Shown here piece by piece: positions 1 through 64,000 of a stretch of DNA of 64,000 nt. The position numbers and the translations under genes were made by a program. The DNA is taken from positions 193,501 to 257,500 of the forward strand of contig NZ_JAOVZQ010000001.1 of NCBI RefSeq assembly GCF_026619435.1. The letters run 5' to 3'. The notes beneath the pieces were generated by a model. The model searched no databases. It saw only the letters and a program-made list of their open reading frames with translations, and was not told where the DNA came from. Within the stretch, counting starts at the first letter, position 1. Every line of letters begins with the position of its first letter. This DNA comes from Hoeflea ulvae. GTDB taxonomy: Bacteria; Pseudomonadota; Alphaproteobacteria; Rhizobiales; Rhizobiaceae.

Positions 1-191
1 TTGCCATGCGCTTTACCGGCGATGAATCCGAGATCCAGATCAACCCGCCGCCGGCCGGCAACCAGCCCGAATTCGATGCCTGGGAATGGAAGCCGATGCA
101 GGATCTGCCCGGCCTGATTGTGCCGTTCAAGCGCAAGGCCTATGATCAGGTGGTCGCAGCTTTCTCACACCTTGCCGGGAGCCAGGCATGA
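1..191 (+). CDS. rppH: RNA pyrophosphohydrolase RppH, C-terminal part (5' end outside window)
   Basis: The reading frame is open from the window edge, so the start lies upstream. About 62 residues are visible; the segment [20 protein letters not shown] is the typical C-terminus of the Nudix hydrolase RppH, which removes pyrophosphate from mRNA 5' ends and so triggers decay. The Nudix box itself is not in the window. The stop overlaps the next gene's ATG (ATGA), suggesting translational coupling. Position close to the atp operon matches other Rhizobiales. Recognised from the C-terminal segment only. Confidence 0.75.
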
Positions 192-895
192 AACTGATTG
201 GCCTGCTGGGCGGAGTGGGCTGGAAAACCACGGCAACCTACTACCGGATGCTCAACGAACGCATGCAGAAGGAATTCGGTGCCCCGCACACGGCGCGGGT
301 GCTGCTGCATTCTGCCAGCAGCAGCGCCATCATCAGCAGCCGCGAAGAGGGTGACCGGGTCAGGCAGGCCGCAGTTCATGCCGAGGCCGCACTCAGCCTC
401 AAGGATGGCGGTGCCGATTTCATCGTCATTGCCTCCAATGCCATACATGAATTTGCCGATCACATCGCCAAGGCCTCCGGCCTCGACCTGTTGCACATAG
501 CTGATGCCACCGGCGCCGCGATCAAGCGCGACGGCTTTCGCAATGTGGCGTTGCTCGGCACCCGCGCCACCATGGAAGCAGATTTCTACCAGGAGCGGCT
601 GGGCAAGACCTATGGCGTCAGCGTGACCACGCCCGACCAGGCCGAGCGGGCCGAGGTGGACCGGATCATTTTCGAAGAACTGGGTCACGGCGTCATGAGC
701 AGCGGCTCGCGCATGTACCTCGCCGGCCTGATCAGCGCCATGTGCAAGCGCGGCGCCGAGGCCGTGGTGCTCGGCTGTTCCGAACTCACCTCGCTGGTTC
801 CCACCGACAGCGGCATGCCGCATGTCTACGACACCACCCGGCTGCACGCCGCGTCCGCGGTGCAGCGCGCATTGGGAAACAAGCTCCATGTCTGA
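188..895 (+). CDS. Aspartate/glutamate racemase family protein (YgeA-like)
   Basis: A 235-residue protein of the cofactor-independent Asp/Glu racemase family. The start [12 protein letters not shown] is the family's N-terminal strand and glycine turn. The C-terminal catalytic motif VLGCSEL places Cys at residue 197. The N-terminal catalytic position, Cys in classic racemases, is Ser83 here (ASNAIH). E. coli YgeA is described with Thr83/Cys197, so this protein resembles that one-cysteine, broad-specificity type. Length is normal. It overlaps rppH by 4 nt and the next GNAT gene by 8 nt, so the three are probably one transcript. The substrate cannot be told from sequence. Confidence 0.85.
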
Positions 896-1421
896 CCGCA
901 ATGGCATCGCTGCCAGAACCAGCTACCGCGAAAGCGGCCCTGCCGATCTTGCAGCCATCCAGGCGCTCGAATCCATCGTCTATGCCAATGCCGCCGCCGG
1001 TCTCTCGGCCGGGCTGATAAACGGCCAGGATGAGACATTGTCCTGTGTCGCCGAACTCGACGGCCAGATCATCGGCCATATCCTGATGGTTGAGGTCACA
1101 GGTCCAGATCGCGCTTTGGCGCTCGCGCCGCATGCGATCCTGCCAGCCTGGCGCGACATGCAGATCGGCACCGAACTGGTCCGCTTCGCACTCGACCTCG
1201 CGCGCCGGCGCGATTGGCACTCGGTCTTCGTATTCGGCCAGCCGGATTATTTCTGCCGCTTCGGTTTCCGCTCGGACACCGCCGACTGCGCCGAAACTCC
1301 TGCTCAGGGATCGCGGTTCCTGGCTCTGGAACTGCGGCAGGCCGCACTTGCCGGCTGGTCCGGGCGGCTGGACTACCCACAGGCCTTTGTCGAACTGGCG
1401 GTCATGCCCAGGCGGCAGTGA
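888..1421 (+). CDS. GNAT-family N-acetyltransferase (YhbS-like)
   Basis: A 177-residue protein. It shows the acetyltransferase core: a catalytic strand with GQIIGHILMVEV, then LAPHAILPAWRDMQIGTELVRFALD, which corresponds to the acetyl-CoA pyrophosphate loop, and the typical later VFGQPDYFCRFGFR segment of YhbS-type GNATs. The ATG at 888 gives an N-terminus that matches the fold (TSYRESGPADLAAI); an upstream in-frame start would lie wholly inside the racemase gene. It overlaps the racemase end by 8 nt. The substrate is unknown. It ends about 80 nt before the oppositely oriented atp operon, with the atp terminator between them. Confidence 0.85.
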   Translation: MSDRNGIAARTSYRESGPADLAAIQALESIVYANAAAGLSAGLINGQDETLSCVAELDGQIIGHILMVEVTGPDRALALAPHAILPAWRDMQIGTELVRFALDLARRRDWHSVFVFGQPDYFCRFGFRSDTADCAETPAQGSRFLALELRQAALAGWSGRLDYPQAFVELAVMPRRQ

Positions 1422-1448
1422 CGCGGCTGCAAGGTTGAGCGCCGGCCA

Positions 1449-1474
1449 CGAAAAAGGCGGCCCGAGAGCCGCCT
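1449..1474 (-). terminator. Rho-independent terminator of the atp operon
   Basis: On the minus strand a 7-bp stem AGGCGGC/GCCGCCT closes a six-base loop and is followed by a run of five T. It lies about 30 nt past the atpC stop, where transcription of the F1 operon should end. Confidence 0.8.
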
Positions 1475-1503
1475 GATCAATTCCGCAAAACCATGTCGAA
1501 GGC

Positions 1504-1902
1504 TCAGATCGCCGCTTCCAGCGTGGTCAGGTGATCGAGATATTCCTGCGCCTTCTGCTTGACGGCATCGGTGGATGCATCCGCCACGTCTTCGCGTGCA
1601 TCCTGAAGCCGCTGGGCAAGGTCGCTACGGTCGATATCACCCACTGCCACAGCCGATTCGGCGAGCAATGTGCAGCCCTCGGGCACGATATCGGCAAATC
1701 CGCCGAACACGACGAAACGTTCGCTGTTGCCTTCGGCTGTCACCACGGTGACCACGCCCGGCTTGATCGTGGTCATGGTCGGTGCGTGATGCGCCATCAC
1801 CGTCATTTCACCGTCGGTGCCGGGAATGACGACTTCGGTCGCGGTTGCCGAGAAAAGCAGCCGTTCCGGGGATACGAGTTCAAAATTGAAGCTGTCAGCC
1901 AT
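1504..1902 (-). CDS. atpC: ATP synthase F1 subunit epsilon
   Basis: A 132-residue subunit of the F1 central stalk. It couples rotation of the gamma subunit to the c-ring and can inhibit ATP hydrolysis. The N-terminal beta-sandwich is clear (FNFELVSPERLLFSATATEV, PGTDGEMTVMAHHAPTMTTI), followed by a short helical C-terminal domain from about residue 88. The start MADSFNFEL was preferred to an upstream in-frame codon because family members begin there. It is the last gene of the minus-strand order atpH-A-G-D-C, 78 nt after atpD. Confidence 0.95.
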   Translation of the reverse strand: MADSFNFELVSPERLLFSATATEVVIPGTDGEMTVMAHHAPTMTTIKPGVVTVVTAEGNSERFVVFGGFADIVPEGCTLLAESAVAVGDIDRSDLAQRLQDAREDVADASTDAVKQKAQEYLDHLTTLEAAI

Positions 1903-1980
1903 GACGTTCACTTTATCGCAGTGCTGTTCGGGTGCACCGCGCAACCCGGCCGGAGCCGGATTGCGCGGGCAATTTCAGGT

Positions 1981-3546
<1,566 letters not shown>

Positions 3547-4425
3547 TTAGAGCGCTTCCGCGCCCGAAATGATTTCAATGAGTTCCTTGGTGATCTGGGC
3601 CTGCCGCTGGCGGTTGTAGCTCATCGACAACTTGTCGATCATCTCGCCAGCATTGCGGGTTGCGTTGTCCATGGCGGACATTTTCGCGCCCATTTCACCT
3701 GCAACGTTTTCGAGCAGCGCCCTGAAGATCTGCACCTTGATCGAGCGCGGCAACAGATCCTCGAGGATTTCCTCTGCACCCGGCTCGTAGTCGTAGATCG
3801 CCGAGGCGCTTGCGTCGGCGCTCACGGCTCCGGTGGTTGCCGGGATCAGCTGCTGCCCGGTCGGGACCTGGCTGATGACCGACTTGAACTCCGAATAGTA
3901 CAGAGTGCAAACGTCGAAGCCGCCCTTTTCGAACAGATCCATGACCTTGCCCGCGACCAGTTCGGCCTGGGCAAAGCTCATCTGCTTGACGTCGCGGAAA
4001 TCCACGCGCTCGATGATCAGAGCCGAATATTCGCGGCGAAGGATGTCGTAGCCCTTCTTGCCGACGCAGAGGATCTTGACGGTCTTGCCGTCAGCCAGCA
4101 GGCGGCGAACCTGATCGCGGGCATAGCGGGCGATCTGGCTGTTGAAGCCGCCGCACATGCCGCGTTCAGCGGTGCAGACGACGAGCAGATGCACATCGTC
4201 CTTGCCGGTGCCGGTCATCAGACGCGGCGCCTCGTCACCACCACCCACAGCTTCGGCGATGTTGGACATCACCGCTGCCATGCGTTGCGAATAGGGCCGT
4301 GCGGCCTCGGCCGCCTCCTGCGCACGCCGAAGCTTCGCCGCGGCGACCATCTGCATCGCCTTGGTGATCTTCTGCGTCGCCTTGACGGAGGCGATCCGGT
4401 TTTTCAGATCCTTGAGTGAAGGCAT
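3547..4425 (-). CDS. atpG: ATP synthase F1 subunit gamma
   Basis: The central rotor shaft of F1 (292 residues). The N-terminal helix [20 protein letters not shown] and the C-terminal helix ([36 protein letters not shown]) are the two coiled-coil segments that form the shaft; the middle is the Rossmann-like domain ([11 protein letters not shown]). Length is normal. It lies between atpA and atpD, 27 nt after atpA and 24 nt before atpD. Confidence 0.97.
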
Positions 4426-4452
4426 CCGTTATCCGTCCTCGGTCTTATGCCG

Positions 4453-5982
4453 TTAAGCAAAGGTTTTTGCGTAAGTGTCGACTGCGGCCTTCAGATTCGA
4501 CTTGGTGTCGTCGCTGAGGGCCTTTTCCTTGCGGATGGTCTCGAGCACATCTTTGCCTTCGCTGCGCATGTAACCCAGCAGGCCCTGTTCGAACCTGCCG
4601 ACCTGCTTGACGTCGACCTTGTCGAGATAGCCGTTCACGCCGGCAAAGATCACCGCAACCTGTTCTTCCGTCTTGAGCGGCGAGAACTGGGGCTGCTTGA
4701 GCAGCTCGGTCAGGCGCGCACCACGGTTGAGCAGACGCTGCGTCGCGGCATCGAGATCGGAACCGAACTGCGCAAAGGCCGCCATTTCGCGGTACTGCGC
4801 AAGCTCGCCCTTGATCGATCCGGCAACCTGCTTCATCGCCTTGACCTGTGCGGCCGATCCCACGCGGGACACCGACAGACCGACGTTCACGGCAGGGCGG
4901 ATACCCTGGAAGAACAGTTCGGTTTCAAGGAAGATCTGGCCATCGGTGATCGAGATCACGTTGGTCGGAATATAGGCTGACACGTCGTTGGCCTGGGTTT
5001 CGATCACCGGCAGAGCCGTCAGCGAACCGCTGCCATTGGCTTCATTGAGCTTGGCGGCGCGCTCGAGCAGGCGCGAGTGAAGATAGAACACGTCGCCGGG
5101 ATAGGCTTCGCGACCGGGCGGACGGCGAAGCAGCAGCGACATCTGGCGATAGGCAACGGCCTGCTTGGACAGATCGTCATAGGCGATCAGGGCATGCTTG
5201 CCGTTGTCGCGGAAATATTCGCCCATTGCGCAACCGGCAAACGGTGCGATGAACTGCAGCGGTGCGGCGTCGGATGCGGTCGCGGCGATCACGATCGAAT
5301 ACTTCATCGCGCCGCGGTCTTCGAGGACCTTGACGAACTGGGCAACCGTCGAGCGCTTCTGGCCGACCGCAACATAGATGCAGTAGAGCTTTTCAGCGTC
5401 GGGGCCGTTCTCGTGAATGGCCTTCTGGTTGAGGATCGTGTCGAGAATGATCGCGGTCTTGCCGGTCTGACGGTCACCGATGATCAGCTCGCGCTGGCCA
5501 CGGCCGACCGGGATCAGCGCATCGATGGCCTTGAGGCCGGTTGCCATCGGCTCATGCACCGATTTGCGCGGCATGATGCCGGGGGCCTTGACGTCGACGC
5601 GGGCGCGCAGCTTGCTCTTGATCGGACCCTTGCCGTCAATCGGATTGCCGAGCGCGTCAACGACGCGGCCGAGCAGTTCCGGACCAACCGGCACGTCGAC
5701 GATGGCGCCGGTCCGCTTGACGATGTCGCCTTCCTTGATGTCCCGGTCGGAACCGAAGATCACGACGCCGACATTGTCGGCTTCCAGGTTGAGCGCCATG
5801 CCGCGAATTCCACCGGGGAATTCGACCATTTCACCGGCCTGGACATTGTCCAGACCGTAAACGCGGGCGATACCGTCACCGACGGACAGGACCTGACCGA
5901 CTTCGGAGACTTCGGCTTCCTTGCCGAAATTCTTGATCTGGTCTTTGAGAATTGCGGAAATTTCCGCGGCGCGGATGTCCAT
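4453..5982 (-). CDS. atpA: ATP synthase F1 subunit alpha
   Basis: The non-catalytic nucleotide-binding F1 subunit (509 residues). The N-terminal [19 protein letters not shown] binds delta; the P-loop GDRQTGKT is at residues 169-176; the C-terminal helical domain follows. Start and length match the family. The ATG overlaps the atpH stop by one base (TGATG), which suggests coupled translation. Confidence 0.97.
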
Positions 5983-6542
5983 CAGCCAACCTCTTTCAGT
6001 GTATGCTTAAGGGTGGAAAGTTTAGTGCGAAGCGATGTGTCAACCTGGCGTGAGCCAACCTTGACGATCAGACCGCCAAGCAGCGACGCATCGACTGTGA
6101 CGTCAAGCGTCACGGTTTTCCCGGTCACGCTGGAAAGCGTGGCCTTGAGTTCTTGTTCCTGTTCCGGCGACAGCGCATGGGCGGTCGTCACATCGGCGGT
6201 GACCTCGCCGCGGTCACGGGCGACAGCCTCGTGATAGGCGCGGATCATCATCGGAACGGCAAAGAGCCGGCGGTTGCTGGCAACGACCTTGAGGAAGTTG
6301 CCGACCAGGCCGGTAATGCCCGCCTTTTCAATCAGTGCAATGATCGAACGGGACTGGTCTTCAGCCGAAAAGACCGGGCTGTCGACCAGACGCTGCAAAT
6401 CGGTGCTGCCGTCGATCATGACCTTGAAACGGTCGAGATCCTTGGCCACTGCATCAACCGAATTGGCTTCAACTGCCAGCTCATAAAGCGAGGAGGCATA
6501 GCGTTCGGCGACACCAGAAATATGATGGGAGTTATCTGCCAC
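5982..6542 (-). CDS. atpH: ATP synthase F1 subunit delta
   Basis: The peripheral stalk subunit linking F1 to Fo subunit b (186 residues). It shows the family N-terminal helical domain ([15 protein letters not shown]) and C-terminal region ([36 protein letters not shown]). It is the first gene of the F1 operon; the Fo genes are not adjacent, as is usual in Rhizobiales. About 250 nt without a gene lie upstream and should contain the operon promoter, although no confident -35/-10 pair was found. Confidence 0.95.
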
Positions 6543-6790
6543 GGGCGGGATTGTCTCTCATTGGCATCCAAGAGCCTGCACTCGACCGGAATCCGGAAAG
6601 GCAAGCCTTTGATTTTGTTTCGGTAAATTTCGGGACCCCCAAGCTCGAAAACTTGTTTTTCCCGAAATGCGCGGTCCGTCTAGCATAGAGCGCGGGGAGT
6701 CGCAACACGCCGGAGGCAGCATATGACACCTGCTTTAGCATGACATGCCCCGATCTCGCGGTTTGAGCAAGCGGCAAAACACGATAGCGC

Positions 6791-7180
6791 TCAGAGCCAG
6801 CCCAGTCCATAAAGCAGTGGCGCAGCCGCCAGAACGATCTCGATGACCACCGAGACCAGATTGTAGGGGGTCACGCCCCGGTCCGACAGCATCGAGATGA
6901 TTCGCCCGAATGCGGTGAACGCCCAGCCCGCTCCCAGCGTCAGATAGATCAGCGGCTGGGCGAACAGCAGCGCGCAGATGCCCACGCCAAGGTAGAATCC
7001 GGCCATGGTGGCGCGCGATTCCGACACCGCTTCGGGATGGTCCGGCGCGGTCTGCAGCCGCAGGATCCTGAGCGACAGCCGCGGCGCAAACAGCAGCAGC
7101 AGGCCGAACCCGACGGTCGCCAGGGCCGAACTCCAGGCCAGCCATTCGCCCTGTGTTGTCGGCCAGTAAAACTCGATCAT
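6791..7180 (-). CDS. Small four-helix membrane protein (DUF4345-like)
   Basis: A 129-residue protein with four hydrophobic segments (around WSSALATVGFGLLLLFAP, AGFYLGVGICALLFAQP, LTLGAGWAFTAFGRI and LVSVVIEIVLAAAPLLYGLG). The pattern, including an RATMAGFYLGVG stretch, resembles DUF4345 inner-membrane proteins of unknown function. The ATG at 7180 gives MIEFYWP; an upstream start would add a non-membrane Arg-rich stretch with no sign of coding. It stands alone between the atp operon and the DMT exporter. Confidence 0.7.
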   Translation of the reverse strand: MIEFYWPTTQGEWLAWSSALATVGFGLLLLFAPRLSLRILRLQTAPDHPEAVSESRATMAGFYLGVGICALLFAQPLIYLTLGAGWAFTAFGRIISMLSDRGVTPYNLVSVVIEIVLAAAPLLYGLGWL

Positions 7181-7332
7181 TGACGCAATCTCCGCTTGAT
7201 TCCTGGGTGCCTGCGCGGCGCGCCAGCGCCAAAGTGACGCATCGGGACGTACCGCCGCCACAGGCTTGATGCCGCCTTAGCACGGGCGCGCCCGCCGCCA
7301 AAGCCCCGGCCTGTGGTTCAGCGGCGGCCCTG

Positions 7333-8271
7333 TCAGTCGGGCGCGGCCATGGCCCGTTCCCTGCGGGCAATCGTCCGCTCCCGGTTCATGATGTAGAATC
7401 CGCTCAGGCAGATGATCGATGCTCCTACCATGGTCCAGCCGTCGGGGACATCGCCAAAGACGACAAAGCCGAGCAGGGTCATCCACAGCAGCTGCGAATA
7501 GACGAACGGCGCCACCTTGGACGCGCTGGCCAGCCGGCTGGCCTTGACCAGCAGCGCATGCCCGCCCATTCCCAGCACGCCGAGGCCGGCCAGCAGCGCA
7601 AAATCGAACACCGACTGCGGCATCTGCCCGTAGATCAGCGCCGGCGGCGCCAGCAGGACCGCGGCAAAGATGCAGGAATAGAACACCAGGCTCGACTGGC
7701 TTTCCTGCATCGCCAGCTTGCGGGTCAGGATCGAGTAGAGCGAATAGGTCACCGTGGCGGCGATCGACCAGACAATGGCCGGGGTGAACACGTCGGTTCC
7801 CGGCCGCACCACGATCAGCACGCCGACAAAGCCCACCATGATCGCCGCCCAGCGCCGTATTCCGGCCCATTCCCCCAGCAGCGGCCCGGCCATCGCCGTC
7901 ACCATCATCGGCACCGACAGGAAGATGCTGACGGTCTGCGCCAGCTGCAGATCCCGCAAAGCCATGAAATTGAGCAGCGTGGTGGCCGGCAGCAGCAATC
8001 CGCGCAGCACCTGCAAGGGTGCGCTGGTCATCCGGTACATGTCGGCCCGGCGCCAGCCCTGGAAGGCAAAGAAGGCGATCACCGCATGGCTGAGAAACCG
8101 GCACCAGACCACGAAGATTGTCGCATAGCCGATGGTGACCAGATATTTGGCGGTCGTATCCAGCGCCGCAAACGACATGAAGGTGCACAGCGCCATGACC
8201 ATGGCCACCGCCGGCATGGCTTCGCGGTCAACATCGTGCCGCACCGGGCGGTGGATAGGTTCGAAATCCAA
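7333..8271 (-). CDS. DMT-superfamily transporter with two EamA domains
   Basis: A 312-residue inner-membrane protein with about ten hydrophobic helices arranged as two EamA repeats. The first repeat spans roughly residues 20-150 (ending GFVGVLIVVRPGTD) and the second 160-300 (ending TMVGASIICLSGFYIMNRE). RhaT/YdcZ-type metabolite exporters have this layout. The substrate cannot be inferred. The in-frame ATG at 8217 is an alternative start that would drop a polar 18-residue N-terminus. The gene is monocistronic. Confidence 0.85.
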   Translation of the reverse strand: MDFEPIHRPVRHDVDREAMPAVAMVMALCTFMSFAALDTTAKYLVTIGYATIFVVWCRFLSHAVIAFFAFQGWRRADMYRMTSAPLQVLRGLLLPATTLLNFMALRDLQLAQTVSIFLSVPMMVTAMAGPLLGEWAGIRRWAAIMVGFVGVLIVVRPGTDVFTPAIVWSIAATVTYSLYSILTRKLAMQESQSSLVFYSCIFAAVLLAPPALIYGQMPQSVFDFALLAGLGVLGMGGHALLVKASRLASASKVAPFVYSQLLWMTLLGFVVFGDVPDGWTMVGASIICLSGFYIMNRERTIARRERAMAAPD

Positions 8272-8454
8272 GGCAAGGCTTTCTGTGCGGCGCGCGCGTC
8301 AACAGCAACAGGCGCGGAAACACCAGACATGCACCCCAAACCACGCATCTGTCAAAGCCTGCCGACCAGGTCGGCGGCTCTGGCGCGCGAATATGCGCAA
8401 CACCAGATCGTCGGGTCTCCGCCTTCGCCCCGCCGCAAGCCCGCGCGGGATCGT

Positions 8455-8484
8455 GAAAACGGCCGCAACCCGGAGATTGCGGCC
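8455..8484 (-). terminator. Rho-independent terminator after the NTF2-like gene
   Basis: A perfect 8-bp stem GGCCGCAA/TTGCGGCC (8461-8468 and 8477-8484) with an 8-base loop is followed on the minus strand by GTTTTC. It lies about 50 nt past the stop at 8533. Apart from this hairpin, 8272-8532 shows no gene. Confidence 0.7.
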
Positions 8485-8532
8485 ATGAGGACAATGTCGT
8501 CAAATTTAGGAAGGCTCAGAGACCAGCGCAGT

Positions 8533-8922
8533 CTAGGCCATTGCGGCCTGCACCATGGCGCTGTCGACGAACTGGGTCATGCGGACAATCTTGCCGTCCT
8601 TGACCTCGTAAAGATGAGCAAAGCTTGCCCGCATCGACTTTCCGGTCGCCACATAGGTGCCCTGGTATTCGCCAAAGGCAGCAACCCGGTCGCCGTCTTC
8701 CATGAATGTATGGACCTTGGCGGCATAGCCGTCCCATTCCGTGGCCAGTCGCTGAAACACGCCCTTGATGATGGCGTCAGGGCCGACATAGGTTCCCGCA
8801 TAGGGAAAACCTGCCGCTTCGGTCCATGAGGCATCCGGAGCGAGAGCGGCCATAAGGGCCTGGCCGTTCTCTTCCGAACTACCCTCGTAGGTCGCGCGGA
8901 CCAGATCGAGGTTGGCCCCCAT
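8533..8922 (-). CDS. NTF2/SnoaL-like protein
   Basis: A 129-residue single-domain protein of the NTF2-like alpha+beta barrel fold: an N-terminal helix (LVRATYEGSSEENGQALMAAL), then PDASWTEAAGFPYAGTYVGPDAI, and strands ending in HLYEVKDGKIVRMTQFVDSA. Such proteins are small ketosteroid-isomerase-like enzymes or binding proteins; no activity can be assigned. The ATG at 8922 lies 2 nt past the stop of the MBL-fold gene, so it is the last gene of a three-gene operon. One of three NTF2-like genes in the window. Confidence 0.8.
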   Translation of the reverse strand: MGANLDLVRATYEGSSEENGQALMAALAPDASWTEAAGFPYAGTYVGPDAIIKGVFQRLATEWDGYAAKVHTFMEDGDRVAAFGEYQGTYVATGKSMRASFAHLYEVKDGKIVRMTQFVDSAMVQAAMA

Positions 8923-8924
8923 GA

Positions 8925-9821
8925 TCAGCCCCACTTCATTTCGCCGGTGGCAACCTTTGCCCCCAGCTCGAGATTGGCAACGCCGCCCAGATCAGGGAAG
9001 CGGGCCTTCATGGCCGCAATCAGCTCAGCCGAATTGCCGGCCTTGGCCAGCTCTTCTTCAAAGGCCAGAAGATAGGCCTTGGTATACTCGACAGCCACCA
9101 CGCCCAGCGGTGCATCAGGAGTCATGTGACCCGGAACAACCACTTCGGGATTGCGCGCGATGATGGCATCAAGATTGGCGACCCAGGCAGCGCGCTGTTC
9201 CTTGGTCTGCGTATCGGCAACCCAGACATGCACGTCGGAGAAGATCATCACGCCGCCGAACACGGCCTGCAGGTCTTCCGACCAGAGATAGCGGCGATTG
9301 GCGAGGCCCTCTGCAGTCACGATCGAGATCTCATGTCCGTCGACGCTCAGCGTCGGCTCATCATAGACCGCAGGTATCACCACCTCGTCGACCGATTTCG
9401 GACCGTTATCGCCGAGCTGCGGACCCCAGGTCGCGATCTTCTTTTCCACATTGGCATTGATCGCCGCGACCGTGGCGCTGGCTGCGATGACGCGGGCGTC
9501 GGGGAATGCCTCGACGATCGGGCGCAGACTGAAGTAGAAGTCCGGATCGCTCTGGCTCACATAGATGGTGGTCAGCTTTTTCCCGGTGGCCTTGATTTCT
9601 TCAGCCAGCTTGCGGCCGTCTGAAAGCGTGAAACCACCGTCGATCAGCAGGGCTTCGGTTTCGCCCGTCACCAGCACGGGTGCGCGGTTGAAACCAGTCT
9701 CGCCGGCTGGATAATGCGTCCAGGTGAGACCCGCTTCAGCTGCCTTCGAACCGGTTGAGGACATTAGCGTTGCGGCGCCTGCCGCTGCAGTGAGTTTCAT
9801 GACAGTTCTCCTGGTAAACAT
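8925..9821 (-). CDS. Exported MBL-fold protein with degenerate metal-binding motif
   Basis: A 298-residue protein with an N-terminal export signal (FTRRTVMKLTAAAGAATLM, a Tat-like RR followed by a hydrophobic core) and a metallo-beta-lactamase fold: ETEALLIDGGFTLSDGRKLA, then IYVSQSDPDFYFSL, and later VVVPGHM. In active members the HxHxDH motif binds zinc. Here the aligned segment reads QSDPDF, so the His ligands are replaced and only the Asp remains. The later His of PGHM is kept. A changed metal site or a non-enzymatic role is possible. Middle gene of the DsbA-MBL-NTF2 operon. Confidence 0.8.
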   Translation of the reverse strand: MFTRRTVMKLTAAAGAATLMSSTGSKAAEAGLTWTHYPAGETGFNRAPVLVTGETEALLIDGGFTLSDGRKLAEEIKATGKKLTTIYVSQSDPDFYFSLRPIVEAFPDARVIAASATVAAINANVEKKIATWGPQLGDNGPKSVDEVVIPAVYDEPTLSVDGHEISIVTAEGLANRRYLWSEDLQAVFGGVMIFSDVHVWVADTQTKEQRAAWVANLDAIIARNPEVVVPGHMTPDAPLGVVAVEYTKAYLLAFEEELAKAGNSAELIAAMKARFPDLGGVANLELGAKVATGEMKWG

Positions 9822-9864
9822 GGGGCTTTTCTTTCTTTTGAGAGGGATTTCGGGTGAGAAGATT

Positions 9865-10521
9865 TCAGGCGAGCCCGAGGGCAGCCAGCATGGGTTGGGT
9901 TCCGGAATAAAGCGCGCTTGCGTTCATCGGCTGGCGCGCGTCGCCGGTGCCGACGATCAGGGCGGGAACACCTTGAACGTGGAATTTTGCCATTGTGGCG
10001 TGGGCCTCTGCCGTGCGCTCTTCAAGCAGACGCAAAAGCGCCTCATCAGGTTCGATCACGAGGGCAGCGGATTGGATCAGGCCAAGGCCGCGCAGCAGCT
10101 CGGCAACGACCGTGGCGGACGTGATATCCTTGCCGCCGACATAGCGGGCTTCCTGGATCGTCTTGAGCGCCTCGATCACCCGCTCAGGGGCTTCCATCGA
10201 GACAGCGGTTACAGCCCGCGTCGCAATCGACGAATCGAGCATCGCACCCTTGGCGCCCAGCACGTCGCGCCGGTAAGCCTCGCTGAACGCGCGGCCGCTC
10301 AGTTGCGCAATCCGCTGATCTGCCTGCCAGGCCTGGGCTGCAAAGCCTTCCATCGACCGGGCGCCACGGCCTGAAAACAGGCCGGTCGCAAGCGGCTGAA
10401 GCTCGATGGAGGGATGCTTGGCAAGCTCGGCAACGGTCGCCGAGGCGCCGTAGCACCAGCCGCAGAGCGGATCGAACAGATACTGCAATGTGAGTGTCTT
10501 GGTCATGCTCTGTTGGGTCAT
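9865..10521 (-). CDS. DsbA-family (FrnE-like) thioredoxin-fold oxidoreductase
   Basis: A 218-residue protein with a CGWC redox motif at residues 20-23 in the setting LQYLFDPLCGWCYGA, typical of cytoplasmic DsbA/FrnE-like proteins. A helical insert follows, and the cis-proline loop VQGVPALIVG is near residue 185. No signal peptide is seen. An in-frame ATG at 10506 is an equally possible start. It is the first gene of the operon leading to the MBL-fold and NTF2-like genes and faces a LysR gene across a 97-nt spacer containing a long dyad. Partner proteins unknown. Confidence 0.85.
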   Translation of the reverse strand: MTQQSMTKTLTLQYLFDPLCGWCYGASATVAELAKHPSIELQPLATGLFSGRGARSMEGFAAQAWQADQRIAQLSGRAFSEAYRRDVLGAKGAMLDSSIATRAVTAVSMEAPERVIEALKTIQEARYVGGKDITSATVVAELLRGLGLIQSAALVIEPDEALLRLLEERTAEAHATMAKFHVQGVPALIVGTGDARQPMNASALYSGTQPMLAALGLA

Positions 10522-10561
10522 GGTCTGTCTCCTTGGCCCTCAACATGGTGGATTCAGCGGA

Positions 10562-10607
10562 TTAGTAAAAGACAAACGATTTTGACATATTGTTTGCCTA
10601 GTACTAA
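10562..10607. promoter_or_regulatory. Long interrupted dyad between the dsbA-like and LysR genes (operator candidate)
   Basis: The sequence reads TTAGTA, 5 nt, CAAAC, 14 nt, GTTTG, 5 nt, TACTAA: both half-sites are exact inverted complements with symmetric spacing over 46 bp. It lies in the divergent spacer 12 nt before the LysR start. LysR-type regulators usually bind such dyads in their own divergent promoter, so it is a good candidate operator for autoregulation and control of the dsbA-like operon. Confidence 0.6.
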
Positions 10608-10618
10608 CAATCAAATCC

Positions 10619-11527
10619 ATGACAAAGGGCTACAATCTCAACCGCCTCGCCTATTTCGCCGCCGTGGTCGAAACCGGGTCCTTCACCCGCGCGGCCGAGC
10701 GCCTGAAGGTGACCAAGGCGGTGGTCTCGAGCCAGATCACCCAGCTGGAGCAGGAGATTCAGGCAACGCTGCTGATCCGCAGCACGCGCAAGGTCAGCGC
10801 GACCGAGGCGGGGGAGATCTTCTATGCCCGCTGCGCCACCATTCTTTCGGAAGCCGAGGAAGCTTTCCAGGAGCTGTCACAGATGACAGCCGTGCCGACA
10901 GGAACGCTGCGTTTGACGGCACCCAACGACTACGGCACCGCAATCGTCACGCCGGTGGTCGCCGCCTTTCGCCGCCAATACCCGTCCTGCAAGGTGGATT
11001 TCCACCTCGGCGAAAGCCGCAGCGACCTGATGACCGGTGAGCTGGATCTGGCAATCCGCGTCGGCTGGCTCACCGATTCGGCTCTGCAGGCGAGAAAGAT
11101 CGGTGGCTTCCGCCAAGTGCTGGTCGGCGGAAGCGACTATCTCTCCCGAGTGCCGGAGATCAACCATCCCGACGACCTTCAGACGGTCGATTTTGTCTCC
11201 AATGCCATGATGACCGAGCCCGATATCTGGCGGTTTGCAAACGCGAAAGGCGACGACGTGACGGTGCAGATGCAGAACACGTTCTCCATCGACAGCACAC
11301 CCGCCCTTCTTGAAGCGGTGAAGGCCGGCGCGGGACTTGCCGTCCTGCCGGACTACCTGGTCCAGGACCAATTGCAGACAGGCAATTTGCAGATCATCCT
11401 GCCCGGCTGGAGCCTGCGGGATGGCGGCATCTACACTGTCTATCCGCCCTCGCGCTTCCGCCCGGCAAAGGTGACGGCCTTCGTCTCGATGCTCATCGTC
11501 GCCGAAAAAGCCCGCATCAGCCGGTGA
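10619..11527 (+). CDS. LysR-family transcriptional regulator
   Basis: A 302-residue regulator: N-terminal winged helix-turn-helix (LAYFAAVVETGSFTRAAERL followed by KAVVSSQITQLEQEI) and a periplasmic-binding-like effector domain from about residue 90 (PTGTLRLTAPNDYGTAIVTP). Length is standard. It is divergent from the DsbA-MBL-NTF2 operon, which it probably controls; the effector is unknown. Confidence 0.92.
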   Translation: MTKGYNLNRLAYFAAVVETGSFTRAAERLKVTKAVVSSQITQLEQEIQATLLIRSTRKVSATEAGEIFYARCATILSEAEEAFQELSQMTAVPTGTLRLTAPNDYGTAIVTPVVAAFRRQYPSCKVDFHLGESRSDLMTGELDLAIRVGWLTDSALQARKIGGFRQVLVGGSDYLSRVPEINHPDDLQTVDFVSNAMMTEPDIWRFANAKGDDVTVQMQNTFSIDSTPALLEAVKAGAGLAVLPDYLVQDQLQTGNLQIILPGWSLRDGGIYTVYPPSRFRPAKVTAFVSMLIVAEKARISR

Positions 11528-11539
11528 TGGAACCGGAAC

Positions 11540-12385
11540 TCAGGCCTGCTCGAACATTTCGCGAATCACCCTGCCGGCATTGCGTGCTTCCACCTCCGAA
11601 TCGCGCACCAGCGCGTCGAAATGCTCGGTCAGGGCGCTGACCTGCTTGCTGTCGCGATAGACCAGGTAGAACTGCCCGACATAGACCGCCGCCAGCAGCC
11701 GGCCGAAAATCGACACCGGCGCCGAATAGACCTTCTTCGAATCATAGAGATAGAGCCGCAGCGAGGGGTAGAGCCCGGTGCAGCGCTCCACCATGAACTC
11801 GACCTGCGCCGCCCGCACATCGCGATCGAGCCCTTCCCAGTAGCCCTCGCCGTTCACCAGCGAGCGCAGCTTGTCGGTCGAGACGCAGATCTCGTAATCC
11901 GATCCGGGCGCGCGCAGCCATTCAAAGGTCTCGCGCATGGCGCCATGCGCCTGTTGCGGGGTCTTGTTCAGGAATGCGCCATATTCCCATTCCAGCACCG
12001 CTTCGGTCTTCAGGATGTCGGGCAGCGAGGCCGGCACGTGCCGGATCTTGTGCCCGGCGGCTTCCTGGTGCCAGGCGATGATCTGCTCGTCCGCCGGTGT
12101 GCGCTGCGCCGTGGCCATGCGAAAGTTCGCCGACAGCACTTCCGCCGCTGATTCCGGCCGGTCCGACAATCCCAGCAGCCAGTCGGCACTCACCCCCAGC
12201 GCCTCGGCGCATTCCGCCGCCAGATGCGCATTCGGCAGCCTTGTCTCGTCACCGGCCAGCAATTGCGCGATCGTCGAGCGGTCGACACCGGCCGCTCGCG
12301 CCAAGGCGCTACGGCTCATGCCAGTGAGCGCCAGCCGGGCGGCCAGACGGGTGCGAAACAGCTCTGCGCGGTCGTGTCTATGCAT
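11540..12385 (-). CDS. XRE-family transcriptional regulator with C-terminal sensor-like region
   Basis: A 281-residue protein. Residues about 12-70 form a Cro/C1-type HTH (LALTGMSRSALARAAGVDRS, TIAQLLAGDETRLPNAHLAA, followed by LGVSADWLLGLSDRP). The rest is a mixed alpha/beta region containing YEICVSTDKLRSLVNGEGYW and SIFGRLLAAVYVGQFYLVY, which may sense a ligand but which I do not recognise. It converges on the LysR gene, whose stop lies 13 nt away. Its targets are not evident. Confidence 0.8.
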   Translation of the reverse strand: MHRHDRAELFRTRLAARLALTGMSRSALARAAGVDRSTIAQLLAGDETRLPNAHLAAECAEALGVSADWLLGLSDRPESAAEVLSANFRMATAQRTPADEQIIAWHQEAAGHKIRHVPASLPDILKTEAVLEWEYGAFLNKTPQQAHGAMRETFEWLRAPGSDYEICVSTDKLRSLVNGEGYWEGLDRDVRAAQVEFMVERCTGLYPSLRLYLYDSKKVYSAPVSIFGRLLAAVYVGQFYLVYRDSKQVSALTEHFDALVRDSEVEARNAGRVIREMFEQA

Positions 12386-12519
12386 TGCTTCACTTTCACA
12401 CGCTTGGTGATTTTAATCAACATTAGTGCGTCTCTGCCGCAAAGATACAGAATTCCGCCGCCCGCCCAAAACGCCTAGACAGCCCCTGCCGCAACCAGCA
12501 CAGGGAGCCGCCGCAGACC

Positions 12520-12732
12520 ATGGAATCCAAACTCAGAACCATCGCCAAGGCCATCACCTGGCAAGCCCTCGGCCTCGCAGTGACGGGCGCACTGGCCTGG
12601 TTCCACACCGGCTCCATGGTGACCGCCATGAGTTTTGCACTGACCACGGCCACCAGCGGCCTGGCGTTTTTCATCGTTCATGAACGGGCGTGGGCGCGAG
12701 TGAGATGGGGGATTGGTCGCGAGAGAGCGTGA
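12520..12732 (+). CDS. DUF2061 small membrane protein
   Basis: A 70-residue protein with two hydrophobic helices (ITWQALGLAVTGALAWFHTG and AMSFALTTATSGLAFFIVHE). The KAITW start and the ERAWARVRWG end match DUF2061, a family of unknown function. It stands alone; the gene upstream is divergent. Confidence 0.8.
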   Translation: MESKLRTIAKAITWQALGLAVTGALAWFHTGSMVTAMSFALTTATSGLAFFIVHERAWARVRWGIGRERA

Positions 12733-12877
12733 ATGCCGACCTCCGACACAACGCTTTGCATCGACACTTTCGGCCCAGAGCTGCCACTCAGGCTTAGTAC
12801 CGTAAATGTCGGCTCCGAGGCCATTGCCGCAATAGGGGCCCGACGGCATCCATTCGCCCTCGGGCCGCAGGGATCGC

Positions 12878-13264
12878 TTACTTGATCCTGAGGTTGTCGA
12901 AGTCCTGCCGCAGCGGTGCAGTGTCGTAGATGATCGTAAGTTTTTCGAACCGATCTCGCGCGCTGTTCAGTTCGAACACATCAACACATTCGAACGACAC
13001 CTGCTTTCCGTCCGCCAAGGTCCACTGATAGCGGAAGTGCAGGGCAACCGATTTCGATGTTTCGGACGTGTCGAACACATTTAGCAAGGAGGTTTCCGAC
13101 CTGCTCGTGTCCTTGAAAAGTTCGGCATAGAAATCAAAGGCGTTTCGGACCCCATAGAGCGGGGATACAACTTTCGCGTTCTCGCTGAAGAGGGCGCGAA
13201 CATCCTCGAGACTTCCTTCGTTCAGGGCTTTCAAATAGTCGAGACAAATCTGTCTGGTGGTCAT
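12878..13264 (-). CDS. NTF2/SnoaL-like protein
   Basis: A 128-residue NTF2-fold protein: MTTRQICLDYLKALNEGSLE, then DVRALFSENAKVVSPLYGVR, then strands with HFRYQWTLADGKQVSFECVD. The second of three NTF2-like genes in the window; they are not close copies. The ATG at 13264 was chosen over an upstream in-frame start because the fold begins there. Function unknown. The 329 nt upstream to 13593 hold no gene I can support. Confidence 0.75.
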   Translation of the reverse strand: MTTRQICLDYLKALNEGSLEDVRALFSENAKVVSPLYGVRNAFDFYAELFKDTSRSETSLLNVFDTSETSKSVALHFRYQWTLADGKQVSFECVDVFELNSARDRFEKLTIIYDTAPLRQDFDNLRIK

Positions 13265-13593
13265 TTCAATCTCCGTTGAAAGAGCCGCAACCAGGGTGCC
13301 TGAAAAAGCAAACCGCCCAATCACGGCGGTTTGGATCAGCAACGTCATCCACCGCCTCAGGGACGAGGATAATAGGTGCCTTGAGCAAGTAGGAAACGAT
13401 GGTTGATCATGGTGGCTCCGGTATCAATGGCGGCGCGAAAAAGCAAGCCGTGTTCGTCCGATTGGTAACTTCGTCCCGCACAGCAGACGTTGAATCATGG
13501 CACAGCAAACGTCCGCTTCCCGCCCATTTTCACCAATACAGGACCTGTGGCGAATGCGTGAAACGCCCGTGGAACGTCCATCCCCCGCCCCCC

Positions 13594-15798
13594 TCACAAA
13601 AAACTCTGCGGATCAATATCCACCTGCACCTGCACCGAGCCGCGCGCTTTCGGGCCCTTGGCCAGCATCTGCCGGATGAAGCCCTGCATGTCGCGGCCGC
13701 GTTCGCCGTGGACCAGCAGGCGGAAGCGGTAGCGGCCGCGGATCAGGGCCAGCGGGGCTTCGGCCGGACCCAGCACCATGATGCCGGGCATGGCGGGTGC
13801 GGCCGCCCGCAGCGCCCTTGCATGCCCCTCGGCTTCCGGCTTGGTGGCGGCCGAGATGATCACCGAGGCGAGCCGGCCGAAGGGCGGCAGCATCGCGCGG
13901 CTGCGCTCGTCGGTTTCGCGCTCGTAAAACGCTTCCGGATCGCCCGAGGCCAGCGCCTGCATCACCGGATGCTGCGGCTGAAAGGTCTGGATCAGGCCAA
14001 GACTCTTGTGACCCGAACGCCCGGCGCGCCCGGTCACCTGCGACAACAGCTGATAGGTCCTCTCGGCCGCCCGCGGATCGCCATTCGACAGACCGAGATC
14101 GGCGTCGACGACACCCACCAGCGTCATCAGTGGGAAATTGTGTCCCTTGGCCACCAGCTGCGTGCCGATGACGATATCGGCCTCGCCCCCGGCGATCGCC
14201 TCGAGTTCGATCCTGAGCCGCCGCGTGCCGCCGGCCATGTCGGATGACAGCACGATGGTGCGGGCATCCGGGAAATGCTTGTCCGCCTCCTCGGCAATCC
14301 GCTCGATCCCCGGGCCGCAGGCTGCCAGATGATCCAGCGTGCCGCAGGACGGGCAGGCGTTCGGCGTCGGTTCCGTATGGCCGCAATGATGGCATTGCAA
14401 CTGGCTGCGAAAGCGGTGTTCGACCAGCCAGCTCGAACATTGCGGGCACTCGAAGCGGTGGCCGCAGACCCGGCACAGGGTCAGCGGCGCATAGCCGCGC
14501 CGGTTCAAAAACAGCAGCGACTGCTCCTTGCGTTCCAGCGTCTCCGCCATGGCTTTCAGAAGCACCGGCGACAAAAACCCGCCGCGCGCCGGCCCGTGCC
14601 TGCGCAAATCGACCAGTTTCAGATCGGGCAGCACCGCTTCGGCATAGCGGCTTGGCAGCACCAGGTGCCGGTACCGGCCCTGGGCCGCATTGACGCGGCT
14701 TTCGATCGACGGCGTCGCGGAAGCCAGCACCGCCGGGATGCCGGCCAGCCGGGCGCGCACCACCGCCATGTCGCGGGCATTGTAAAACACCCGGTCTTCC
14801 TGCTTGAAGGCCGGGTCGTGCTCCTCGTCGACAATGATCAGCCCGAGATCGGCAAAGGGCAGAAACAGTGCCGAGCGGGCGCCGGCGACGACGCTGACCT
14901 GGCCTTCCGCCGTCTGCCGCCAGACCTTTTCGCGCATGCGTGGCGCCAGTTCCGAATGCCATTCCGCCGGCCGCGCCCCGAAGCGCTGGTGAAAGCGGTC
15001 GAGAAAGGCGCTGGTCAGCGCGATTTCCGGCAGCAGGATCAGCACCTGTCGGCCCTGGCGGATGGCCTCGGCAATGGCCTCGAAATAGACCTCGGTCTTG
15101 CCCGATCCGGTGACACCGTCGAGCAGCGTCACATTGAAGCCGCCCTCGGCCACCGACTTGCGCAATTCATCCGCCACTTCGGCCTGTTCCGGCTCCAGCG
15201 ACGCCGGCATGTAGTCGGGATCAGGCGCTGCCACCACCGGCGGCGGCGGCAGCCGCACCGGCTCGAACACGCCCTGCGCCGAAAGCCCGTCAATCACGCT
15301 GGCGGTCACGCCGGCGGCATGCGCCAGCCCGCTGCGGGTCCAGGCCAGCCCGTCACCGGCCTGTTCGAGCACGCGCTGCCGCGCCACGGTCATCCGTTCC
15401 GGCCGCGCCGCAGTCAGCCGCAGCGCATCGATCATCGGTTCGGGATCGAACGCCGCCGGCGCCCTGAGCGCCATCCGCGCCACCAGCCCGGGCGGCGAGA
15501 GCGTATAGGCCGAGACCCAGTCGATGAAGCGCCGCATCGTCTCGACAACCGGCGGACACTCGAACACCTGGACGATTTCGCGCAGCTTGTCGGGGTTGAT
15601 CACGTCCGCCTCGCCATCCCAGACAATGCCCGGCACCAGCCGCGGCCCCAGCGGCACCTGGACGATCTGCCCGGGCTGCGCATCCACCCCTTCGGGCAGC
15701 GCATAGGAATAGGCGCGCTCGGCCGGCATCGGGATGAGCACCGGAACCACTTTGCGCGGAAACAGCCCGCCTGAAATTTGTCGCGAATCTTTGGTCAT
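13594..15798 (-). CDS. priA: Primosomal replication-restart helicase PriA
   Basis: A superfamily 2 DNA helicase (734 residues) that recognises stalled forks and reloads the replicative helicase. In order: the N-terminal 3'-end-binding domain (VVPVLIPMPAERAYSYALPE), the P-loop GVTGSGKTEVY near residue 230, the DEEH box (IIVDEEHDPAFKQ), a zinc-binding insert with the cysteine pairs CRVCGHRFECPQC and CHHCGHTEPTPNACPSC, and the C-terminal helicase lobe (GTQLVAKGHNFP, QVTGRAGR). Complete, normal length. It is divergent from fsa. Confidence 0.97.
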   Translation of the reverse strand: MTKDSRQISGGLFPRKVVPVLIPMPAERAYSYALPEGVDAQPGQIVQVPLGPRLVPGIVWDGEADVINPDKLREIVQVFECPPVVETMRRFIDWVSAYTLSPPGLVARMALRAPAAFDPEPMIDALRLTAARPERMTVARQRVLEQAGDGLAWTRSGLAHAAGVTASVIDGLSAQGVFEPVRLPPPPVVAAPDPDYMPASLEPEQAEVADELRKSVAEGGFNVTLLDGVTGSGKTEVYFEAIAEAIRQGRQVLILLPEIALTSAFLDRFHQRFGARPAEWHSELAPRMREKVWRQTAEGQVSVVAGARSALFLPFADLGLIIVDEEHDPAFKQEDRVFYNARDMAVVRARLAGIPAVLASATPSIESRVNAAQGRYRHLVLPSRYAEAVLPDLKLVDLRRHGPARGGFLSPVLLKAMAETLERKEQSLLFLNRRGYAPLTLCRVCGHRFECPQCSSWLVEHRFRSQLQCHHCGHTEPTPNACPSCGTLDHLAACGPGIERIAEEADKHFPDARTIVLSSDMAGGTRRLRIELEAIAGGEADIVIGTQLVAKGHNFPLMTLVGVVDADLGLSNGDPRAAERTYQLLSQVTGRAGRSGHKSLGLIQTFQPQHPVMQALASGDPEAFYERETDERSRAMLPPFGRLASVIISAATKPEAEGHARALRAAAPAMPGIMVLGPAEAPLALIRGRYRFRLLVHGERGRDMQGFIRQMLAKGPKARGSVQVQVDIDPQSFL

Positions 15799-15892
15799 GT
15801 GGCGTGACCTTGCCCCCGCTTTGAGCTAAAGGGAACCCAGATTTGATCAATGGTACGCCGGATCTGCCGGCCATGCAGCTTGGGAGACTGAA

Positions 15893-16546
15893 ATGAAGTT
15901 TTTTGTCGATACCGCAGACGTCAACGAAATCCGCGAGCTCAACGAACTGGGTCTGATCGATGGCGTCACCACCAATCCCTCGCTGATCATGAAATCCGGC
16001 CGTGACATTGTCGAAGTCACCAAGGAAATCTGCTCCATCGTCGAGGGTCCGGTTTCCGCCGAGGTTGCGGCCACCGAATATGACGCGATGATGAAGGAAG
16101 CCGCGGTTCTGGCCAAGATCGCCGACAACATCTGCATCAAGCTGCCGCTGACGCTCGACGGCCTCAAGGCCTGCCGGGCGCTGACGTCTGACGGCCACAT
16201 GACCAATGTCACGCTGTGCTTTTCTGCCAACCAGGCGCTGCTCGCCGCCAAGGCCGGCGCCAGCTTCATCTCGCCCTTCATCGGCCGGCTCGACGACATG
16301 GCCATCGACGGCATGGAACTGATCCGCGAAATCCGCCAGATCTACGACAATTACGGCTTCGACACCGAAATTCTCGCCGCCTCGATCCGCACCGTCAACC
16401 ATGTGCGCGAAGCGGCCCTGATCGGTGCCGATGTGGCGACCATCCCAGCTTCCACCATCAAGGCGCTGGTCAAGCACCCGCTGACCGACAAGGGTCTGGA
16501 AGCATTTTTGGCCGACTGGAAGAAGACCGGTCAAACCATAGCCTGA
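15893..16546 (+). CDS. fsa: Fructose-6-phosphate aldolase/transaldolase (FSA/TalC type)
   Basis: A 217-residue TIM-barrel enzyme. [20 protein letters not shown], then [14 protein letters not shown] and NICIKLPLT with the Schiff-base Lys (about residue 84), are the hallmarks of the short transaldolase subfamily. Whether it acts as transaldolase (linking the pentose-phosphate pathway and glycolysis) or as fructose-6-phosphate aldolase cannot be told from sequence. It is divergent from priA and followed by a clear terminator. Confidence 0.93.
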
Positions 16547-16571
16547 CTTGAAAGCAGTTCTGACGATTATA

Positions 16572-16600
16572 AACGGCCCGAGCGTCCCCGGGCCGTTTTT
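16572..16600 (+). terminator. Rho-independent terminator of fsa
   Basis: A 9-bp stem AACGGCCCG/CGGGCCGTT with an 8-base loop is followed directly by T residues. It starts 26 nt past the fsa stop. Confidence 0.85.
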
Positions 16601-16601
16601 G

Positions 16602-16865
16602 TTGCTCCGACCCTTGCCAAAAAGGCGAATCCACCACGACGGCCCCAGCAATCGAGTAGAAACGACCTTCTCCCGTATTCGTGGCGCTAAAATCCGCATT
16701 CGCCACAAAATCGTTACCCGTCAACTGCCCCCCTACGCAGCGTAATGGCTTGGCCACAAGATTGCCCCTGATGCAAACAGCATCCAATACGTTAAGGTAA
16801 TCGTTGCCGTTTCGGCTAAAGCGAAGTCTGACCACCGGCCCGGCATTGGCAGTCCCACGTTTGAC
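16602..16865. other. Region without a supported gene; open frame past the downstream stop
   Basis: No clear gene. On the minus strand the frame of the 264-codon neighbour stays open past its TGA (16866-16868), through this region and into the antisense of fsa. Its translation (for example NGNDYLNVLDAVCIRGNLVA) looks protein-like, but there is no start signal. It may be a remnant of a longer gene; weak evidence. Confidence 0.25.
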
Positions 16866-17609
16866 TCAATGTTTGGTTGCCCGCCGTAACCGCTTGGCGA
16901 CAAGAGCAAACCATTCTTCAAGTTCCTGTACGCTTTCCTCGGAAAGATTGTCTGGGTATGTGAACATTACCTCACCCTCTAAGGCATCAAAAACCATGCG
17001 CTTAACTTGGCCTGGGGCGCTCGTGTTTGCCTGCTGCACATAGTCTTGTGGCGCATTCTGACTCATTCTGTCAGCCTCTTGCTTTTCAGATCGAGGCGAT
17101 TCCGACTCTACAATATCGTCATTTCTAGTTTCTTCGGATTCTCCAGCAGCCGCCACGTATTCGCAAGTTTGCAGATAAGCAGGCACCACGGATTTTACGG
17201 CAGCACTTGTGAATTCTTGTCTCAACAGATGAGCCCTTAAATTGCCTTCCGAGGGAACGGTCTCAGGAAATCTCTGCCTAAGAGACGAAAATAGATCAGG
17301 AGTGAACGCGGCTGCCTGAATCGCTTTGGCGCGCCCTTCTTCGCTCTCTGGTTCGATCAAATCAAGAGCAAGGGTGGTAAGCTGCAACATCCCCTTGCCT
17401 GCGTCAGAAGTCAGGCCAAACTGTTTCAGAGACGCCAGAGCAGTCGCTGAAGCCCCATTGAGACTAGAATATCCCATGTGCTGAACAGCAGACTCTCGGT
17501 CCACTGGGTTCATTCCGTCTTTCTCGAAGATCCGCCTCACCATCTCTTCCGCCTCCTGCAGCGAGATCGCCGGATATCTTGGGCTCCTAACTCTTTGTTT
17601 TATTTTCAT
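16866..17609 (-). CDS. Hypothetical protein of a small accessory island
   Basis: A 247-residue protein that I do not recognise. The N-terminal half is helical and could be a winged-helix-like unit (ISLQEAEEMVRRIFEKDGMN, then HMGYSSLNGASATALASLKQ and GKGMLQLTTLALDLIEP). The second half is acidic and low complexity, ending in EVMFTYPDNLSEESVQELEE. The ATG at 17609 has a good ribosome site (GGAGAT) and was chosen over an in-frame start 51 nt upstream. Codon use is less GC-biased than in the neighbours, suggesting recent acquisition. The stop is followed by an open frame (see the entry at 16602). Confidence 0.6.
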   Translation of the reverse strand: MKIKQRVRSPRYPAISLQEAEEMVRRIFEKDGMNPVDRESAVQHMGYSSLNGASATALASLKQFGLTSDAGKGMLQLTTLALDLIEPESEEGRAKAIQAAAFTPDLFSSLRQRFPETVPSEGNLRAHLLRQEFTSAAVKSVVPAYLQTCEYVAAAGESEETRNDDIVESESPRSEKQEADRMSQNAPQDYVQQANTSAPGQVKRMVFDALEGEVMFTYPDNLSEESVQELEEWFALVAKRLRRATKH

Positions 17610-17993
17610 AAATATCTCCAGTTCTCGAATAGATCTATTTGATACGTGCAGGATACGCATAAAGGGAGAGAAAATCCAGCGAAATGGCGTATAAGCCTTG
17701 ACGCGAGAATGGACGGATGTAAGGTCAGACTCATCCGCCGCACTGAGTCGCGGGGCTAAGCTAGGAGGTTACGAAGATGTGTCAGATATAAACGAACCAG
17801 CCCGCAAAGCGCTTCACCACTTTGCAGGCTGGAAAAAAGAGGGCGGGGCGCAAATGCCCTGCTCCACCTTGGCCCGAAAATGGTTTCGGGTCAGAACAAT
17901 GACCGTATAACGGACACTAACAGATTGACCATGATTCATTCCCGAATCCGCGTCAACCGTTATTTGGTCGCTTCCCTTCGAGAAAGGAAGGAC
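17610..17993. other. Gene-free spacer inside the small island
   Basis: 384 nt with no ORF that I can support. It contains an inverted repeat around 17798-17832 (CAGCCCGCAAAG facing CTTTGCAGGCTG) that could be a terminator or recombination remnant. Several short frames lack ribosome sites. Confidence 0.4.
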
Positions 17994-18197
17994 ATGCACG
18001 ACCTTGAGCTTACCGCCGAAATGGCGGCAGTTATCAAGCTGGCCCGTAGTCAGAACATCCCTTATTCGTGGATTACGGGTTACTACCCTGGCCTCAACTT
18101 TGGCCGTATTGCGGACGTGATGGGAGGCAGGCGGTTTGCCGAAGTGCCGCCTGCCCCTGATTTTCCTCCCGACTTCCCGGTTGCTCTGGCAGCCTAA
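17994..18197 (+). CDS. Small hypothetical protein
   Basis: A 67-residue protein preceded by a good ribosome site (AGGAAGG, 17985-17991) at the ATG chosen. The sequence (ELTAEMAAVIKLARSQNIPY, then SWITGYYPGLNFGRIADVMG) looks like a short helical unit, perhaps helix-turn-helix, with a proline-rich end. I do not recognise the family. It lies in the lower-GC island between fsa and the acyltransferase and may be cargo of a mobile element. Confidence 0.5.
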   Translation: MHDLELTAEMAAVIKLARSQNIPYSWITGYYPGLNFGRIADVMGGRRFAEVPPAPDFPPDFPVALAA

Positions 18198-18342
18198 GAA
18201 CTGGGGCGGCCTCCGGGTCGCCCCTATTCTATTCCCATAGCTTATGGTGCGGGTTCGCGTCGTGATCGCCGCCGGATATTCGAACGGCTCTCAACAAGCT
18301 AAAGCGACGCGAATATCAATCAGGCCGGGGAGGATGAATAAC

Positions 18343-19251
18343 TCAGCCGGCCTGGCTCCAGCCGGCGGGAGCGGCCTCGAATGCCCGGTCCGGGTCTTTG
18401 GCAAGCCCGTGCACCGTATGATATTCCAGCGCCTTGACCGCCTCGGCCGGATCGGAATCGAGGTCCTCCGGCAGGATCGTGCCGCCCACGGTGAAGCGGA
18501 ATGTGTGGCGCTTCTTGTTGAGCAGCTCGTGGAACACGGTCATGTCCCTGAGTTCGGTCGAATGTTTCGACAGCCAGTAGAACAGCCCGGAATTCCGCGC
18601 CGAGATATTGACCGGAACGATCGGAAGCCCGTGCCGGCGCGCCAGCGTCACCGCCGACACCTTCCAGGGCCGTTCGGTCAGCTTGTTCTCGTGCCAGAAG
18701 GCGATGCGGCCCGAGGGAAACAGCACCGTGGCCTTGCCGTCCTGGACTGCGCGGTTGGTCAGCTGCAGCGTCTCGCGGGTCTTGTCGCGGCTCTTGTGCT
18801 CGTCGCGCCATTCCACCGGGATGATGATTTCATTGAGCCGCGGACTGACCCGCACCGCGTCGCGGTTGGCGAAAATCATCATGTCGGGACGGTGCTGGCT
18901 GAGAAAATCGAACATCGCCACCCCGTCGGCAATGCCGGTCGGGTGGTTGGCGACCAGCAGAAAGCCGCCCTGTTTGGGGATCCTGTCCGCACCGCGCGAC
19001 TGGATGTCGAGCCGCAGCAGGTCGCTCAGGTGCTGCAGCGCCTCGCGCCCGGTCAGCGAGCCGACGGCATCGGCCATCCGCACGGCAGCACCATATTGCA
19101 GCGTCGCATACAGAAACGGCCGCATCAGCGGCCATCCGGGATGGGCAACCAGCCGGCCGCCGCGCTCGGCGATCAGCTGATCGATGATATGCCCTGGGCG
19201 TCCGTGGGCAAGCACCTGCAAACGGTCTGAAATCTCCGCCACATAAGCCAT
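18343..19251 (-). CDS. Lysophospholipid acyltransferase family protein
   Basis: A 302-residue PlsC-like acyltransferase. The catalytic motif appears as ANHPTGIADG (HX5D, as in hemolysin/OlsA-like members), the second block as LFPSGRIAFW and the third as GLPIVPVNISAR. These enzymes transfer acyl groups to glycerolipids or lyso-lipids at the inner membrane; the acceptor here is not known. The ATG at 19251 (MAYVAEISDRL) was preferred to an upstream in-frame start with a polar leader. Divergent from xerC. Confidence 0.85.
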   Translation of the reverse strand: MAYVAEISDRLQVLAHGRPGHIIDQLIAERGGRLVAHPGWPLMRPFLYATLQYGAAVRMADAVGSLTGREALQHLSDLLRLDIQSRGADRIPKQGGFLLVANHPTGIADGVAMFDFLSQHRPDMMIFANRDAVRVSPRLNEIIIPVEWRDEHKSRDKTRETLQLTNRAVQDGKATVLFPSGRIAFWHENKLTERPWKVSAVTLARRHGLPIVPVNISARNSGLFYWLSKHSTELRDMTVFHELLNKKRHTFRFTVGGTILPEDLDSDPAEAVKALEYHTVHGLAKDPDRAFEAAPAGWSQAG

Positions 19252-19413
19252 GGACTCGACCCCTCTGGATTCCGCGTTCGCACGTCTATGGCAAGACAAT
19301 GTGATGCCATGATGACATCGGGCGAACGCTCCCGTTTACTCCGCGCTAAGGCTCCAATGCAATAGTCAGGTCTTGGTTCCGCGACAAATCGCGGACCGGT
19401 CACTGGAATTGTC

Positions 19414-20349
19414 ATGCAGCAACCGCTTGTCATCGCCGCCCCGGATGTCATTCTCGAACAGCAACGCTGGCTGCGCCAGCTGATTGACGAGCGCCGCCTG
19501 TCGCCAAAAACCGCAGATGCCTATGAGCGCGATGTGCGGCAGTTTTTGGCCTTCCTGACCCGGCACCTGGCCGGCCCTCCGAAAATTTCCGACCTGGCGG
19601 ATCTGCGCACGCTCGATCTGCGCGCCTTCATGGCCGAGCGGCGGCGCGATGGCGCCGGCGCCCGCACCCTTGGCCGCGGGCTTGCCGGCATCCGCTCCTT
19701 TTTGCGCCATCTCGAACGCAAGGGCATGGCCAATGCCGCCGGCGCCTCGGCCACCCGCTCGCCGCGCCAGCCCAAATCCCTGCCCAAGCCGCTGAGCGCG
19801 CGCGACGCCCTGCGCGTCGTCGACGCCGATCTGCAGCTCTCCGACGAGCCCTGGGTCGCCGCCCGCAGCGCGGCTGTGCTGACCCTGCTCTATGGCTGCG
19901 GGCTGCGCATTTCCGAAGCCCTATCGCTTACCGTCAATGATCTGCCGCGCGATGGCGAGACGCTGCGAATCACCGGCAAGGGCGGCAAGACCCGGATCGT
20001 GCCGCTGCTGCCTGCGGCCGGGGAAGCCATCGCCGTCTACCGCAAGCTCTGCCCGTTCTCGCCCGATGCCGACACCCCGCTGTTCCGCGGCGTGCGCGGC
20101 GGCCCCTTGCAGCCGGCCATCGTTCAGAAGGAAATGCGGCGTCTGCGCGGTGCGCTGGACCTGCCCGACAGCGCAACCCCGCACGCGCTCCGGCATTCCT
20201 TCGCCACCCATCTTCTGGCCGGCGGCGGCGATTTGCGCACCATTCAGGAATTGCTCGGCCATGCGAGCCTGTCGACCACCCAGGTCTATACCGGCATTGA
20301 TTCGAGCCGGCTGATCGAAATCTACGACCGGGCCCATCCCCGCGCCTGA
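19414..20349 (+). CDS. xerC: Site-specific tyrosine recombinase XerC
   Basis: A 311-residue recombinase that with XerD resolves chromosome dimers at dif. The N-terminal SAM-like core-binding domain spans about 10-105 (LEQQRWLRQLIDERRLSPKT). The catalytic residues are visible: Arg in GCGLRISEAL, Lys in TGKGGKTRIVP, HALRHSFATHLL, His in LLGHASLSTTQ and Tyr in VYTGI. Its place between core genes argues for housekeeping XerC rather than an integrase. Confidence 0.93.
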   Translation: MQQPLVIAAPDVILEQQRWLRQLIDERRLSPKTADAYERDVRQFLAFLTRHLAGPPKISDLADLRTLDLRAFMAERRRDGAGARTLGRGLAGIRSFLRHLERKGMANAAGASATRSPRQPKSLPKPLSARDALRVVDADLQLSDEPWVAARSAAVLTLLYGCGLRISEALSLTVNDLPRDGETLRITGKGGKTRIVPLLPAAGEAIAVYRKLCPFSPDADTPLFRGVRGGPLQPAIVQKEMRRLRGALDLPDSATPHALRHSFATHLLAGGGDLRTIQELLGHASLSTTQVYTGIDSSRLIEIYDRAHPRA

Positions 20350-20553
20350 AACCGGTCGCCCTTCCTGCGGGTCCTGACGGCGCTGAAACACCGCTCGAAC
20401 CACGATCATCGTGCCGTTTCCCGGCATGATCCGCAGCCGATTCCGGGGTTAACGCCGCATTTACCATTCCGAGAATCCCGGGCCGCAATTAACCGGTTGG
20501 TCGCGCTTGAGCGGTTAGACTGCTGTTCGAATCCACAACGGACGGCCAGACCG

Positions 20554-21636
20554 ATGCAGCACCACTCCTATGTCTCTCAGTTACGGACCACCTGCGCCGG
20601 ACTTCCGGGCGTGATGTTCTGCCTGGCTGCATCCCTGCCCTTCGCGCTGCTGATCCTGCTTGCGGTCGGGCTGTTCTTCGGCGTCGGCAAGTCCCGCGCC
20701 ACCGAAATTCCGGCCTGTGACGGCAAGAGCCTCGTGACCACGCTCGAATCCGGCAAGCTCGCCGAAGCCCGCGCTCAGGCCAAGGCCACGAACAACGGTT
20801 CCGGCCTGCTGTGGAAGGTCGAGAAGGCCGGAACCCCGGCATCCTGGCTGTTCGGCACCATGCATGTCACCGATCCGCGTGTCACCCGCCTGCCCGACGC
20901 CGCGCAAAGCGCCTTTGACGCCGCCGGTACCGTGGTCATCGAAACCGTCGACATTCTCGATCCGGCCAAGGCCCAGGCGGCACTTCTGTCCAAACCGGAA
21001 CTGACCATGTTCACCGATGGCAGCACGCTGAAGTCGTTTCTCAGCGACGAGGACGCAGGCCTGGTCGAAGCCGAACTGTCGCGCCGCGGCATTCCGCTGG
21101 CGCTGGTCTCGCGCATGAAGCCCTGGATGATCGCCGGGCTTGTGGCATTGCCGCCCTGTGAACTGGCGCGCAAGACCGCCGGCGCCGAATTCCTCGACGT
21201 CAGGATCGCCAATACCGCCAAGGCCGAAGGCAAAACCGTGCTCGGGCTGGAAAGCATTGGCGAGCAAATGGCGGCGATGGCCGACCTGCCGATGGAGTTT
21301 CACATTCGCGGCCTGGTCGAAACCATCAAGCTCGCCGAACTGATGCCCGATATCATGGCGACCATGACCGAGCTCTATCTCGAAGGCGAGATCGCGCTGA
21401 TCATGCCGGTGATCATGGCCTCGGGGCCGGATGGGGCCGATGAGGACATTGACGGCTATGCCGAGTTCGAGGAACGCATCGTGCGCATGCGCAACCATGT
21501 CATGGCCGAACGCGCAGCGCCCATTCTCGCAAAGGGCGATGCCTTCATCGCCGTCGGCGCGCTGCACCTGCCCGGTGACGAGGGGCTGGTCTCCCTGCTT
21601 CAGACCGCCGGCTACACGGTCAGTTCCGTCCGGTAA
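20554..21636 (+). CDS. TraB/GumN family protein
   Basis: A 360-residue protein with an N-terminal hydrophobic segment (GVMFCLAASLPFALLILLAV), so membrane-anchored or exported. The TraB/GumN hallmarks are both present: WLFGTMHVTDPRV near the start of the domain and AVGALHLPGDEGLVSLLQ near the end. The family has a proposed metalloprotease-like fold (GXXH motifs), but its role in Rhizobiales is not established. The ATG at 20554 was chosen because an upstream frame lacks a ribosome site. Confidence 0.85.
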   Translation: MQHHSYVSQLRTTCAGLPGVMFCLAASLPFALLILLAVGLFFGVGKSRATEIPACDGKSLVTTLESGKLAEARAQAKATNNGSGLLWKVEKAGTPASWLFGTMHVTDPRVTRLPDAAQSAFDAAGTVVIETVDILDPAKAQAALLSKPELTMFTDGSTLKSFLSDEDAGLVEAELSRRGIPLALVSRMKPWMIAGLVALPPCELARKTAGAEFLDVRIANTAKAEGKTVLGLESIGEQMAAMADLPMEFHIRGLVETIKLAELMPDIMATMTELYLEGEIALIMPVIMASGPDGADEDIDGYAEFEERIVRMRNHVMAERAAPILAKGDAFIAVGALHLPGDEGLVSLLQTAGYTVSSVR

Positions 21637-21725
21637 CAATCTGTGACGCCCGGCGCATCCAGCGCGCCGGAACCTATCTCCCTGTCACCGCGTTTTTTCC
21701 GTGTGACAGACAAAGGAGATGTCAA

Positions 21726-22067
21726 ATGGTCGAATACAATCCCTACCCTCGCTCCGGCGACAAGGTTCGTCCGAATGAGCGTGTTCATGAAACGACTGTC
21801 GTCAGATCCGGCAACAACAATGGCGTGATTGCCGCAATCATCCTGTTCTTCGTGCTGGCCTTCGCGGTCTTCGCTTTCTGGTCAAACGATGAAGCGGGTG
21901 TCCGCGACACCGCTGCGCCTGCCGTCAGCGAACAGGTCGCCCCTGATGCGGCTGTAGACCCGGCCCGCCCGGTTCCCGCACCTGATGCTCCGGCCGAGGT
22001 CGCACCGGCAGCCCCCGATGCCGCGGCACCTGCAGCCAATGACGCTGCACCGGCTGGCAATCTGTAA
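21726..22067 (+). CDS. Small single-pass membrane protein with Ala/Pro-rich tail
   Basis: A 113-residue protein: a polar N-terminus of about 30 residues, one transmembrane helix (GVIAAIILFFVLAFAVFAFW), and an acidic Ala-Pro-Asp tail that would lie outside the cytoplasm. AGGAGATGTCAA before the ATG is a strong ribosome site. No known domain recognised. It is followed by a terminator and is probably monocistronic. Confidence 0.7.
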   Translation: MVEYNPYPRSGDKVRPNERVHETTVVRSGNNNGVIAAIILFFVLAFAVFAFWSNDEAGVRDTAAPAVSEQVAPDAAVDPARPVPAPDAPAEVAPAAPDAAAPAANDAAPAGNL

Positions 22068-22099
22068 CACCGGAACTACAAGCAACAATGCTTCCCCCG

Positions 22100-22124
22100 C
22101 CGCCCGGTTCTGCCGGGCGGTTTT
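22100..22124 (+). terminator. Rho-independent terminator
   Basis: An 8-bp perfect stem CCGCCCGG/CCGGGCGG with a five-base loop followed by TTTT, 33 nt past the stop of the small membrane protein gene. Confidence 0.8.
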
Positions 22125-22146
22125 GCGTTGCGAGTACGGAAAAAGT

Positions 22147-22626
22147 TTATCCGGCCCGCGACAGCGCCGCTGCGACAATGCGTTTGTGAAACGGCATGAT
22201 AACGGCCAGATAGGCACGGCCGAACCGGTTGTGCCGCCTGACCAGGGTCATCAGCCGCACGGCGGTGCCCGCGGGCCGGACATCGGTTTCAACGACAATG
22301 CGGAAATCGAGATGGCTGTCGTCGAAGCCCAACACGATCTCGCGTGCAGTGTTGCTGATGATTGGAAACATGCCGATGCGGCGCGTGCCCGCAGCCGCGG
22401 TTTCGGGATCGCCCTTGAGACCGCCCTTGAGACCGAACGGCCGGACGACAAGATTTCGCAGCGCCATCAGCGGCGCCACCCATGAGGGCAGACGCCCGAA
22501 CGCCTGATGTGCTGCCTGCTCGGCATTCAAGCCGTTCTGATCGCTCTGCACTTCGAAGCAGTCGGCCCAGTCCGCACCCGGCAAGGCCGGATGCGGCAGG
22601 TCGACCTCGATCTCCCGGGCCTTCAT
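22147..22626 (-). CDS. DUF2867 domain protein
   Basis: A 159-residue protein. ALPGADWADCFEV, FGRLPSWVAPLMALRNLVVR with PFGLKGG, and the closing RFGRAYLAVIMPFHKRIVAA match the DUF2867 pattern, a family of unknown biochemical role sometimes fused to nucleoside-diphosphate-sugar epimerases. Full length. It is 37 nt downstream of lpdA on the same strand and may be transcribed with it. Confidence 0.8.
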   Translation of the reverse strand: MKAREIEVDLPHPALPGADWADCFEVQSDQNGLNAEQAAHQAFGRLPSWVAPLMALRNLVVRPFGLKGGLKGDPETAAAGTRRIGMFPIISNTAREIVLGFDDSHLDFRIVVETDVRPAGTAVRLMTLVRRHNRFGRAYLAVIMPFHKRIVAAALSRAG

Positions 22627-22662
22627 TGCGCTCGCAATTTTCGCCGCAGGAAAATCACCGGA

Positions 22663-24069
22663 TTACATGTGCAGCGGCTTGAAGAAGGTCGCCAGCGCTG
22701 CCTCTTTCACCGCTTCCGACATGGTCGGATGGGCATGGCAGGTGCGGCCGAGATCCTCGGACGAACCGCCGAATTCCATCAGCACGGCGGCTTCATGGAT
22801 CATCTCGCCGGCTCCGAAGCCGATGATGTGGACACCCAGCACCCGGTCGGTTTCAGCGTCCGCCAGCACCTTGACGAAGCCGTCGGAGGCGAGCATTGCC
22901 CGCGCCCGTCCATTGGCCGAGAACGGGAACTTGCCGGTTTTGTACTTGATGCCCTCGGCCTTGAGCTCTTCCTCGGTCTTGCCGACCGCTGCCACTTCCG
23001 GATTGGTATAGACCACGCCGGGGATCACGCCGTAATTCACATGGCCTGCCTGACCGGCCATGATTTCGGCCAGCGCCACGCCCTCGTCCTCGGCCTTGTG
23101 CGCCAGCATCGGACCGACGATCACGTCGCCGATCGCGTACACGCCGGGCACATTGGTCTGGTAGTGGTGATCGGTGCGCACCCGTCCGCGCTCGTCCAGC
23201 ACCACGCCTGCGTCTTCCAGGCCCAGGCCTTCGGTAAACGGCTTGCGGCCGGTAGCGATCAGCACCACGTCGGCGTCAATGGTCTCGGCTTCGCCGCCCT
23301 TGACCGGTTCGAAGGTCACCCCGGCGCCGTCGCCTGATTTTTCAACGCCGGTCACCTTGGCGCCGAGCTTGAAGGTCATGTTCTGCTTGGCGAGAATGCG
23401 CTGGAACTGCTTGGCGACTTCGCCGTCCATGCCGCCCAGAATGGCGTCGAGATATTCGACCACGGTGACCTTGGCGCCGAGCCGGGCCCAGACCGAGCCC
23501 ATTTCCAGGCCGATCACGCCGCCGCCGACCACCACCATGTGCTCCGGCACCTTGTCAAGCGCGATGGCCCCGGTCGAGGACACGATAACGCTCTCGTCGA
23601 TATCGACCTTGACGCCGGGAATGCCGGCGACATCGGAGCCGGTGGCGATGACGATGTTCCTGGCTTCGAGTTCGGTCACCTTGCCGTCATTGTCGGTGAC
23701 CGAGATCTTGCCTTCGCCCAGCACCTTGCCATGGCCGAGAAAGCTGTCGATCTTGTTCTTCTTGAACAGATAGGCGACGCCGTCGACATTGGATTTCACG
23801 GTGGCGTCCTTGTGCGCCATCATGTTTTCCAGATTGAGCTTGGGCTTGCCGACCTCGACGCCGAGATTTTCCATGCCGTGACTGGCATGCGCGAAAACTT
23901 CGGACGCATGCAGCAGCGCTTTCGACGGAATGCAGCCGATATTCAGGCAGGTGCCGCCGAAGGTTGCGCGCTTTTCCACCACAGCCACTTTCAGGCCGAG
24001 TTGCGCCGCCTTGATGGCGCAGACATAGCCGCCGGGTCCGGAACCGATGATGATGACGTCGTAGCTCAT
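22663..24069 (-). CDS. lpdA: Dihydrolipoyl dehydrogenase (E3)
   Basis: A 468-residue FAD flavoenzyme that reoxidises lipoyl groups of the 2-oxoglutarate dehydrogenase complex with NAD+. The FAD motif [17 protein letters not shown] is at residues 9-25, the redox-active disulfide in [10 protein letters not shown] (Cys41/Cys46), the NAD-binding [17 protein letters not shown] in the middle, and the C-terminal interface His-Glu motif in [10 protein letters not shown]. Its place after sucB marks it as the E3 of this complex. Confidence 0.97.
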
Positions 24070-24093
24070 GGTCTTGTCCTTATGATCCGAAAT

Positions 24094-24605
24094 TCATTCC
24101 TGGCAGGCTTTCAAACGAAACACGTCACCGGGAAGTTTAGTTACTTCTTGGCTCTGCCACGCCTGCGAGCGCATCACCGCCGCGCCGAAATCAGGCAGCA
24201 GCAGGCTTTCGCCTGCGGCATGGGCCGCATCCAGCACCGGCAGCCATCCCGCCCCGCCCGTGGCGTCGACCGCGTAGAGCGGCCCTTCCCAGACGGTGCA
24301 GGCGGCAATCTCGGCGCCGGTGGCGTCACCCTCGGGGCATTGATGCAGGATCACCCCCAGGGCCGGTCCGGCGCGCCCGCCATCATCACCACGCCATCCA
24401 TCCTAACACCATTTCCGGCAAAACTCAGGCTGAACCGGTGTTGCATGCCATCGGCATCCGACAGCGGCCCGGCAAAGGCGATCTCCGCCCCGGATGCCGG
24501 ATCCGCATAGACCGCCAGCGCCTGCGGGCAGGCGGCGATTGCCGATGGGGCGCCTGCAACCAGCGAAAGGGCCGCAAGCGCCAGGAGCCGTGCCGAAGCC
24601 ATCAT
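24094..24605 (-). pseudogene. Small exported protein between sucB and lpdA, split by a frameshift
   Basis: Two overlapping minus-strand frames make one sensible protein. The 5' part (from 24605) has a signal peptide (LLALAALSLVAGAPSAIAAC) and runs to ...GAPDRPWG then stop; the 3' part begins at VILHQCPEGDATGAEIAACT and runs to KACQE. They meet at a run of five C on the plus strand (24354-24358). One extra base there restores a single frame of about 170 residues. No known domain. Likely a sequencing indel; a true pseudogene is possible. It starts 7 nt past sucB. Confidence 0.6.
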
Positions 24606-24612
24606 GGCCGTC

Positions 24613-25848
24613 CTAGAGATCGAGAACCAGACGTTCCGGATCTTCCAGGCTGTCCTTGACCCGCACCAGGAAGGTAACGGCGTCCTTGCCGTCGACAATC
24701 CGGTGGTCATAGGAAAGCGCCAGATACATCATCGGACGGATCACCACCTGGCCGCCGACAGCCATCGGCCGTTCCTGGATCTTGTGCATGCCCAGAATGC
24801 CCGATTGCGGCGAGTTCAGGATCGGCGAGGACATCAGCGAACCATAGACACCGCCATTGGAGATGGTGAAGGTGCCGCCCTGCATGTCGGCCATCGACAA
24901 TTCGCCATCGCGTGCGGCGCGGCCCAGACGGCCGATTTCCTTCTCGATATCGGCTATGCCCATCTGGTCGGCATCGCGCACGACGGGAACCACCAGGCCC
25001 TTTTCGGTGCCGACGGCGACGCCGACATGGCAATAGTTCTTGTAGATCAGATCGGTGCCGTCGATCTCGGCATTGACCGCCGGGATCTCCTTCAACGCAT
25101 GCGTTACCGCCTTGGTGAAGAAGCCCATGAAGCCGAGCTTGACGCCATGCTTCTTCTCGAACAGGTCCTTGTACTTCTTGCGCATCTCCATCACCGCGCT
25201 CATGTCCACCTCGTTATAGGTGGTCAGCATCGCGGCGGTGTTCTGGGCTTCCTTGAGGCGGCGGGCAATGGTCTGCCGCAGCCGGGTCATCTTCACCCGT
25301 TCCTCGCGGCTTTCATCGCTTGCCGCGGATGCCGGACGCGGGGCCTGCGGGGCAGCGGCCGGCGCGGCGGCACTTCCCTTGCCGATCGCGTCAAGCACGT
25401 CGCCCTTGAGCACCTGGCCGCGCTTGCCCGAGCCGGACACGCTGCCTTCGGCGATGTTCTTTTCCGCCATCAGTTTCTGTGCCGAGGGTGCGGCCGGCAT
25501 GTCGGTGCCGCTCTTGGCGGCAGGTTCTGCGGCCTTGGCAGCAGGCGCCTCGGCCTTCGCGGCCGGCGCTTCGGCCTTCGCCTCCAATTTGGCCGGAGCG
25601 GCCCCTTCGGCACCTTCGGCGATCTGCGCCAGCAATGCATTGACCTCGACGGTTTCGCCGTCGGGCGCCAGGATTTCGCTCAGCACACCGGACACCGGCG
25701 AAGGCACCTCGATGGAGACCTTGTCGGTTTCAAGCTCGACCAGCGGTTCATCCACCTTGACGGTGTCGCCGACTTTCTTGAGCCAGGTGCCGATGGTGGC
25801 TTCGCTGACGGATTCGCCGAGGGTCGGGACGCGGACTTCAGTAGCCAT
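24613..25848 (-). CDS. sucB: 2-oxoglutarate dehydrogenase E2 (dihydrolipoyl succinyltransferase)
   Basis: A 411-residue acyltransferase forming the core of the 2-oxoglutarate dehydrogenase complex. The lipoyl domain (residues 1-77) carries the lipoylated Lys43 in ETDKVS; an Ala-Lys-Glu-Pro linker follows; the E3-binding domain ([20 protein letters not shown]) is at about 117-155; the catalytic domain ends with [16 protein letters not shown], containing the active-site His382 and Asp386. 55 nt after sucA. Confidence 0.97.
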
Positions 25849-25903
25849 GATATGTGTTTCCGTTCTTTTTTCAGACAGGTCTCAAAACTGGCGCGCGGGC
25901 GGG

Positions 25904-28893
25904 TCAGCCGCCCAGCGCATCCTCGAGGAAGGCTTCAAGCTGCGCAAGGTGGCGCGACATCAAACCGGTCGCCGTCGACGCCGAGGCCGGCCGGCCGGTG
26001 TAGCGAACGCGCTGGTATTTGGCGTCGATATGAGCCAGCACCCATTCCAGATAGGGATCAATGAACGACCAGGCACCCATGTTCTTGGGCTCTTCCTGGC
26101 ACCAGACCATCTCGGCATTGCGGAAGCGCGACAATTCGTTGATCAGCGCCTTGGCCGGGAACGGGTAGAGCTGTTCCACCCGCAGCAGGTAGACATCGTT
26201 GATGCCGCGCTTTTCGCGTTCCTCGTACAGGTCGAAATAGACCTTGCCGGAACAGATCACCACGCGGCGGATCTTGTTGTCCTTGACCAGCTTGATCGGC
26301 TCGTTCTTGAGCACTTCGGCATCGTCCCACAGCAGTCGGTGGAACGAGGTCTCGCCCGACATTTCCGCCAGCGTCGACACCGCCCGCTTGTGGCGCAGCA
26401 GCGATTTCGGCGTCATCATGATCAGCGGCTTGCGGAAGTCGCGCTTCATCTGACGCCGCAGGATGTGGAAATAGTTCGACGGCGTGGTGCAATTGGCCAC
26501 CTGCATGTTGTCTTCGGCGCACATCTGCAGGAACCGCTCCAGACGCGCCGAGGAATGCTCGGGTCCCTGGCCTTCATAGCCATGCGGCAGCAGGCAGACG
26601 AGGCCGCACATGCGCAGCCACTTGCGTTCGCCGCTGCTGATGAACTGGTCGAACAGCACCTGGGCGCCATTGGCGAAATCGCCGAACTGGGCTTCCCACA
26701 GGGTCAGCGCATTCGGCCGCGCCAGCGAGTAGCCATATTCGAACCCGAGAACCGCTTCTTCCGACAGCATCGAGTTGATGACTTCGTAACGCGCCTGGTT
26801 GGGCGACAGGTTGGCCAGCGGGATGTAGCGCTCCTCGGTCTCCTGATCGTAGAGCACCGAATGCCGCTGGCTGAAGGTGCCGCGCTCGACATCCTGCCCG
26901 GAGAAGCGGATCTTTGTGCCCTCCATGACCAGCGAGCCGAAGGCCAGCGCCTCGGCAAAGGCCCAGTCGATGCCCTCGCCGGTCTCGATCATCTTGGCGC
27001 GGTTGTCCATGAACCGCTGGATGGTGCGGTGCGCCTTGAAGCCTTCCGGCACTTCCGAGAGTTTCTTGCCCAGTTCGCGCAATTGCTTGAGCGGCATGGC
27101 GGTCTTGCCGCGGCGCTGCTCATCCTGGTTGTCGGCGGTGCGCAAGCCCGACCATTGCCCGTCAAGCCAGTCGGCCTTGTTCGGCTTGTAGCTCTGGCCG
27201 ATGTCGAATTCGCCTTCGAGATGGGCGCGCCAGTCGGCCTTCATCTTCTCGAATTCGCCCTCGGTGATCACGCCTTCCTCGATCAGGCGGCGCGAATAGA
27301 CCGTCACCACCGTCTCGTGGCTGCGGATCTTCTTGTACATCTTCGGCTGGGTGAAGGAAGGCTCGTCGCCCTCATTGTGGCCGAAGCGGCGATAGCAGAA
27401 CATGTCGACCACCACCGGCTTGTGGAAGGTCATGCGGAATTCGGTGGCCACCTTGGCGGCATAGACCACGGCTTCGGGATCATCGCCATTGACGTGGAAG
27501 ATCGGCGCCTCGATCATCTTGGCCACATCCGAGGGATAGGGCGACGAGCGCGAGAAGCCGGGATTGGTGGTGAAACCGATCTGGTTGTTGATGATGAAAT
27601 GCACGGTGCCGGCAACGCGGTGACCGCGCAGGCCCGACAGGCCGAGGATTTCCGCGACCACGCCCTGGCCGGCAAAGGCCGCATCGCCGTGCAGCAGCAG
27701 CGGCATCACCTTGGAGCGCTCCTTCAGCGGGATGATGTCGCCTTCGAACACGGTGGCCATCATGTCCTGCTTGGCGCGGCACTTGCCCATCACCACCGGA
27801 TTGACGATTTCCAGGTGCGACGGGTTGGCGGTCAGCGACAGGTGCACCTTGTTATTGTCGAACTCGCGGTCGGACGAGGCGCCAAGGTGATACTTGACGT
27901 CGCCCGAGCCCTCGACCTCGTCGGGCTTGAACGATCCGCCCTTGAACTCGTGAAACACCGCCCGGTGCGGCTTGGCCATGACCTGGGTGAGCACGTTGAG
28001 CCGGCCGCGATGGGCCATGCCGAAGACGATCTCCTTCAGCCCCATATTGCCGCCGCGCTTGATGATCTGCTCGAGCGCCGGAATCAGCGATTCGCCGCCG
28101 TCGAGGCCGAAGCGCTTGGTGCCCTTGTACTTGACGTCGATGAACTGCTCGAAGCCTTCCGCCTCGATCAGCTTCTGCAGGATCGCCTTCTTGCCGTTCT
28201 CGGTGAACTCGACGCCCTTGTCCGGGCCTTCGATGCGCTCCTGGATCCAGGATTTTTCTTCCGGGTTGGAAATATGCATGAACTCGACACCGAGCGTCGA
28301 GCAATAGGTGCGCTCGAGGATGTCGAGCATCTCGCGGATGGTGGCATATTCCAGACCGAGCACGTGATCGATGAAGATCTTGCGGTCGTAATCAGCCTCG
28401 GTGAAGCCATAAGCCTCCGGCGACAGCTCGTTGTAATCATTGTCCGGCTGCTGGGCAATTCCGAGCGGATCAAGCTTGGCATGCAGGTGGCCGCGCATGC
28501 GGAAAGCCCGGATCATCATGATGGCGCGCACCGAATCGCGCGTCGCCTGCAGCACATCGCCCGAATCCACCGGCTGCCCGGCGGCCTTGGCCTTGTCCTT
28601 GAGCTTGTCACCGACGGCCTTTTCGATCGTGCCCCAATTGCCGTCGAGCGCCGAGACCAGCTCGCCATTGGCCTGCACCGGCCAGTTGGCCTGTGTCCAT
28701 GACGCGCCGGCTGCGGATTTGCGGACCTGATCGGGATCGTCCTTCAGCTCGGCGAAAAAGCCTTCCATTCGGCCGGCACGCTGCCGGGGTCGTCCTGGAA
28801 GCGGGCGTACATTTCCTCGATGTAGTGGGCATTGCCACCATACAGGAACGAGGTCTGCGCCATGATGTCGTTGGCTTCGTCGTTGCGTGCCAT
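25904..28893 (-). CDS. sucA: 2-oxoglutarate dehydrogenase E1, coding sequence broken by an apparent frameshift
   Basis: The thiamin-diphosphate E1 of the TCA cycle. The reading frame is split. The first 49 codons (from the ATG at 28893, MARNDEANDIMAQTSFLYGG) run to ...AEWKAFSPS and stop. The remainder, ...FFAELKDDPDQVRKSAAGAS, lies in another frame and runs to 25904. The two meet at a run of five A (28755-28759); a sixth A gives EWKAFFAELKDD and one protein of about 996 residues, the normal length. Since the gene is essential to the TCA cycle and the remainder is intact, a sequencing indel is most likely. The ThDP region includes GDAAFAGQGVVAE. Confidence 0.9.
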
Positions 28894-28958
28894 GGTTTTC
28901 ACCTTTTTCCGGGCCGTTGTCTGGCCCTTTTCCCTAGACTCTGTGGCTTGCGCCGCGT

Positions 28959-29369
28959 TTACGCCGCGAGCCTGCCCAACCCGACCGCCAGCGCCGCAGT
29001 GTCGCTGTAGACCTGGTAGCGAACGATCCTGCCGTCGCGTAGCGTGAACATGTTGACTGTTTCCGTCCGCACCTTGCGTGCCGTCGCCTTGACCGTCCAT
29101 TCGCCCCTGAGCACCGTGATCACGGTGTCTCCGGCCACATGGACTGCAAGCGGTTCGACCGTGTCGATCACCAGGTGATCGCCCACGGCCGCAATGAATG
29201 CCTCGAAGCCTTCAAACCCGGTCCAGTCCCCGGCCCAGGGCAGAAGCCCCTCAGGCGCCGGGTAATGAACCTCGGTATCGTCTGACACGACGCCGCGCAG
29301 GGCCTCTCTGTCGCCCGCTTTCAGCGCGGCGTAGTAGCGGTCCAGCGTTTCGCGCACGGCGTCGCTCAT
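28959..29369 (-). CDS. NTF2/SnoaL-like protein inside the suc operon
   Basis: A 136-residue NTF2-fold protein (MSDAVRETLDRYYAALKAGD, then GVVSDDTEVHYPAPEGLLPW and a C-terminal strand NMFTLRDGRIVRYQVYSD). It sits between sucD and sucA in the same direction, with gaps of 27 and 65 nt, so it is probably co-transcribed. sucD and sucA are normally close neighbours in this group, so it looks like a later insertion. Function not known; the third such gene in the window. Confidence 0.75.
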   Translation of the reverse strand: MSDAVRETLDRYYAALKAGDREALRGVVSDDTEVHYPAPEGLLPWAGDWTGFEGFEAFIAAVGDHLVIDTVEPLAVHVAGDTVITVLRGEWTVKATARKVRTETVNMFTLRDGRIVRYQVYSDTAALAVGLGRLAA

Positions 29370-29396
29370 TGTTCCAGCCCTTGATTAGCCCCGGGA

Positions 29397-30299
29397 TTAC
29401 CCCTTGAGGACTTCAACCAGCGTTGTGCCAAGACGTGCAGGCGACGGCGACACCGTGATGCCTGCCGCTTCCATCGCAGCGATCTTGTCGTCCGCGCCGC
29501 CCTTGCCGCCGGAAATCACGGCGCCGGCATGGCCCATGGTCCGGCCTTCCGGTGCGGTGCGGCCGGCGATGAAGCCGACCATCGGCTTCTTGCGGCCCTT
29601 CTTGGCTTCGTCGATGAGGAACTGCGCCGCGTCTTCTTCAGCCGAGCCGCCGATCTCGCCGATCATGATGATCGACTTGGTCTCGTCATCGGCCAGGAAC
29701 ATTTCCAGCATGTCGATGAATTCGGTGCCCTTGACCGGATCGCCGCCGATGCCGACAGCCGTGGTCTGGCCGAGGCCTTCATTGGTGGTCTGGAACACGG
29801 CTTCATAGGTCAGCGTGCCCGAACGCGACAGGACGCCGACGGAGCCCTTCTTGAAGATCGAACCGGGCATGATGCCGATCTTGCATTCGTCCGGCGTCAT
29901 CACGCCGGGGCAGTTCGGGCCGATCAGCCGCGACGACGACTTGTCGAGCCGGGCCTTGACCTTGATCATGTCCTGCACCGGGATGCCTTCGGTGATGCAG
30001 ACGATCAGCGGAATTTCCGCCTCGATCGCTTCCAGGATGGCAGCCGCGGCGCCCGATGGCGGAACATAGATCACCGAGGCATTGGCGCCGGTGACGTCCT
30101 TGCCCTCGGCGACGGAGGCGAAGATTGGCAGATTGGTGCCGCCCGAACCTTCCCAGGTGGAGCCGCCCTTTTTCGGGTGGATGCCGCCGACCATCTGCGT
30201 GCCGTGATAGGCCAGCGCCTGCTCGGTGTGGAAGGTGCCGGTCTTGCCGGTCAGGCCCTGAACCAGGACCTTGGTGTTCTTGTCAATCAGAATGGACAT
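29397..30299 (-). CDS. sucD: Succinyl-CoA synthetase subunit alpha
   Basis: A 300-residue subunit holding the CoA-binding domain ([20 protein letters not shown]) and the phosphorylated active-site His257 in [11 protein letters not shown]. With SucC it converts succinyl-CoA to succinate with nucleotide triphosphate formation. Only 3 nt separate it from the sucC stop. Complete. Confidence 0.97.
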
Positions 30300-30302
30300 G
30301 GA

Positions 30303-31499
30303 TCAGGCCCCCTTCACTGCGGCGACGATCTTCTGCGCAGCATCATCCAGATCATCGGCTGAAATGACGTTGAGACCGGATTCGTTGATGATTTTCTTGC
30401 CGAGATCGACGTTGGTGCCTTCAAGGCGAACCACCAGGGGAACCTTGAGCCCGACTTCCTTGACCGCAGCGATCACGCCTTCGGCAATGACGTCGCACTT
30501 CATGATGCCGCCGAAGATATTGACCAGGATGCCTTTGACGGCCGGGTCGGCGGTGATGATCTTGAACGCGGCCGTGACCTTTTCCGTGGTGGCGCCGCCA
30601 CCGACATCGAGGAAGTTGGCAGGTTCCTGGCCATAGAGCTTGATGATGTCCATCGTCGCCATCGCCAGGCCGGCGCCATTGACCATGCAGCCGATATTGC
30701 CGTCGAGCGCGACATAGGCGAGGTCGTATTTCGACGCCTCGATTTCCTTGGCATCCTCTTCGGAGAGGTCGCGCAGCTCGACAATGTCTTCGTGGCGGAA
30801 CAGCGCGTTGTTGTCGAACGACACCTTGGCGTCGAGCACCCGCAGCCGGCCGTCCTTCATGACGATCAGCGGATTGACTTCCAGCAGCGCCATGTCCTTT
30901 TCGACAAAGGCCTTGTAGAGGATCGGGAACAGCTTTTCGCCGTCCTTGGCCGCTTCGCCGGTCAGTTCCAGCGCGGAATTGAGCGTCGCCAGATCAGCCG
31001 CGGTGACGCCGGTTTCGGGGTCGATGGCGACGGTGATGATCTTTTCCGGCGTGTCGTGGGCGACCGCCTCGATGTCCATGCCGCCTTCGGTGGAGACCAC
31101 GAAAGCGTTGCGGCCGACGGTGCGGTCGACCAGGATCGAGAGATAGAGTTCGCGCTCGATGTCGGCGCCGTCCTCGATATAGAGACGGTTGACCTGCTTG
31201 CCGGCATCGCCGGTCTGCTTGGTGACCAGCGTGTTGCCGAGCATTTCCTTGGCATGCGCCTTGGCTTCGTCGATCGAGAAGGCCAGCCGCACACCGCCCT
31301 TGGCGTCGGGGCCGAGTTCCTTGAACTTGCCCTTGCCGCGACCACCGGCATGGATCTGGCTCTTGACCACGTAAAGCGGACCGGGCAGCGATTTTGCCGC
31401 CGCTTCCGCCTCGTCAGCGGAATGAATGGCGACCCCTTCGGCCACCGGCGCTCCAAAACCCTTCAAGAGGGCCTTGGCCTGGTATTCATGGATGTTCAT
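30303..31499 (-). CDS. sucC: Succinyl-CoA synthetase subunit beta
   Basis: A 398-residue subunit with an N-terminal ATP-grasp domain ([33 protein letters not shown]) and a C-terminal CoA-ligase domain (GKCDVI-type region; [20 protein letters not shown]). It gives nucleotide specificity to the synthetase. It is 36 nt after mdh in the operon mdh-sucC-sucD-(NTF2)-sucA-sucB-(secreted protein)-lpdA. Confidence 0.97.
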
Positions 31500-31535
31500 G
31501 GGAACTCCTGGATTGAGTGGGCTGCAAAGCCGCGC

Positions 31536-32597
<1,062 letters not shown>

Positions 32598-32653
32598 CTA
32601 CTTTTGGTGCCAGCTTTTTCAATCGGTTAGCTTTTGAATTTCTTACGTAAACG

Positions 32654-33835
32654 TCAAAGTTTTTTGTCCGCCTTGCGCAAATTCACCGCCTCGCTCGCCC
32701 GGCTTGTCTCCAGATAAAGCGTGCTCTGCATCTCGTTGAGCCGCGAGGCGGTGCGGGCAAACTCGAAACTTTCGGTGCCGGTCTTGCCCATATACAGCCC
32801 CTCCGGATCGGCGGCGGCCGAGATGAACAGCCGGTTCTTGCGGTCATACAGCGTGTCGATCAGGGTGATGAAGCGTTTGGCGGCATTGCGGCTGGTTTCG
32901 CTCATCACCGGCACCTGGTCGACAAACACCGTGTGGTAGCGATCGGCAATCGCGGCATAGTCCGAGGCTCCGAGCGCTGCCTCGCACAGATCGGCAAAGG
33001 AGAACCGGGCAGCGCCCGCGCCGGCCTGCGGTACCGCCACGTCGCGGCCCTTGACGTGAACCGTTTCGGCCGTGGTCATCTTGCCCGCGGTCGCCCGTGT
33101 CCAGGCCAGATCCATGGCATTGCTGCCCTCGCCCTGACTCAGCCGGTGATAGACCGGCAGCCGCGTCGTGGTTTCCATCCGGTAATCGGTCATCGCATCG
33201 AGATTGACCACCTCGACATTGTCCTTGAGCAGCTTGATGAACGGCAGGAACAATTGCCGGTTCAGGCCGTCACGGTAAAGCTGGTCCGGCTCGACATTGG
33301 ATGTTGCCACCAGCACGCAGCCCTGGCTGAACAATTGCTCGAACAGCCGCGACAACAGCATCGCGTCGGTGATGTCGGTGACCGAGAACTCGTCAAAGCA
33401 CAGGACCCAGGCCTCGCCGATCAGCTGTGTCGCCACCGGCGGCACCGGATCGGCTTCCCCGGTCTCGCCGTTCTTGAGCTTTTGCCTGTGCGCATGAATG
33501 CGGTCATGGGCGTCGGCCATGAAATCGTGGAAATGCGCCCGCCGCTTGCGCTTGGCCGGCACCAGTTCGAAGAACATGTCCATCAGCATGGTCTTGCCGC
33601 GGCCGACAGCGCCATGCACATAGAGGCCGCGCGGCGGCTTGGTGGATTTCTGCTTGCGCCCGAACATCCAGCCCAGCGCGCTGGACTTGCTTGCCAGCCG
33701 GCGGTTGGAGACTTCGAGCAGAAGCGTGTCCAGCCGCCGCGCCAGTTGCACTTGCGCCGCATCCTCGGAAAACTCACCGCTCTTGACACGCGCCGCATAG
33801 GCGGCCGCAACGGTATCCAGTTTCTTCCAGGTCAT
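32654..33835 (-). CDS. zapE: Cell division ATPase ZapE (AFG1-like)
   Basis: A 393-residue AAA-type ATPase. Walker A is VHGAVGRGKTMLMDMFF near residue 73; Walker B is VLCFDEFSVTDI; a sensor-like VATSNVEPDQLY follows. ZapE/AFG1 proteins affect Z-ring stability in E. coli and membrane-protein quality control in mitochondria. Its place between the omp19-like gene and mdh is the usual Rhizobiales context. Confidence 0.92.
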   Translation of the reverse strand: MTWKKLDTVAAAYAARVKSGEFSEDAAQVQLARRLDTLLLEVSNRRLASKSSALGWMFGRKQKSTKPPRGLYVHGAVGRGKTMLMDMFFELVPAKRKRRAHFHDFMADAHDRIHAHRQKLKNGETGEADPVPPVATQLIGEAWVLCFDEFSVTDITDAMLLSRLFEQLFSQGCVLVATSNVEPDQLYRDGLNRQLFLPFIKLLKDNVEVVNLDAMTDYRMETTTRLPVYHRLSQGEGSNAMDLAWTRATAGKMTTAETVHVKGRDVAVPQAGAGAARFSFADLCEAALGASDYAAIADRYHTVFVDQVPVMSETSRNAAKRFITLIDTLYDRKNRLFISAAADPEGLYMGKTGTESFEFARTASRLNEMQSTLYLETSRASEAVNLRKADKKL

Positions 33836-33874
33836 GAACCAGGCCTATCGCGTGAAGCCGCGCCCTGTGCTGCC

Positions 33875-34399
33875 TTAGCGCGAAAGCGAGATCGGCTGAC
33901 CCGAAGAGGTCGATCCGTCATAGCGTTCATTGGCCGACTGGTAGAGCCGGGCGACCTGGTTGCCGCTGGAATCGGACAGGATCACCTGCTTGCCCTGGAC
34001 GTCCCATGCCGAAATGGCTGCAGCACTGCCGACGCAACCGCGCGAGGCGGCGCGGTAACCGCCGGTCCATTTGGTCAGCGACAGGAACACGTCACAGGTG
34101 GTTCCGCCGGTTCCCGCGGACCAGCGGCCGATCAGCGCTTCGCGGGTCAGCTCCGGCGCATTGGCGGCGGCAACTTCCGGCGCAACCGTCGAGACTTCCG
34201 GCGCGGTCGGCGCTGTCGGGAATTCGCCCGGCGCGGCCATGGTCGGAGGCGCGAGCTGTCCGGACTGTACGCCACCCACTGGCGCGGGCATCAACGGAGC
34301 CGGCCGCTGCTGGGTGTTCATGCCGCTGAATGATGTCCGCTGGCAACCGCCAAGCGCTGCGGCGACCGCGACTGCGACCAGCAAGGTGTGCATTTTCAT
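33875..34399 (-). CDS. Outer-membrane lipoprotein, Omp19/protease-inhibitor (AprI/Inh) family
   Basis: A 174-residue lipoprotein: signal peptide with lipobox LGGC (Cys19), a Pro/Ala-rich linker of about 60 residues, and a C-terminal AprI/Inh-like beta-barrel domain from about 88 (REALIGRWSAGTGGTTCDVF, then GGYRAASRGCVGSAAAISAW), with the two Cys that form the domain disulfide. Brucella Omp19, a protease inhibitor, has this layout. 39 nt after it comes zapE on the same strand. Confidence 0.85.
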   Translation of the reverse strand: MKMHTLLVAVAVAAALGGCQRTSFSGMNTQQRPAPLMPAPVGGVQSGQLAPPTMAAPGEFPTAPTAPEVSTVAPEVAAANAPELTREALIGRWSAGTGGTTCDVFLSLTKWTGGYRAASRGCVGSAAAISAWDVQGKQVILSDSSGNQVARLYQSANERYDGSTSSGQPISLSR

Positions 34400-34688
34400 G
34401 AGAGATAGCTCCGGTTAGGCGAAACATGCGCTTCGCTGTTCGTCCCCTTAAGACGCATAAAATGGCCATAGGATGGTAAATGCAAGGTTTACCGGTCCTG
34501 GAACCGCATCAACAACGCATTATCAGCGAAATAGTTTAGGAAAACCTTCATCTTTCCAAAACTCCTTGCTGAACGCCAGCCTGTGCCACCGATCATCGCC
34601 GGCTGCAACGCCCCTTGCAGCTTCCCGGCCCCGTTGCAGCCCTCGCCCCGACGAGACAGCAGGGCCGAGGACCGTTGTCCGGCATGGC

Positions 34689-35291
34689 CTATTTGACCAC
34701 GCCATAATGGGCTTCCTCGCCCCACAGTGTCTCGATCTGGCTGTCGCGCCCGCAGGCGCGGCGGTAGTAATTATAGCGCACCGGGCTCTTGGTGTAGAAA
34801 TCCTGATGATAGTCTTCCGCCGGCCAGAATGTGGGAGCCGGCTCGATGGCGGTGACCACCTCTTTGCCCAGCGCCGCCTCGGCTTCCGCCTTCGCGGCCT
34901 TGGCCTGGGCCGCCTGCTCGTCATTCAACGTGTAGACCGCTGTGGTGTAGCTGTAGCCGCGATCACAGAACTGGCCGCCATCATCGGTCGGATTGACCGT
35001 GCGGAAGAAGGTCTTGAGCAGTTCCGCATAGCTGACCATCGCCGGATCATATTTGATCTCGACGGCTTCCCGGTCGCCATTGGCGACATGCGACTTGTAG
35101 GTCGGATTGTCGGCCTTGCCGCCAATATAGCCCGATATCGTCTCGGTCACGCCCTTGACGTGGTCGAAATCCGATTCCACGCACCAGAAACAGCCGCCGG
35201 CAAACACCGCCACGCCGGTTTCGTCGGCATTGGCAGGTGCGGTGGCCAAGGCGCAGGTCATCAGGGCGGACGATAGCAGCAATCTGATCAT
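34689..35291 (-). CDS. msrA: Peptide-methionine (S)-S-oxide reductase MsrA, exported form
   Basis: A 200-residue enzyme that reduces methionine-S-sulfoxide in proteins. The catalytic motif GGCFWCVESDF is at about residue 30, followed by GYIGGKADNPTYKSHVANGD and the family block AEDYHQDFYTK. The start at 35291 gives a clear signal peptide (IRLLLSSALMTCALATAPAN), so a periplasmic enzyme is predicted, unlike cytoplasmic E. coli MsrA. The region 34400-34688 upstream of the Omp19-like gene shows no other gene. Confidence 0.92.
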   Translation of the reverse strand: MIRLLLSSALMTCALATAPANADETGVAVFAGGCFWCVESDFDHVKGVTETISGYIGGKADNPTYKSHVANGDREAVEIKYDPAMVSYAELLKTFFRTVNPTDDGGQFCDRGYSYTTAVYTLNDEQAAQAKAAKAEAEAALGKEVVTAIEPAPTFWPAEDYHQDFYTKSPVRYNYYRRACGRDSQIETLWGEEAHYGVVK

Positions 35292-35401
35292 GGAAGTCTC
35301 CTCTGTCTGAGCAGAACCTAGCCCAGAGCGCGCCGATGACAACACACGGTTCCGCACAAAACCGTGAAGCGCCGCTTAGCCGGCACCTCCGGCAGACGCG
35401 C

Positions 35402-35743
35402 TCAGCTGACCGCGTCGAACACGTCCAGCGCCTCGGCGCCATAGATCATCGAGGGTCCGCCGCCCATATAGACGGCGACACCGATGGTCTCGACGATCTC
35501 CTCGCGGGTCGCGCCATATTTGTGCGCCGCCTTGGCATGAAACGCCAGGCAGCCATCGCAGCGCGCGGTGATGCCGATGGCCAGCGCGATCAGCTCCTTG
35601 GTCTTGGAATCCAGCGCGCCGGGCGCGATCGCCGCCTGCGCCAGTTGCCCCAGCCCCTTGGCCTGCTCCGGCATCGCCTTGCGCAACGCCGCCATGCGCT
35701 CATTGGTCTGGTCGATGAAGGAATTCCAGTTGGTTTCGGCCAT
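35402..35743 (-). CDS. Carboxymuconolactone decarboxylase family protein (AhpD-like)
   Basis: A 113-residue all-helical protein. KTKELIALAIGITARCDGCL with AFHAKAA supplies the CxxC-H motif of the AhpD-like branch, which acts as a thiol oxidoreductase rather than a decarboxylase; the ending GVAVYMGGGPSMIYGAEAL is typical. The ATG at 35743 is used because upstream codons run through antisense of the MFS gene. Neighbour msrA suggests a redox-defence setting. Confidence 0.88.
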   Translation of the reverse strand: MAETNWNSFIDQTNERMAALRKAMPEQAKGLGQLAQAAIAPGALDSKTKELIALAIGITARCDGCLAFHAKAAHKYGATREEIVETIGVAVYMGGGPSMIYGAEALDVFDAVS

Positions 35744-35834
35744 TTCGTGCCCCCGCTTGTGTTCAGTGTCTGGGGGGCACTGATACCAGCCCGGGCGAAG
35801 CACGGATTTGATCGCGGTCAAACCGGCGATTCCG

Positions 35835-37172
35835 TTACCCGTGGGTGGGCCAGGCGCGGTGCTCGTCATCGATGACAAAGACATGGCGATGGCGCGTACC
35901 AGCGACCGGATGATCGCGCAGATGCGGATGATCGGGCGGCAGGTCGCGGTGCTCATGCTCGACCACCTGGCTGTCGTCCGCCGGCCAGGCCGCAACGGCC
36001 AGCAAGGCGCCGGCCAGCGCAATGGTCCCGAGAATTGCCATCGCCACCGGCAGGCCGAGCGCATTGCCGGCCCAACCGGCGACCGGATAGGTCATCAGCC
36101 AGCAGAGATGCGACAGGGTGAACTGCGCCGCAAACAGCGACGGCCGGTCTTCCGCATGCGCCGAATTGCGCAACAGCCGCCCCGACGGGGTCAGGATCGC
36201 CGCATAGAACAACCCGCTCAGGGCCCACAAGGCCAGGAACCAGCCCCAGCCGGGCAGTCCCAGCGTGAACTGATAGACGGCATGCCCGAGAGTCAGGCCG
36301 GCCAGCAGGAAGCCTGCAGTGACCATGATGCGGCGATCGGTCAGGCGGTCGAGCAGCCGCGGCAGCACAAGGGCTGCCAGCATCGAGCCGCCGCCAAATG
36401 CCGCCAGCGCATAGGCCACCTGCCGGTCGCCCATGCCATATTCGCCGCGCACCACCACCACTGTGTTGACCAGCACGAAGGCGCCGGCCGCCGCGGCACT
36501 CAGGTTGAGCGACAGCAGGCCGCGCAGCCGCGGCGTTGCGACATAGATGCGTATGCCGCGAGTCAGCCGGTCGAGGAACGGCCGCATCTTGGCCTGCGGT
36601 TTCAGCGCCGGGATCGGAGCCGCCAGAACCAGCAGCGCCGATCCGATGAAGCCCAAAACCGTGCCGCCGAACAGCCAGTGATAGCTGATGAAGATCAGCA
36701 GAAATCCCGCCAGCGCTGGGCTCAGCAGGTTTTCCAGATCATAGGCCAGCCGCGACAGCGACAGCGCCCGTGTGTAATCGCGCTCATCGGGCAGAATATC
36801 GGGAATGACCGCCTGAAACGCCGGCGTGAAGGTTGCCGACGCCGCCTGCAGCACGAAGATCAGACCGTAGATGTGCCAGACTGAATCGATGAATGGCAAA
36901 CTCAGCGCCACCGCAGCGCGCACCAGGTCGGCGCCGATCAGAACCCGTTTGCGCGGCCAGCGTCCGGCCAGCGCATTGGCAACCGGCGCCAGCCCGACAT
37001 AGGCGATCATCTTGATGGCAAACACCGTGCCGAGCACCACGCCGGCGCGCTCGCCGGCGAGATCATAGGCCAGCAGTCCCAGCGCCACGGTGAGTAGGCC
37101 AGTGCCTATCAGCGCAATCACCTGCGCCGAAAACAGCCGCGCATAGATCGGATGCTTGAGAACCTCTATCAT
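35835..37172 (-). CDS. MFS transporter with histidine-rich C-terminal tail
   Basis: A 445-residue major-facilitator protein with about 12 hydrophobic helices; the loop after helix 2 contains ALAGRWPRKRVLIGADLVRA, the typical GxxxDRxGRR-like turn. It resembles EntS-type exporters. The last 40 residues carry about ten His (VEHEHRDLPPDHPHLRDHPV, then GTRHRHVF), a tail that could bind Ni, Zn or Co, so metal export is one possibility. The substrate is not established. Confidence 0.85.
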   Translation of the reverse strand: MIEVLKHPIYARLFSAQVIALIGTGLLTVALGLLAYDLAGERAGVVLGTVFAIKMIAYVGLAPVANALAGRWPRKRVLIGADLVRAAVALSLPFIDSVWHIYGLIFVLQAASATFTPAFQAVIPDILPDERDYTRALSLSRLAYDLENLLSPALAGFLLIFISYHWLFGGTVLGFIGSALLVLAAPIPALKPQAKMRPFLDRLTRGIRIYVATPRLRGLLSLNLSAAAAGAFVLVNTVVVVRGEYGMGDRQVAYALAAFGGGSMLAALVLPRLLDRLTDRRIMVTAGFLLAGLTLGHAVYQFTLGLPGWGWFLALWALSGLFYAAILTPSGRLLRNSAHAEDRPSLFAAQFTLSHLCWLMTYPVAGWAGNALGLPVAMAILGTIALAGALLAVAAWPADDSQVVEHEHRDLPPDHPHLRDHPVAGTRHRHVFVIDDEHRAWPTHG

Positions 37173-37284
37173 CGCCGCAAGCTAGCCCATTGCGGGTCCG
37201 CAGCGATAGAGGCCGATCAGGCAACCAGCGCGGTTTTTCCGCGGCTTGCCGCAGATCGTCAGGGAGCCGGGCGGACCGGTGCGG

Positions 37285-38355
37285 CTAGGTCTTTTTGACC
37301 CTGCCCGTGTCGATCAATTGCTGGAACATCTCGATCACCGCCGTGTCGACCGGATGATAGTCGAGACCAAGCTCGCGCTCCGACTTGGAATGATCGGCCC
37401 GCCAGGGATGGCCCATGTTCCGCGACACGAAATCCCGCGACAGCGATTTGTCGACCAGCGGACCGATCAGCCACAGCAGCCATTTCGGCAGTTCGCGGGT
37501 CGGGAACGGCCAGCGGTCGCCGAAATGGCTGCGCAGAATTTTCCCGGCCTGGAGGAAGGACACGGTTTCCGACGAGGTGATGTAGCGGCCCTGTGCGCCC
37601 AGGACGAAGCCGGCACGCATATGCGCCTCGGCGACATCGCGGACATCGACCATGCCGATTTCAAGCGGCGGTGCACCGGCCTTCAGCGTGCCGTCGCCGA
37701 ACTGCTTGACCAGATTGTGCGATTCCGAGGTCGAACTGCCCGAAAGGGTCGGCCCCATCACCAGCGAGGGATTGATGGTGACCAGCTGCCAGCGGCCCTG
37801 TGCCCTGGCGATCTCCCAGGCGGCCTTTTCAGCCTCGACCTTGGAGAAGGAATAGGGCGAATGGGTGAGCGAGGAGGTGGTATTCCAGTCATCCTCGGTG
37901 AGCACGCCGCCGGGCGCTGCGGCAACATCGATATTGTCGCCATAGATCGCCGCGCAGGAGCTGGTCACCACAACCCGCTGCACGGATTGAGTGGCATTGG
38001 CGGTTTCCAGCACATTGCGGGTGCCCTTGACCGCCGGATCGACGAGATCGCGCTGCGCATCGTCAAACTTGCTGGTGAATGGCGAGGCGGTGTGAAACAC
38101 CACCGCACATCCGGCCATGGCTTCGGCATAGCTGCCCTGGTCGAGAAGATCGGCCTTGAACAGCTTGAGCTGTCCCGGAAGTTCGGCAGCCAGCTTTGTC
38201 AGATGTTCGGTCTTCTTGCTATTGGAGGGATCGCGGACGGCCCCGTGAACGGTAAAGCCTTCCTCGAGCAGACGCTTGACCAGCCATCCTGCGACGAAGC
38301 CGGTGGCGCCGGTGACAAGGACAGGATGATCCGTGGTGTAAACGGGCTGGGGCAT
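37285..38355 (-). CDS. NAD(P)-dependent extended SDR (aldehyde/dihydroflavonol reductase-like)
   Basis: A 356-residue reductase. The dinucleotide motif is VTGATGFVAGWLVKRLLEEG at about residues 13-32, followed by HTASPF, the catalytic region VVTSSCAAIYG, and the YSFSK active site (Tyr, Lys). The family covers dihydroflavonol reductase-like and methylglyoxal or aldehyde reductases; the substrate is open. The ATG at 38355 was chosen over an in-frame upstream start. It is 147 nt downstream of the LysR gene on the same strand. Confidence 0.85.
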   Translation of the reverse strand: MPQPVYTTDHPVLVTGATGFVAGWLVKRLLEEGFTVHGAVRDPSNSKKTEHLTKLAAELPGQLKLFKADLLDQGSYAEAMAGCAVVFHTASPFTSKFDDAQRDLVDPAVKGTRNVLETANATQSVQRVVVTSSCAAIYGDNIDVAAAPGGVLTEDDWNTTSSLTHSPYSFSKVEAEKAAWEIARAQGRWQLVTINPSLVMGPTLSGSSTSESHNLVKQFGDGTLKAGAPPLEIGMVDVRDVAEAHMRAGFVLGAQGRYITSSETVSFLQAGKILRSHFGDRWPFPTRELPKWLLWLIGPLVDKSLSRDFVSRNMGHPWRADHSKSERELGLDYHPVDTAVIEMFQQLIDTGRVKKT

Positions 38356-38502
38356 GGGTGTCTTTCCGATCGGCTGCAGAAGCTGCGGCAGGATTTCCTG
38401 CCGGGCGAAGCGCGCCGCAAGGCAGCGCACGAGCAATACCTGTGGCCGGGGTCACCGAAAACAAGGCCGGCCCCCACAATCAGCCGCTTCCGTGCTTTCA
38501 TC

Positions 38503-39402
38503 TCATCCATAAAATGGACGCGCCAGTTCTTTTGCCATCAGATCAAACACCAGCCGCACCCGCCGGCTGGTGTGAACTTCGCGGTGCGTCACCAGCCAGA
38601 CCGGAATCACGATCGGATCGAGATCCGGCAGGACCTGAGCCACATCCGGCTCGGCGTCTCCTATGTCGGCGGCCATGATGCCGATACCGAGCCCGTGGCG
38701 GACATGGCTCCACTGCACCAGGTGGCTTTCCGACACGATTGGAAAATTGGCTTGCGTCAATGAAAGTCCGAACCGGGTCATGGCCGCGATGAACTCGCCC
38801 GAGCGGTTGAAGCCGATAAAATCAGCCTCGCAATATTCCTCCGGCGTCGAGGGATTGCCGATGCTGTCGAGATAGCCCGGCGTTGCGTAGATCCGGCCAT
38901 GGATGTCGCGGATCTTGCGCGCCACCAGATTGGGCTGGGTCGGCCGGTAGTTGCGGATGGCGATATCGGCCTCGCGGCGCCGCAGATCGCTTTCCGAATT
39001 GGTGGCGACAATCTCGACATCGATCCCCGGCGCCATCTGTCGGAGCTGCGCAATGATCGGCGGCAGCCTGAAGGCCGAATCAACTTCGCTGGCGCTGATC
39101 GACACCGTGCCCTCGATGGCCTGCGCCTTGCCCGAGGCGCTGAGCGACATCCGCGCCGCCGCCTCGCCCATGGCGCGGACATGGTCCATCAGCTCGAGCC
39201 CGCTCGGCGTCAGCGTGAGCCCGCGGCCGACGCGCTCGAACAGCGCCACCCCGAGTTCCTGTTCCAGCGCCGAGACCTGGCGTCCCAGCGTCGGCTGCGC
39301 CATGCCGAGCGCCCGCGCCGCCGCCGACAGCGAGCCTTCCTCTGCGGTGACCAGAAACGCCCGCGCCCGGTTCCAGTCGAAATTGACAGATTTCCAATCC
39401 AT
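38503..39402 (-). CDS. LysR-family transcriptional regulator
   Basis: A 299-residue regulator with an N-terminal HTH (ARAFLVTAEEGSLSAAARAL, then GMAQPTLGRQVSALEQELGV) and a LysR substrate-binding domain (GTVSISASEVDSAFRLPPII). The ATG at 39402 is preferred over 39414 because the candidate operator dyad begins at 39409. Divergent from the quinone oxidoreductase, which it may control. Confidence 0.92.
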   Translation of the reverse strand: MDWKSVNFDWNRARAFLVTAEEGSLSAAARALGMAQPTLGRQVSALEQELGVALFERVGRGLTLTPSGLELMDHVRAMGEAAARMSLSASGKAQAIEGTVSISASEVDSAFRLPPIIAQLRQMAPGIDVEIVATNSESDLRRREADIAIRNYRPTQPNLVARKIRDIHGRIYATPGYLDSIGNPSTPEEYCEADFIGFNRSGEFIAAMTRFGLSLTQANFPIVSESHLVQWSHVRHGLGIGIMAADIGDAEPDVAQVLPDLDPIVIPVWLVTHREVHTSRRVRLVFDLMAKELARPFYG

Positions 39403-39408
39403 GCGAAA

Positions 39409-39427
39409 ATGCATATCATATCGGCAT
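39409..39427. promoter_or_regulatory. LysR-box candidate (ATGC-N11-GCAT)
   Basis: An exact 4-bp dyad with 11-nt spacing in the divergent LysR/quinone-oxidoreductase spacer, fitting the T-N11-A rule for LysR-type binding sites. Short half-sites, so moderate support. Confidence 0.35.
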
Positions 39428-39493
39428 GTTTGGTCAATTTATTCTGCGTGATCGCATGAGTATATCCGGGTCAGAAACTGGAGAGCATTCCCC

Positions 39494-40473
39494 ATGAAAG
39501 CCATCACCTATTTGAAGTATGGACCGCCCGCAGTCCTCACCCTGGCCGACCGCCCCAAACCGGTTCCAAAGCCCGATGAGGTGCTGGTGCGTGTGCACGC
39601 CAGCAGCGTCACAGCTGCCGACTACCGCGCCCGCAGCCTTGATCTGCCGGCCGGCTTCGGCCTGATCGGCAGGCTGGTGTTCGGGCTGTTCCGCCCCCGC
39701 CGCCAGGTGCTCGGCGCACAATTTGCCGGCGTGGTCGAAGCGGTCGGCGCGGATGTCACAAGCTTCAAGCCGGGCGACCGGGTCTTCGCCTATCCCGGCG
39801 CCCGATTGGGCGGTTATGCCGACTATGCCGTGATCAGCCAGACCGCGGCGATCGCCATCGCGCCGGACAATCTCGAACTTGATCAGGCGGCCATCCTGTC
39901 CTTTGGCGGCGCCACCGCGCTCAATTTTCTGCGCGACAAGGGCGGCATCAAACACGGTGACAGCGTGCTGGTCATCGGCGCTGCCGGCGGTGTCGGCAGT
40001 GCCGCCGTGCAGATCGCCAGATCCTTCGGCGCCACTGTCACCGGCGTTGCCTCCAGCGCCAGCCTCGACATGGTCCGCGCGCTCGGGGCCGATGCGGTGG
40101 TCGACTATAGCCGCGAGGACCCGTCCGACGCCCGCGACGCCTATGACATCATTCTCGACACCAGCGGCACCGCCACCTGGGCCCGCTATGGCGCCGCGCT
40201 GAAACCCGGGGAAGGCTGCTGCTGGTCTCATCCAGCCTGTGGCATTTGCTCGGCTCCCTGATGGCCCGCAAGACTGGCGGCCGCAAGGCGATTGGCGGCT
40301 ATGCGCCGGAACGGGCCGAGGATCTCGCCTTTCTGGCAGGCCTTGCCGCAAACGGTGAGTTTACCCCTCCGATCGACCGGCGCTTTCCGCTCGAGCAGGC
40401 AGCCGCAGCCCATGCCCATTTTGAAAGCCGCGGCCGCAAGGGCAATGTGGTCATCACGCTGGAACCGACCTGA
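39494..40473 (+). pseudogene. Zinc-free quinone oxidoreductase (MDR family), split by a frameshift
   Basis: An NAD(P)H:quinone oxidoreductase-type medium-chain dehydrogenase. The GroES-like domain (MKAITYLKYGPPAVLTLADR) and Rossmann motif (VLVIGAAGGVGSAAVQIARS) are intact. Near codon 240 the frame shifts: ...GAALKPGEGCCWS leads to a stop at 40261, whereas the frame one base away gives GRLLLVSSSLWHLLGSLMAR and continues to EPT at 40473. The join is a run of four G (40208-40211) where five would restore about 326 residues. A sequencing indel is likely; if real, the C-terminal quarter is lost. Faces a LysR gene. Confidence 0.75.
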
Positions 40474-40601
40474 CACGGCCGGGGCCGCACCAGAATGACA
40501 GCGTTGAAATTCCCCTCGGGAGTGCATAGACACGAAGGCAACAGCGGGACGCGGCCCGCACCCAAAATCTGGCGCAGGGGCCAGGGAAAGACAGATCTCG
40601 C

Positions 40602-41747
40602 ATGACGCTCCCCAATGATCTCAAGCCCTCCACAATCGCAGCCCAGGCCAATGGCGCCATCGACCTGCCATCGGGCGGGGTAGTGCCGCCGCTGCAGCCG
40701 TCGACCACCTTTCTGCGCGACGAGGATTACGCGCTGGTCAATCCCGCCAATATCTATTCGCGCGACAATTCCGACATCGTCCGCATCGCTGAGAACGTGC
40801 TCGCGCGGCTGGAAAATGCCGAAGAAGCGCTGCTGTTTCCCTCCGGCATGGCGGCGATTGCGGCGATGTTCCGCACCCTGCCCAACGGGGCTACGGTCGT
40901 GGTGCAATCCGGCATCTACTGGGGCACCACCAAATGGCTCAGGGATTTTGCTGCCCGCCGCCAGATCACCCTGCATGAGGTCGACGCCGCCGACGCAAGC
41001 GCGCTGGAAAAGGCCTGCGCAACCCACAAGCCGGATCTGGTGTTCATCGAGACGCCGTCGAACCCCTGGCTGAAGACCGTCGACATCGCCCACGCGGCCA
41101 CATGCGCCCATGCCGCCGGCGGTCTGCTGGCTGTCGATTCCACCGCCGCCACGCCGGTGCTGCAGCGCCCGCTTGAGCATGGCGCCGACATCGTCATGCA
41201 CTCGGCCACCAAGGCGATCAACGGCCATTCCGATGTGCTGGCCGGCGTGCTCGCCACCTCTTCACCCGCAGCAAAGATCTGGACCGACATCAAGGCCGAC
41301 CGCCACGACGCCGGCGCCGTCATCGGCCCCTTCGAGGCCTGGCTGTTGTTGCGCGGCATGCGCACCCTGCCGCTGCGCGTTGAGCGCATGTGTCGTTCAA
41401 CGCAAACAATCGCCGAATATCTTGCCACACATCCGAAGGTGGCGGACGTTTACTATCCGGGTCTCGCTAGCCATCCCGGCCATGAGATTGCCGCGCGCCA
41501 GATGCAGGGCGGTTTCGGCTGCCTGATGTCCTTCCTGGTCAAGGGCGGCGCCGAAGAGGCGCTTGCCGCCGTCGGCAAGCTCAAGCTGTTTCACCGCGCC
41601 ACCTCATTGGGCGGCGTCGAAAGCCTGGTCGAGCACCGCCACACAATCGAACCCCACACCGGCATCCCCGAAAGCCTGATCCGCGTCTCCGTCGGCATCG
41701 AGGACGCCGGCGACCTGATCGCGGACCTGGGACAGGCGCTGGGGTGA
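40602..41747 (+). CDS. Cys/Met-metabolism PLP enzyme (cystathionine beta-lyase/gamma-synthase type)
   Basis: A 381-residue fold-type I PLP enzyme. The phosphate-binding and aromatic positions occur in LFPSGMAAIAAMFRTLPNGA; the ETPSNPWLKTVDI segment holds a substrate-side residue; Lys in HSATKAINGHSDVLAGVLA forms the internal aldimine. It belongs to the trans-sulfuration group; whether it acts as metC-type lyase or as a gamma-synthase cannot be decided from sequence. No SAM-II riboswitch signature was found in the short leader. Confidence 0.9.
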   Translation: MTLPNDLKPSTIAAQANGAIDLPSGGVVPPLQPSTTFLRDEDYALVNPANIYSRDNSDIVRIAENVLARLENAEEALLFPSGMAAIAAMFRTLPNGATVVVQSGIYWGTTKWLRDFAARRQITLHEVDAADASALEKACATHKPDLVFIETPSNPWLKTVDIAHAATCAHAAGGLLAVDSTAATPVLQRPLEHGADIVMHSATKAINGHSDVLAGVLATSSPAAKIWTDIKADRHDAGAVIGPFEAWLLLRGMRTLPLRVERMCRSTQTIAEYLATHPKVADVYYPGLASHPGHEIAARQMQGGFGCLMSFLVKGGAEEALAAVGKLKLFHRATSLGGVESLVEHRHTIEPHTGIPESLIRVSVGIEDAGDLIADLGQALG

Positions 41748-41768
41748 ATTCGATACTCGGGGGCTCCC

Positions 41769-41816
41769 AAATCTCCCCCTTGCGGGGGAGATGTCGGCGT
41801 AGCCGACAGAGGGGGT
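41769..41816 (+). repeat. Palindromic intergenic repeat R1
   Basis: Two nested dyads: ATCTCCCCC-TTGC-GGGGGAGAT followed by GTCGGC-GTA-GCCGAC and then AGAGGGGGT. The reverse complement reads ACCCCCTCTGTCGGC, which is the unoccupied IS110 target. It faces R2, 45 bp away. Confidence 0.85.
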
Positions 41817-41868
41817 TGAGTTACGCTATGCTCCGAAAGGCTGGTGGGTGCCGGCATATTACCCCCCT

Positions 41869-42055
41869 TGTATGTTCGACCCGCGCCTTGATGGTATTGT
41901 TTTGGCGTGATCCCCCGGAGGTGGCCACCTCCGGGGGATCTGGCGGGCGGGACCGTTCCCCCTTGGTTTGAACCGAGACAGAGCTTGGTCCGTCCGTCTT
42001 CACGTTTGTCCTGAACAGATGATGGGGAGCAAGTCCCGCATGCAAGGCAAGGTAT
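41869..42055 (+). ncRNA. Predicted bridge RNA of IS110 copy 1
   Basis: The region upstream of and overlapping the transposase start folds into: (1) a 32-bp perfect palindrome at 41909-41940; (2) a target loop closed by GGACC (41950-41954) and GGTCC (41987-41991), with an inner hairpin CTTGGT/ACCGAG (41962-41977). Its left strand has CCCCCT (41958-41963), equal to the left target; its right strand has GACAGAG (41977-41983), complementary to the right target CTCTGTC. (3) A donor loop with ACAGATG (42015-42021), equal to the element's right end, and CATGCAAG (42039-42046), complementary to its left end CTTGTATG with one G-T wobble. This matches the guide layout known for IS621. The fold was done by eye. 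Confidence 0.65.
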
Positions 42056-43011
42056 CGTTCGAACAAGACGCGACGTCCGCAGTTTATGTCGGTGTGGACG
42101 TCTGTAAAGAGTGGCTCGACATTCATGTCCTTCCGCAGGCTGAAAGCCGGCGGTTCGGCAACGACAAGGCTGGCATCCGCCAGTTCAAGCGGATGCTGAC
42201 CAGACTGCGGCCCGATCGCATCATCATGGAGGCGACCGGCAAGTTCCATCGTCCCGCTCACCGCTCGCTCAGTGGAGATGGTTTTGCTGTGGCGATCGTC
42301 GATCCGTGGCGCGCCCGGCAGTTTGCAGGCTGCTACGGCTATCTGGCCAAGACCGATCGGCTCGATGCCCGCATGCTGGCGCTGCTGGCTGCCGCACTTC
42401 GGCCGCAGCCGAGTGCGCCTCCAAGCCCGGACATCGAGGCCCTGCGGGAGCTGGTCAATGCAAGGTCGGGCGCCCAAGGCGAGCTCACGGCGCTGAAGAA
42501 CCGTTGCAAGGCGGCCGATGTCGCCTTTCTGCGGGCAGAGCTTTGCCGGCTCATCGGGGTGCTGGAGCGGCATGTCGAACGGCTGGATTCCGAAATCGAA
42601 CGCCGTATCGCCGCCCAGCCGGATCTTTGCCGCAAGGCCGAGATCCTGACCTCTGTTCCCGGCATCGGCCGTATCACCGCCAGCGCCCTGATCGCCGGAA
42701 TGGACGAACTCGGCTCCTGCACCGGCAAGCAGGCGGCGATGCTGGCGGGCGTTGCCCCGATCGCCGACGACAGCGGCGAAAGGCATGGCCGGCGCTCCAT
42801 TCGAGCGGGAAGGCGCGCCCCGCGGCGCGCGCTCTACATGGCCGCCCTGTCGGCACGGCGCTACAATCCGGCGCTTGCCGCCTTTGCCAAGACGCTCCAG
42901 GCTGAAGGCAAACCACCCAAGGTCATCCTTGTCGCCATCATGCGCAAGCTCGTCGTCCTGGCCAATTGCCTGCTCGCCCAGAACCGACTCTGGACACCAA
43001 CTCCGCCTTGA
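42040..43011 (+). CDS. IS110-family DEDD recombinase, copy 1
   Basis: A 323-residue transposase. The RuvC-like N-terminal domain carries the DEDD set: Asp20 ([10 protein letters not shown]), Glu64 (IIMEATGKF), Asp106 and Asp109 ([10 protein letters not shown]). The C-terminal Tnp_20 domain has [20 protein letters not shown] and a catalytic Ser245 in [11 protein letters not shown]. The ATG at 42040 has GGGGAG upstream; an in-frame ATG at 42019 lacks a ribosome site. The chosen start lies within the predicted donor guide. Differs from copy 2 at R259P and E289A. Confidence 0.93.
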   Translation: MQGKVSFEQDATSAVYVGVDVCKEWLDIHVLPQAESRRFGNDKAGIRQFKRMLTRLRPDRIIMEATGKFHRPAHRSLSGDGFAVAIVDPWRARQFAGCYGYLAKTDRLDARMLALLAAALRPQPSAPPSPDIEALRELVNARSGAQGELTALKNRCKAADVAFLRAELCRLIGVLERHVERLDSEIERRIAAQPDLCRKAEILTSVPGIGRITASALIAGMDELGSCTGKQAAMLAGVAPIADDSGERHGRRSIRAGRRAPRRALYMAALSARRYNPALAAFAKTLQAEGKPPKVILVAIMRKLVVLANCLLAQNRLWTPTPP

Positions 43012-43026
43012 CAGCAAACACAGATG

Positions 43027-43068
43027 CTCTGTCACTTCGTGACATCTCCCCCACAAGGGGGAGATAAT
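43027..43068 (-). repeat. Palindromic repeat R2, right part, interrupted by IS110 copy 1
   Basis: CTCTGTCACTTCGTGAC followed by ATCTCCCCC-ACAA-GGGGGAGAT. The missing ACCCCC part lies on the other side of the element (41861-41866). Confidence 0.8.
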
Positions 43069-43100
43069 TGGACGCCAGCTTCGGACACAATCGGACACAC

Positions 43101-43124
43101 AAAGGGGGCGCCTGAGCGCCCCTT
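43101..43124 (-). terminator. Terminator hairpin, duplicated sdhB end, copy A
   Basis: Minus-strand stem GGGGCGC/GCGCCCC with a 4-base loop and a short T run. Nearly identical to the hairpin at 43922-43945. Confidence 0.6.
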
Positions 43125-43187
43125 CTGAACTGTGTATCTCGGACGGCCTACACCCGGCGCTCGACCATCATCTTCTTGATCTCGGCA
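43104..43187. repeat. Direct repeat A (terminator plus sdhB 3' end)
   Basis: About 84 bp almost identical to 43927-44011 (repeat B), with only a handful of differences. Both contain the hairpin and CTACACCCGGCGCTCGACCA of sdhB's last codons. They flank an insert with one small gene, like duplicated ends left by integration or unequal recombination. Confidence 0.75.
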
Positions 43188-43245
43188 ATCGCCTTGGCCG
43201 GGTTGAGACCCTGGGGGCAAGTCTGGGCGCAGTTCGTGATTAGGT
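43149..43245 (-). pseudogene. sdhB 3'-end fragment
   Basis: The minus strand reads [20 protein letters not shown] followed by KMMVERRV and stop, the last about 28 residues of SdhB including the third Cys cluster. It diverges from the true sdhB at scattered bases, so it came from a related allele or has drifted. No upstream coding part remains. Confidence 0.8.
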
Positions 43246-43280
43246 GGCAAGGACGAGAATCCCGGCGATTGAGCGGGCTT

Positions 43281-43772
43281 TTATTTGCCGTCGTAATACG
43301 ATCTGCCGTAGTCCACAGTTTCAGCTTTACAGCTTTGGCAAGCGTAAACAGCTGATCGGCCCTCGGCTTCCTTCCGGTAATTCATTGGAGACAGCCGATG
43401 CTCGACTTCAAAACAGTGCTGACAGTACCATGGCGCTTTTTCAGGGCCATCGGGGCTGTTTTCTGCGACATACACAAAGGCACCACGTTCAAGCCGATAT
43501 GGCACGTAGCTATCTTTCTTAGAGAGAAATGATTTAATCTCTCTGATTTCGCCTTCGAGTTGCAGATTCCTGTCTACTATTTCATTGTTGACCGCTCTCA
43601 GGTCATTCACCCGCTCACTCGCGTCCAAAAGCTGCTCGCGAACCTCACTCAGCTTCGCCTTCGCTTCGGAGTTCTGCACAAGCGGGGCTACGTCTTTAAC
43701 AAGTCCACTGGTTTGCTTGAGTAATGTAATCGTGGCGCTGATCTTGTCAGCAATATCAGACCAATCGGTCAT
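43281..43772 (-). CDS. Hypothetical coiled-coil and zinc-ribbon protein
   Basis: A 163-residue protein. Residues about 25-85 are a probable coiled coil ([20 protein letters not shown], then [20 protein letters not shown]). The C-terminal part has two Cys pairs, CQHC and CQSC about 30 residues apart, a likely zinc ribbon. I do not recognise a function. Codon use is less GC-rich than in the neighbours, and it sits between the duplicated sdhB ends, so it is probably mobile cargo. Confidence 0.7.
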
Positions 43773-43860
43773 TCACGAATCTCCAAATCAACCTAGAGAG
43801 TAAACATACCACATTCTCGCGTGAGTGTGTTAGAGACAACAACACACTCCATTCCCATGA

Positions 43861-43882
43861 ATCTCCCCCTTTGCGGGGAGAT
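43861..43882. repeat. Palindromic repeat R3 (short form)
   Basis: ATCTCCCC-CTTTGC-GGGGAGAT only; the second dyad and the CCCCCTCTGTC target part are missing. Confidence 0.65.
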
Positions 43883-43921
43883 CAGGAGAGCGCAATGCTT
43901 GCAGCGGCAAACAGACACAAC

Positions 43922-43945
43922 AAAAAAGAGGCGCCTGAGCGCCCC
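43922..43945 (-). terminator. Terminator of the sdh operon (within repeat B)
   Basis: Minus-strand stem GGGGCGC/GCGCCTC (one mismatch), 4-base loop, followed by six T. It lies about 130 nt past the sdhB stop. Confidence 0.75.
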
Positions 43946-44011
43946 TTCTGAACTGTGTGTCTCGGCCTGGCCTACACCCGGCGCTCGACCATCATCTTCT
44001 TGATTTCGGCA
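43927..44011. repeat. Direct repeat B (terminator plus partial sdhB 3' end)
   Basis: Near-identical partner of 43104-43187. Its sdhB-like part (43973-44011) stops after about 13 codons and is followed by unrelated GC-rich sequence before the true sdhB stop at 44075. Confidence 0.75.
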
Positions 44012-44074
44012 CCCGGCGACGCCCGCAGCCGCTGCAAGCGGCGAGGACGCGCAAGGCGATTGTCGATTGCCGTC

Positions 44075-44854
44075 CTACACCCGGCGTTCCACCATCATTT
44101 TCTTGATTTCGGCAATCGCCTTGGCGGGATTGAGACCCTTGGGGCAGGTTTGCGCGCAGTTCATGATGGTGTGGCAGCGATAGAGCCGGAACGGATCCTC
44201 GAGATCATCGAGCCGCTCGCCGGTGGCTTCATCGCGGCTGTCGATCAGCCAGCGATAGGCCTGCAGCAGCACGGCGGGGCCGAGATAGCGGTCGCCGTTC
44301 CACCAGTAGCTCGGGCACGAGGTCGAGCAGCAGGCGCACAGGATGCACTCATAGAGCCCATCGAGCTTGGCCCGGTCTTCGTGGCTCTGCTTCCATTCCT
44401 TGGCCGGCGTCGGCGAGACTGTTTTCAGCCACGGCTCGATCGAGCGGTGCTGGGCATAGAAATGCGTCAGGTCCGGCACCAGATCCTTGACCACCGGCAG
44501 ATGCGGCAGCGGATAGACCTTGACCGCGCCATCGATCTCGTCGAGACCCTTGGTGCAGGCCAGCGTGTTGGTGCCGTCGATATTCATGGCGCAGGAGCCG
44601 CAGATCCCCTCGCGGCAGGAGCGCCTGAGCGTCAGCGTCGCGTCGATCTTGTTCTTGATCCACAACAGACCGTCGAGCACCATCGGCCCGCAATCATCCA
44701 TATCGATGTGGAAGGTGTCGATGCGCGGGTTTTCCGCATCATCCGGCGACCAGCGATAGACGCGGAATTCGCGGGTGTTGGAAGCACCCGCCGGCTTCGG
44801 CCAGGTCTTGCCCGGCTTCGGCTGCGAATTCTTGGGAAGTGTGAGTTCAACCAT
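44075..44854 (-). CDS. sdhB: Succinate dehydrogenase iron-sulfur subunit
   Basis: A 259-residue subunit carrying three Fe-S clusters: [2Fe-2S] in [20 protein letters not shown] with a following Cys, [4Fe-4S] in [16 protein letters not shown], and [3Fe-4S] with [11 protein letters not shown]. It passes electrons from SdhA to the quinone. Last gene of the sdhCDAB operon, 15 nt after sdhA. The 3' end has two partial duplicates downstream. Confidence 0.97.
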
Positions 44855-44869
44855 TGTCTCTGTTCCCTC

Positions 44870-46711
44870 TTAATACACGCGGGCTTTGGGGGCGATCTTG
44901 GCGAGATCGATGCCCTCGGCGATCAGCTCGGTGTGGACCGGGCGATAGTCGAGCGTGACCTTGCCGGCATCATCCAGCCAGGCCAGCGTGTGCTTGCGCC
45001 AGTTCTCGTCGTCGCGGCCGCCGAACGGGCCATCGACATAGTCTTCGCGGGCATGGCTGCCGCGGCTTTCCTTGCGGGCTTCGGCGCCATAGACCGTGGT
45101 GATGGCGCAGGCCATCAGGTTTTCCAGCTCCAGCGTTTCCATCAGATCCGAATTCCAGATCAGCGACCGGTCGGTCACCTTCACATCGGGAAGTTCGGCC
45201 CAGATCGCGCTCATCCGCTTGCAGCCCGATTCGAGCGAGACCTGGGTGCGGAACACCGCCGCGTCGTCCTGCATGGCGCGCTGCATCTTTTCGCGCAGAT
45301 CCGCGGTTGTCTGCGAGCCATTGGCATGGCGCAGCCGGTCGAAGCGGGTCATGATCTTCTCGAACGAGGTCTCGTTGACCTGCGGGATCGCCGATTTGCG
45401 GTCGATGACTTCGCCGGCGCGGATTGCTGCCGCACGGCCGAACACCACCAGGTCGATCAGCGAATTGGAGCCCAGACGGTTGGCGCCATGCACCGAAGCA
45501 CAGCCGGCTTCACCGACGGCCATCAGGCCCGGCGTCACCCGGTCGGGCGCTTCCGTGGTCGGGTTGAGCACTTCGCCCCAATAGTTGGTCGGGATGCCGC
45601 CCATATTGTAATGCACCGTCGGCAGCACCGGGATCGGCTCGCGGGTCACGTCGACGCCGGCGAAGATCTTGGCACTTTCCGAGATGCCCGGAAGCCGCTC
45701 GTTCAGCACCGCCGGATCAAGATGATCGAGATGCAGATAGATGTGGTCCTTGTTCTTGCCGACGCCGCGGCCCTCGCGGATTTCCAGCGTCATGCAGCGC
45801 GAGACAACATCGCGCGAAGCCAGATCCTTGGCCGACGGCGCATAACGCTCCATGAAGCGCTCGCCTTCGGAATTGACCAGATAGCCGCCTTCGCCGCGCG
45901 CTCCTTCCGTGATCAGGCAACCTGCGCCGTAGATCCCGGTCGGGTGGAACTGCACGAATTCCATGTCCTGCAGCGGCAGGCCGGCACGCGCGATCATGCC
46001 ATTGCCGTCACCGGTGCAGGTATGCGCGCTTGTGGCCGAGAAATAGGCCCGGCCGTAACCGCCGGTGGCCAGCACCACCATCTTGGCGGAAAAGCGGTGA
46101 ATGGTGCCGTCGTCGAGGTTCCAGGCCACCACGCCGGTGCAGCGGCCGTCTTCTTCCATCAACAGATCGAGCGCGAAATACTCGATGAAGAACTCCGCAT
46201 TGTGCTTGAGCGACTGGCCATAGAGCGTGTGCAGGATGGCGTGGCCGGTGCGGTCGGCCGCCGCACAGGTGCGCTGCACCGGAGGACCTTCGCCGTAATT
46301 CTGCATGTGGCCGCCAAACGGCCGCTGGTAGATGCGGCCATCCTCGGTACGCGAGAACGGCACGCCGTAATGCTCCAGCTCATAGACCGCCTTGGGCGCT
46401 TCCATGGTCAGATACTGCATGGCGTCGACATCGCCGAGCCAGTCCGAGCCCTTGACCGTGTCGTACATGTGCCACTGCCAGCTGTCCGGCGTCATGTTGG
46501 TCAGCGAGGCGGCAATGCCGCCCTGGGCTGCAACCGTGTGCGAGCGGGTGGGAAACACTTTCGAGATGCAGGCGGTGCGAAAACCCTGTTCGGCCATGCC
46601 GAGCGTGGCGCGCAGTCCGGCGCCGCCGGCTCCAACAACAACCACATCATATGAGTGATCGACTACCGTGTAGTCGCGTCCGCCAATGTTGACGCTGGAC
46701 GTCATTACCAT
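44870..46711 (-). CDS. sdhA: Succinate dehydrogenase flavoprotein subunit
   Basis: A 613-residue catalytic subunit. The FAD-binding [20 protein letters not shown], the flavin-linked His in [12 protein letters not shown], and the active-site region [20 protein letters not shown] are present. The ATG at 46711 is favoured over 46705 because GGAGG sits at better spacing. 6 nt after sdhD. Confidence 0.97.
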
Positions 46712-46717
46712 GGTCTG

Positions 46718-47113
46718 TCAGCCTCCGAAGCCGAGTTTGAGCACCGCGAACAGCGAAACGGCGCCGATCACGATTGCAAAGAATATGTTGAGGATCAGAA
46801 GCGCCACCTTCATGCCCTCGGCATGGATATAGTCCTCGATGATCACCTGCATCCCGAGCTTCATGTGAATGAGGCCGGAAATCAGCACCAGGCCCATCAC
46901 CACCGCCACCAGCGGATTGGACAACGCCCCGGCGACCACCGCATGGGGTTCGCCATTGTAGACGACAAGGAAGCCGACGAAGAAAAGCAGCAGCGGCACA
47001 TTGGCGACCGCCGTCAGCCGCTGCCGCCAGAAATGATCGGTGCCTTCCTTGGCGGTGCCCAGTCCGCGGACCCGGGAGAGCGGCGTGCGCATGTTCTTGG
47101 TGTTCATGTCCAT
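46718..47113 (-). CDS. sdhD: Succinate dehydrogenase membrane anchor subunit
   Basis: A 131-residue protein with three hydrophobic helices ([59 protein letters not shown]). The second helix contains the His (LIHMKLGMQ) expected near the heme b. N-terminal [17 protein letters not shown] is typical of alphaproteobacterial SdhD. 6 nt separate it from sdhC. Confidence 0.93.
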
Positions 47114-47119
47114 CGTCTC

Positions 47120-47515
47120 CTAGAGCCGGATTGCGTAGCCGATGATCCAGATCAGGATCGTCAGGGTGATCGAGCCGGCCAGCGTGGCCCAGGCCATCTT
47201 GGTCGAGGTTTCGGGATCGAAGCCGCGGCCGGTGTCCCAGATGAAATGGCGGATGCCGCCAAGCATGTGATGCATCAGCGCCCAGGTGTAGCCCAGCAGC
47301 ACCAGCCGCCCGAGCCAGGATCCGAAAATCCCGTTGACCCAGTCGAAAGTGGCCTCGCCCGAGGCGGCGGCGAACAGCCACCACGCCACCAGCAACGTGC
47401 CGGCATAGAGCGCCATGCCGGTGAGCCGGTGAACGATCGACATCACCATGGTCGGGATTTGCTTGTAGATGCTCAGATGCGGCGACAATGGCCGGCTGTG
47501 TGTCACATTGGTCAT
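47120..47515 (-). CDS. sdhC: Succinate dehydrogenase cytochrome b556 subunit
   Basis: A 131-residue three-helix subunit. The quinone-site motif SPHLSIYKQIPTMVMSIVHR, followed by LTG, is at the N-terminus and the heme-binding His lies in LMHHMLGGIRHFIWD. The ATG at 47515 has AAGGA upstream at good spacing; an in-frame start at 47551 is less likely. First gene of the sdh operon. Confidence 0.95.
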   Translation of the reverse strand: MTNVTHSRPLSPHLSIYKQIPTMVMSIVHRLTGMALYAGTLLVAWWLFAAASGEATFDWVNGIFGSWLGRLVLLGYTWALMHHMLGGIRHFIWDTGRGFDPETSTKMAWATLAGSITLTILIWIIGYAIRL

Positions 47516-47745
47516 CGGGACCCTGTCCTTCTTTCCCTCAAGGAAAGCCACGAGCGGCCCCGCGAAGCAGGGCCGGTGGCCGTGATTGCGTTTTAGTGCC
47601 TTATATGCACCGCGTCAAAGCCGCTTTGGCTTTACGTTCAAGCCTTTGGTCGAATTCGCAAGCTTTGCCACGGAGAAAGGCCGCTTCAATCGATTGAGGT
47701 GGCAGATCGCACTGCAATATATTTGACGCAAATGGCCGCGCCGGG

Positions 47746-48210
47746 TCACCTGGGATGGTCGAATCGGATTTCCCAGCTGGAAAAATCCGCCTTGGTGGCG
47801 ATTTTCTCGTAAAGCTTGCGCCCGTCTTCGGGCAGCCGCGGCGCGTTGAGCACCAGCCGCGACCAGCCGCGGGCGTCGCTTTCCTCGGCCAGCATGTCGA
47901 GCATCGCCTGGGCGATGCCCATGTTGCGGTGCAAATGGCTGACATAGAGATGGTCGACCTGGCCGCAGCGCATGCCGGTGACCGGATCGGGCAGATCGTA
48001 AAACACCGCAAAGCCGACCAGCTCGCCATCGAGCCGCGCTCCAAAGATCTGCGCCACCCGGTCCTGCAGCAGCGTCTCGGCATAATAATCATCCGGACGC
48101 CGCGGCGCGCCGCGCTTGAGCGACTGCACATAGGCCGCCAGCAGCGGCGAGAAATGGTGTGCATCCTTGAGATGCAGCAGCGAGATGTCGATGGTGTCTG
48201 GCATGTTCAT
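47746..48210 (-). CDS. GNAT-family N-acetyltransferase
   Basis: A 154-residue protein with the acetyl-CoA-binding core: LVGFAVFYDLPDPV, then VDHLYVSHLHRNMGIAQAML (the R/Q-x-x-G-x-A loop), and LVLNAPRLPEDGRKLYEKIA. An alternative start lies at 48204. Substrate unknown. It lies upstream of sdhC on the same strand, with about 230 nt between. Confidence 0.85.
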   Translation of the reverse strand: MNMPDTIDISLLHLKDAHHFSPLLAAYVQSLKRGAPRRPDDYYAETLLQDRVAQIFGARLDGELVGFAVFYDLPDPVTGMRCGQVDHLYVSHLHRNMGIAQAMLDMLAEESDARGWSRLVLNAPRLPEDGRKLYEKIATKADFSSWEIRFDHPR

Positions 48211-48469
48211 GAAGCCATGTTTCGTTCAAACACCGGTTGCGGTCAAGCCTGCGCGATGTCGCAGGAGGGCGCTCACGCCCGGCCTTAGCACCCCGCCGCA
48301 CGGTCCGGGGCCGGATTAAGGTTAACGGGAGATGACCGGCGCGCATGGATGACACCGCCGCGGCTCTGCGGCACAATGAGGCCAAATTCGCCTGCGACAC
48401 AGGCCGCTGCAAAGCAGCCGGGCGCAGCCTGACTGCGAATGCGTTTGCCACCGGCACAAGGACACCGTC

Positions 48470-48892
48470 ATGACCCAGATGCAGACCCCGCGCCGCCGCG
48501 CTGCCCATGCAGCCTTCGCCCTCATGATCGGGCTTGGCCTGTCCGCGCCCGTCTTCACGCCGGCCCTGGCCTTCGAGCCGACAGCGCCTTCGGCCAAGGT
48601 CAAGCCGCTGCGCCACCACAAGAACCGCCATGGCGGCAACACCACCATCATCATCATCGACAAGGATGAACGGCCGAGCCGCTCCTCCGTGCCCCGGCCC
48701 GGCGCCAGGACCACAACCACAGGCGCCGGAACCAGCGGCCGCATCAAGCGCGACGATGACACCACCCGGGTCATCATCAAGCAGTCGCGCAGCACCGCCA
48801 GCCAGAAGCGCAAGGGCCCGAAAGTGATCATCGTCGACAAGAACACCCGCAACCGCTGCGCTGGCGGCGGCGTCTGCGTGATCCGGCCATAA
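48470..48892 (+). CDS. Exported basic protein of unknown function
   Basis: A 140-residue protein with a signal peptide (AHAAFALMIGLGLSAPVFTP, cleaved about residue 34). The mature part is Arg/Lys/Thr-rich with three similar hydrophobic strands (TTIIIIDKDE, TRVIIKQSRS, KVIIVDKNTR), each followed by basic residues, suggesting an internal repeat. Two Cys near the end could form a disulfide. No family recognised. Confidence 0.6.
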   Translation: MTQMQTPRRRAAHAAFALMIGLGLSAPVFTPALAFEPTAPSAKVKPLRHHKNRHGGNTTIIIIDKDERPSRSSVPRPGARTTTTGAGTSGRIKRDDDTTRVIIKQSRSTASQKRKGPKVIIVDKNTRNRCAGGGVCVIRP

Positions 48893-48980
48893 GGTCTGGC
48901 CTCATTCGCATCGCACCAAACTCGGGCCTTCCAGTGTCACTGTAACATCGGAACGGCGCGAGGGGATGTTTTTGGTCTGC

Positions 48981-49050
48981 AATTACCCCCACCCGGCTCT
49001 GTCTTGCCATGCAAGCCAGTCGCCGACCTCCCCACAAGGGGGAGGTGGGG
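48981..49050. repeat. Palindromic repeat R4 (variant form)
   Basis: CCCCCACCCGGCTCTGTC, then a dyad GACCTCCCC-ACAA-GGGGGAGGT. Related to the R1 family but lacking the exact CCCCCTCTGTC site. Confidence 0.6.
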
Positions 49051-49076
49051 ATCAGGTCATCCCGATCATGTGTTGC

Positions 49077-50486
49077 CTATTTCCAGTCGCGGATATCGAC
49101 GAAATGGCCGGCGATTGCCGCGGCGGCAGCCATGGCGGGCGAGACCAGGTGGGTGCGGCCCTTGAAGCCCTGGCGGCCTTCGAAATTGCGGTTCGAGGTC
49201 GAGGCGCAGCGCTCATAGGGCTTGAGCCGATCGTCATTCATGGCCAGGCACATCGAGCAGCCCGGCTCGCGCCAGTCAAAGCCGGCCGCCTTGAAGATCA
49301 CGTCGAGACCTTCGGCCTCGGCCTGATCCTTGACCAGGCCGGAGCCCGGAACAATCATCGCGTCGACATTCGGATTGACGGTCTTGCCTTCGACCACCGC
49401 GGCAGCGGCGCGCAGGTCTTCGATGCGGCCATTGGTGCAGGAGCCGATGAACACCCGGTCGATCGTGATGTCGGTGATCTTCGTGCCGGGCTTGAGGCCC
49501 ATATAGTCGAGCGCCCGCCATTTCGAGGTGCGCTTGGCTTCGTCCGGGATCAGGTCGGGATCGGGCACTTCGCCGGTGACCGCGATCACATCCTCGGGCG
49601 AGGAGCCCCAGGAAACGATCGGCGGCAGCGAGGCGGCATCGAGACGGACGATCTTGTCGTAATGGGCGCCCTCGTCGGAGACCAGCGACTTCCAGTACTC
49701 GACCGCCATGTCCCAGGCCTTGCCCTTCGGCGCGCGCGGACGGCCCTTGATATATTCATAGGTCTTTTCGTCTGGCGCGATCAGGCCGGCCCGCGCCCCG
49801 CCTTCGATGGTCATGTTGCAGACCGTCATGCGGCCTTCCATCGACAGCGCGCGGATCGCATCGCCGGCGAATTCGATGACATGGCCGGTGCCGCCGGCGG
49901 TGCCGATCTCGCCGATGATGGCAAGGATGATGTCCTTGGCGGTAACGCCGTCGGGCAGTTCGCCATTGACTTCGACCAGCATGTTCTTGGCTTTTTTCTG
50001 GATCAGCGTCTGGGTGGCGAGCACATGCTCGACTTCCGATGTGCCGATGCCGTGGGCCAGCGCGCCGAAGGCGCCATGCGTGGAGGTGTGGCTGTCGCCG
50101 CAGACGATGGTTGTGCCGGGCAGCGTGAAGCCCTGTTCGGGACCGACAATGTGGACGATGCCCTGGCGCTTGTCGTTCTCGTTGAAATATTCGACATTGA
50201 ACTCGGCCGCATTGGTGGCGAGCGCCTCGACCTGGATGCGGCTTTCCTCGTTCTTGATGCCCTGGGCGCGGTCCGGCGAGGTCGGCACATTGTGGTCGAC
50301 GACGGCCAGGGTCTTTTGCGGTGCACGCACCTTGCGGTGGGTGGTGCGCAGGCCTTCAAACGCCTGCGGGCTGGTCACTTCGTGGACAAGATGGCGGTCG
50401 ATATAGAGCAGGCACGTGCCGTCGCCCTGCTGATCGACCATGTGGTCGTCCCAGATCTTGTCGTAGATTGTGCGCGGTGCGGTCAT
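49077..50486 (-). CDS. leuC: 3-isopropylmalate dehydratase large subunit
   Basis: A 469-residue aconitase-family enzyme of leucine synthesis, isomerising 2- to 3-isopropylmalate with LeuD. The [4Fe-4S] Cys ligands appear in [18 protein letters not shown] and in [21 protein letters not shown]-terminal [20 protein letters not shown] is typical. leuC usually lies close to rplS in Rhizobiales; here about 7 kb of other DNA separates them. leuD is not in the window. Confidence 0.97.
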
Positions 50487-50729
50487 GATGGTGGTCCGTG
50501 TAGAATGAAGGAAAAAAGACGGAGCGAAAACGCGCCGGCCCGATGCCGGCAGAGACTCAAGGCCTCAGGCGCTGCGGCCGGAAATGGCCCCGGACACGCG
50601 CGCGAAAAACCGCGCCGGCAGGCGCTTGTGGTCCTGCAGCACAACAATCCGAGGTGCGAGACATCTGAATTTCGATCCCATGGCGCGGTTCATACCAAGT
50701 TTTGCCGGCGCGGGCAACGAAATTGGACA

Positions 50730-50954
50730 TCAGGGCAATGGCTGCCCGCGCTGCATGATTTTCCGGTAGAACCCGGCCTGAAGGTCGCGCGGCATGACAA
50801 CGTCAGCGCCGGTGTCGCGTCTGATCCAGTCATCAAGCTGATCGGCCGGCACCGCGGCGCGGCGCGATCTTGGCCGCAGCACGAATTGGCATAGCTTCGC
50901 CAGTCCACCAAGCCACGGCAAATGGTCCGGCGACGCGGGTTTCCGGTCGCTCAT
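50730..50954 (-). CDS. Small hypothetical protein, divergent from a LysR gene
   Basis: A 74-residue protein preceded by a strong ribosome site (AGGAAAGAG) at the chosen ATG. Basic in the middle (LRPRSRRAAVPADQLDDWIR), which slightly recalls DUF1127-like proteins but is not a clear match. It shares a 97-nt divergent promoter region with the LysR gene and may be its target. Confidence 0.55.
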   Translation of the reverse strand: MSDRKPASPDHLPWLGGLAKLCQFVLRPRSRRAAVPADQLDDWIRRDTGADVVMPRDLQAGFYRKIMQRGQPLP

Positions 50955-51005
50955 CGCTCTTTCCTTTTGATCTTTTGTGGTGTTAGCTTGCCGCGACAAC
51001 GCTTG

Positions 51006-51022
51006 TAATTCCAACGGAATTA
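51006..51022. promoter_or_regulatory. Perfect 17-bp dyad TAATTCC-AAC-GGAATTA
   Basis: An exact inverted repeat of 7-bp arms around a 3-base centre, in the divergent spacer 30 nt before the LysR start. A strong operator candidate for this LysR protein. Confidence 0.55.
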
Positions 51023-51051
51023 TCATCTGCCCCCATTCAGAGAACTTATGG

Positions 51052-51984
51052 ATGAAGCTGTCGCGAAAATTCCCGCTCAATGCCCTGCGCGTGTTCGAGG
51101 CTGTCGCCCGGCATGCCAGTTTTTCGCGTGCGGCAGATGAACTGGGGATGTCGCAGACGGCGGTGAGCTATCAGATCAAGCTGCTGGAGGATATTCTCGG
51201 AGAGCAGCTTTTCCTGCGGCAGCCACGCCAGATCGTCAACACCGATGCCGCCAAACGCATGCTGCCCAATGTCGGCACCGCTTTTGAACTGTTGAGCGAA
51301 GCCATGATGTCGGCGCGCCAGGCCTCAAGTGAAACACTGGAGATCCACTCCTCGCCGACCTTTGCCTCACACTGGCTCGCCCGCAATCTCGGCAGCTTTC
51401 AGCTGGCTTATCCGGCGATTGCGGTGCGCCTGATTCGGGTCAGCAAGATCACCAAATTCGATCGCGATCCGGCTGATGTCGCGATCCGTTGGGGCATCGG
51501 CCCATGGCCCGACCTGGATTGCCACCTGCTCGGCCGCTTCACCTATGCGCCGATGTTGAGCCCGGGACTGGCCGCCAGCATCGGAGGTGTGAAACAGCCG
51601 GCAGATCTGCTCAAGCTGCCGCTGATCGGCGCAGAGCAGGATGCCTGGCGGCACTGGTTTACGGCAATGGGCGAACCAGTCCCGGATCTGTCAGCCCACA
51701 AACGGTACAATTACATCGAGCAGGATCTGTGCGGAAACGCGGCGCTCGCCGGTGAGGGTGTCGCCATGCTCAACCATATCTATTACCCGGACGAACTCGC
51801 CTCGGGCCGGCTGGTCGCGCCTTTCCGGACGCCCAGCGGTGACGATATCGGGGTCTGGCTTGTCTATCCGCATAACCGCCGCAACACGCCCCGAATCAAG
51901 GCATTCCGCGACTGGATCCTCAGCGCGGTTGCGGCCGACAGGGCTAAGATCGAGCCGCGGGCGCCGGAGACTGCGGCCGGCTAG
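51052..51984 (+). CDS. LysR-family transcriptional regulator (GcvA-like)
   Basis: A 310-residue regulator. MKLSRKFPLNALRVFEAVAR, then HASFSRAADELGMSQTAVSY, is the GcvA-type HTH (the PLNALRVFEAVARH pattern), followed by a LysR effector domain (LEIHSSPTFASHWLARNLGS). The ATG at 51052 was chosen; one at 51048 is out of frame. Its stop overlaps the convergent gene by 4 nt. Confidence 0.92.
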   Translation: MKLSRKFPLNALRVFEAVARHASFSRAADELGMSQTAVSYQIKLLEDILGEQLFLRQPRQIVNTDAAKRMLPNVGTAFELLSEAMMSARQASSETLEIHSSPTFASHWLARNLGSFQLAYPAIAVRLIRVSKITKFDRDPADVAIRWGIGPWPDLDCHLLGRFTYAPMLSPGLAASIGGVKQPADLLKLPLIGAEQDAWRHWFTAMGEPVPDLSAHKRYNYIEQDLCGNAALAGEGVAMLNHIYYPDELASGRLVAPFRTPSGDDIGVWLVYPHNRRNTPRIKAFRDWILSAVAADRAKIEPRAPETAAG

Positions 51985-52262
51985 TTCCGGCTGCGGTCTA
52001 GCTGCATCTGGAAATAGCGCATCTGGTTTTCCGGGATCCGGTCGGTCTTGACCCGGCCCTTGCGCAGGTCGAACAGGAACTTCGCCTCCTCATTGGGATC
52101 GTTGAATTCGAAACTCGGATTCATCTGCGGTGTCAGGATCGGATCGTAGAGCCGGCCCGACTGGATGGCGTCAAGCCTGCGTCCGCTGCGATAGGAATCG
52201 GCCGAGGCGACCGCCGGCAGCAGCAGCGCCCCGATGACGGCGATCAGGAGTGTGCGTTTCAC
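51981..52262 (-). CDS. Small exported hypothetical protein
   Basis: A 93-residue protein with a signal peptide (MKRTLLIAVIGALLLPAVAS, then AD) and a polar mature part (FEFNDPNEEAKFLFDLRKGR). No known domain. Its stop overlaps the LysR stop in convergent orientation. Confidence 0.6.
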   Translation of the reverse strand: MKRTLLIAVIGALLLPAVASADSYRSGRRLDAIQSGRLYDPILTPQMNPSFEFNDPNEEAKFLFDLRKGRVKTDRIPENQMRYFQMQLDRSRN

Positions 52263-52390
52263 GGGTATGATCCTTCCGGGCTGTGCAACAATATCCGTTC
52301 CATGTGGGGTCAGGCCGGCCGCTTGCCAAGGCTCCGGGTGGCGCTGAGCCGGTCACACTGGCGTGATCCGCCGGGCATTTTTCGCGAATA

Positions 52391-53228
52391 CTAGCGGCTG
52401 CTGGAGCCGCCGCGCTCCTCATCGGCCCGCCGCAAGCGTTTTTCCAGCGCCCTGAGCCCCAGTGGACAATCCGACGGTCAGCAGCAGATAGACATAGGCC
52501 ACGATCGAATAGGTCTCGAAGAAGCGGAACGAGCCCGAGGCATAGACCTTGCCCATCTGGGTGAGATCGGCGACGCCGAGCACCGAGACCAGCGAGGAAT
52601 CCTTGATCATGGCGATGAAATCATTGCCCAGCGGCGGCAGGATGGTGCGGATCGCCTGCGGCAGCACGATGAAGCGGAAGCGCTGCACCGGGGTCAGCCC
52701 CAGCGCCTTGGCGGCTTCGATCTGGCCCTCCTCGACGGCGAGGATGCCGGCGCGGAACACCTCCGAAATGAAGGCGGAATAGCCGATCGTCAGCGCCATG
52801 ATCGCCCGCCACAGCAGCGAGACATCGCGGGTCAACAAGGGCTCGACCAGCCCCGCCTCGATCAGCGGCGAGGCCAGGAAATTCCAGCCGATGACAAAGC
52901 CGGGCGCGCCGACGAAGGCGATGTAGAACAACAGCACCAGGATCGGGATGCCGCGGATGATCTCGACATAGAAACGGGCGATCTGCCGCAGCAACAGCGA
53001 TTTCGACAGGCCCATCACCGCCAGGAGCAGCCCGAAGGCGGTGGCAAGCGCGAAGCCGACCAGCGTGACGAAGATCGTGATCCACACGCCCTTCGAGACG
53101 ATCGTAAAGATCTGGCTGTAGAGATCGTTGATCGCGATCTGAACAGCAAGAAACAGCGCGATGGCACCGGCAGCCAGCAGCCACCAGGGAAAGTCGGTCT
53201 TGTCGGCCTGTTTTGGCGCTGCTGTCAC
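52391..53228 (-). CDS. Amino-acid ABC transporter permease (HisMQ/GlnP type), C-terminus frameshifted
   Basis: An inner-membrane permease. The N-terminal helix precedes the BPD core (GVWITIFVTLVGFALATAFG); the EAA loop reads EEGQIEAAKALGLTPVQRFR. As given, the frame ends at 52419 with an atypical STGAQGAGKTLAAGR. Removing one base from a run of four C (52457-52460) gives STGLRALEKRLRRADEERGG and a stop at 52391, the usual kind of permease ending. The start overlaps the GNAT stop by 4 nt. No ATPase subunit lies in the window. Confidence 0.85.
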
Positions 53229-53743
53229 GGGATTGATTTTTCCATCAATGCCTCAGCGGGCGGCGGCCTTACAAACAGCTGTTCGCGCACGCCGCCGTGC
53301 CACTGATCGGCATCGCTTTGCGAGCGCAGTCCGAAGCCGTGACGTTCATAGAGCGCGCGGGCCGCCTCAAGCCCGGCAAATGTGGTGAGCCAGACCCGGC
53401 CGGAAGCAACCCGGTCGGCGTGATCGATGGCCAGACTCATCAGCTGCTTGCCGAGCCCGCTGCCGCGCGCCGCACCCGAGACCACGAACCAGCGCAGATG
53501 CGCCCCGTCGGCGCCGCCGCCCGACACATCCATCGAAATCGATCCGACCAGCGTGTCACCGCGCCAGGCAGTGACAAACAGGTCGCGTTCGGGATCGAAG
53601 CGGGCGAGGAAGTCCGACAGCTCAGACGCCAGCTTGGTTTCGAATTTCACCCCGAAATCCCAGGCCTGCGCATAGTAATCCATATGCAGGCCGACAACGC
53701 CGGCAAGCGCTCCCGGCCTGTATCCGTCGATTGCGATCGACAC
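53225..53743 (-). CDS. GNAT-family N-acetyltransferase within the ABC operon
   Basis: A 172-residue protein: LFVTAWRGDTLVGSISMDVS, then LRWFVVSGAARGSGLGKQLM (acetyl-CoA loop RGSGLG) and AARALYERHGFGLRSQ. Translation most likely starts at GTG 53743 (VSIAIDGYRPG), 7 nt past the binding-protein stop. It lies between the binding protein and the permease and overlaps the permease start (ATGA), so it is an operon member. It may acetylate the transported compound; inference. Confidence 0.82.
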   Translation of the reverse strand: MSIAIDGYRPGALAGVVGLHMDYYAQAWDFGVKFETKLASELSDFLARFDPERDLFVTAWRGDTLVGSISMDVSGGGADGAHLRWFVVSGAARGSGLGKQLMSLAIDHADRVASGRVWLTTFAGLEAARALYERHGFGLRSQSDADQWHGGVREQLFVRPPPAEALMEKSIP

Positions 53744-53750
53744 GGCTGCG

Positions 53751-54551
53751 CTAGCCGCCGAGCTTGTAATCGAGGAACCATTTGGTGTTGAGCGCATCGA
53801 TGGTGCCGTCTTCCTTCATCGCCGCAATCGCCGCATTGACAGGGCCGACCAGATCGGAGCCCTTGGGGAAGATGAAGCCGAAATCATCGGCGCCGAGCGG
53901 GCCGCCGACCAGCTTGAGGCCGCCATCCGACGCCTCGACATAGCCCTTGCCGGCAACGCCGTCAGTCAGCACCATGTCGACATCGCCGGTCTTGAGCGCC
54001 TGCACGGTGGCGCCAAAGGTTTCCATCAGCTTGATGCGCGCATTCTGCTCGTCGCCGTCGAGCACGTCATAGACGGCGACATAGAACGGCGTGGTGCCGG
54101 GCTGGGCGCCGACCAGGCCATCCTCGAAGGCTGCGAAACTGACCGCATCGTCGAACCGGTCCTCGTCGCCGCGCACCAGCATGAACATTTCCGAGCGCAG
54201 ATAGGGATCGGAGAAATCAACCTTCTCCTTGCGGTCTTCCTTGATCGAGATGCCGGTCATGCCGATTTCGTACTGGCCGTCGGAGACCGCCTGGATCATC
54301 GCGTCCCAGGAGGTGTTCTGGTACTCGACGGAAAAATTCAGCCGCTTGGCGATCTCGTTCATCGCGTCATATTCCCAGCCGATCTGCTCGCCGGTCTTGG
54401 GATCGATGAACTGCAGCGGCGGATAGGCGTTTTCGGTGACGACGACGACGGTCTTGCCGTCGAGATCGGGCAGATCCTGCGCCTGCAGGCTGGCAGCACC
54501 CAGGCCGATGACGGCCGCCGCTGCGGCCATGGACAGTTTGAAAAACGACAT
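53751..54551 (-). CDS. Amino-acid ABC transporter substrate-binding protein
   Basis: A 266-residue periplasmic protein of SBP family 3. Signal peptide [20 protein letters not shown], then the lobes ([40 protein letters not shown], and [11 protein letters not shown]). The ligand is probably a polar or charged amino acid; which one is unknown. First gene of the operon SBP-GNAT-permease. IS110 copy 2 is inserted 200 nt upstream and could affect its expression. Confidence 0.9.
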
Positions 54552-54710
54552 GATGCTCTCCCTATGAGGTCTCGGGCGCGGACGGGGTCCCGGAATGAAT
54601 TGCAGCCTGCTGCCTGTTGACGTGCAGCGCCTGGCTGCACTTTGCAATGCGGTGCCGCAGGCCGCAAGGGGTGGAGCGGAATGAGCGCTGGATGTGGCCT
54701 CCGCGGGACC

Positions 54711-54752
54711 CAAATCTCCCCCTTGCGGGGGAGATGTCACGAAGTGACAGAG
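54711..54752 (+). repeat. Palindromic repeat R5, left part, interrupted by IS110 copy 2
   Basis: AAATCTCCCCC-TTGC-GGGGGAGAT then GTCACGAAGTGAC and AG. The missing GGGGGT lies past the element at 55913-55918. Confidence 0.85.
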
Positions 54753-54767
54753 CATCTGTGTTTGCTG

Positions 54768-56444
<1,677 letters not shown>

Positions 56445-56631
56445 TCACCGCCTCCTTCCGCGATCTGCCGCACGTTCCGGCACATCCCGAAAGGCCTTCC
56501 ACCCGCCTGGTCGAGCACGTTCACGTTCCATCCGGCAGCGGGAGCACGCTGATGATGGCACGGGGCTGCAGGATGTGGAAAAAATGTCGGAGAATATTGA
56601 TGGGATGGACGGGGCGCTGTGCCAGATTGTC

Positions 56632-56775
56632 GTCATGCCGGACCCCGATCCGGCATCCAGCGGGCGAGCGTCTGCGAGCCGGTAAACTCCTGCGGCATCA
56701 TGGTTTTCGGCAAGACGCTCGCCCGCGTCCGCAGAAGCGGACGCAACTGGATCCCGGCTCGGGGGCCGGGATGAC
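56632..56775. repeat. Nested inverted-repeat (MITE-like) element
   Basis: Outer arms of about 29 bp (GTCATGCCGGACCCCGATCC against GGGGGCCGGGATGAC) enclose a perfect 14-bp inner pair GCGGGCGAGCGTCT/AGACGCTCGCCCGC (56660-56673 and 56713-56726) and a further hairpin GCGTCCGC-AGAA-GCGGACGC (56725-56744). No ORF. Probably a non-autonomous or intergenic mosaic repeat. Confidence 0.65.
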
Positions 56776-56953
56776 GAAGCGAGGGAGCGGCGTTCGATCT
56801 TGCGGGTTTTTCCCCGTCAATTCACCAATTGCAGCGTCCAATCCCGCCTTGCGGTGGCGTCCGGAGGACGGGGCGAGACCCGTGGTTTTCGCCAGCAGCC
56901 ACGACCGAGGGGGCATGTGGCGTTTTATGCTGACAGCGCAGTGTTTGCTGTGA

Positions 56954-57006
56954 CCTTGCCCCCCTCTGTCGCCTACGGTGACTCTCCCCCGCAAGGGGGA
57001 GATTGG
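56954..57006 (-). repeat. Palindromic repeat R7 (intact IS110 target)
   Basis: GCCCCCCTCTGTCGCC then a CTCCCCC-GCAA-GGGGGAG dyad. A degraded facing partner (GAGGGGG, 56907-56913) lies about 41 bp upstream, repeating the paired arrangement. Confidence 0.75.
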
Positions 57007-57028
57007 GCCGTGCCGACACCCAACGCCC

Positions 57029-57169
57029 TCAATCCTCGGATTTGTCCTCATTGGCTTCGGGGTGGGTGCCGTCGGAGACGCTGCCGGGATGCGGGTCGGA
57101 GACCTCGCGGTCGGGCTTGGCGGGTGCGGATCTGGGCTTGTCTGCCTGCGGGTCGGTTTTCGGGGTCAT
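57029..57169 (-). CDS. Small charged hypothetical protein
   Basis: A 46-residue, highly polar protein (MTPKTDPQADKPRSAPAKPD, then REVSDPHPG) that is probably disordered. Support comes mainly from the excellent ribosome site ACAGGAGAG before the ATG. No family recognised. Confidence 0.45.
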   Translation of the reverse strand: MTPKTDPQADKPRSAPAKPDREVSDPHPGSVSDGTHPEANEDKSED

Positions 57170-57504
57170 GGCACTCTCCTGTAAAGCTGTGAAACTCCGC
57201 AGGCTGCGGGATGGTTCCCGGGGTCTCGCAGGATGATGCCGGTGGGCTTGGGGTGACTGGTTTCGCCATTGCGGCTGTCCCCGAGAGGCATGCTCGGTCA
57301 CCACTTAAAATTTGCCGCTTTTGCTTGGTTGTCGCGACGACGACCCCACCCGGATCGGCTGCGCTCACGCTTGCCTCTCTGACCTCCCCTCAAGGGGGAG
57401 GTGGCAACCGGGCTTCTGCTCAACACCCCAAAACGCAAAAGGCGCCGGTTGCCCGGCGCCTTGAGGGACGGTCCCGAAGGAGCGTCGAATTCGGAGGGAG
57501 CGGC
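57170..57504. other. Spacer between the small protein gene and rplS
   Basis: No gene seen. Contains repeat R8 (57381-57402, GACCTCCCC-TCAA-GGGGGAGGT) and the rplS terminator. Confidence 0.5.
57437..57462 (-). terminator. Rho-independent terminator of rplS
   Basis: Minus-strand 8-bp stem GGCGCCGG/CCGGCGCC with a 4-base loop followed by TTTT, about 45 nt past the rplS stop. Confidence 0.85.
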
Positions 57505-58032
57505 CTATTCGCTCTTGGCTTCTTCGGTTGCTGCCGCGTTTGCGGCTTCAGCGGCTTCGGCTGCCGACTTTTCGGCGGCCAGGGCCTGGGCTGCGGCAAC
57601 CTTCTCGGCTTCGATGCGGGCCTTTTCGGCTGCAAAGGCCTGGCGCTCGGTGTCGTTGAGCTTGCGGGCGCGGGTGCCGGTGTTCTCGACGATACGAGCC
57701 GACTTGCCGCGACGATCGCGCATGTAATAGAGCTTGGCGCGGCGCACCTTGCCGCGGCGGACCACTTCAACGGCTTCAACCAGCGGCGAGAACATCGGGA
57801 ACACGCGTTCCACGCCTTCGCCATAGGAGATCTTGCGAACGGTGAAGCTTTCGTTGAGGCCGGCGCCGGAGCGCGCGATGCACACGCCTTCGAAAGCCTG
57901 CAGACGGGTCCGCTTGCCTTCCGTCACACGCACTTGGACCCGCAGCGTATCGCCGGCGGAGAATTCAGGGAACTTGCGGGATTCTTCAATCTTGGCTGCC
58001 TGTTCGGCATCCAGTTGAGCAATGATATTCAT
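57505..58032 (-). CDS. rplS: 50S ribosomal protein L19 with Ala/Glu-rich tail
   Basis: A 175-residue protein. The first ~118 residues match bacterial L19 ([60 protein letters not shown]). The last ~55 residues are an Ala/Glu-rich helical extension ([20 protein letters not shown]) that is common in Rhizobiales and absent from E. coli. L19 sits at the 30S/50S interface. Confidence 0.96.
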
Positions 58033-58320
58033 GGTCCTTGACCTTTCTTTCTTCTCAAACGGTCAGAGCGCTCTCAGCTTGCCAGGTCGGAATTCCCCTT
58101 CGGGACATTCCTTCTGGCTATGCCGGTGAAGGCAGGAGCGGGTTCACCATTCATTGTTTGGCAGGCGCCGTATGCACGGCTCTCGGACATTGCCGATCGC
58201 GGGCAGATACACCATCACCGCGGTTTTGTCACGCCCGCCCGGGCAATTTTGTTGCGGCCCTTGTGGCGCGGCGCCGGTGATGCTCTAAAACCGGTCCGAT
58301 CCTCTCGCTGCAGTGTCCCG

Positions 58321-59064
58321 ATGTCCGTTTTCGATGTTGTCCTCCTGTTTTCCGCCGGCTTTCTGTCGAGCGTCGTCAACGCCATTGCCGGCGGCGGCAC
58401 CTTCCTTACCTTCGGCGCCATGACGCTGGTCGGCGTGCCGCCGATCATGGCCAATGCGACCTCCTCGGTGACCCAGTTTCCGGGCTATGTTACCTCGGCG
58501 CTGGCCTATCGCAAGGAGATCCGCGAGGCCGGGCGCGAGGTCTGGCTGCTGGCCGGACTGTCGCTGCTGGGAAGCCTGGTCGGGGCGCTGATCCTGGTGT
58601 CGATGTCCAATCCGTCGTTCCGGGCGCTGGTGCCCTGGCTGCTTTTGGGCGCCACGCTGATCTTCGCGGCGGGACCCTATCTGCGGCCAAAGGCCTTGCA
58701 CGCGGAACAGCCTGTTTCCCGGCTGGGCATGATCGGGCAGTTTGTCACCTCGATCTATGGCGGTTTCTTCGGCGCCGGCATGGGCATCATGATGCTCGCC
58801 GTGCTCGGACTGACCAAGGGCGGCGACTATCACAAGCTCAATGCGCTCAAGAATGTCATCGCCGTGGTGATCGCCTTTGTCGCCATCCTGGTGTTTTCCA
58901 GCGGCGGCGTGGTTGCCTGGCTGCCGGCGGTGATCATGATCCCGGCCGGCGCGCTGGGCGGCCATGCCGGGGTCTGGGCAGCACGGCGGGTGCCGCAGCC
59001 GGTGATCCGCGCCATCGTCGTCGGCGTCGGCCTGCTGCTGAGCTGGTATTATTTCACCAGCTGA
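58321..59064 (+). CDS. Sulfite exporter TauE/SafE (TSUP) family permease
   Basis: A 247-residue membrane protein with about eight hydrophobic helices in two repeats. The glycine-rich starts NAIAGGGTFLTFGAMTLVGV and IYGGFFGAGMGIMMLAVLGL are the TSUP hallmark. Exports sulfoacetate/sulfite-type anions in characterised members; the substrate here is unknown. The ATG at 58321 begins the first helix directly. It lies between rplS and trmD on the opposite strand and so splits that conserved ribosomal cluster. Confidence 0.88.
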   Translation: MSVFDVVLLFSAGFLSSVVNAIAGGGTFLTFGAMTLVGVPPIMANATSSVTQFPGYVTSALAYRKEIREAGREVWLLAGLSLLGSLVGALILVSMSNPSFRALVPWLLLGATLIFAAGPYLRPKALHAEQPVSRLGMIGQFVTSIYGGFFGAGMGIMMLAVLGLTKGGDYHKLNALKNVIAVVIAFVAILVFSSGGVVAWLPAVIMIPAGALGGHAGVWAARRVPQPVIRAIVVGVGLLLSWYYFTS

Positions 59065-59066
59065 TC

Positions 59067-59762
59067 TTAAGGTGTTTCATCGGGCTCGAGCAGATCGGGC
59101 CGCCGCGCGCGCGTCAGCCTGAGCGATTCCGCCTCGCGCCAGGCCTCGATCGCCTTGTGATTGCCGGAAGTCAGCACCGCCGGAATCTCGCGATCCTCGA
59201 AGACCTGCGGCCGGGTGTAATGCGGATGCTCGAGCTGGCCGGTCTCGAAACTTTCCTGGGTGCCGGACTGGGCATTGCCCATGACGCCGGGCAGCACCCG
59301 GATCACCGCATCCAGCAGCGTCAGCGCCGCGGGCTCGCCGCCCGACAGAACATAATCGCCGATCGAGACTTCCTCGAGATCACGCGCCTCGATCACCCGC
59401 TGGTCGACGCCCTCGAAGCGGCCGCAGACGATGACGGCGCCGGGACCCTCGGCCAGTTCGCGCACCCGCGCCTGCGTCAGCGGACGCCCGCGCGGGCTCA
59501 TCAGCAGCCGGGGCCGGGAGTCGTCGCGGGGGCTGACCGCATCGATCGCCGTTGCCAGCACATCGGGCCTGATCACCATGCCGGCGCCGCCGCCCGCCGG
59601 AGTGTCATCGACCGAGCGGTGCCGGTCGGTGGCGAAATCACGTATATTGACGGCCTCGATCGACACGTCGCCCCGTTCCAGCGCCCGCCCGGCCAGCGAA
59701 TGGCCGAGATGACCCGGAAACATGTCGGGATAGAGCGTCAGAACGGTGGCGCGAAAGCTCAT
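59067..59762 (-). CDS. trmD: tRNA (guanine37-N1)-methyltransferase
   Basis: A 231-residue SPOUT enzyme that methylates G37 of tRNAs to prevent frameshifting. The knot region is visible in [38 protein letters not shown] and [20 protein letters not shown]. The start overlaps the rimM stop by 4 nt (ATGA). Confidence 0.96.
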
Positions 59763-60328
59763 CGGTCGCCGCCGCCGTCGCGATCCTCGCCGTCTTCGTC
59801 GTCATCGCCGGTGTCGATCAGGCCGGCGGCGATCGGATCGACCAGGATGCGGCCGGCCTCGATATCGACCTGGGGCACGGCGGCGAGCGTGAACGGGATC
59901 ACCACCGGCTTCTTGCCCTCGTCGCGCAGTTCCAGCAGGTCGCCGCCGCCGAAATCGAGCACGCCCGAGACCTCGCCCCAGAACTGGCCGTCGGCATCCC
60001 AGGCTTCCAGACCTTCGAGATCGGCGTGGAAATATTCGCCTTCCTCCAGCTCCTCGTCGTCCAGGCTGGAACGGTCGATGAACAGCTCCAGACCCTTGAG
60101 CGCTTCCGCCGCATTGCGGTCATTGATGCCGCGCAGACGCACCACCACGACGGTCTTGGCGGCGCGGGCATCGAGGATTTCGAAACGGCGGCCATCGCTG
60201 GTGTAGAGCGCGCCATATTCGGCCAGCGCCATCGGATCCTCGGTGAACGGCTTGATCCGCACCTCGCCGCGAATGCCCTGGGCTGCGCCGATGACGCCGA
60301 TGAGAACGGGATGGTCAAGCTTGGTCAT
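59759..60328 (-). CDS. rimM: Ribosome maturation factor RimM
   Basis: A 189-residue 30S assembly factor. The N-terminal domain starts [20 protein letters not shown]; the PRC-barrel follows the acidic linker ([20 protein letters not shown]) and contains [20 protein letters not shown]. An acidic Asp/Glu/Gly tail ends the protein. The ATG at 60328 matches family starts; upstream codons do not look coding. Coupled to trmD. Confidence 0.95.
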
Positions 60329-60358
60329 GGACAGCTCCGGAATGACGGGTAACGCGAA

Positions 60359-60388
60359 ACGGGCGGCCTGGAACATCCAGGGCCGCCC
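60359..60388 (-). terminator. Strong hairpin between rpsP and rimM (possible attenuator)
   Basis: GGGCGGCCTGG pairs with CCAGGGCCGCCC (one bulged base) around a 5-base loop, with GTTTC after it on the minus strand. The weak T run suggests partial termination or mRNA processing between rpsP and rimM. Confidence 0.5.
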
Positions 60389-60418
60389 GCACAACTGCGC
60401 CGAATCTGCGGGCGGAAC

Positions 60419-60850
60419 TTATTCCGCAGCGGTTTCGGCAGGGGCTTCTTCAGCCGGGGCAGCAGCGGCTGCGGCTGCATCTTCAGCGGCCTTGGCGGCA
60501 GCAGCGGCTGCATCCTCTTCCTTCTGCTTTTTCTCGGCGACGCGTTCCTGCGCCTTCTTGCCGGGCTTGGCCTTGTTCGGGTTGTTGCGCGCATCGCGGG
60601 TCATCATGCCGGCTTCGGCCATGAAACGGGCAACGCGGTCGGTCGGCAGCGCGCCGTGGTCGAGCCAATGCTGGATGCGTTCCTGGTTGAGGCTGACGCG
60701 GGTGGCGTCGTCCTTGGCCAGCATCGGGTTCCAGTAGCCCAGACGCTCGATGAAGCGGCCATCGCGCGGGCTGCGCACGTCGGCAACGATGACGTGGTAG
60801 TAAGGACGCTTCTTGGAGCCACCGCGGGCCAGACGAATTTTCAATCCCAT
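60419..60850 (-). CDS. rpsP: 30S ribosomal protein S16 with Ala/Glu-rich tail
   Basis: A 143-residue protein. The core ([34 protein letters not shown]) covers about residues 1-80. A 60-residue Lys/Ala/Glu-rich tail ([20 protein letters not shown]) is an extension common in Rhizobiales; E. coli S16 has about 82 residues. Confidence 0.96.
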
Positions 60851-60931
60851 TTTCTTTTCCTTCGTTTTAACAAGTGTGTTGTGTGTTTGCGTGGATGCTG
60901 TCGGACGCTTCTCAGCGCCAGATCGGTGGTG

Positions 60932-61228
60932 TCATTTCGCGCCGGCCTGCCTGTGATGCTGGATGACTTCGCGAATGACGAATTCGAGAAACTTTTCGGC
61001 AAAATCCGGATCGAGATCGGAGGATCTGGCCAGTTCGCGCAGCCGGGCAACCTGCTCGGCCTCGCGGTTGGGGTCCGATGGCGGCAGATCGGCGGACGCC
61101 TTGAGCGCGCCGACCGCCTTGGTCACCCGAAACCGTTCGGCCAGGATGTGGACCAGCGCCGCGTCGAAATTGTCGATCGACCGGCGATATTCCAGCAATT
61201 TGGCATAGGCCTCGGTGTCTGTGCTCAT
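60932..61228 (-). CDS. Chorismate mutase (AroQ type)
   Basis: A 98-residue all-helical enzyme converting chorismate to prephenate. The AroQ pattern is seen: LLEYRRSIDNFDAALVHILA, ERFRVTKAVGALKASADLPP, then DPNREAEQVARLRELA and FLEFVIREVIQHHR. The ATG at 61228 fits. Its place between ffh and rpsP is conserved in Rhizobiales. Confidence 0.92.
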   Translation of the reverse strand: MSTDTEAYAKLLEYRRSIDNFDAALVHILAERFRVTKAVGALKASADLPPSDPNREAEQVARLRELARSSDLDPDFAEKFLEFVIREVIQHHRQAGAK

Positions 61229-61238
61229 GACCGGTCCC

Positions 61239-62831
61239 TCACTTCTTCTTCGGCAGGCCGGGAAGGCCGCCGCCGAGACCGGGCAGCTTCGGGCCGCCCA
61301 GGCCTGGCAGACCACCCGGCAATCCGCCGGGCAGCTTGCCGCCGCCCGCGCCGGGCATGCCGCCGCCAAGACCCGCGGCCTCGGCCTGTTTCTGCAGCGC
61401 TTCGAGCTGCTTGGGATCCATCTTCGACAGATCCGGCATGCCGCCGCCCATCATGCCGCCCATGCCGCCGGGCAGGCCCATCTTCGAGGCGAGACCGCCC
61501 ATGGCCGCGCGCATCATGCCGCCGCCCTTGCCCTTGCCGCCCATGGCTTTCATCATGTCGGCCATCTGCCGGTGCATCTTGAGAAGCTTGTTGATCGCCG
61601 CCGCATCGGTACCCGAGCCCTCGGCGATGCGTTTTTTGCGCGAATGCTTGAGCAGCTCCGGATTGGCCCGCTCGGCCTTGGTCATCGAGCCGATGATGGC
61701 GAGCTGGCGGGCAAATGTCTTGTCGTCCATGCCGGCCGCCGACATCTGGTCCTTCATCTTGCCCATGCCGGGCATCATCCCCATGATGCCGCCCATGCCG
61801 CCGAGCTTCTGCATCTGGCCGAGCTGGTCGGCCATGTCGTTGAGGTCGAACTTGCCCGCCTTCATCCGGGCGGCCATGACCTGCGCCTTGTCGGCGTCGA
61901 AATTTTCCGCCGCTTTCTCGACCAGGCTGACAATGTCGCCCATGCCGAGAATACGGTCGGCGACGCGACGGGGGTGGAATTCCTCCAGCGCGTCCATCTT
62001 CTCGCCGGTACCGATCAGCTTGATCGGCTTGCCGGTGACGGCCCGCATCGACAGGGCTGCACCGCCGCGGCCATCGCCGTCCATGCGGGTCAGCACCAGG
62101 CCGGTGATGCCGACGCGTTCGTCGAAATTGCGGGCCAGATTGACCGCGTCCTGGCCGGTCAGCGCATCGGCCACGAGCAGGATCTCGTGCGGATTGGCGC
62201 GCTTCTTGATCTCGGCCATTTCGGCCATCAGCGGTTCGTCGATATGGGTGCGGCCGGCGGTGTCGAGAATGACCACGTCATGGCCGCCAAGCTTGGCCGC
62301 CTGCACCGCGCGCGCGGCAATATCGGTCGGCGACTGGCCGGCGATGATCGGCAGGGTGGCGACACCGGTCTGCTCGCCGAGCTGACGCAGCTGCTCCTGC
62401 GCTGCCGGACGGCGGGTGTCGAGCGAGGCCATCAGGACCTTCTTGCGGTCGCGCTTTTCCAGCCGCGAGGCAATCTTGGCCGAGGTCGTGGTCTTGCCCG
62501 AACCCTGCAGGCCGACCATCATCAGCACCACGGGGGCGGCTGCATTGAGATCGATGGCGACGCCTTCTTCGCCAAGAAGTGCAACCAGCTCGTCGTGAAC
62601 CAGCTTGACCACCATCTGGCCCGGCTTGATCGACTTGACGATCTCGGCGCCGACGGCCTTTTCGCGCACCCGGTCGGTGAAACCGCGCACCACTTCCAGC
62701 GCCACGTCGGCCTCCAGCAGCGCGCGGCGAACCTCGCGCATGGCTTCCGACACATCCTTGTCCGACAGGGCGCCGCGCCCGGTCAGATTGTTGAGGATGG
62801 AGCCAAGCCGGTCCTGGAGATTTTCAAACAT
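61239..62831 (-). CDS. ffh: Signal recognition particle protein Ffh
   Basis: A 530-residue SRP GTPase that targets membrane proteins with 4.5S RNA. N domain (MFENLQDRLGSILNNLTGRG), G domain with P-loop GLQGSGKTTTSAK and DTAGRTHIDEPL, then the Met-rich M domain with the RNA-binding region GSMTKAERANPELL. The C-terminal ~90 residues are a Gly/Met/Pro-rich tail (GMPGAGGGKLPGGLPGGLPG), longer than the E. coli protein. The ATG at 62831 was chosen as the conserved start. Confidence 0.96.
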   Translation of the reverse strand: MFENLQDRLGSILNNLTGRGALSDKDVSEAMREVRRALLEADVALEVVRGFTDRVREKAVGAEIVKSIKPGQMVVKLVHDELVALLGEEGVAIDLNAAAPVVLMMVGLQGSGKTTTSAKIASRLEKRDRKKVLMASLDTRRPAAQEQLRQLGEQTGVATLPIIAGQSPTDIAARAVQAAKLGGHDVVILDTAGRTHIDEPLMAEMAEIKKRANPHEILLVADALTGQDAVNLARNFDERVGITGLVLTRMDGDGRGGAALSMRAVTGKPIKLIGTGEKMDALEEFHPRRVADRILGMGDIVSLVEKAAENFDADKAQVMAARMKAGKFDLNDMADQLGQMQKLGGMGGIMGMMPGMGKMKDQMSAAGMDDKTFARQLAIIGSMTKAERANPELLKHSRKKRIAEGSGTDAAAINKLLKMHRQMADMMKAMGGKGKGGGMMRAAMGGLASKMGLPGGMGGMMGGGMPDLSKMDPKQLEALQKQAEAAGLGGGMPGAGGGKLPGGLPGGLPGLGGPKLPGLGGGLPGLPKKK

Positions 62832-63058
62832 TTGGTCGTCCTGTTTTTGCCGAAGGAAACGCTTCAGCTCATATGGGACGAACATCAGACAAAGCCAAAC
62901 AGCACCCGAGGGCGCATCGCGCTGTCGGGTGGTGACCTCCGGGATCGATTTATACCAATAAGGGTCCCGGTCGGCGGCTCGGAGTCATGCTCGTCGCAGA
63001 TTTGAGCGGGATAAACAGGAAAAGCGGCGGAAAGTCAAGGTTGGGAAGCCCTGAGGCC

Positions 63059-63451
63059 TCAGCCGGCGATTTCACGGCGCGCCAGATCGGCCAGAAACGC
63101 TGAGCGGGTAAGGCCGCGCTGACGCGCTGTTGCATCGACCGCTGCCAGCAGTCCGGCATCCATGGTGATATTGGCCTTTGTGGTGCGGCCCGAAAGCCGG
63201 ATCACCGGCACGGCGAGCAGGAACGCGCCCTCCCTGAGATCGCGCGCCACATCCGCATCATCGCGCACCGCTTCAAGGGTGCGGGCCTGCGGCAGCGCTT
63301 CACCCTCAAGATGCAGCGCCAACGCCTCGCTGGCATTGGCCAGCAGATCGTCCAGTTCATCAGCAGCAGAAAAACAGCCCGGAACATCGGGGAAATGAAC
63401 CCCGAAGGCGCTGTCCCCGTCCTGATGCACGACACCGATATAATGACGCAT
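63059..63451 (-). CDS. hicB: HicB-type antitoxin
   Basis: A 130-residue antitoxin. The N-terminal partial RNase-H-like fold (YIGVVHQDGDSAFGVHFPDV, then PGCFSAADELDDLLANASEA) is typical of HicB. The C-terminal ribbon-helix-helix (TTKANITMDAGLLAAVDATA, TRSAFLADLA) binds DNA. It neutralises HicA and probably represses the operon. 14 nt separate it from hicA. Confidence 0.92.
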   Translation of the reverse strand: MRHYIGVVHQDGDSAFGVHFPDVPGCFSAADELDDLLANASEALALHLEGEALPQARTLEAVRDDADVARDLREGAFLLAVPVIRLSGRTTKANITMDAGLLAAVDATARQRGLTRSAFLADLARREIAG

Positions 63452-63465
63452 GATAAACCTCGTTG

Positions 63466-63651
63466 TCAGTCGAGCCAGCCGGCTTGTTTGCAGATGGCGC
63501 GGACGGTTCCGATCGGCAGGTCCTTTTCCGGATGTGGCACCGTTACGATCTTGTCGTTTTTCTTGAACTTGTGGTGCGAGCCGGTGATCTTGACCAGCTC
63601 GAAGCCATCCTTCTCAAGCCTCCGAATGATCTGCCGACTGTTCCGCTCCAT
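63466..63651 (-). CDS. hicA: HicA-type toxin (mRNA interferase)
   Basis: A 61-residue double-stranded RNA-binding-fold toxin that cleaves mRNA. MERNSRQIIRRLEKDGFELV, then KITGSHHKFKKND with the catalytic His (26 or 27), and VPHPEKDLPIGTVRAICKQA are the HicA pattern. It precedes hicB in the operon. Confidence 0.93.
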   Translation of the reverse strand: MERNSRQIIRRLEKDGFELVKITGSHHKFKKNDKIVTVPHPEKDLPIGTVRAICKQAGWLD

Positions 63652-63666
63652 CGGAAACGCTCCATT

Positions 63667-63693
63667 ATGCGCATATATATACGCCTAATTAGG
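63667..63693. promoter_or_regulatory. Palindromes upstream of hicA (operator candidate)
   Basis: ATGCGCAT (63667-63674) and CCTAATTAGG (63684-63693) flank an AT-rich stretch just before hicA. HicB proteins with a ribbon-helix-helix domain bind such palindromes at their own promoter. Confidence 0.4.
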
Positions 63694-64000
63694 TCGGAAA
63701 TCAAGTTTGATAGGAAGTGACAAAAGATCCGTCCTGCCCATGTCGCAATCAAATTATGGACATAATTCACAAAAATTTAAACAGGTTAGGTGAAAGAACT
63801 CGTTTATTGACGATCGAGGTAGAGCCGCAACTGCCCAACTACATTAGCCTGGAAAATCTCTCGACCAGTCAGCTGTAAATGGGCTCCATAATGCGCCTTG
63901 TACATCCAGCAGCAGACAAAACTTCCTGCCCCAAATCCAATTTACCTCAGCGTCTGCATACCCCGGTCAAGCAGCTCACGAATAAACCGCTGATATTTCA
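63694..64000. other. Window end: possible C-terminal coding fragments on the minus strand
   Basis: A minus-strand frame open from the window edge ends at 63942 with ...KYQRFIRELLDRGMQTLR. A separate stretch downstream reads HYGAHLQLTGREIFQANVVG to a stop near 63800. Both look protein-like but lack starts; they could be ends of a gene outside the window or a decayed element. Confidence 0.25.

Follow-up and report, generated by a model that had tools for sequence, protein, structure and literature searches.

The window analysed here is a stretch of 64,000 nucleotides from the genome of Hoeflea ulvae. It carries on its forward strand an insertion sequence with a recombinase gene and, at the left end, a predicted bridge RNA whose 3' part overlaps this gene. 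The features are given below in positions of the window.

41862..41868, +, left half of the occupied target, CCCCC-CT, with the core CT at 41867-41868 (sequence; congener empty site)
41869..43026, +, IS110-group insertion sequence of 1158 bp (four copies with identical ends; empty site)
41871..41876, +, TATGTT, −10-like half of a putative promoter completed only in the excised circle
41883..42058, +, predicted bridge RNA (approximate ends, placed from promoter spacing and fold)
41909..41940, +, 5' stem-loop of 14 base pairs (fold covariation, 22 sequences)
41942..41998, +, target-binding loop, stem strands 41942-41954 and 41987-41998 (fold covariation)
41955..41963, +, left target guide GTTCCCCCT, whose target-matching part is CCCCCT (41958-41963)
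41977..41983, +, right target guide GACAGAG, complement of CTCTGTC
42010..42052, +, donor-binding loop, closed by 42010-42012 with 42050-42052, the 3' strand lying within codons 4-5
42015..42021, +, left donor guide ACAGATG, the same as the right end of the element
42025..42037, +, apical hairpin GGGA/UCCC of the donor loop (helix 4 of the fold)
42025..42029, +, Shine-Dalgarno-like GGGAG within this hairpin, 10 nt before the ATG
42039..42046, +, right donor guide CATGCAAG, containing the start codon (42040-42042)
42040..43011, +, recombinase, 323 aa, PF01548 and PF02371 (family profiles; homologue comparison)
43008..43013, +, TTGACA, −35-like half of the circle-junction promoter, including the stop TGA (43009-43011)
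43020..43026, +, right donor end ACAGATG
43027..43033, +, right core CT (43027-43028) and right target half CTGTC (sequence; congener empty site)
54753..55911, −, second copy of the element, 1159 bp, with an extra C in the left target guide

The recombinase scored 215.9 bits against the NCBIfam IS110 profile (cutoff 140), which bears out the family proposed in an earlier interpretation of this DNA from its letters (the sequence-only reading). By sequence it matches the solved structures of IS621 (E 9e-34) and ISCro4 (E 1e-33). Its DEDD and serine positions were aligned with the sequence of the IS621 structure, and D20, E64, D106, D109 and S245 are invariant in 24 proteins; the catalytic roles that we give to these residues are partly our assumption. 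The DEDD RuvC-like domain together with a PF02371 domain bearing a conserved serine places the protein in the IS110 group. The element begins 171 bp before the ATG and ends 15 bp past the stop codon, and this combination of a long left end, carrying the RNA ahead of the gene, with a short right end fits the same group. The IS1111 group, in which the RNA occupies a long right end, was rejected, since the RNA lies on the left and 15 bp follow the stop. Overall, 842 homologues of the recombinase were found.

Beyond the element, the 3' end of a gene at 44078-44854 (−), which has iron-sulfur domains by domain search and which we take to be sdhB-like, is repeated ~0.9 kb away (43144-43249 and 44071-44176), as if DNA had been inserted at the end of this gene. 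Between the repeats lies a 163-aa reading frame (43284-43772, −) matching phrog_1244, of unknown function.

Four near-identical copies of the element are present in the genome, two of them in the window; they differ by four single bases and by one C in the left target guide, the latter split 2:2 among the copies. All four sit at CCCCC-CT-CTGTC inside a palindromic repeat, the flanking sequences being CCCCCT (left) and CTCTGTCAC (right). Since insertion interrupts CCCCCTCTGTC, the 12 intact occurrences of this sequence in the genome (none when read backwards as a control) represent unoccupied sites. In two genomes of the same genus, in which the recombinase had no match at E 1e-60, we counted 14 and 25 sites of the CCCCCTCTGTC type (backwards control 0 and 2). 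One of these two congeners, G139, has no interruption at the orthologous place (ACCCCCCTCTGTCACTTCGTGACATCTCCCCC), and the empty site there reads ACCCCCCTCTGTCAC with a single CT; in the other, G046, the left flank was matched at the gene end only. The uninterrupted place in G139 indicates that insertion duplicates CT alone, and the CT borders proposed earlier are thereby confirmed, with cores at 41867-41868 and 43027-43028. Elements of the IS110 group typically insert in this way, precisely and at a short core within a particular repeat. The palindromic repeat itself occurs as two copies in opposite orientation (41770-41820 and 43027-43070), the second of which holds the element; in G139 this pair is uninterrupted.

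To describe the RNA, 22 left ends were aligned (alignment A3). The alignment yielded a 5' stem-loop, a target loop and a donor loop, so that the anatomy first drawn from one sequence is now supported by RNA covariation. In 23 of 33 pairs, both bases had changed together at least once with pairing preserved, and 95.8% of cells were paired, versus 30.6–52.8% when the partner was slid by 1–3 columns; none of 500 shuffles attained any of the five observed measures. The 5' stem-loop showed at least one double compensatory change in all 14 pairs (22 sequences). The target-loop stem (12 pairs, 99.2% of cells paired) showed compensatory changes in 8 pairs and the stem closing the donor loop in one of its 3 pairs (100% of cells paired), while the GGGA/UCCC hairpin was paired in 95.5% of cells with no compensatory change. 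Folding of the single sequence, which had been suggested as a check, gave a z-score of −4.28 for the whole left end but a weak −0.82 for the two loops alone.

A covariance-model search, also suggested earlier, succeeded with a model of the clade and not with Rfam, in which no bridge-RNA family was matched and three relaxed-threshold matches fell far below gathering scores. The clade model (R1), built with the window copy included, gave 179–184 bits for both copies in the window, one of which was in the model alignment. Of 42 other relatives at a greater distance, 26 were detected by it at E ≤ 0.01 and a further two at 0.011 and 0.43; of a set of four comprising the IS621 RNA and three other IS110 relatives it found none. 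Scans for the donor-loop pattern returned 4 of 397 genomes of the order and 2 of 385 of the class, the own genome included in each. Elsewhere in the window, an ffh sRNA (RF01793) was detected at 62895-62946 (−) with 66.8 bits.

Direct inspection of the sequence confirmed the positions given earlier for the four guide strings CCCCCT, GACAGAG, ACAGATG and CATGCAAG. Core bases take part in both target pairings and in the pairing of the right donor guide. As for the proposed fit of the donor guides to the element ends, ACAGATG indeed equals the right end, and CATGCAAG complements the left end CTTGTATG with one G-T wobble, but the left donor guide ACAGATGA lacks the core C at position 8. The right donor guide pairs at all positions 8–14 (wobble allowed) in 19 of the 20 loci scored, the sole exception being L038, which has a truncated gene.

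If the guides select the target, they should follow the flanks in related elements, as the sequence-only reading had proposed to examine. Our guide table holds 37 rows: the four own copies, eight copies of genome G400 and 25 other elements from rhizobia, Methylobacterium, Kiloniellales, Sphingomonadales and others. It uses 19 of the 80 loci of one relative set, having left out gene pieces (L029, L053, L081, L088, L090 and L094) and more distant loci (L036, L039-L052, L054-L080, L082-L087, L089, L091-L093 and L095-L097), as well as L011-L014 and L116-L136. Three of six plasmid matches were taken. L102 is the same as L032 over the compared stretch. The test of right guides covered 34 rows, which form 10 guide groups (a right end was not found for L031, L038 and L115), and that of left guides 33 rows forming 17 groups (a left end was not found for L025, L028, L030 and L101). 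In both, each guide was compared with the consensus flank of its own group and the flanks were permuted, a procedure that leaves some effects of common descent in place.

The 10 distinct right guides matched at 44 of 48 non-core positions, compared with a permuted mean of 23.8, and the 17 distinct left guides matched at 70 of 85 of the five positions before the core, compared with 46.6; on neither side did any of 100,000 permutations reach the observed value. Guide-target covariation across relatives, as expected of a bridge-RNA element, is present on both sides. Positions 1 and 2 of the left guides hardly matched (3/17 and 5/17 groups). In the copy at 41869-43026, the left guide matches over only 6 nt including the core, and the preceding GTT is mismatched. 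The target fit claimed for this copy is borne out by covariation with the flanks and by the empty site. In the G400 copies (L103, L105, L107, L109 and L111-L114) the right flank CTCTCCC matched in 8/8, whereas the left flanks varied, with CACCCT in 4/8, which suggests that the right guide is the stricter one. The flank of L101 was shifted by one base in the right test because its CT starts one base in; its right flank fits the guide with this shift only and no clear left end was found for it, possibly owing to an altered core or a decayed end.

Moreover, in the few genomes counted, the guides suit the common palindromic repeat of the host. The target of the right guide GGATGAG, CCCCTCATCCG, occurs 65 times in G015 and 91 times in G963 (the genome behind L018), both of which host this guide (backwards control 0 and 1, respectively), and 5 times in the own genome. 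The corresponding counts for CCCCCTCTGTC are 2 in G015, 13 in G963 (backwards control 4) and 12 in the own genome.

The right donor guide is contiguous and reads nAUGCAAG, and its AUG is the start codon of the recombinase. The sequence-only reading had treated this as a blemish; on comparison of the loci, the overlap of start codon and guide is instead a conserved property of the clade. Among 24 loci, codons 1–4 are ATG in 23, CAA in 23, GGC in 21 and AAG in 22, codon 5 onward being variable, and the one locus without ATG CAA is the truncated L038. At the protein level, 111 of the 120 homologues among the matches listed (842 found) start with MQGK, followed by variable residues 5–14. Five more of these 120 carry MQGK behind a longer annotated start, two have MQDK (one of them behind a longer start), and the motif is absent from the fragment P0038 and from P0091, which begins past it. 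In the 22 aligned sequences, GGGAG lies 10 nt before the ATG in 20, with constant spacing in those 20. None of 22 more distant relatives inspected by eye showed an AUGCAAG start, the start being unclear in several.

In-frame ATGs also occur at 42019 and 42022, and 6 of the 120 homologues among the matches listed are annotated from further upstream, so either could be the real start instead of 42040; three annotated plasmid relatives start at MQGK. The computed accessibility of the ribosome site was slightly low (mean unpaired 0.25, versus 0.33 overall), while the AUG, at 0.50, was more open than average. A slightly masked site with an open AUG gives weak support for translational shut-off by folding.

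The other end of the gene shows a further overlap, that of the stop codon with the −35-like box. The right ends carry TTGA in 34/34, TTGAC in 33/34 (L033 has TTGATC) and the full TTGACA in 17/34. Joined through the core to the left end, the right end is predicted from the sequence to form TTGACA-N17-TATGTT, and the spacer between TTGAC(N) and the −10 box is 17 bp in all 29 loci with both ends scored. The −10 box reads TATGTT in two other loci besides the own copies; most relatives have CATGTT, which is weaker. Among the loci with these right ends, the gene is broken in L022, L023, L035 and L037 and the frame ends elsewhere; codons ending in T make up 658 of 5742 in the intact genes counted. 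Circle-junction promoters have been reported for IS621 (PMC11208160, PMC11208158) and for ISEc11 and ISEc21 (PMC11187229).

Taken from comparison of sequences, the anatomy, the precise insertion, the covariation of guides with targets and within the RNA, and the conserved overlap make it very probable that the element encodes an RNA-guided recombinase of the IS621 kind, with a left-end bridge RNA whose 3' part overlaps the gene. Its transcription, excision, catalysis and regulation, and the exclusive use of a transcript as guide or message, are what we infer. In the recombinase-RNA complex, the first loop would pair with CCCCC-CT-CTGTC in a palindromic repeat of the host and the second with the end-to-end junction of the excised circle, ACAGATG-CT-TGTATG, and the complex would exchange strands at CT. 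The 3' part of the RNA would place the start codon in a guide, the ribosome-binding site in a hairpin and codons 4-5 in the closing stem, and the circle alone would join the −35-like box, with its stop codon, to the −10-like box. Most likely, the element is a bridge recombinase of compact design, with a single RNA that may act as either guide or message.

An ordinary IS110 element with chance guide matches, whose target is chosen by the protein, could also lie in a repeat, as IS110 elements targeting repeats were described before any such RNA was known (PMC1525189). With 10 distinct right and 17 distinct left guides covarying with the flanks, and with strong covariation in the RNA, we regard this as extremely improbable. 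It is also improbable, if less so, that MQGK is kept for a reason of the protein and coincides incidentally with the donor guide. The near-invariance of the first four residues in the 120 homologues among the matches listed would agree with such a reason, but conservation extends to the bases: codon 2 is CAA in 23 of 24 loci, although glutamine elsewhere in the intact genes counted is written CAG more often (112 CAG versus 48 CAA, 160 in total). Moreover, the left end CTTG(C/T)AT dictates the guide AUGCAAG, and a paired change from C-G to U-A in the closing stem reaches codon 5 in L031 and L032. In IS621 and the Enterobacter relative L140, the guide lies 12 nt before the ATG, which likewise argues against a coincidence.

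What the overlap does is more evenly balanced. It may simply compact a short element and have no regulatory consequence, a reading to which we give an even chance. The additional overlap of stop codon and −35-like box points this way, as do the only mildly reduced accessibility predicted for the ribosome site and the open AUG. Against it stand the conserved GGGAG hairpin (20/22 sequences, 95.5% of cells paired, though without compensatory change) and the precedent of ISPpu9, whose translation is held down by structure in the 5'-UTR (PMC8450116). We also propose, tentatively and with rather less than even weight, that one transcript has two exclusive fates. In the recombinase-bound fold the ribosome site and the start codon would be hidden, whereas the unfolded transcript would be the message. 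As excision would complete the promoter for guide and message, the enzyme could use its own guide RNA to restrain its production. If true, this would be a built-in copy-number control in a bridge recombinase.

These recombinases are under development as programmable genome editors. Should the overlap between start codon and guide prove regulatory, self-limitation of such elements would become testable. The overlap also means that codon changes near the start of the gene could damage the RNA. The bridge RNA itself is of a known kind; the point of interest is the conserved overlap of guide and reading frame. Titles and abstract openings of the open-licence papers listed in our searches, a range outside which most subscription papers and bioRxiv fall, held no description of a start codon inside a bridge-RNA guide. 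In PMC11208160 the RNA search took in 50 bp of the coding region, so that overlaps may have been noticed there but left unnamed.

Among known systems, ISPpu9 of Pseudomonas putida (IS110 family) also targets REP sequences; its regulation involves an antisense RNA, and the portion of its paper at hand describes no start codon inside a guide (PMC8450116). ISRm19 of Sinorhizobium meliloti (IS110 family), likened here from its description alone, resembles our element in its repeat target, 4/4 copies being inside REP repeats (PMC1525189).

The element shares with IS621 of E. coli the recombinase domains, a left-end RNA with 5' stem-loop, target loop and donor loop, the CT core, insertion into a palindromic repeat and a similar donor sequence. 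The predicted RNA is close in length to the 177 nt of the IS621 bridge RNA, and at donor position 12, where the IS621 structure has a non-canonical G161-dT12 pair (PMC11208160, PMC11208158), our right donor guide forms its G-T wobble. Nevertheless, the clade covariance model did not match the IS621 RNA, the right target guide follows 7 nt here and 4 in IS621, and 15 residues precede YVGVD here, compared with 6 before YIGID in IS621. Moreover, the IS621 right donor guide, ATTTGCAAG, has 9 nt, pairs discontiguously and ends 12 nt before the annotated ATG, upstream of the gene, the distance also found in L140, whereas here the guide is contiguous and the AUG lies within it. The two U's that are flipped out in the IS621 guide according to the structure paper (PMC11208160, PMC11208158) are absent here, and the AUG is thereby created. 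An element of a Methylobacterium nodulans plasmid annotated as ISMno29 family belongs to the same clade (50% identical protein) and has the same donor loop and MQGK start. Its guides (left ..CTCCCTCT, right GGGAAAG) are different and match another site.
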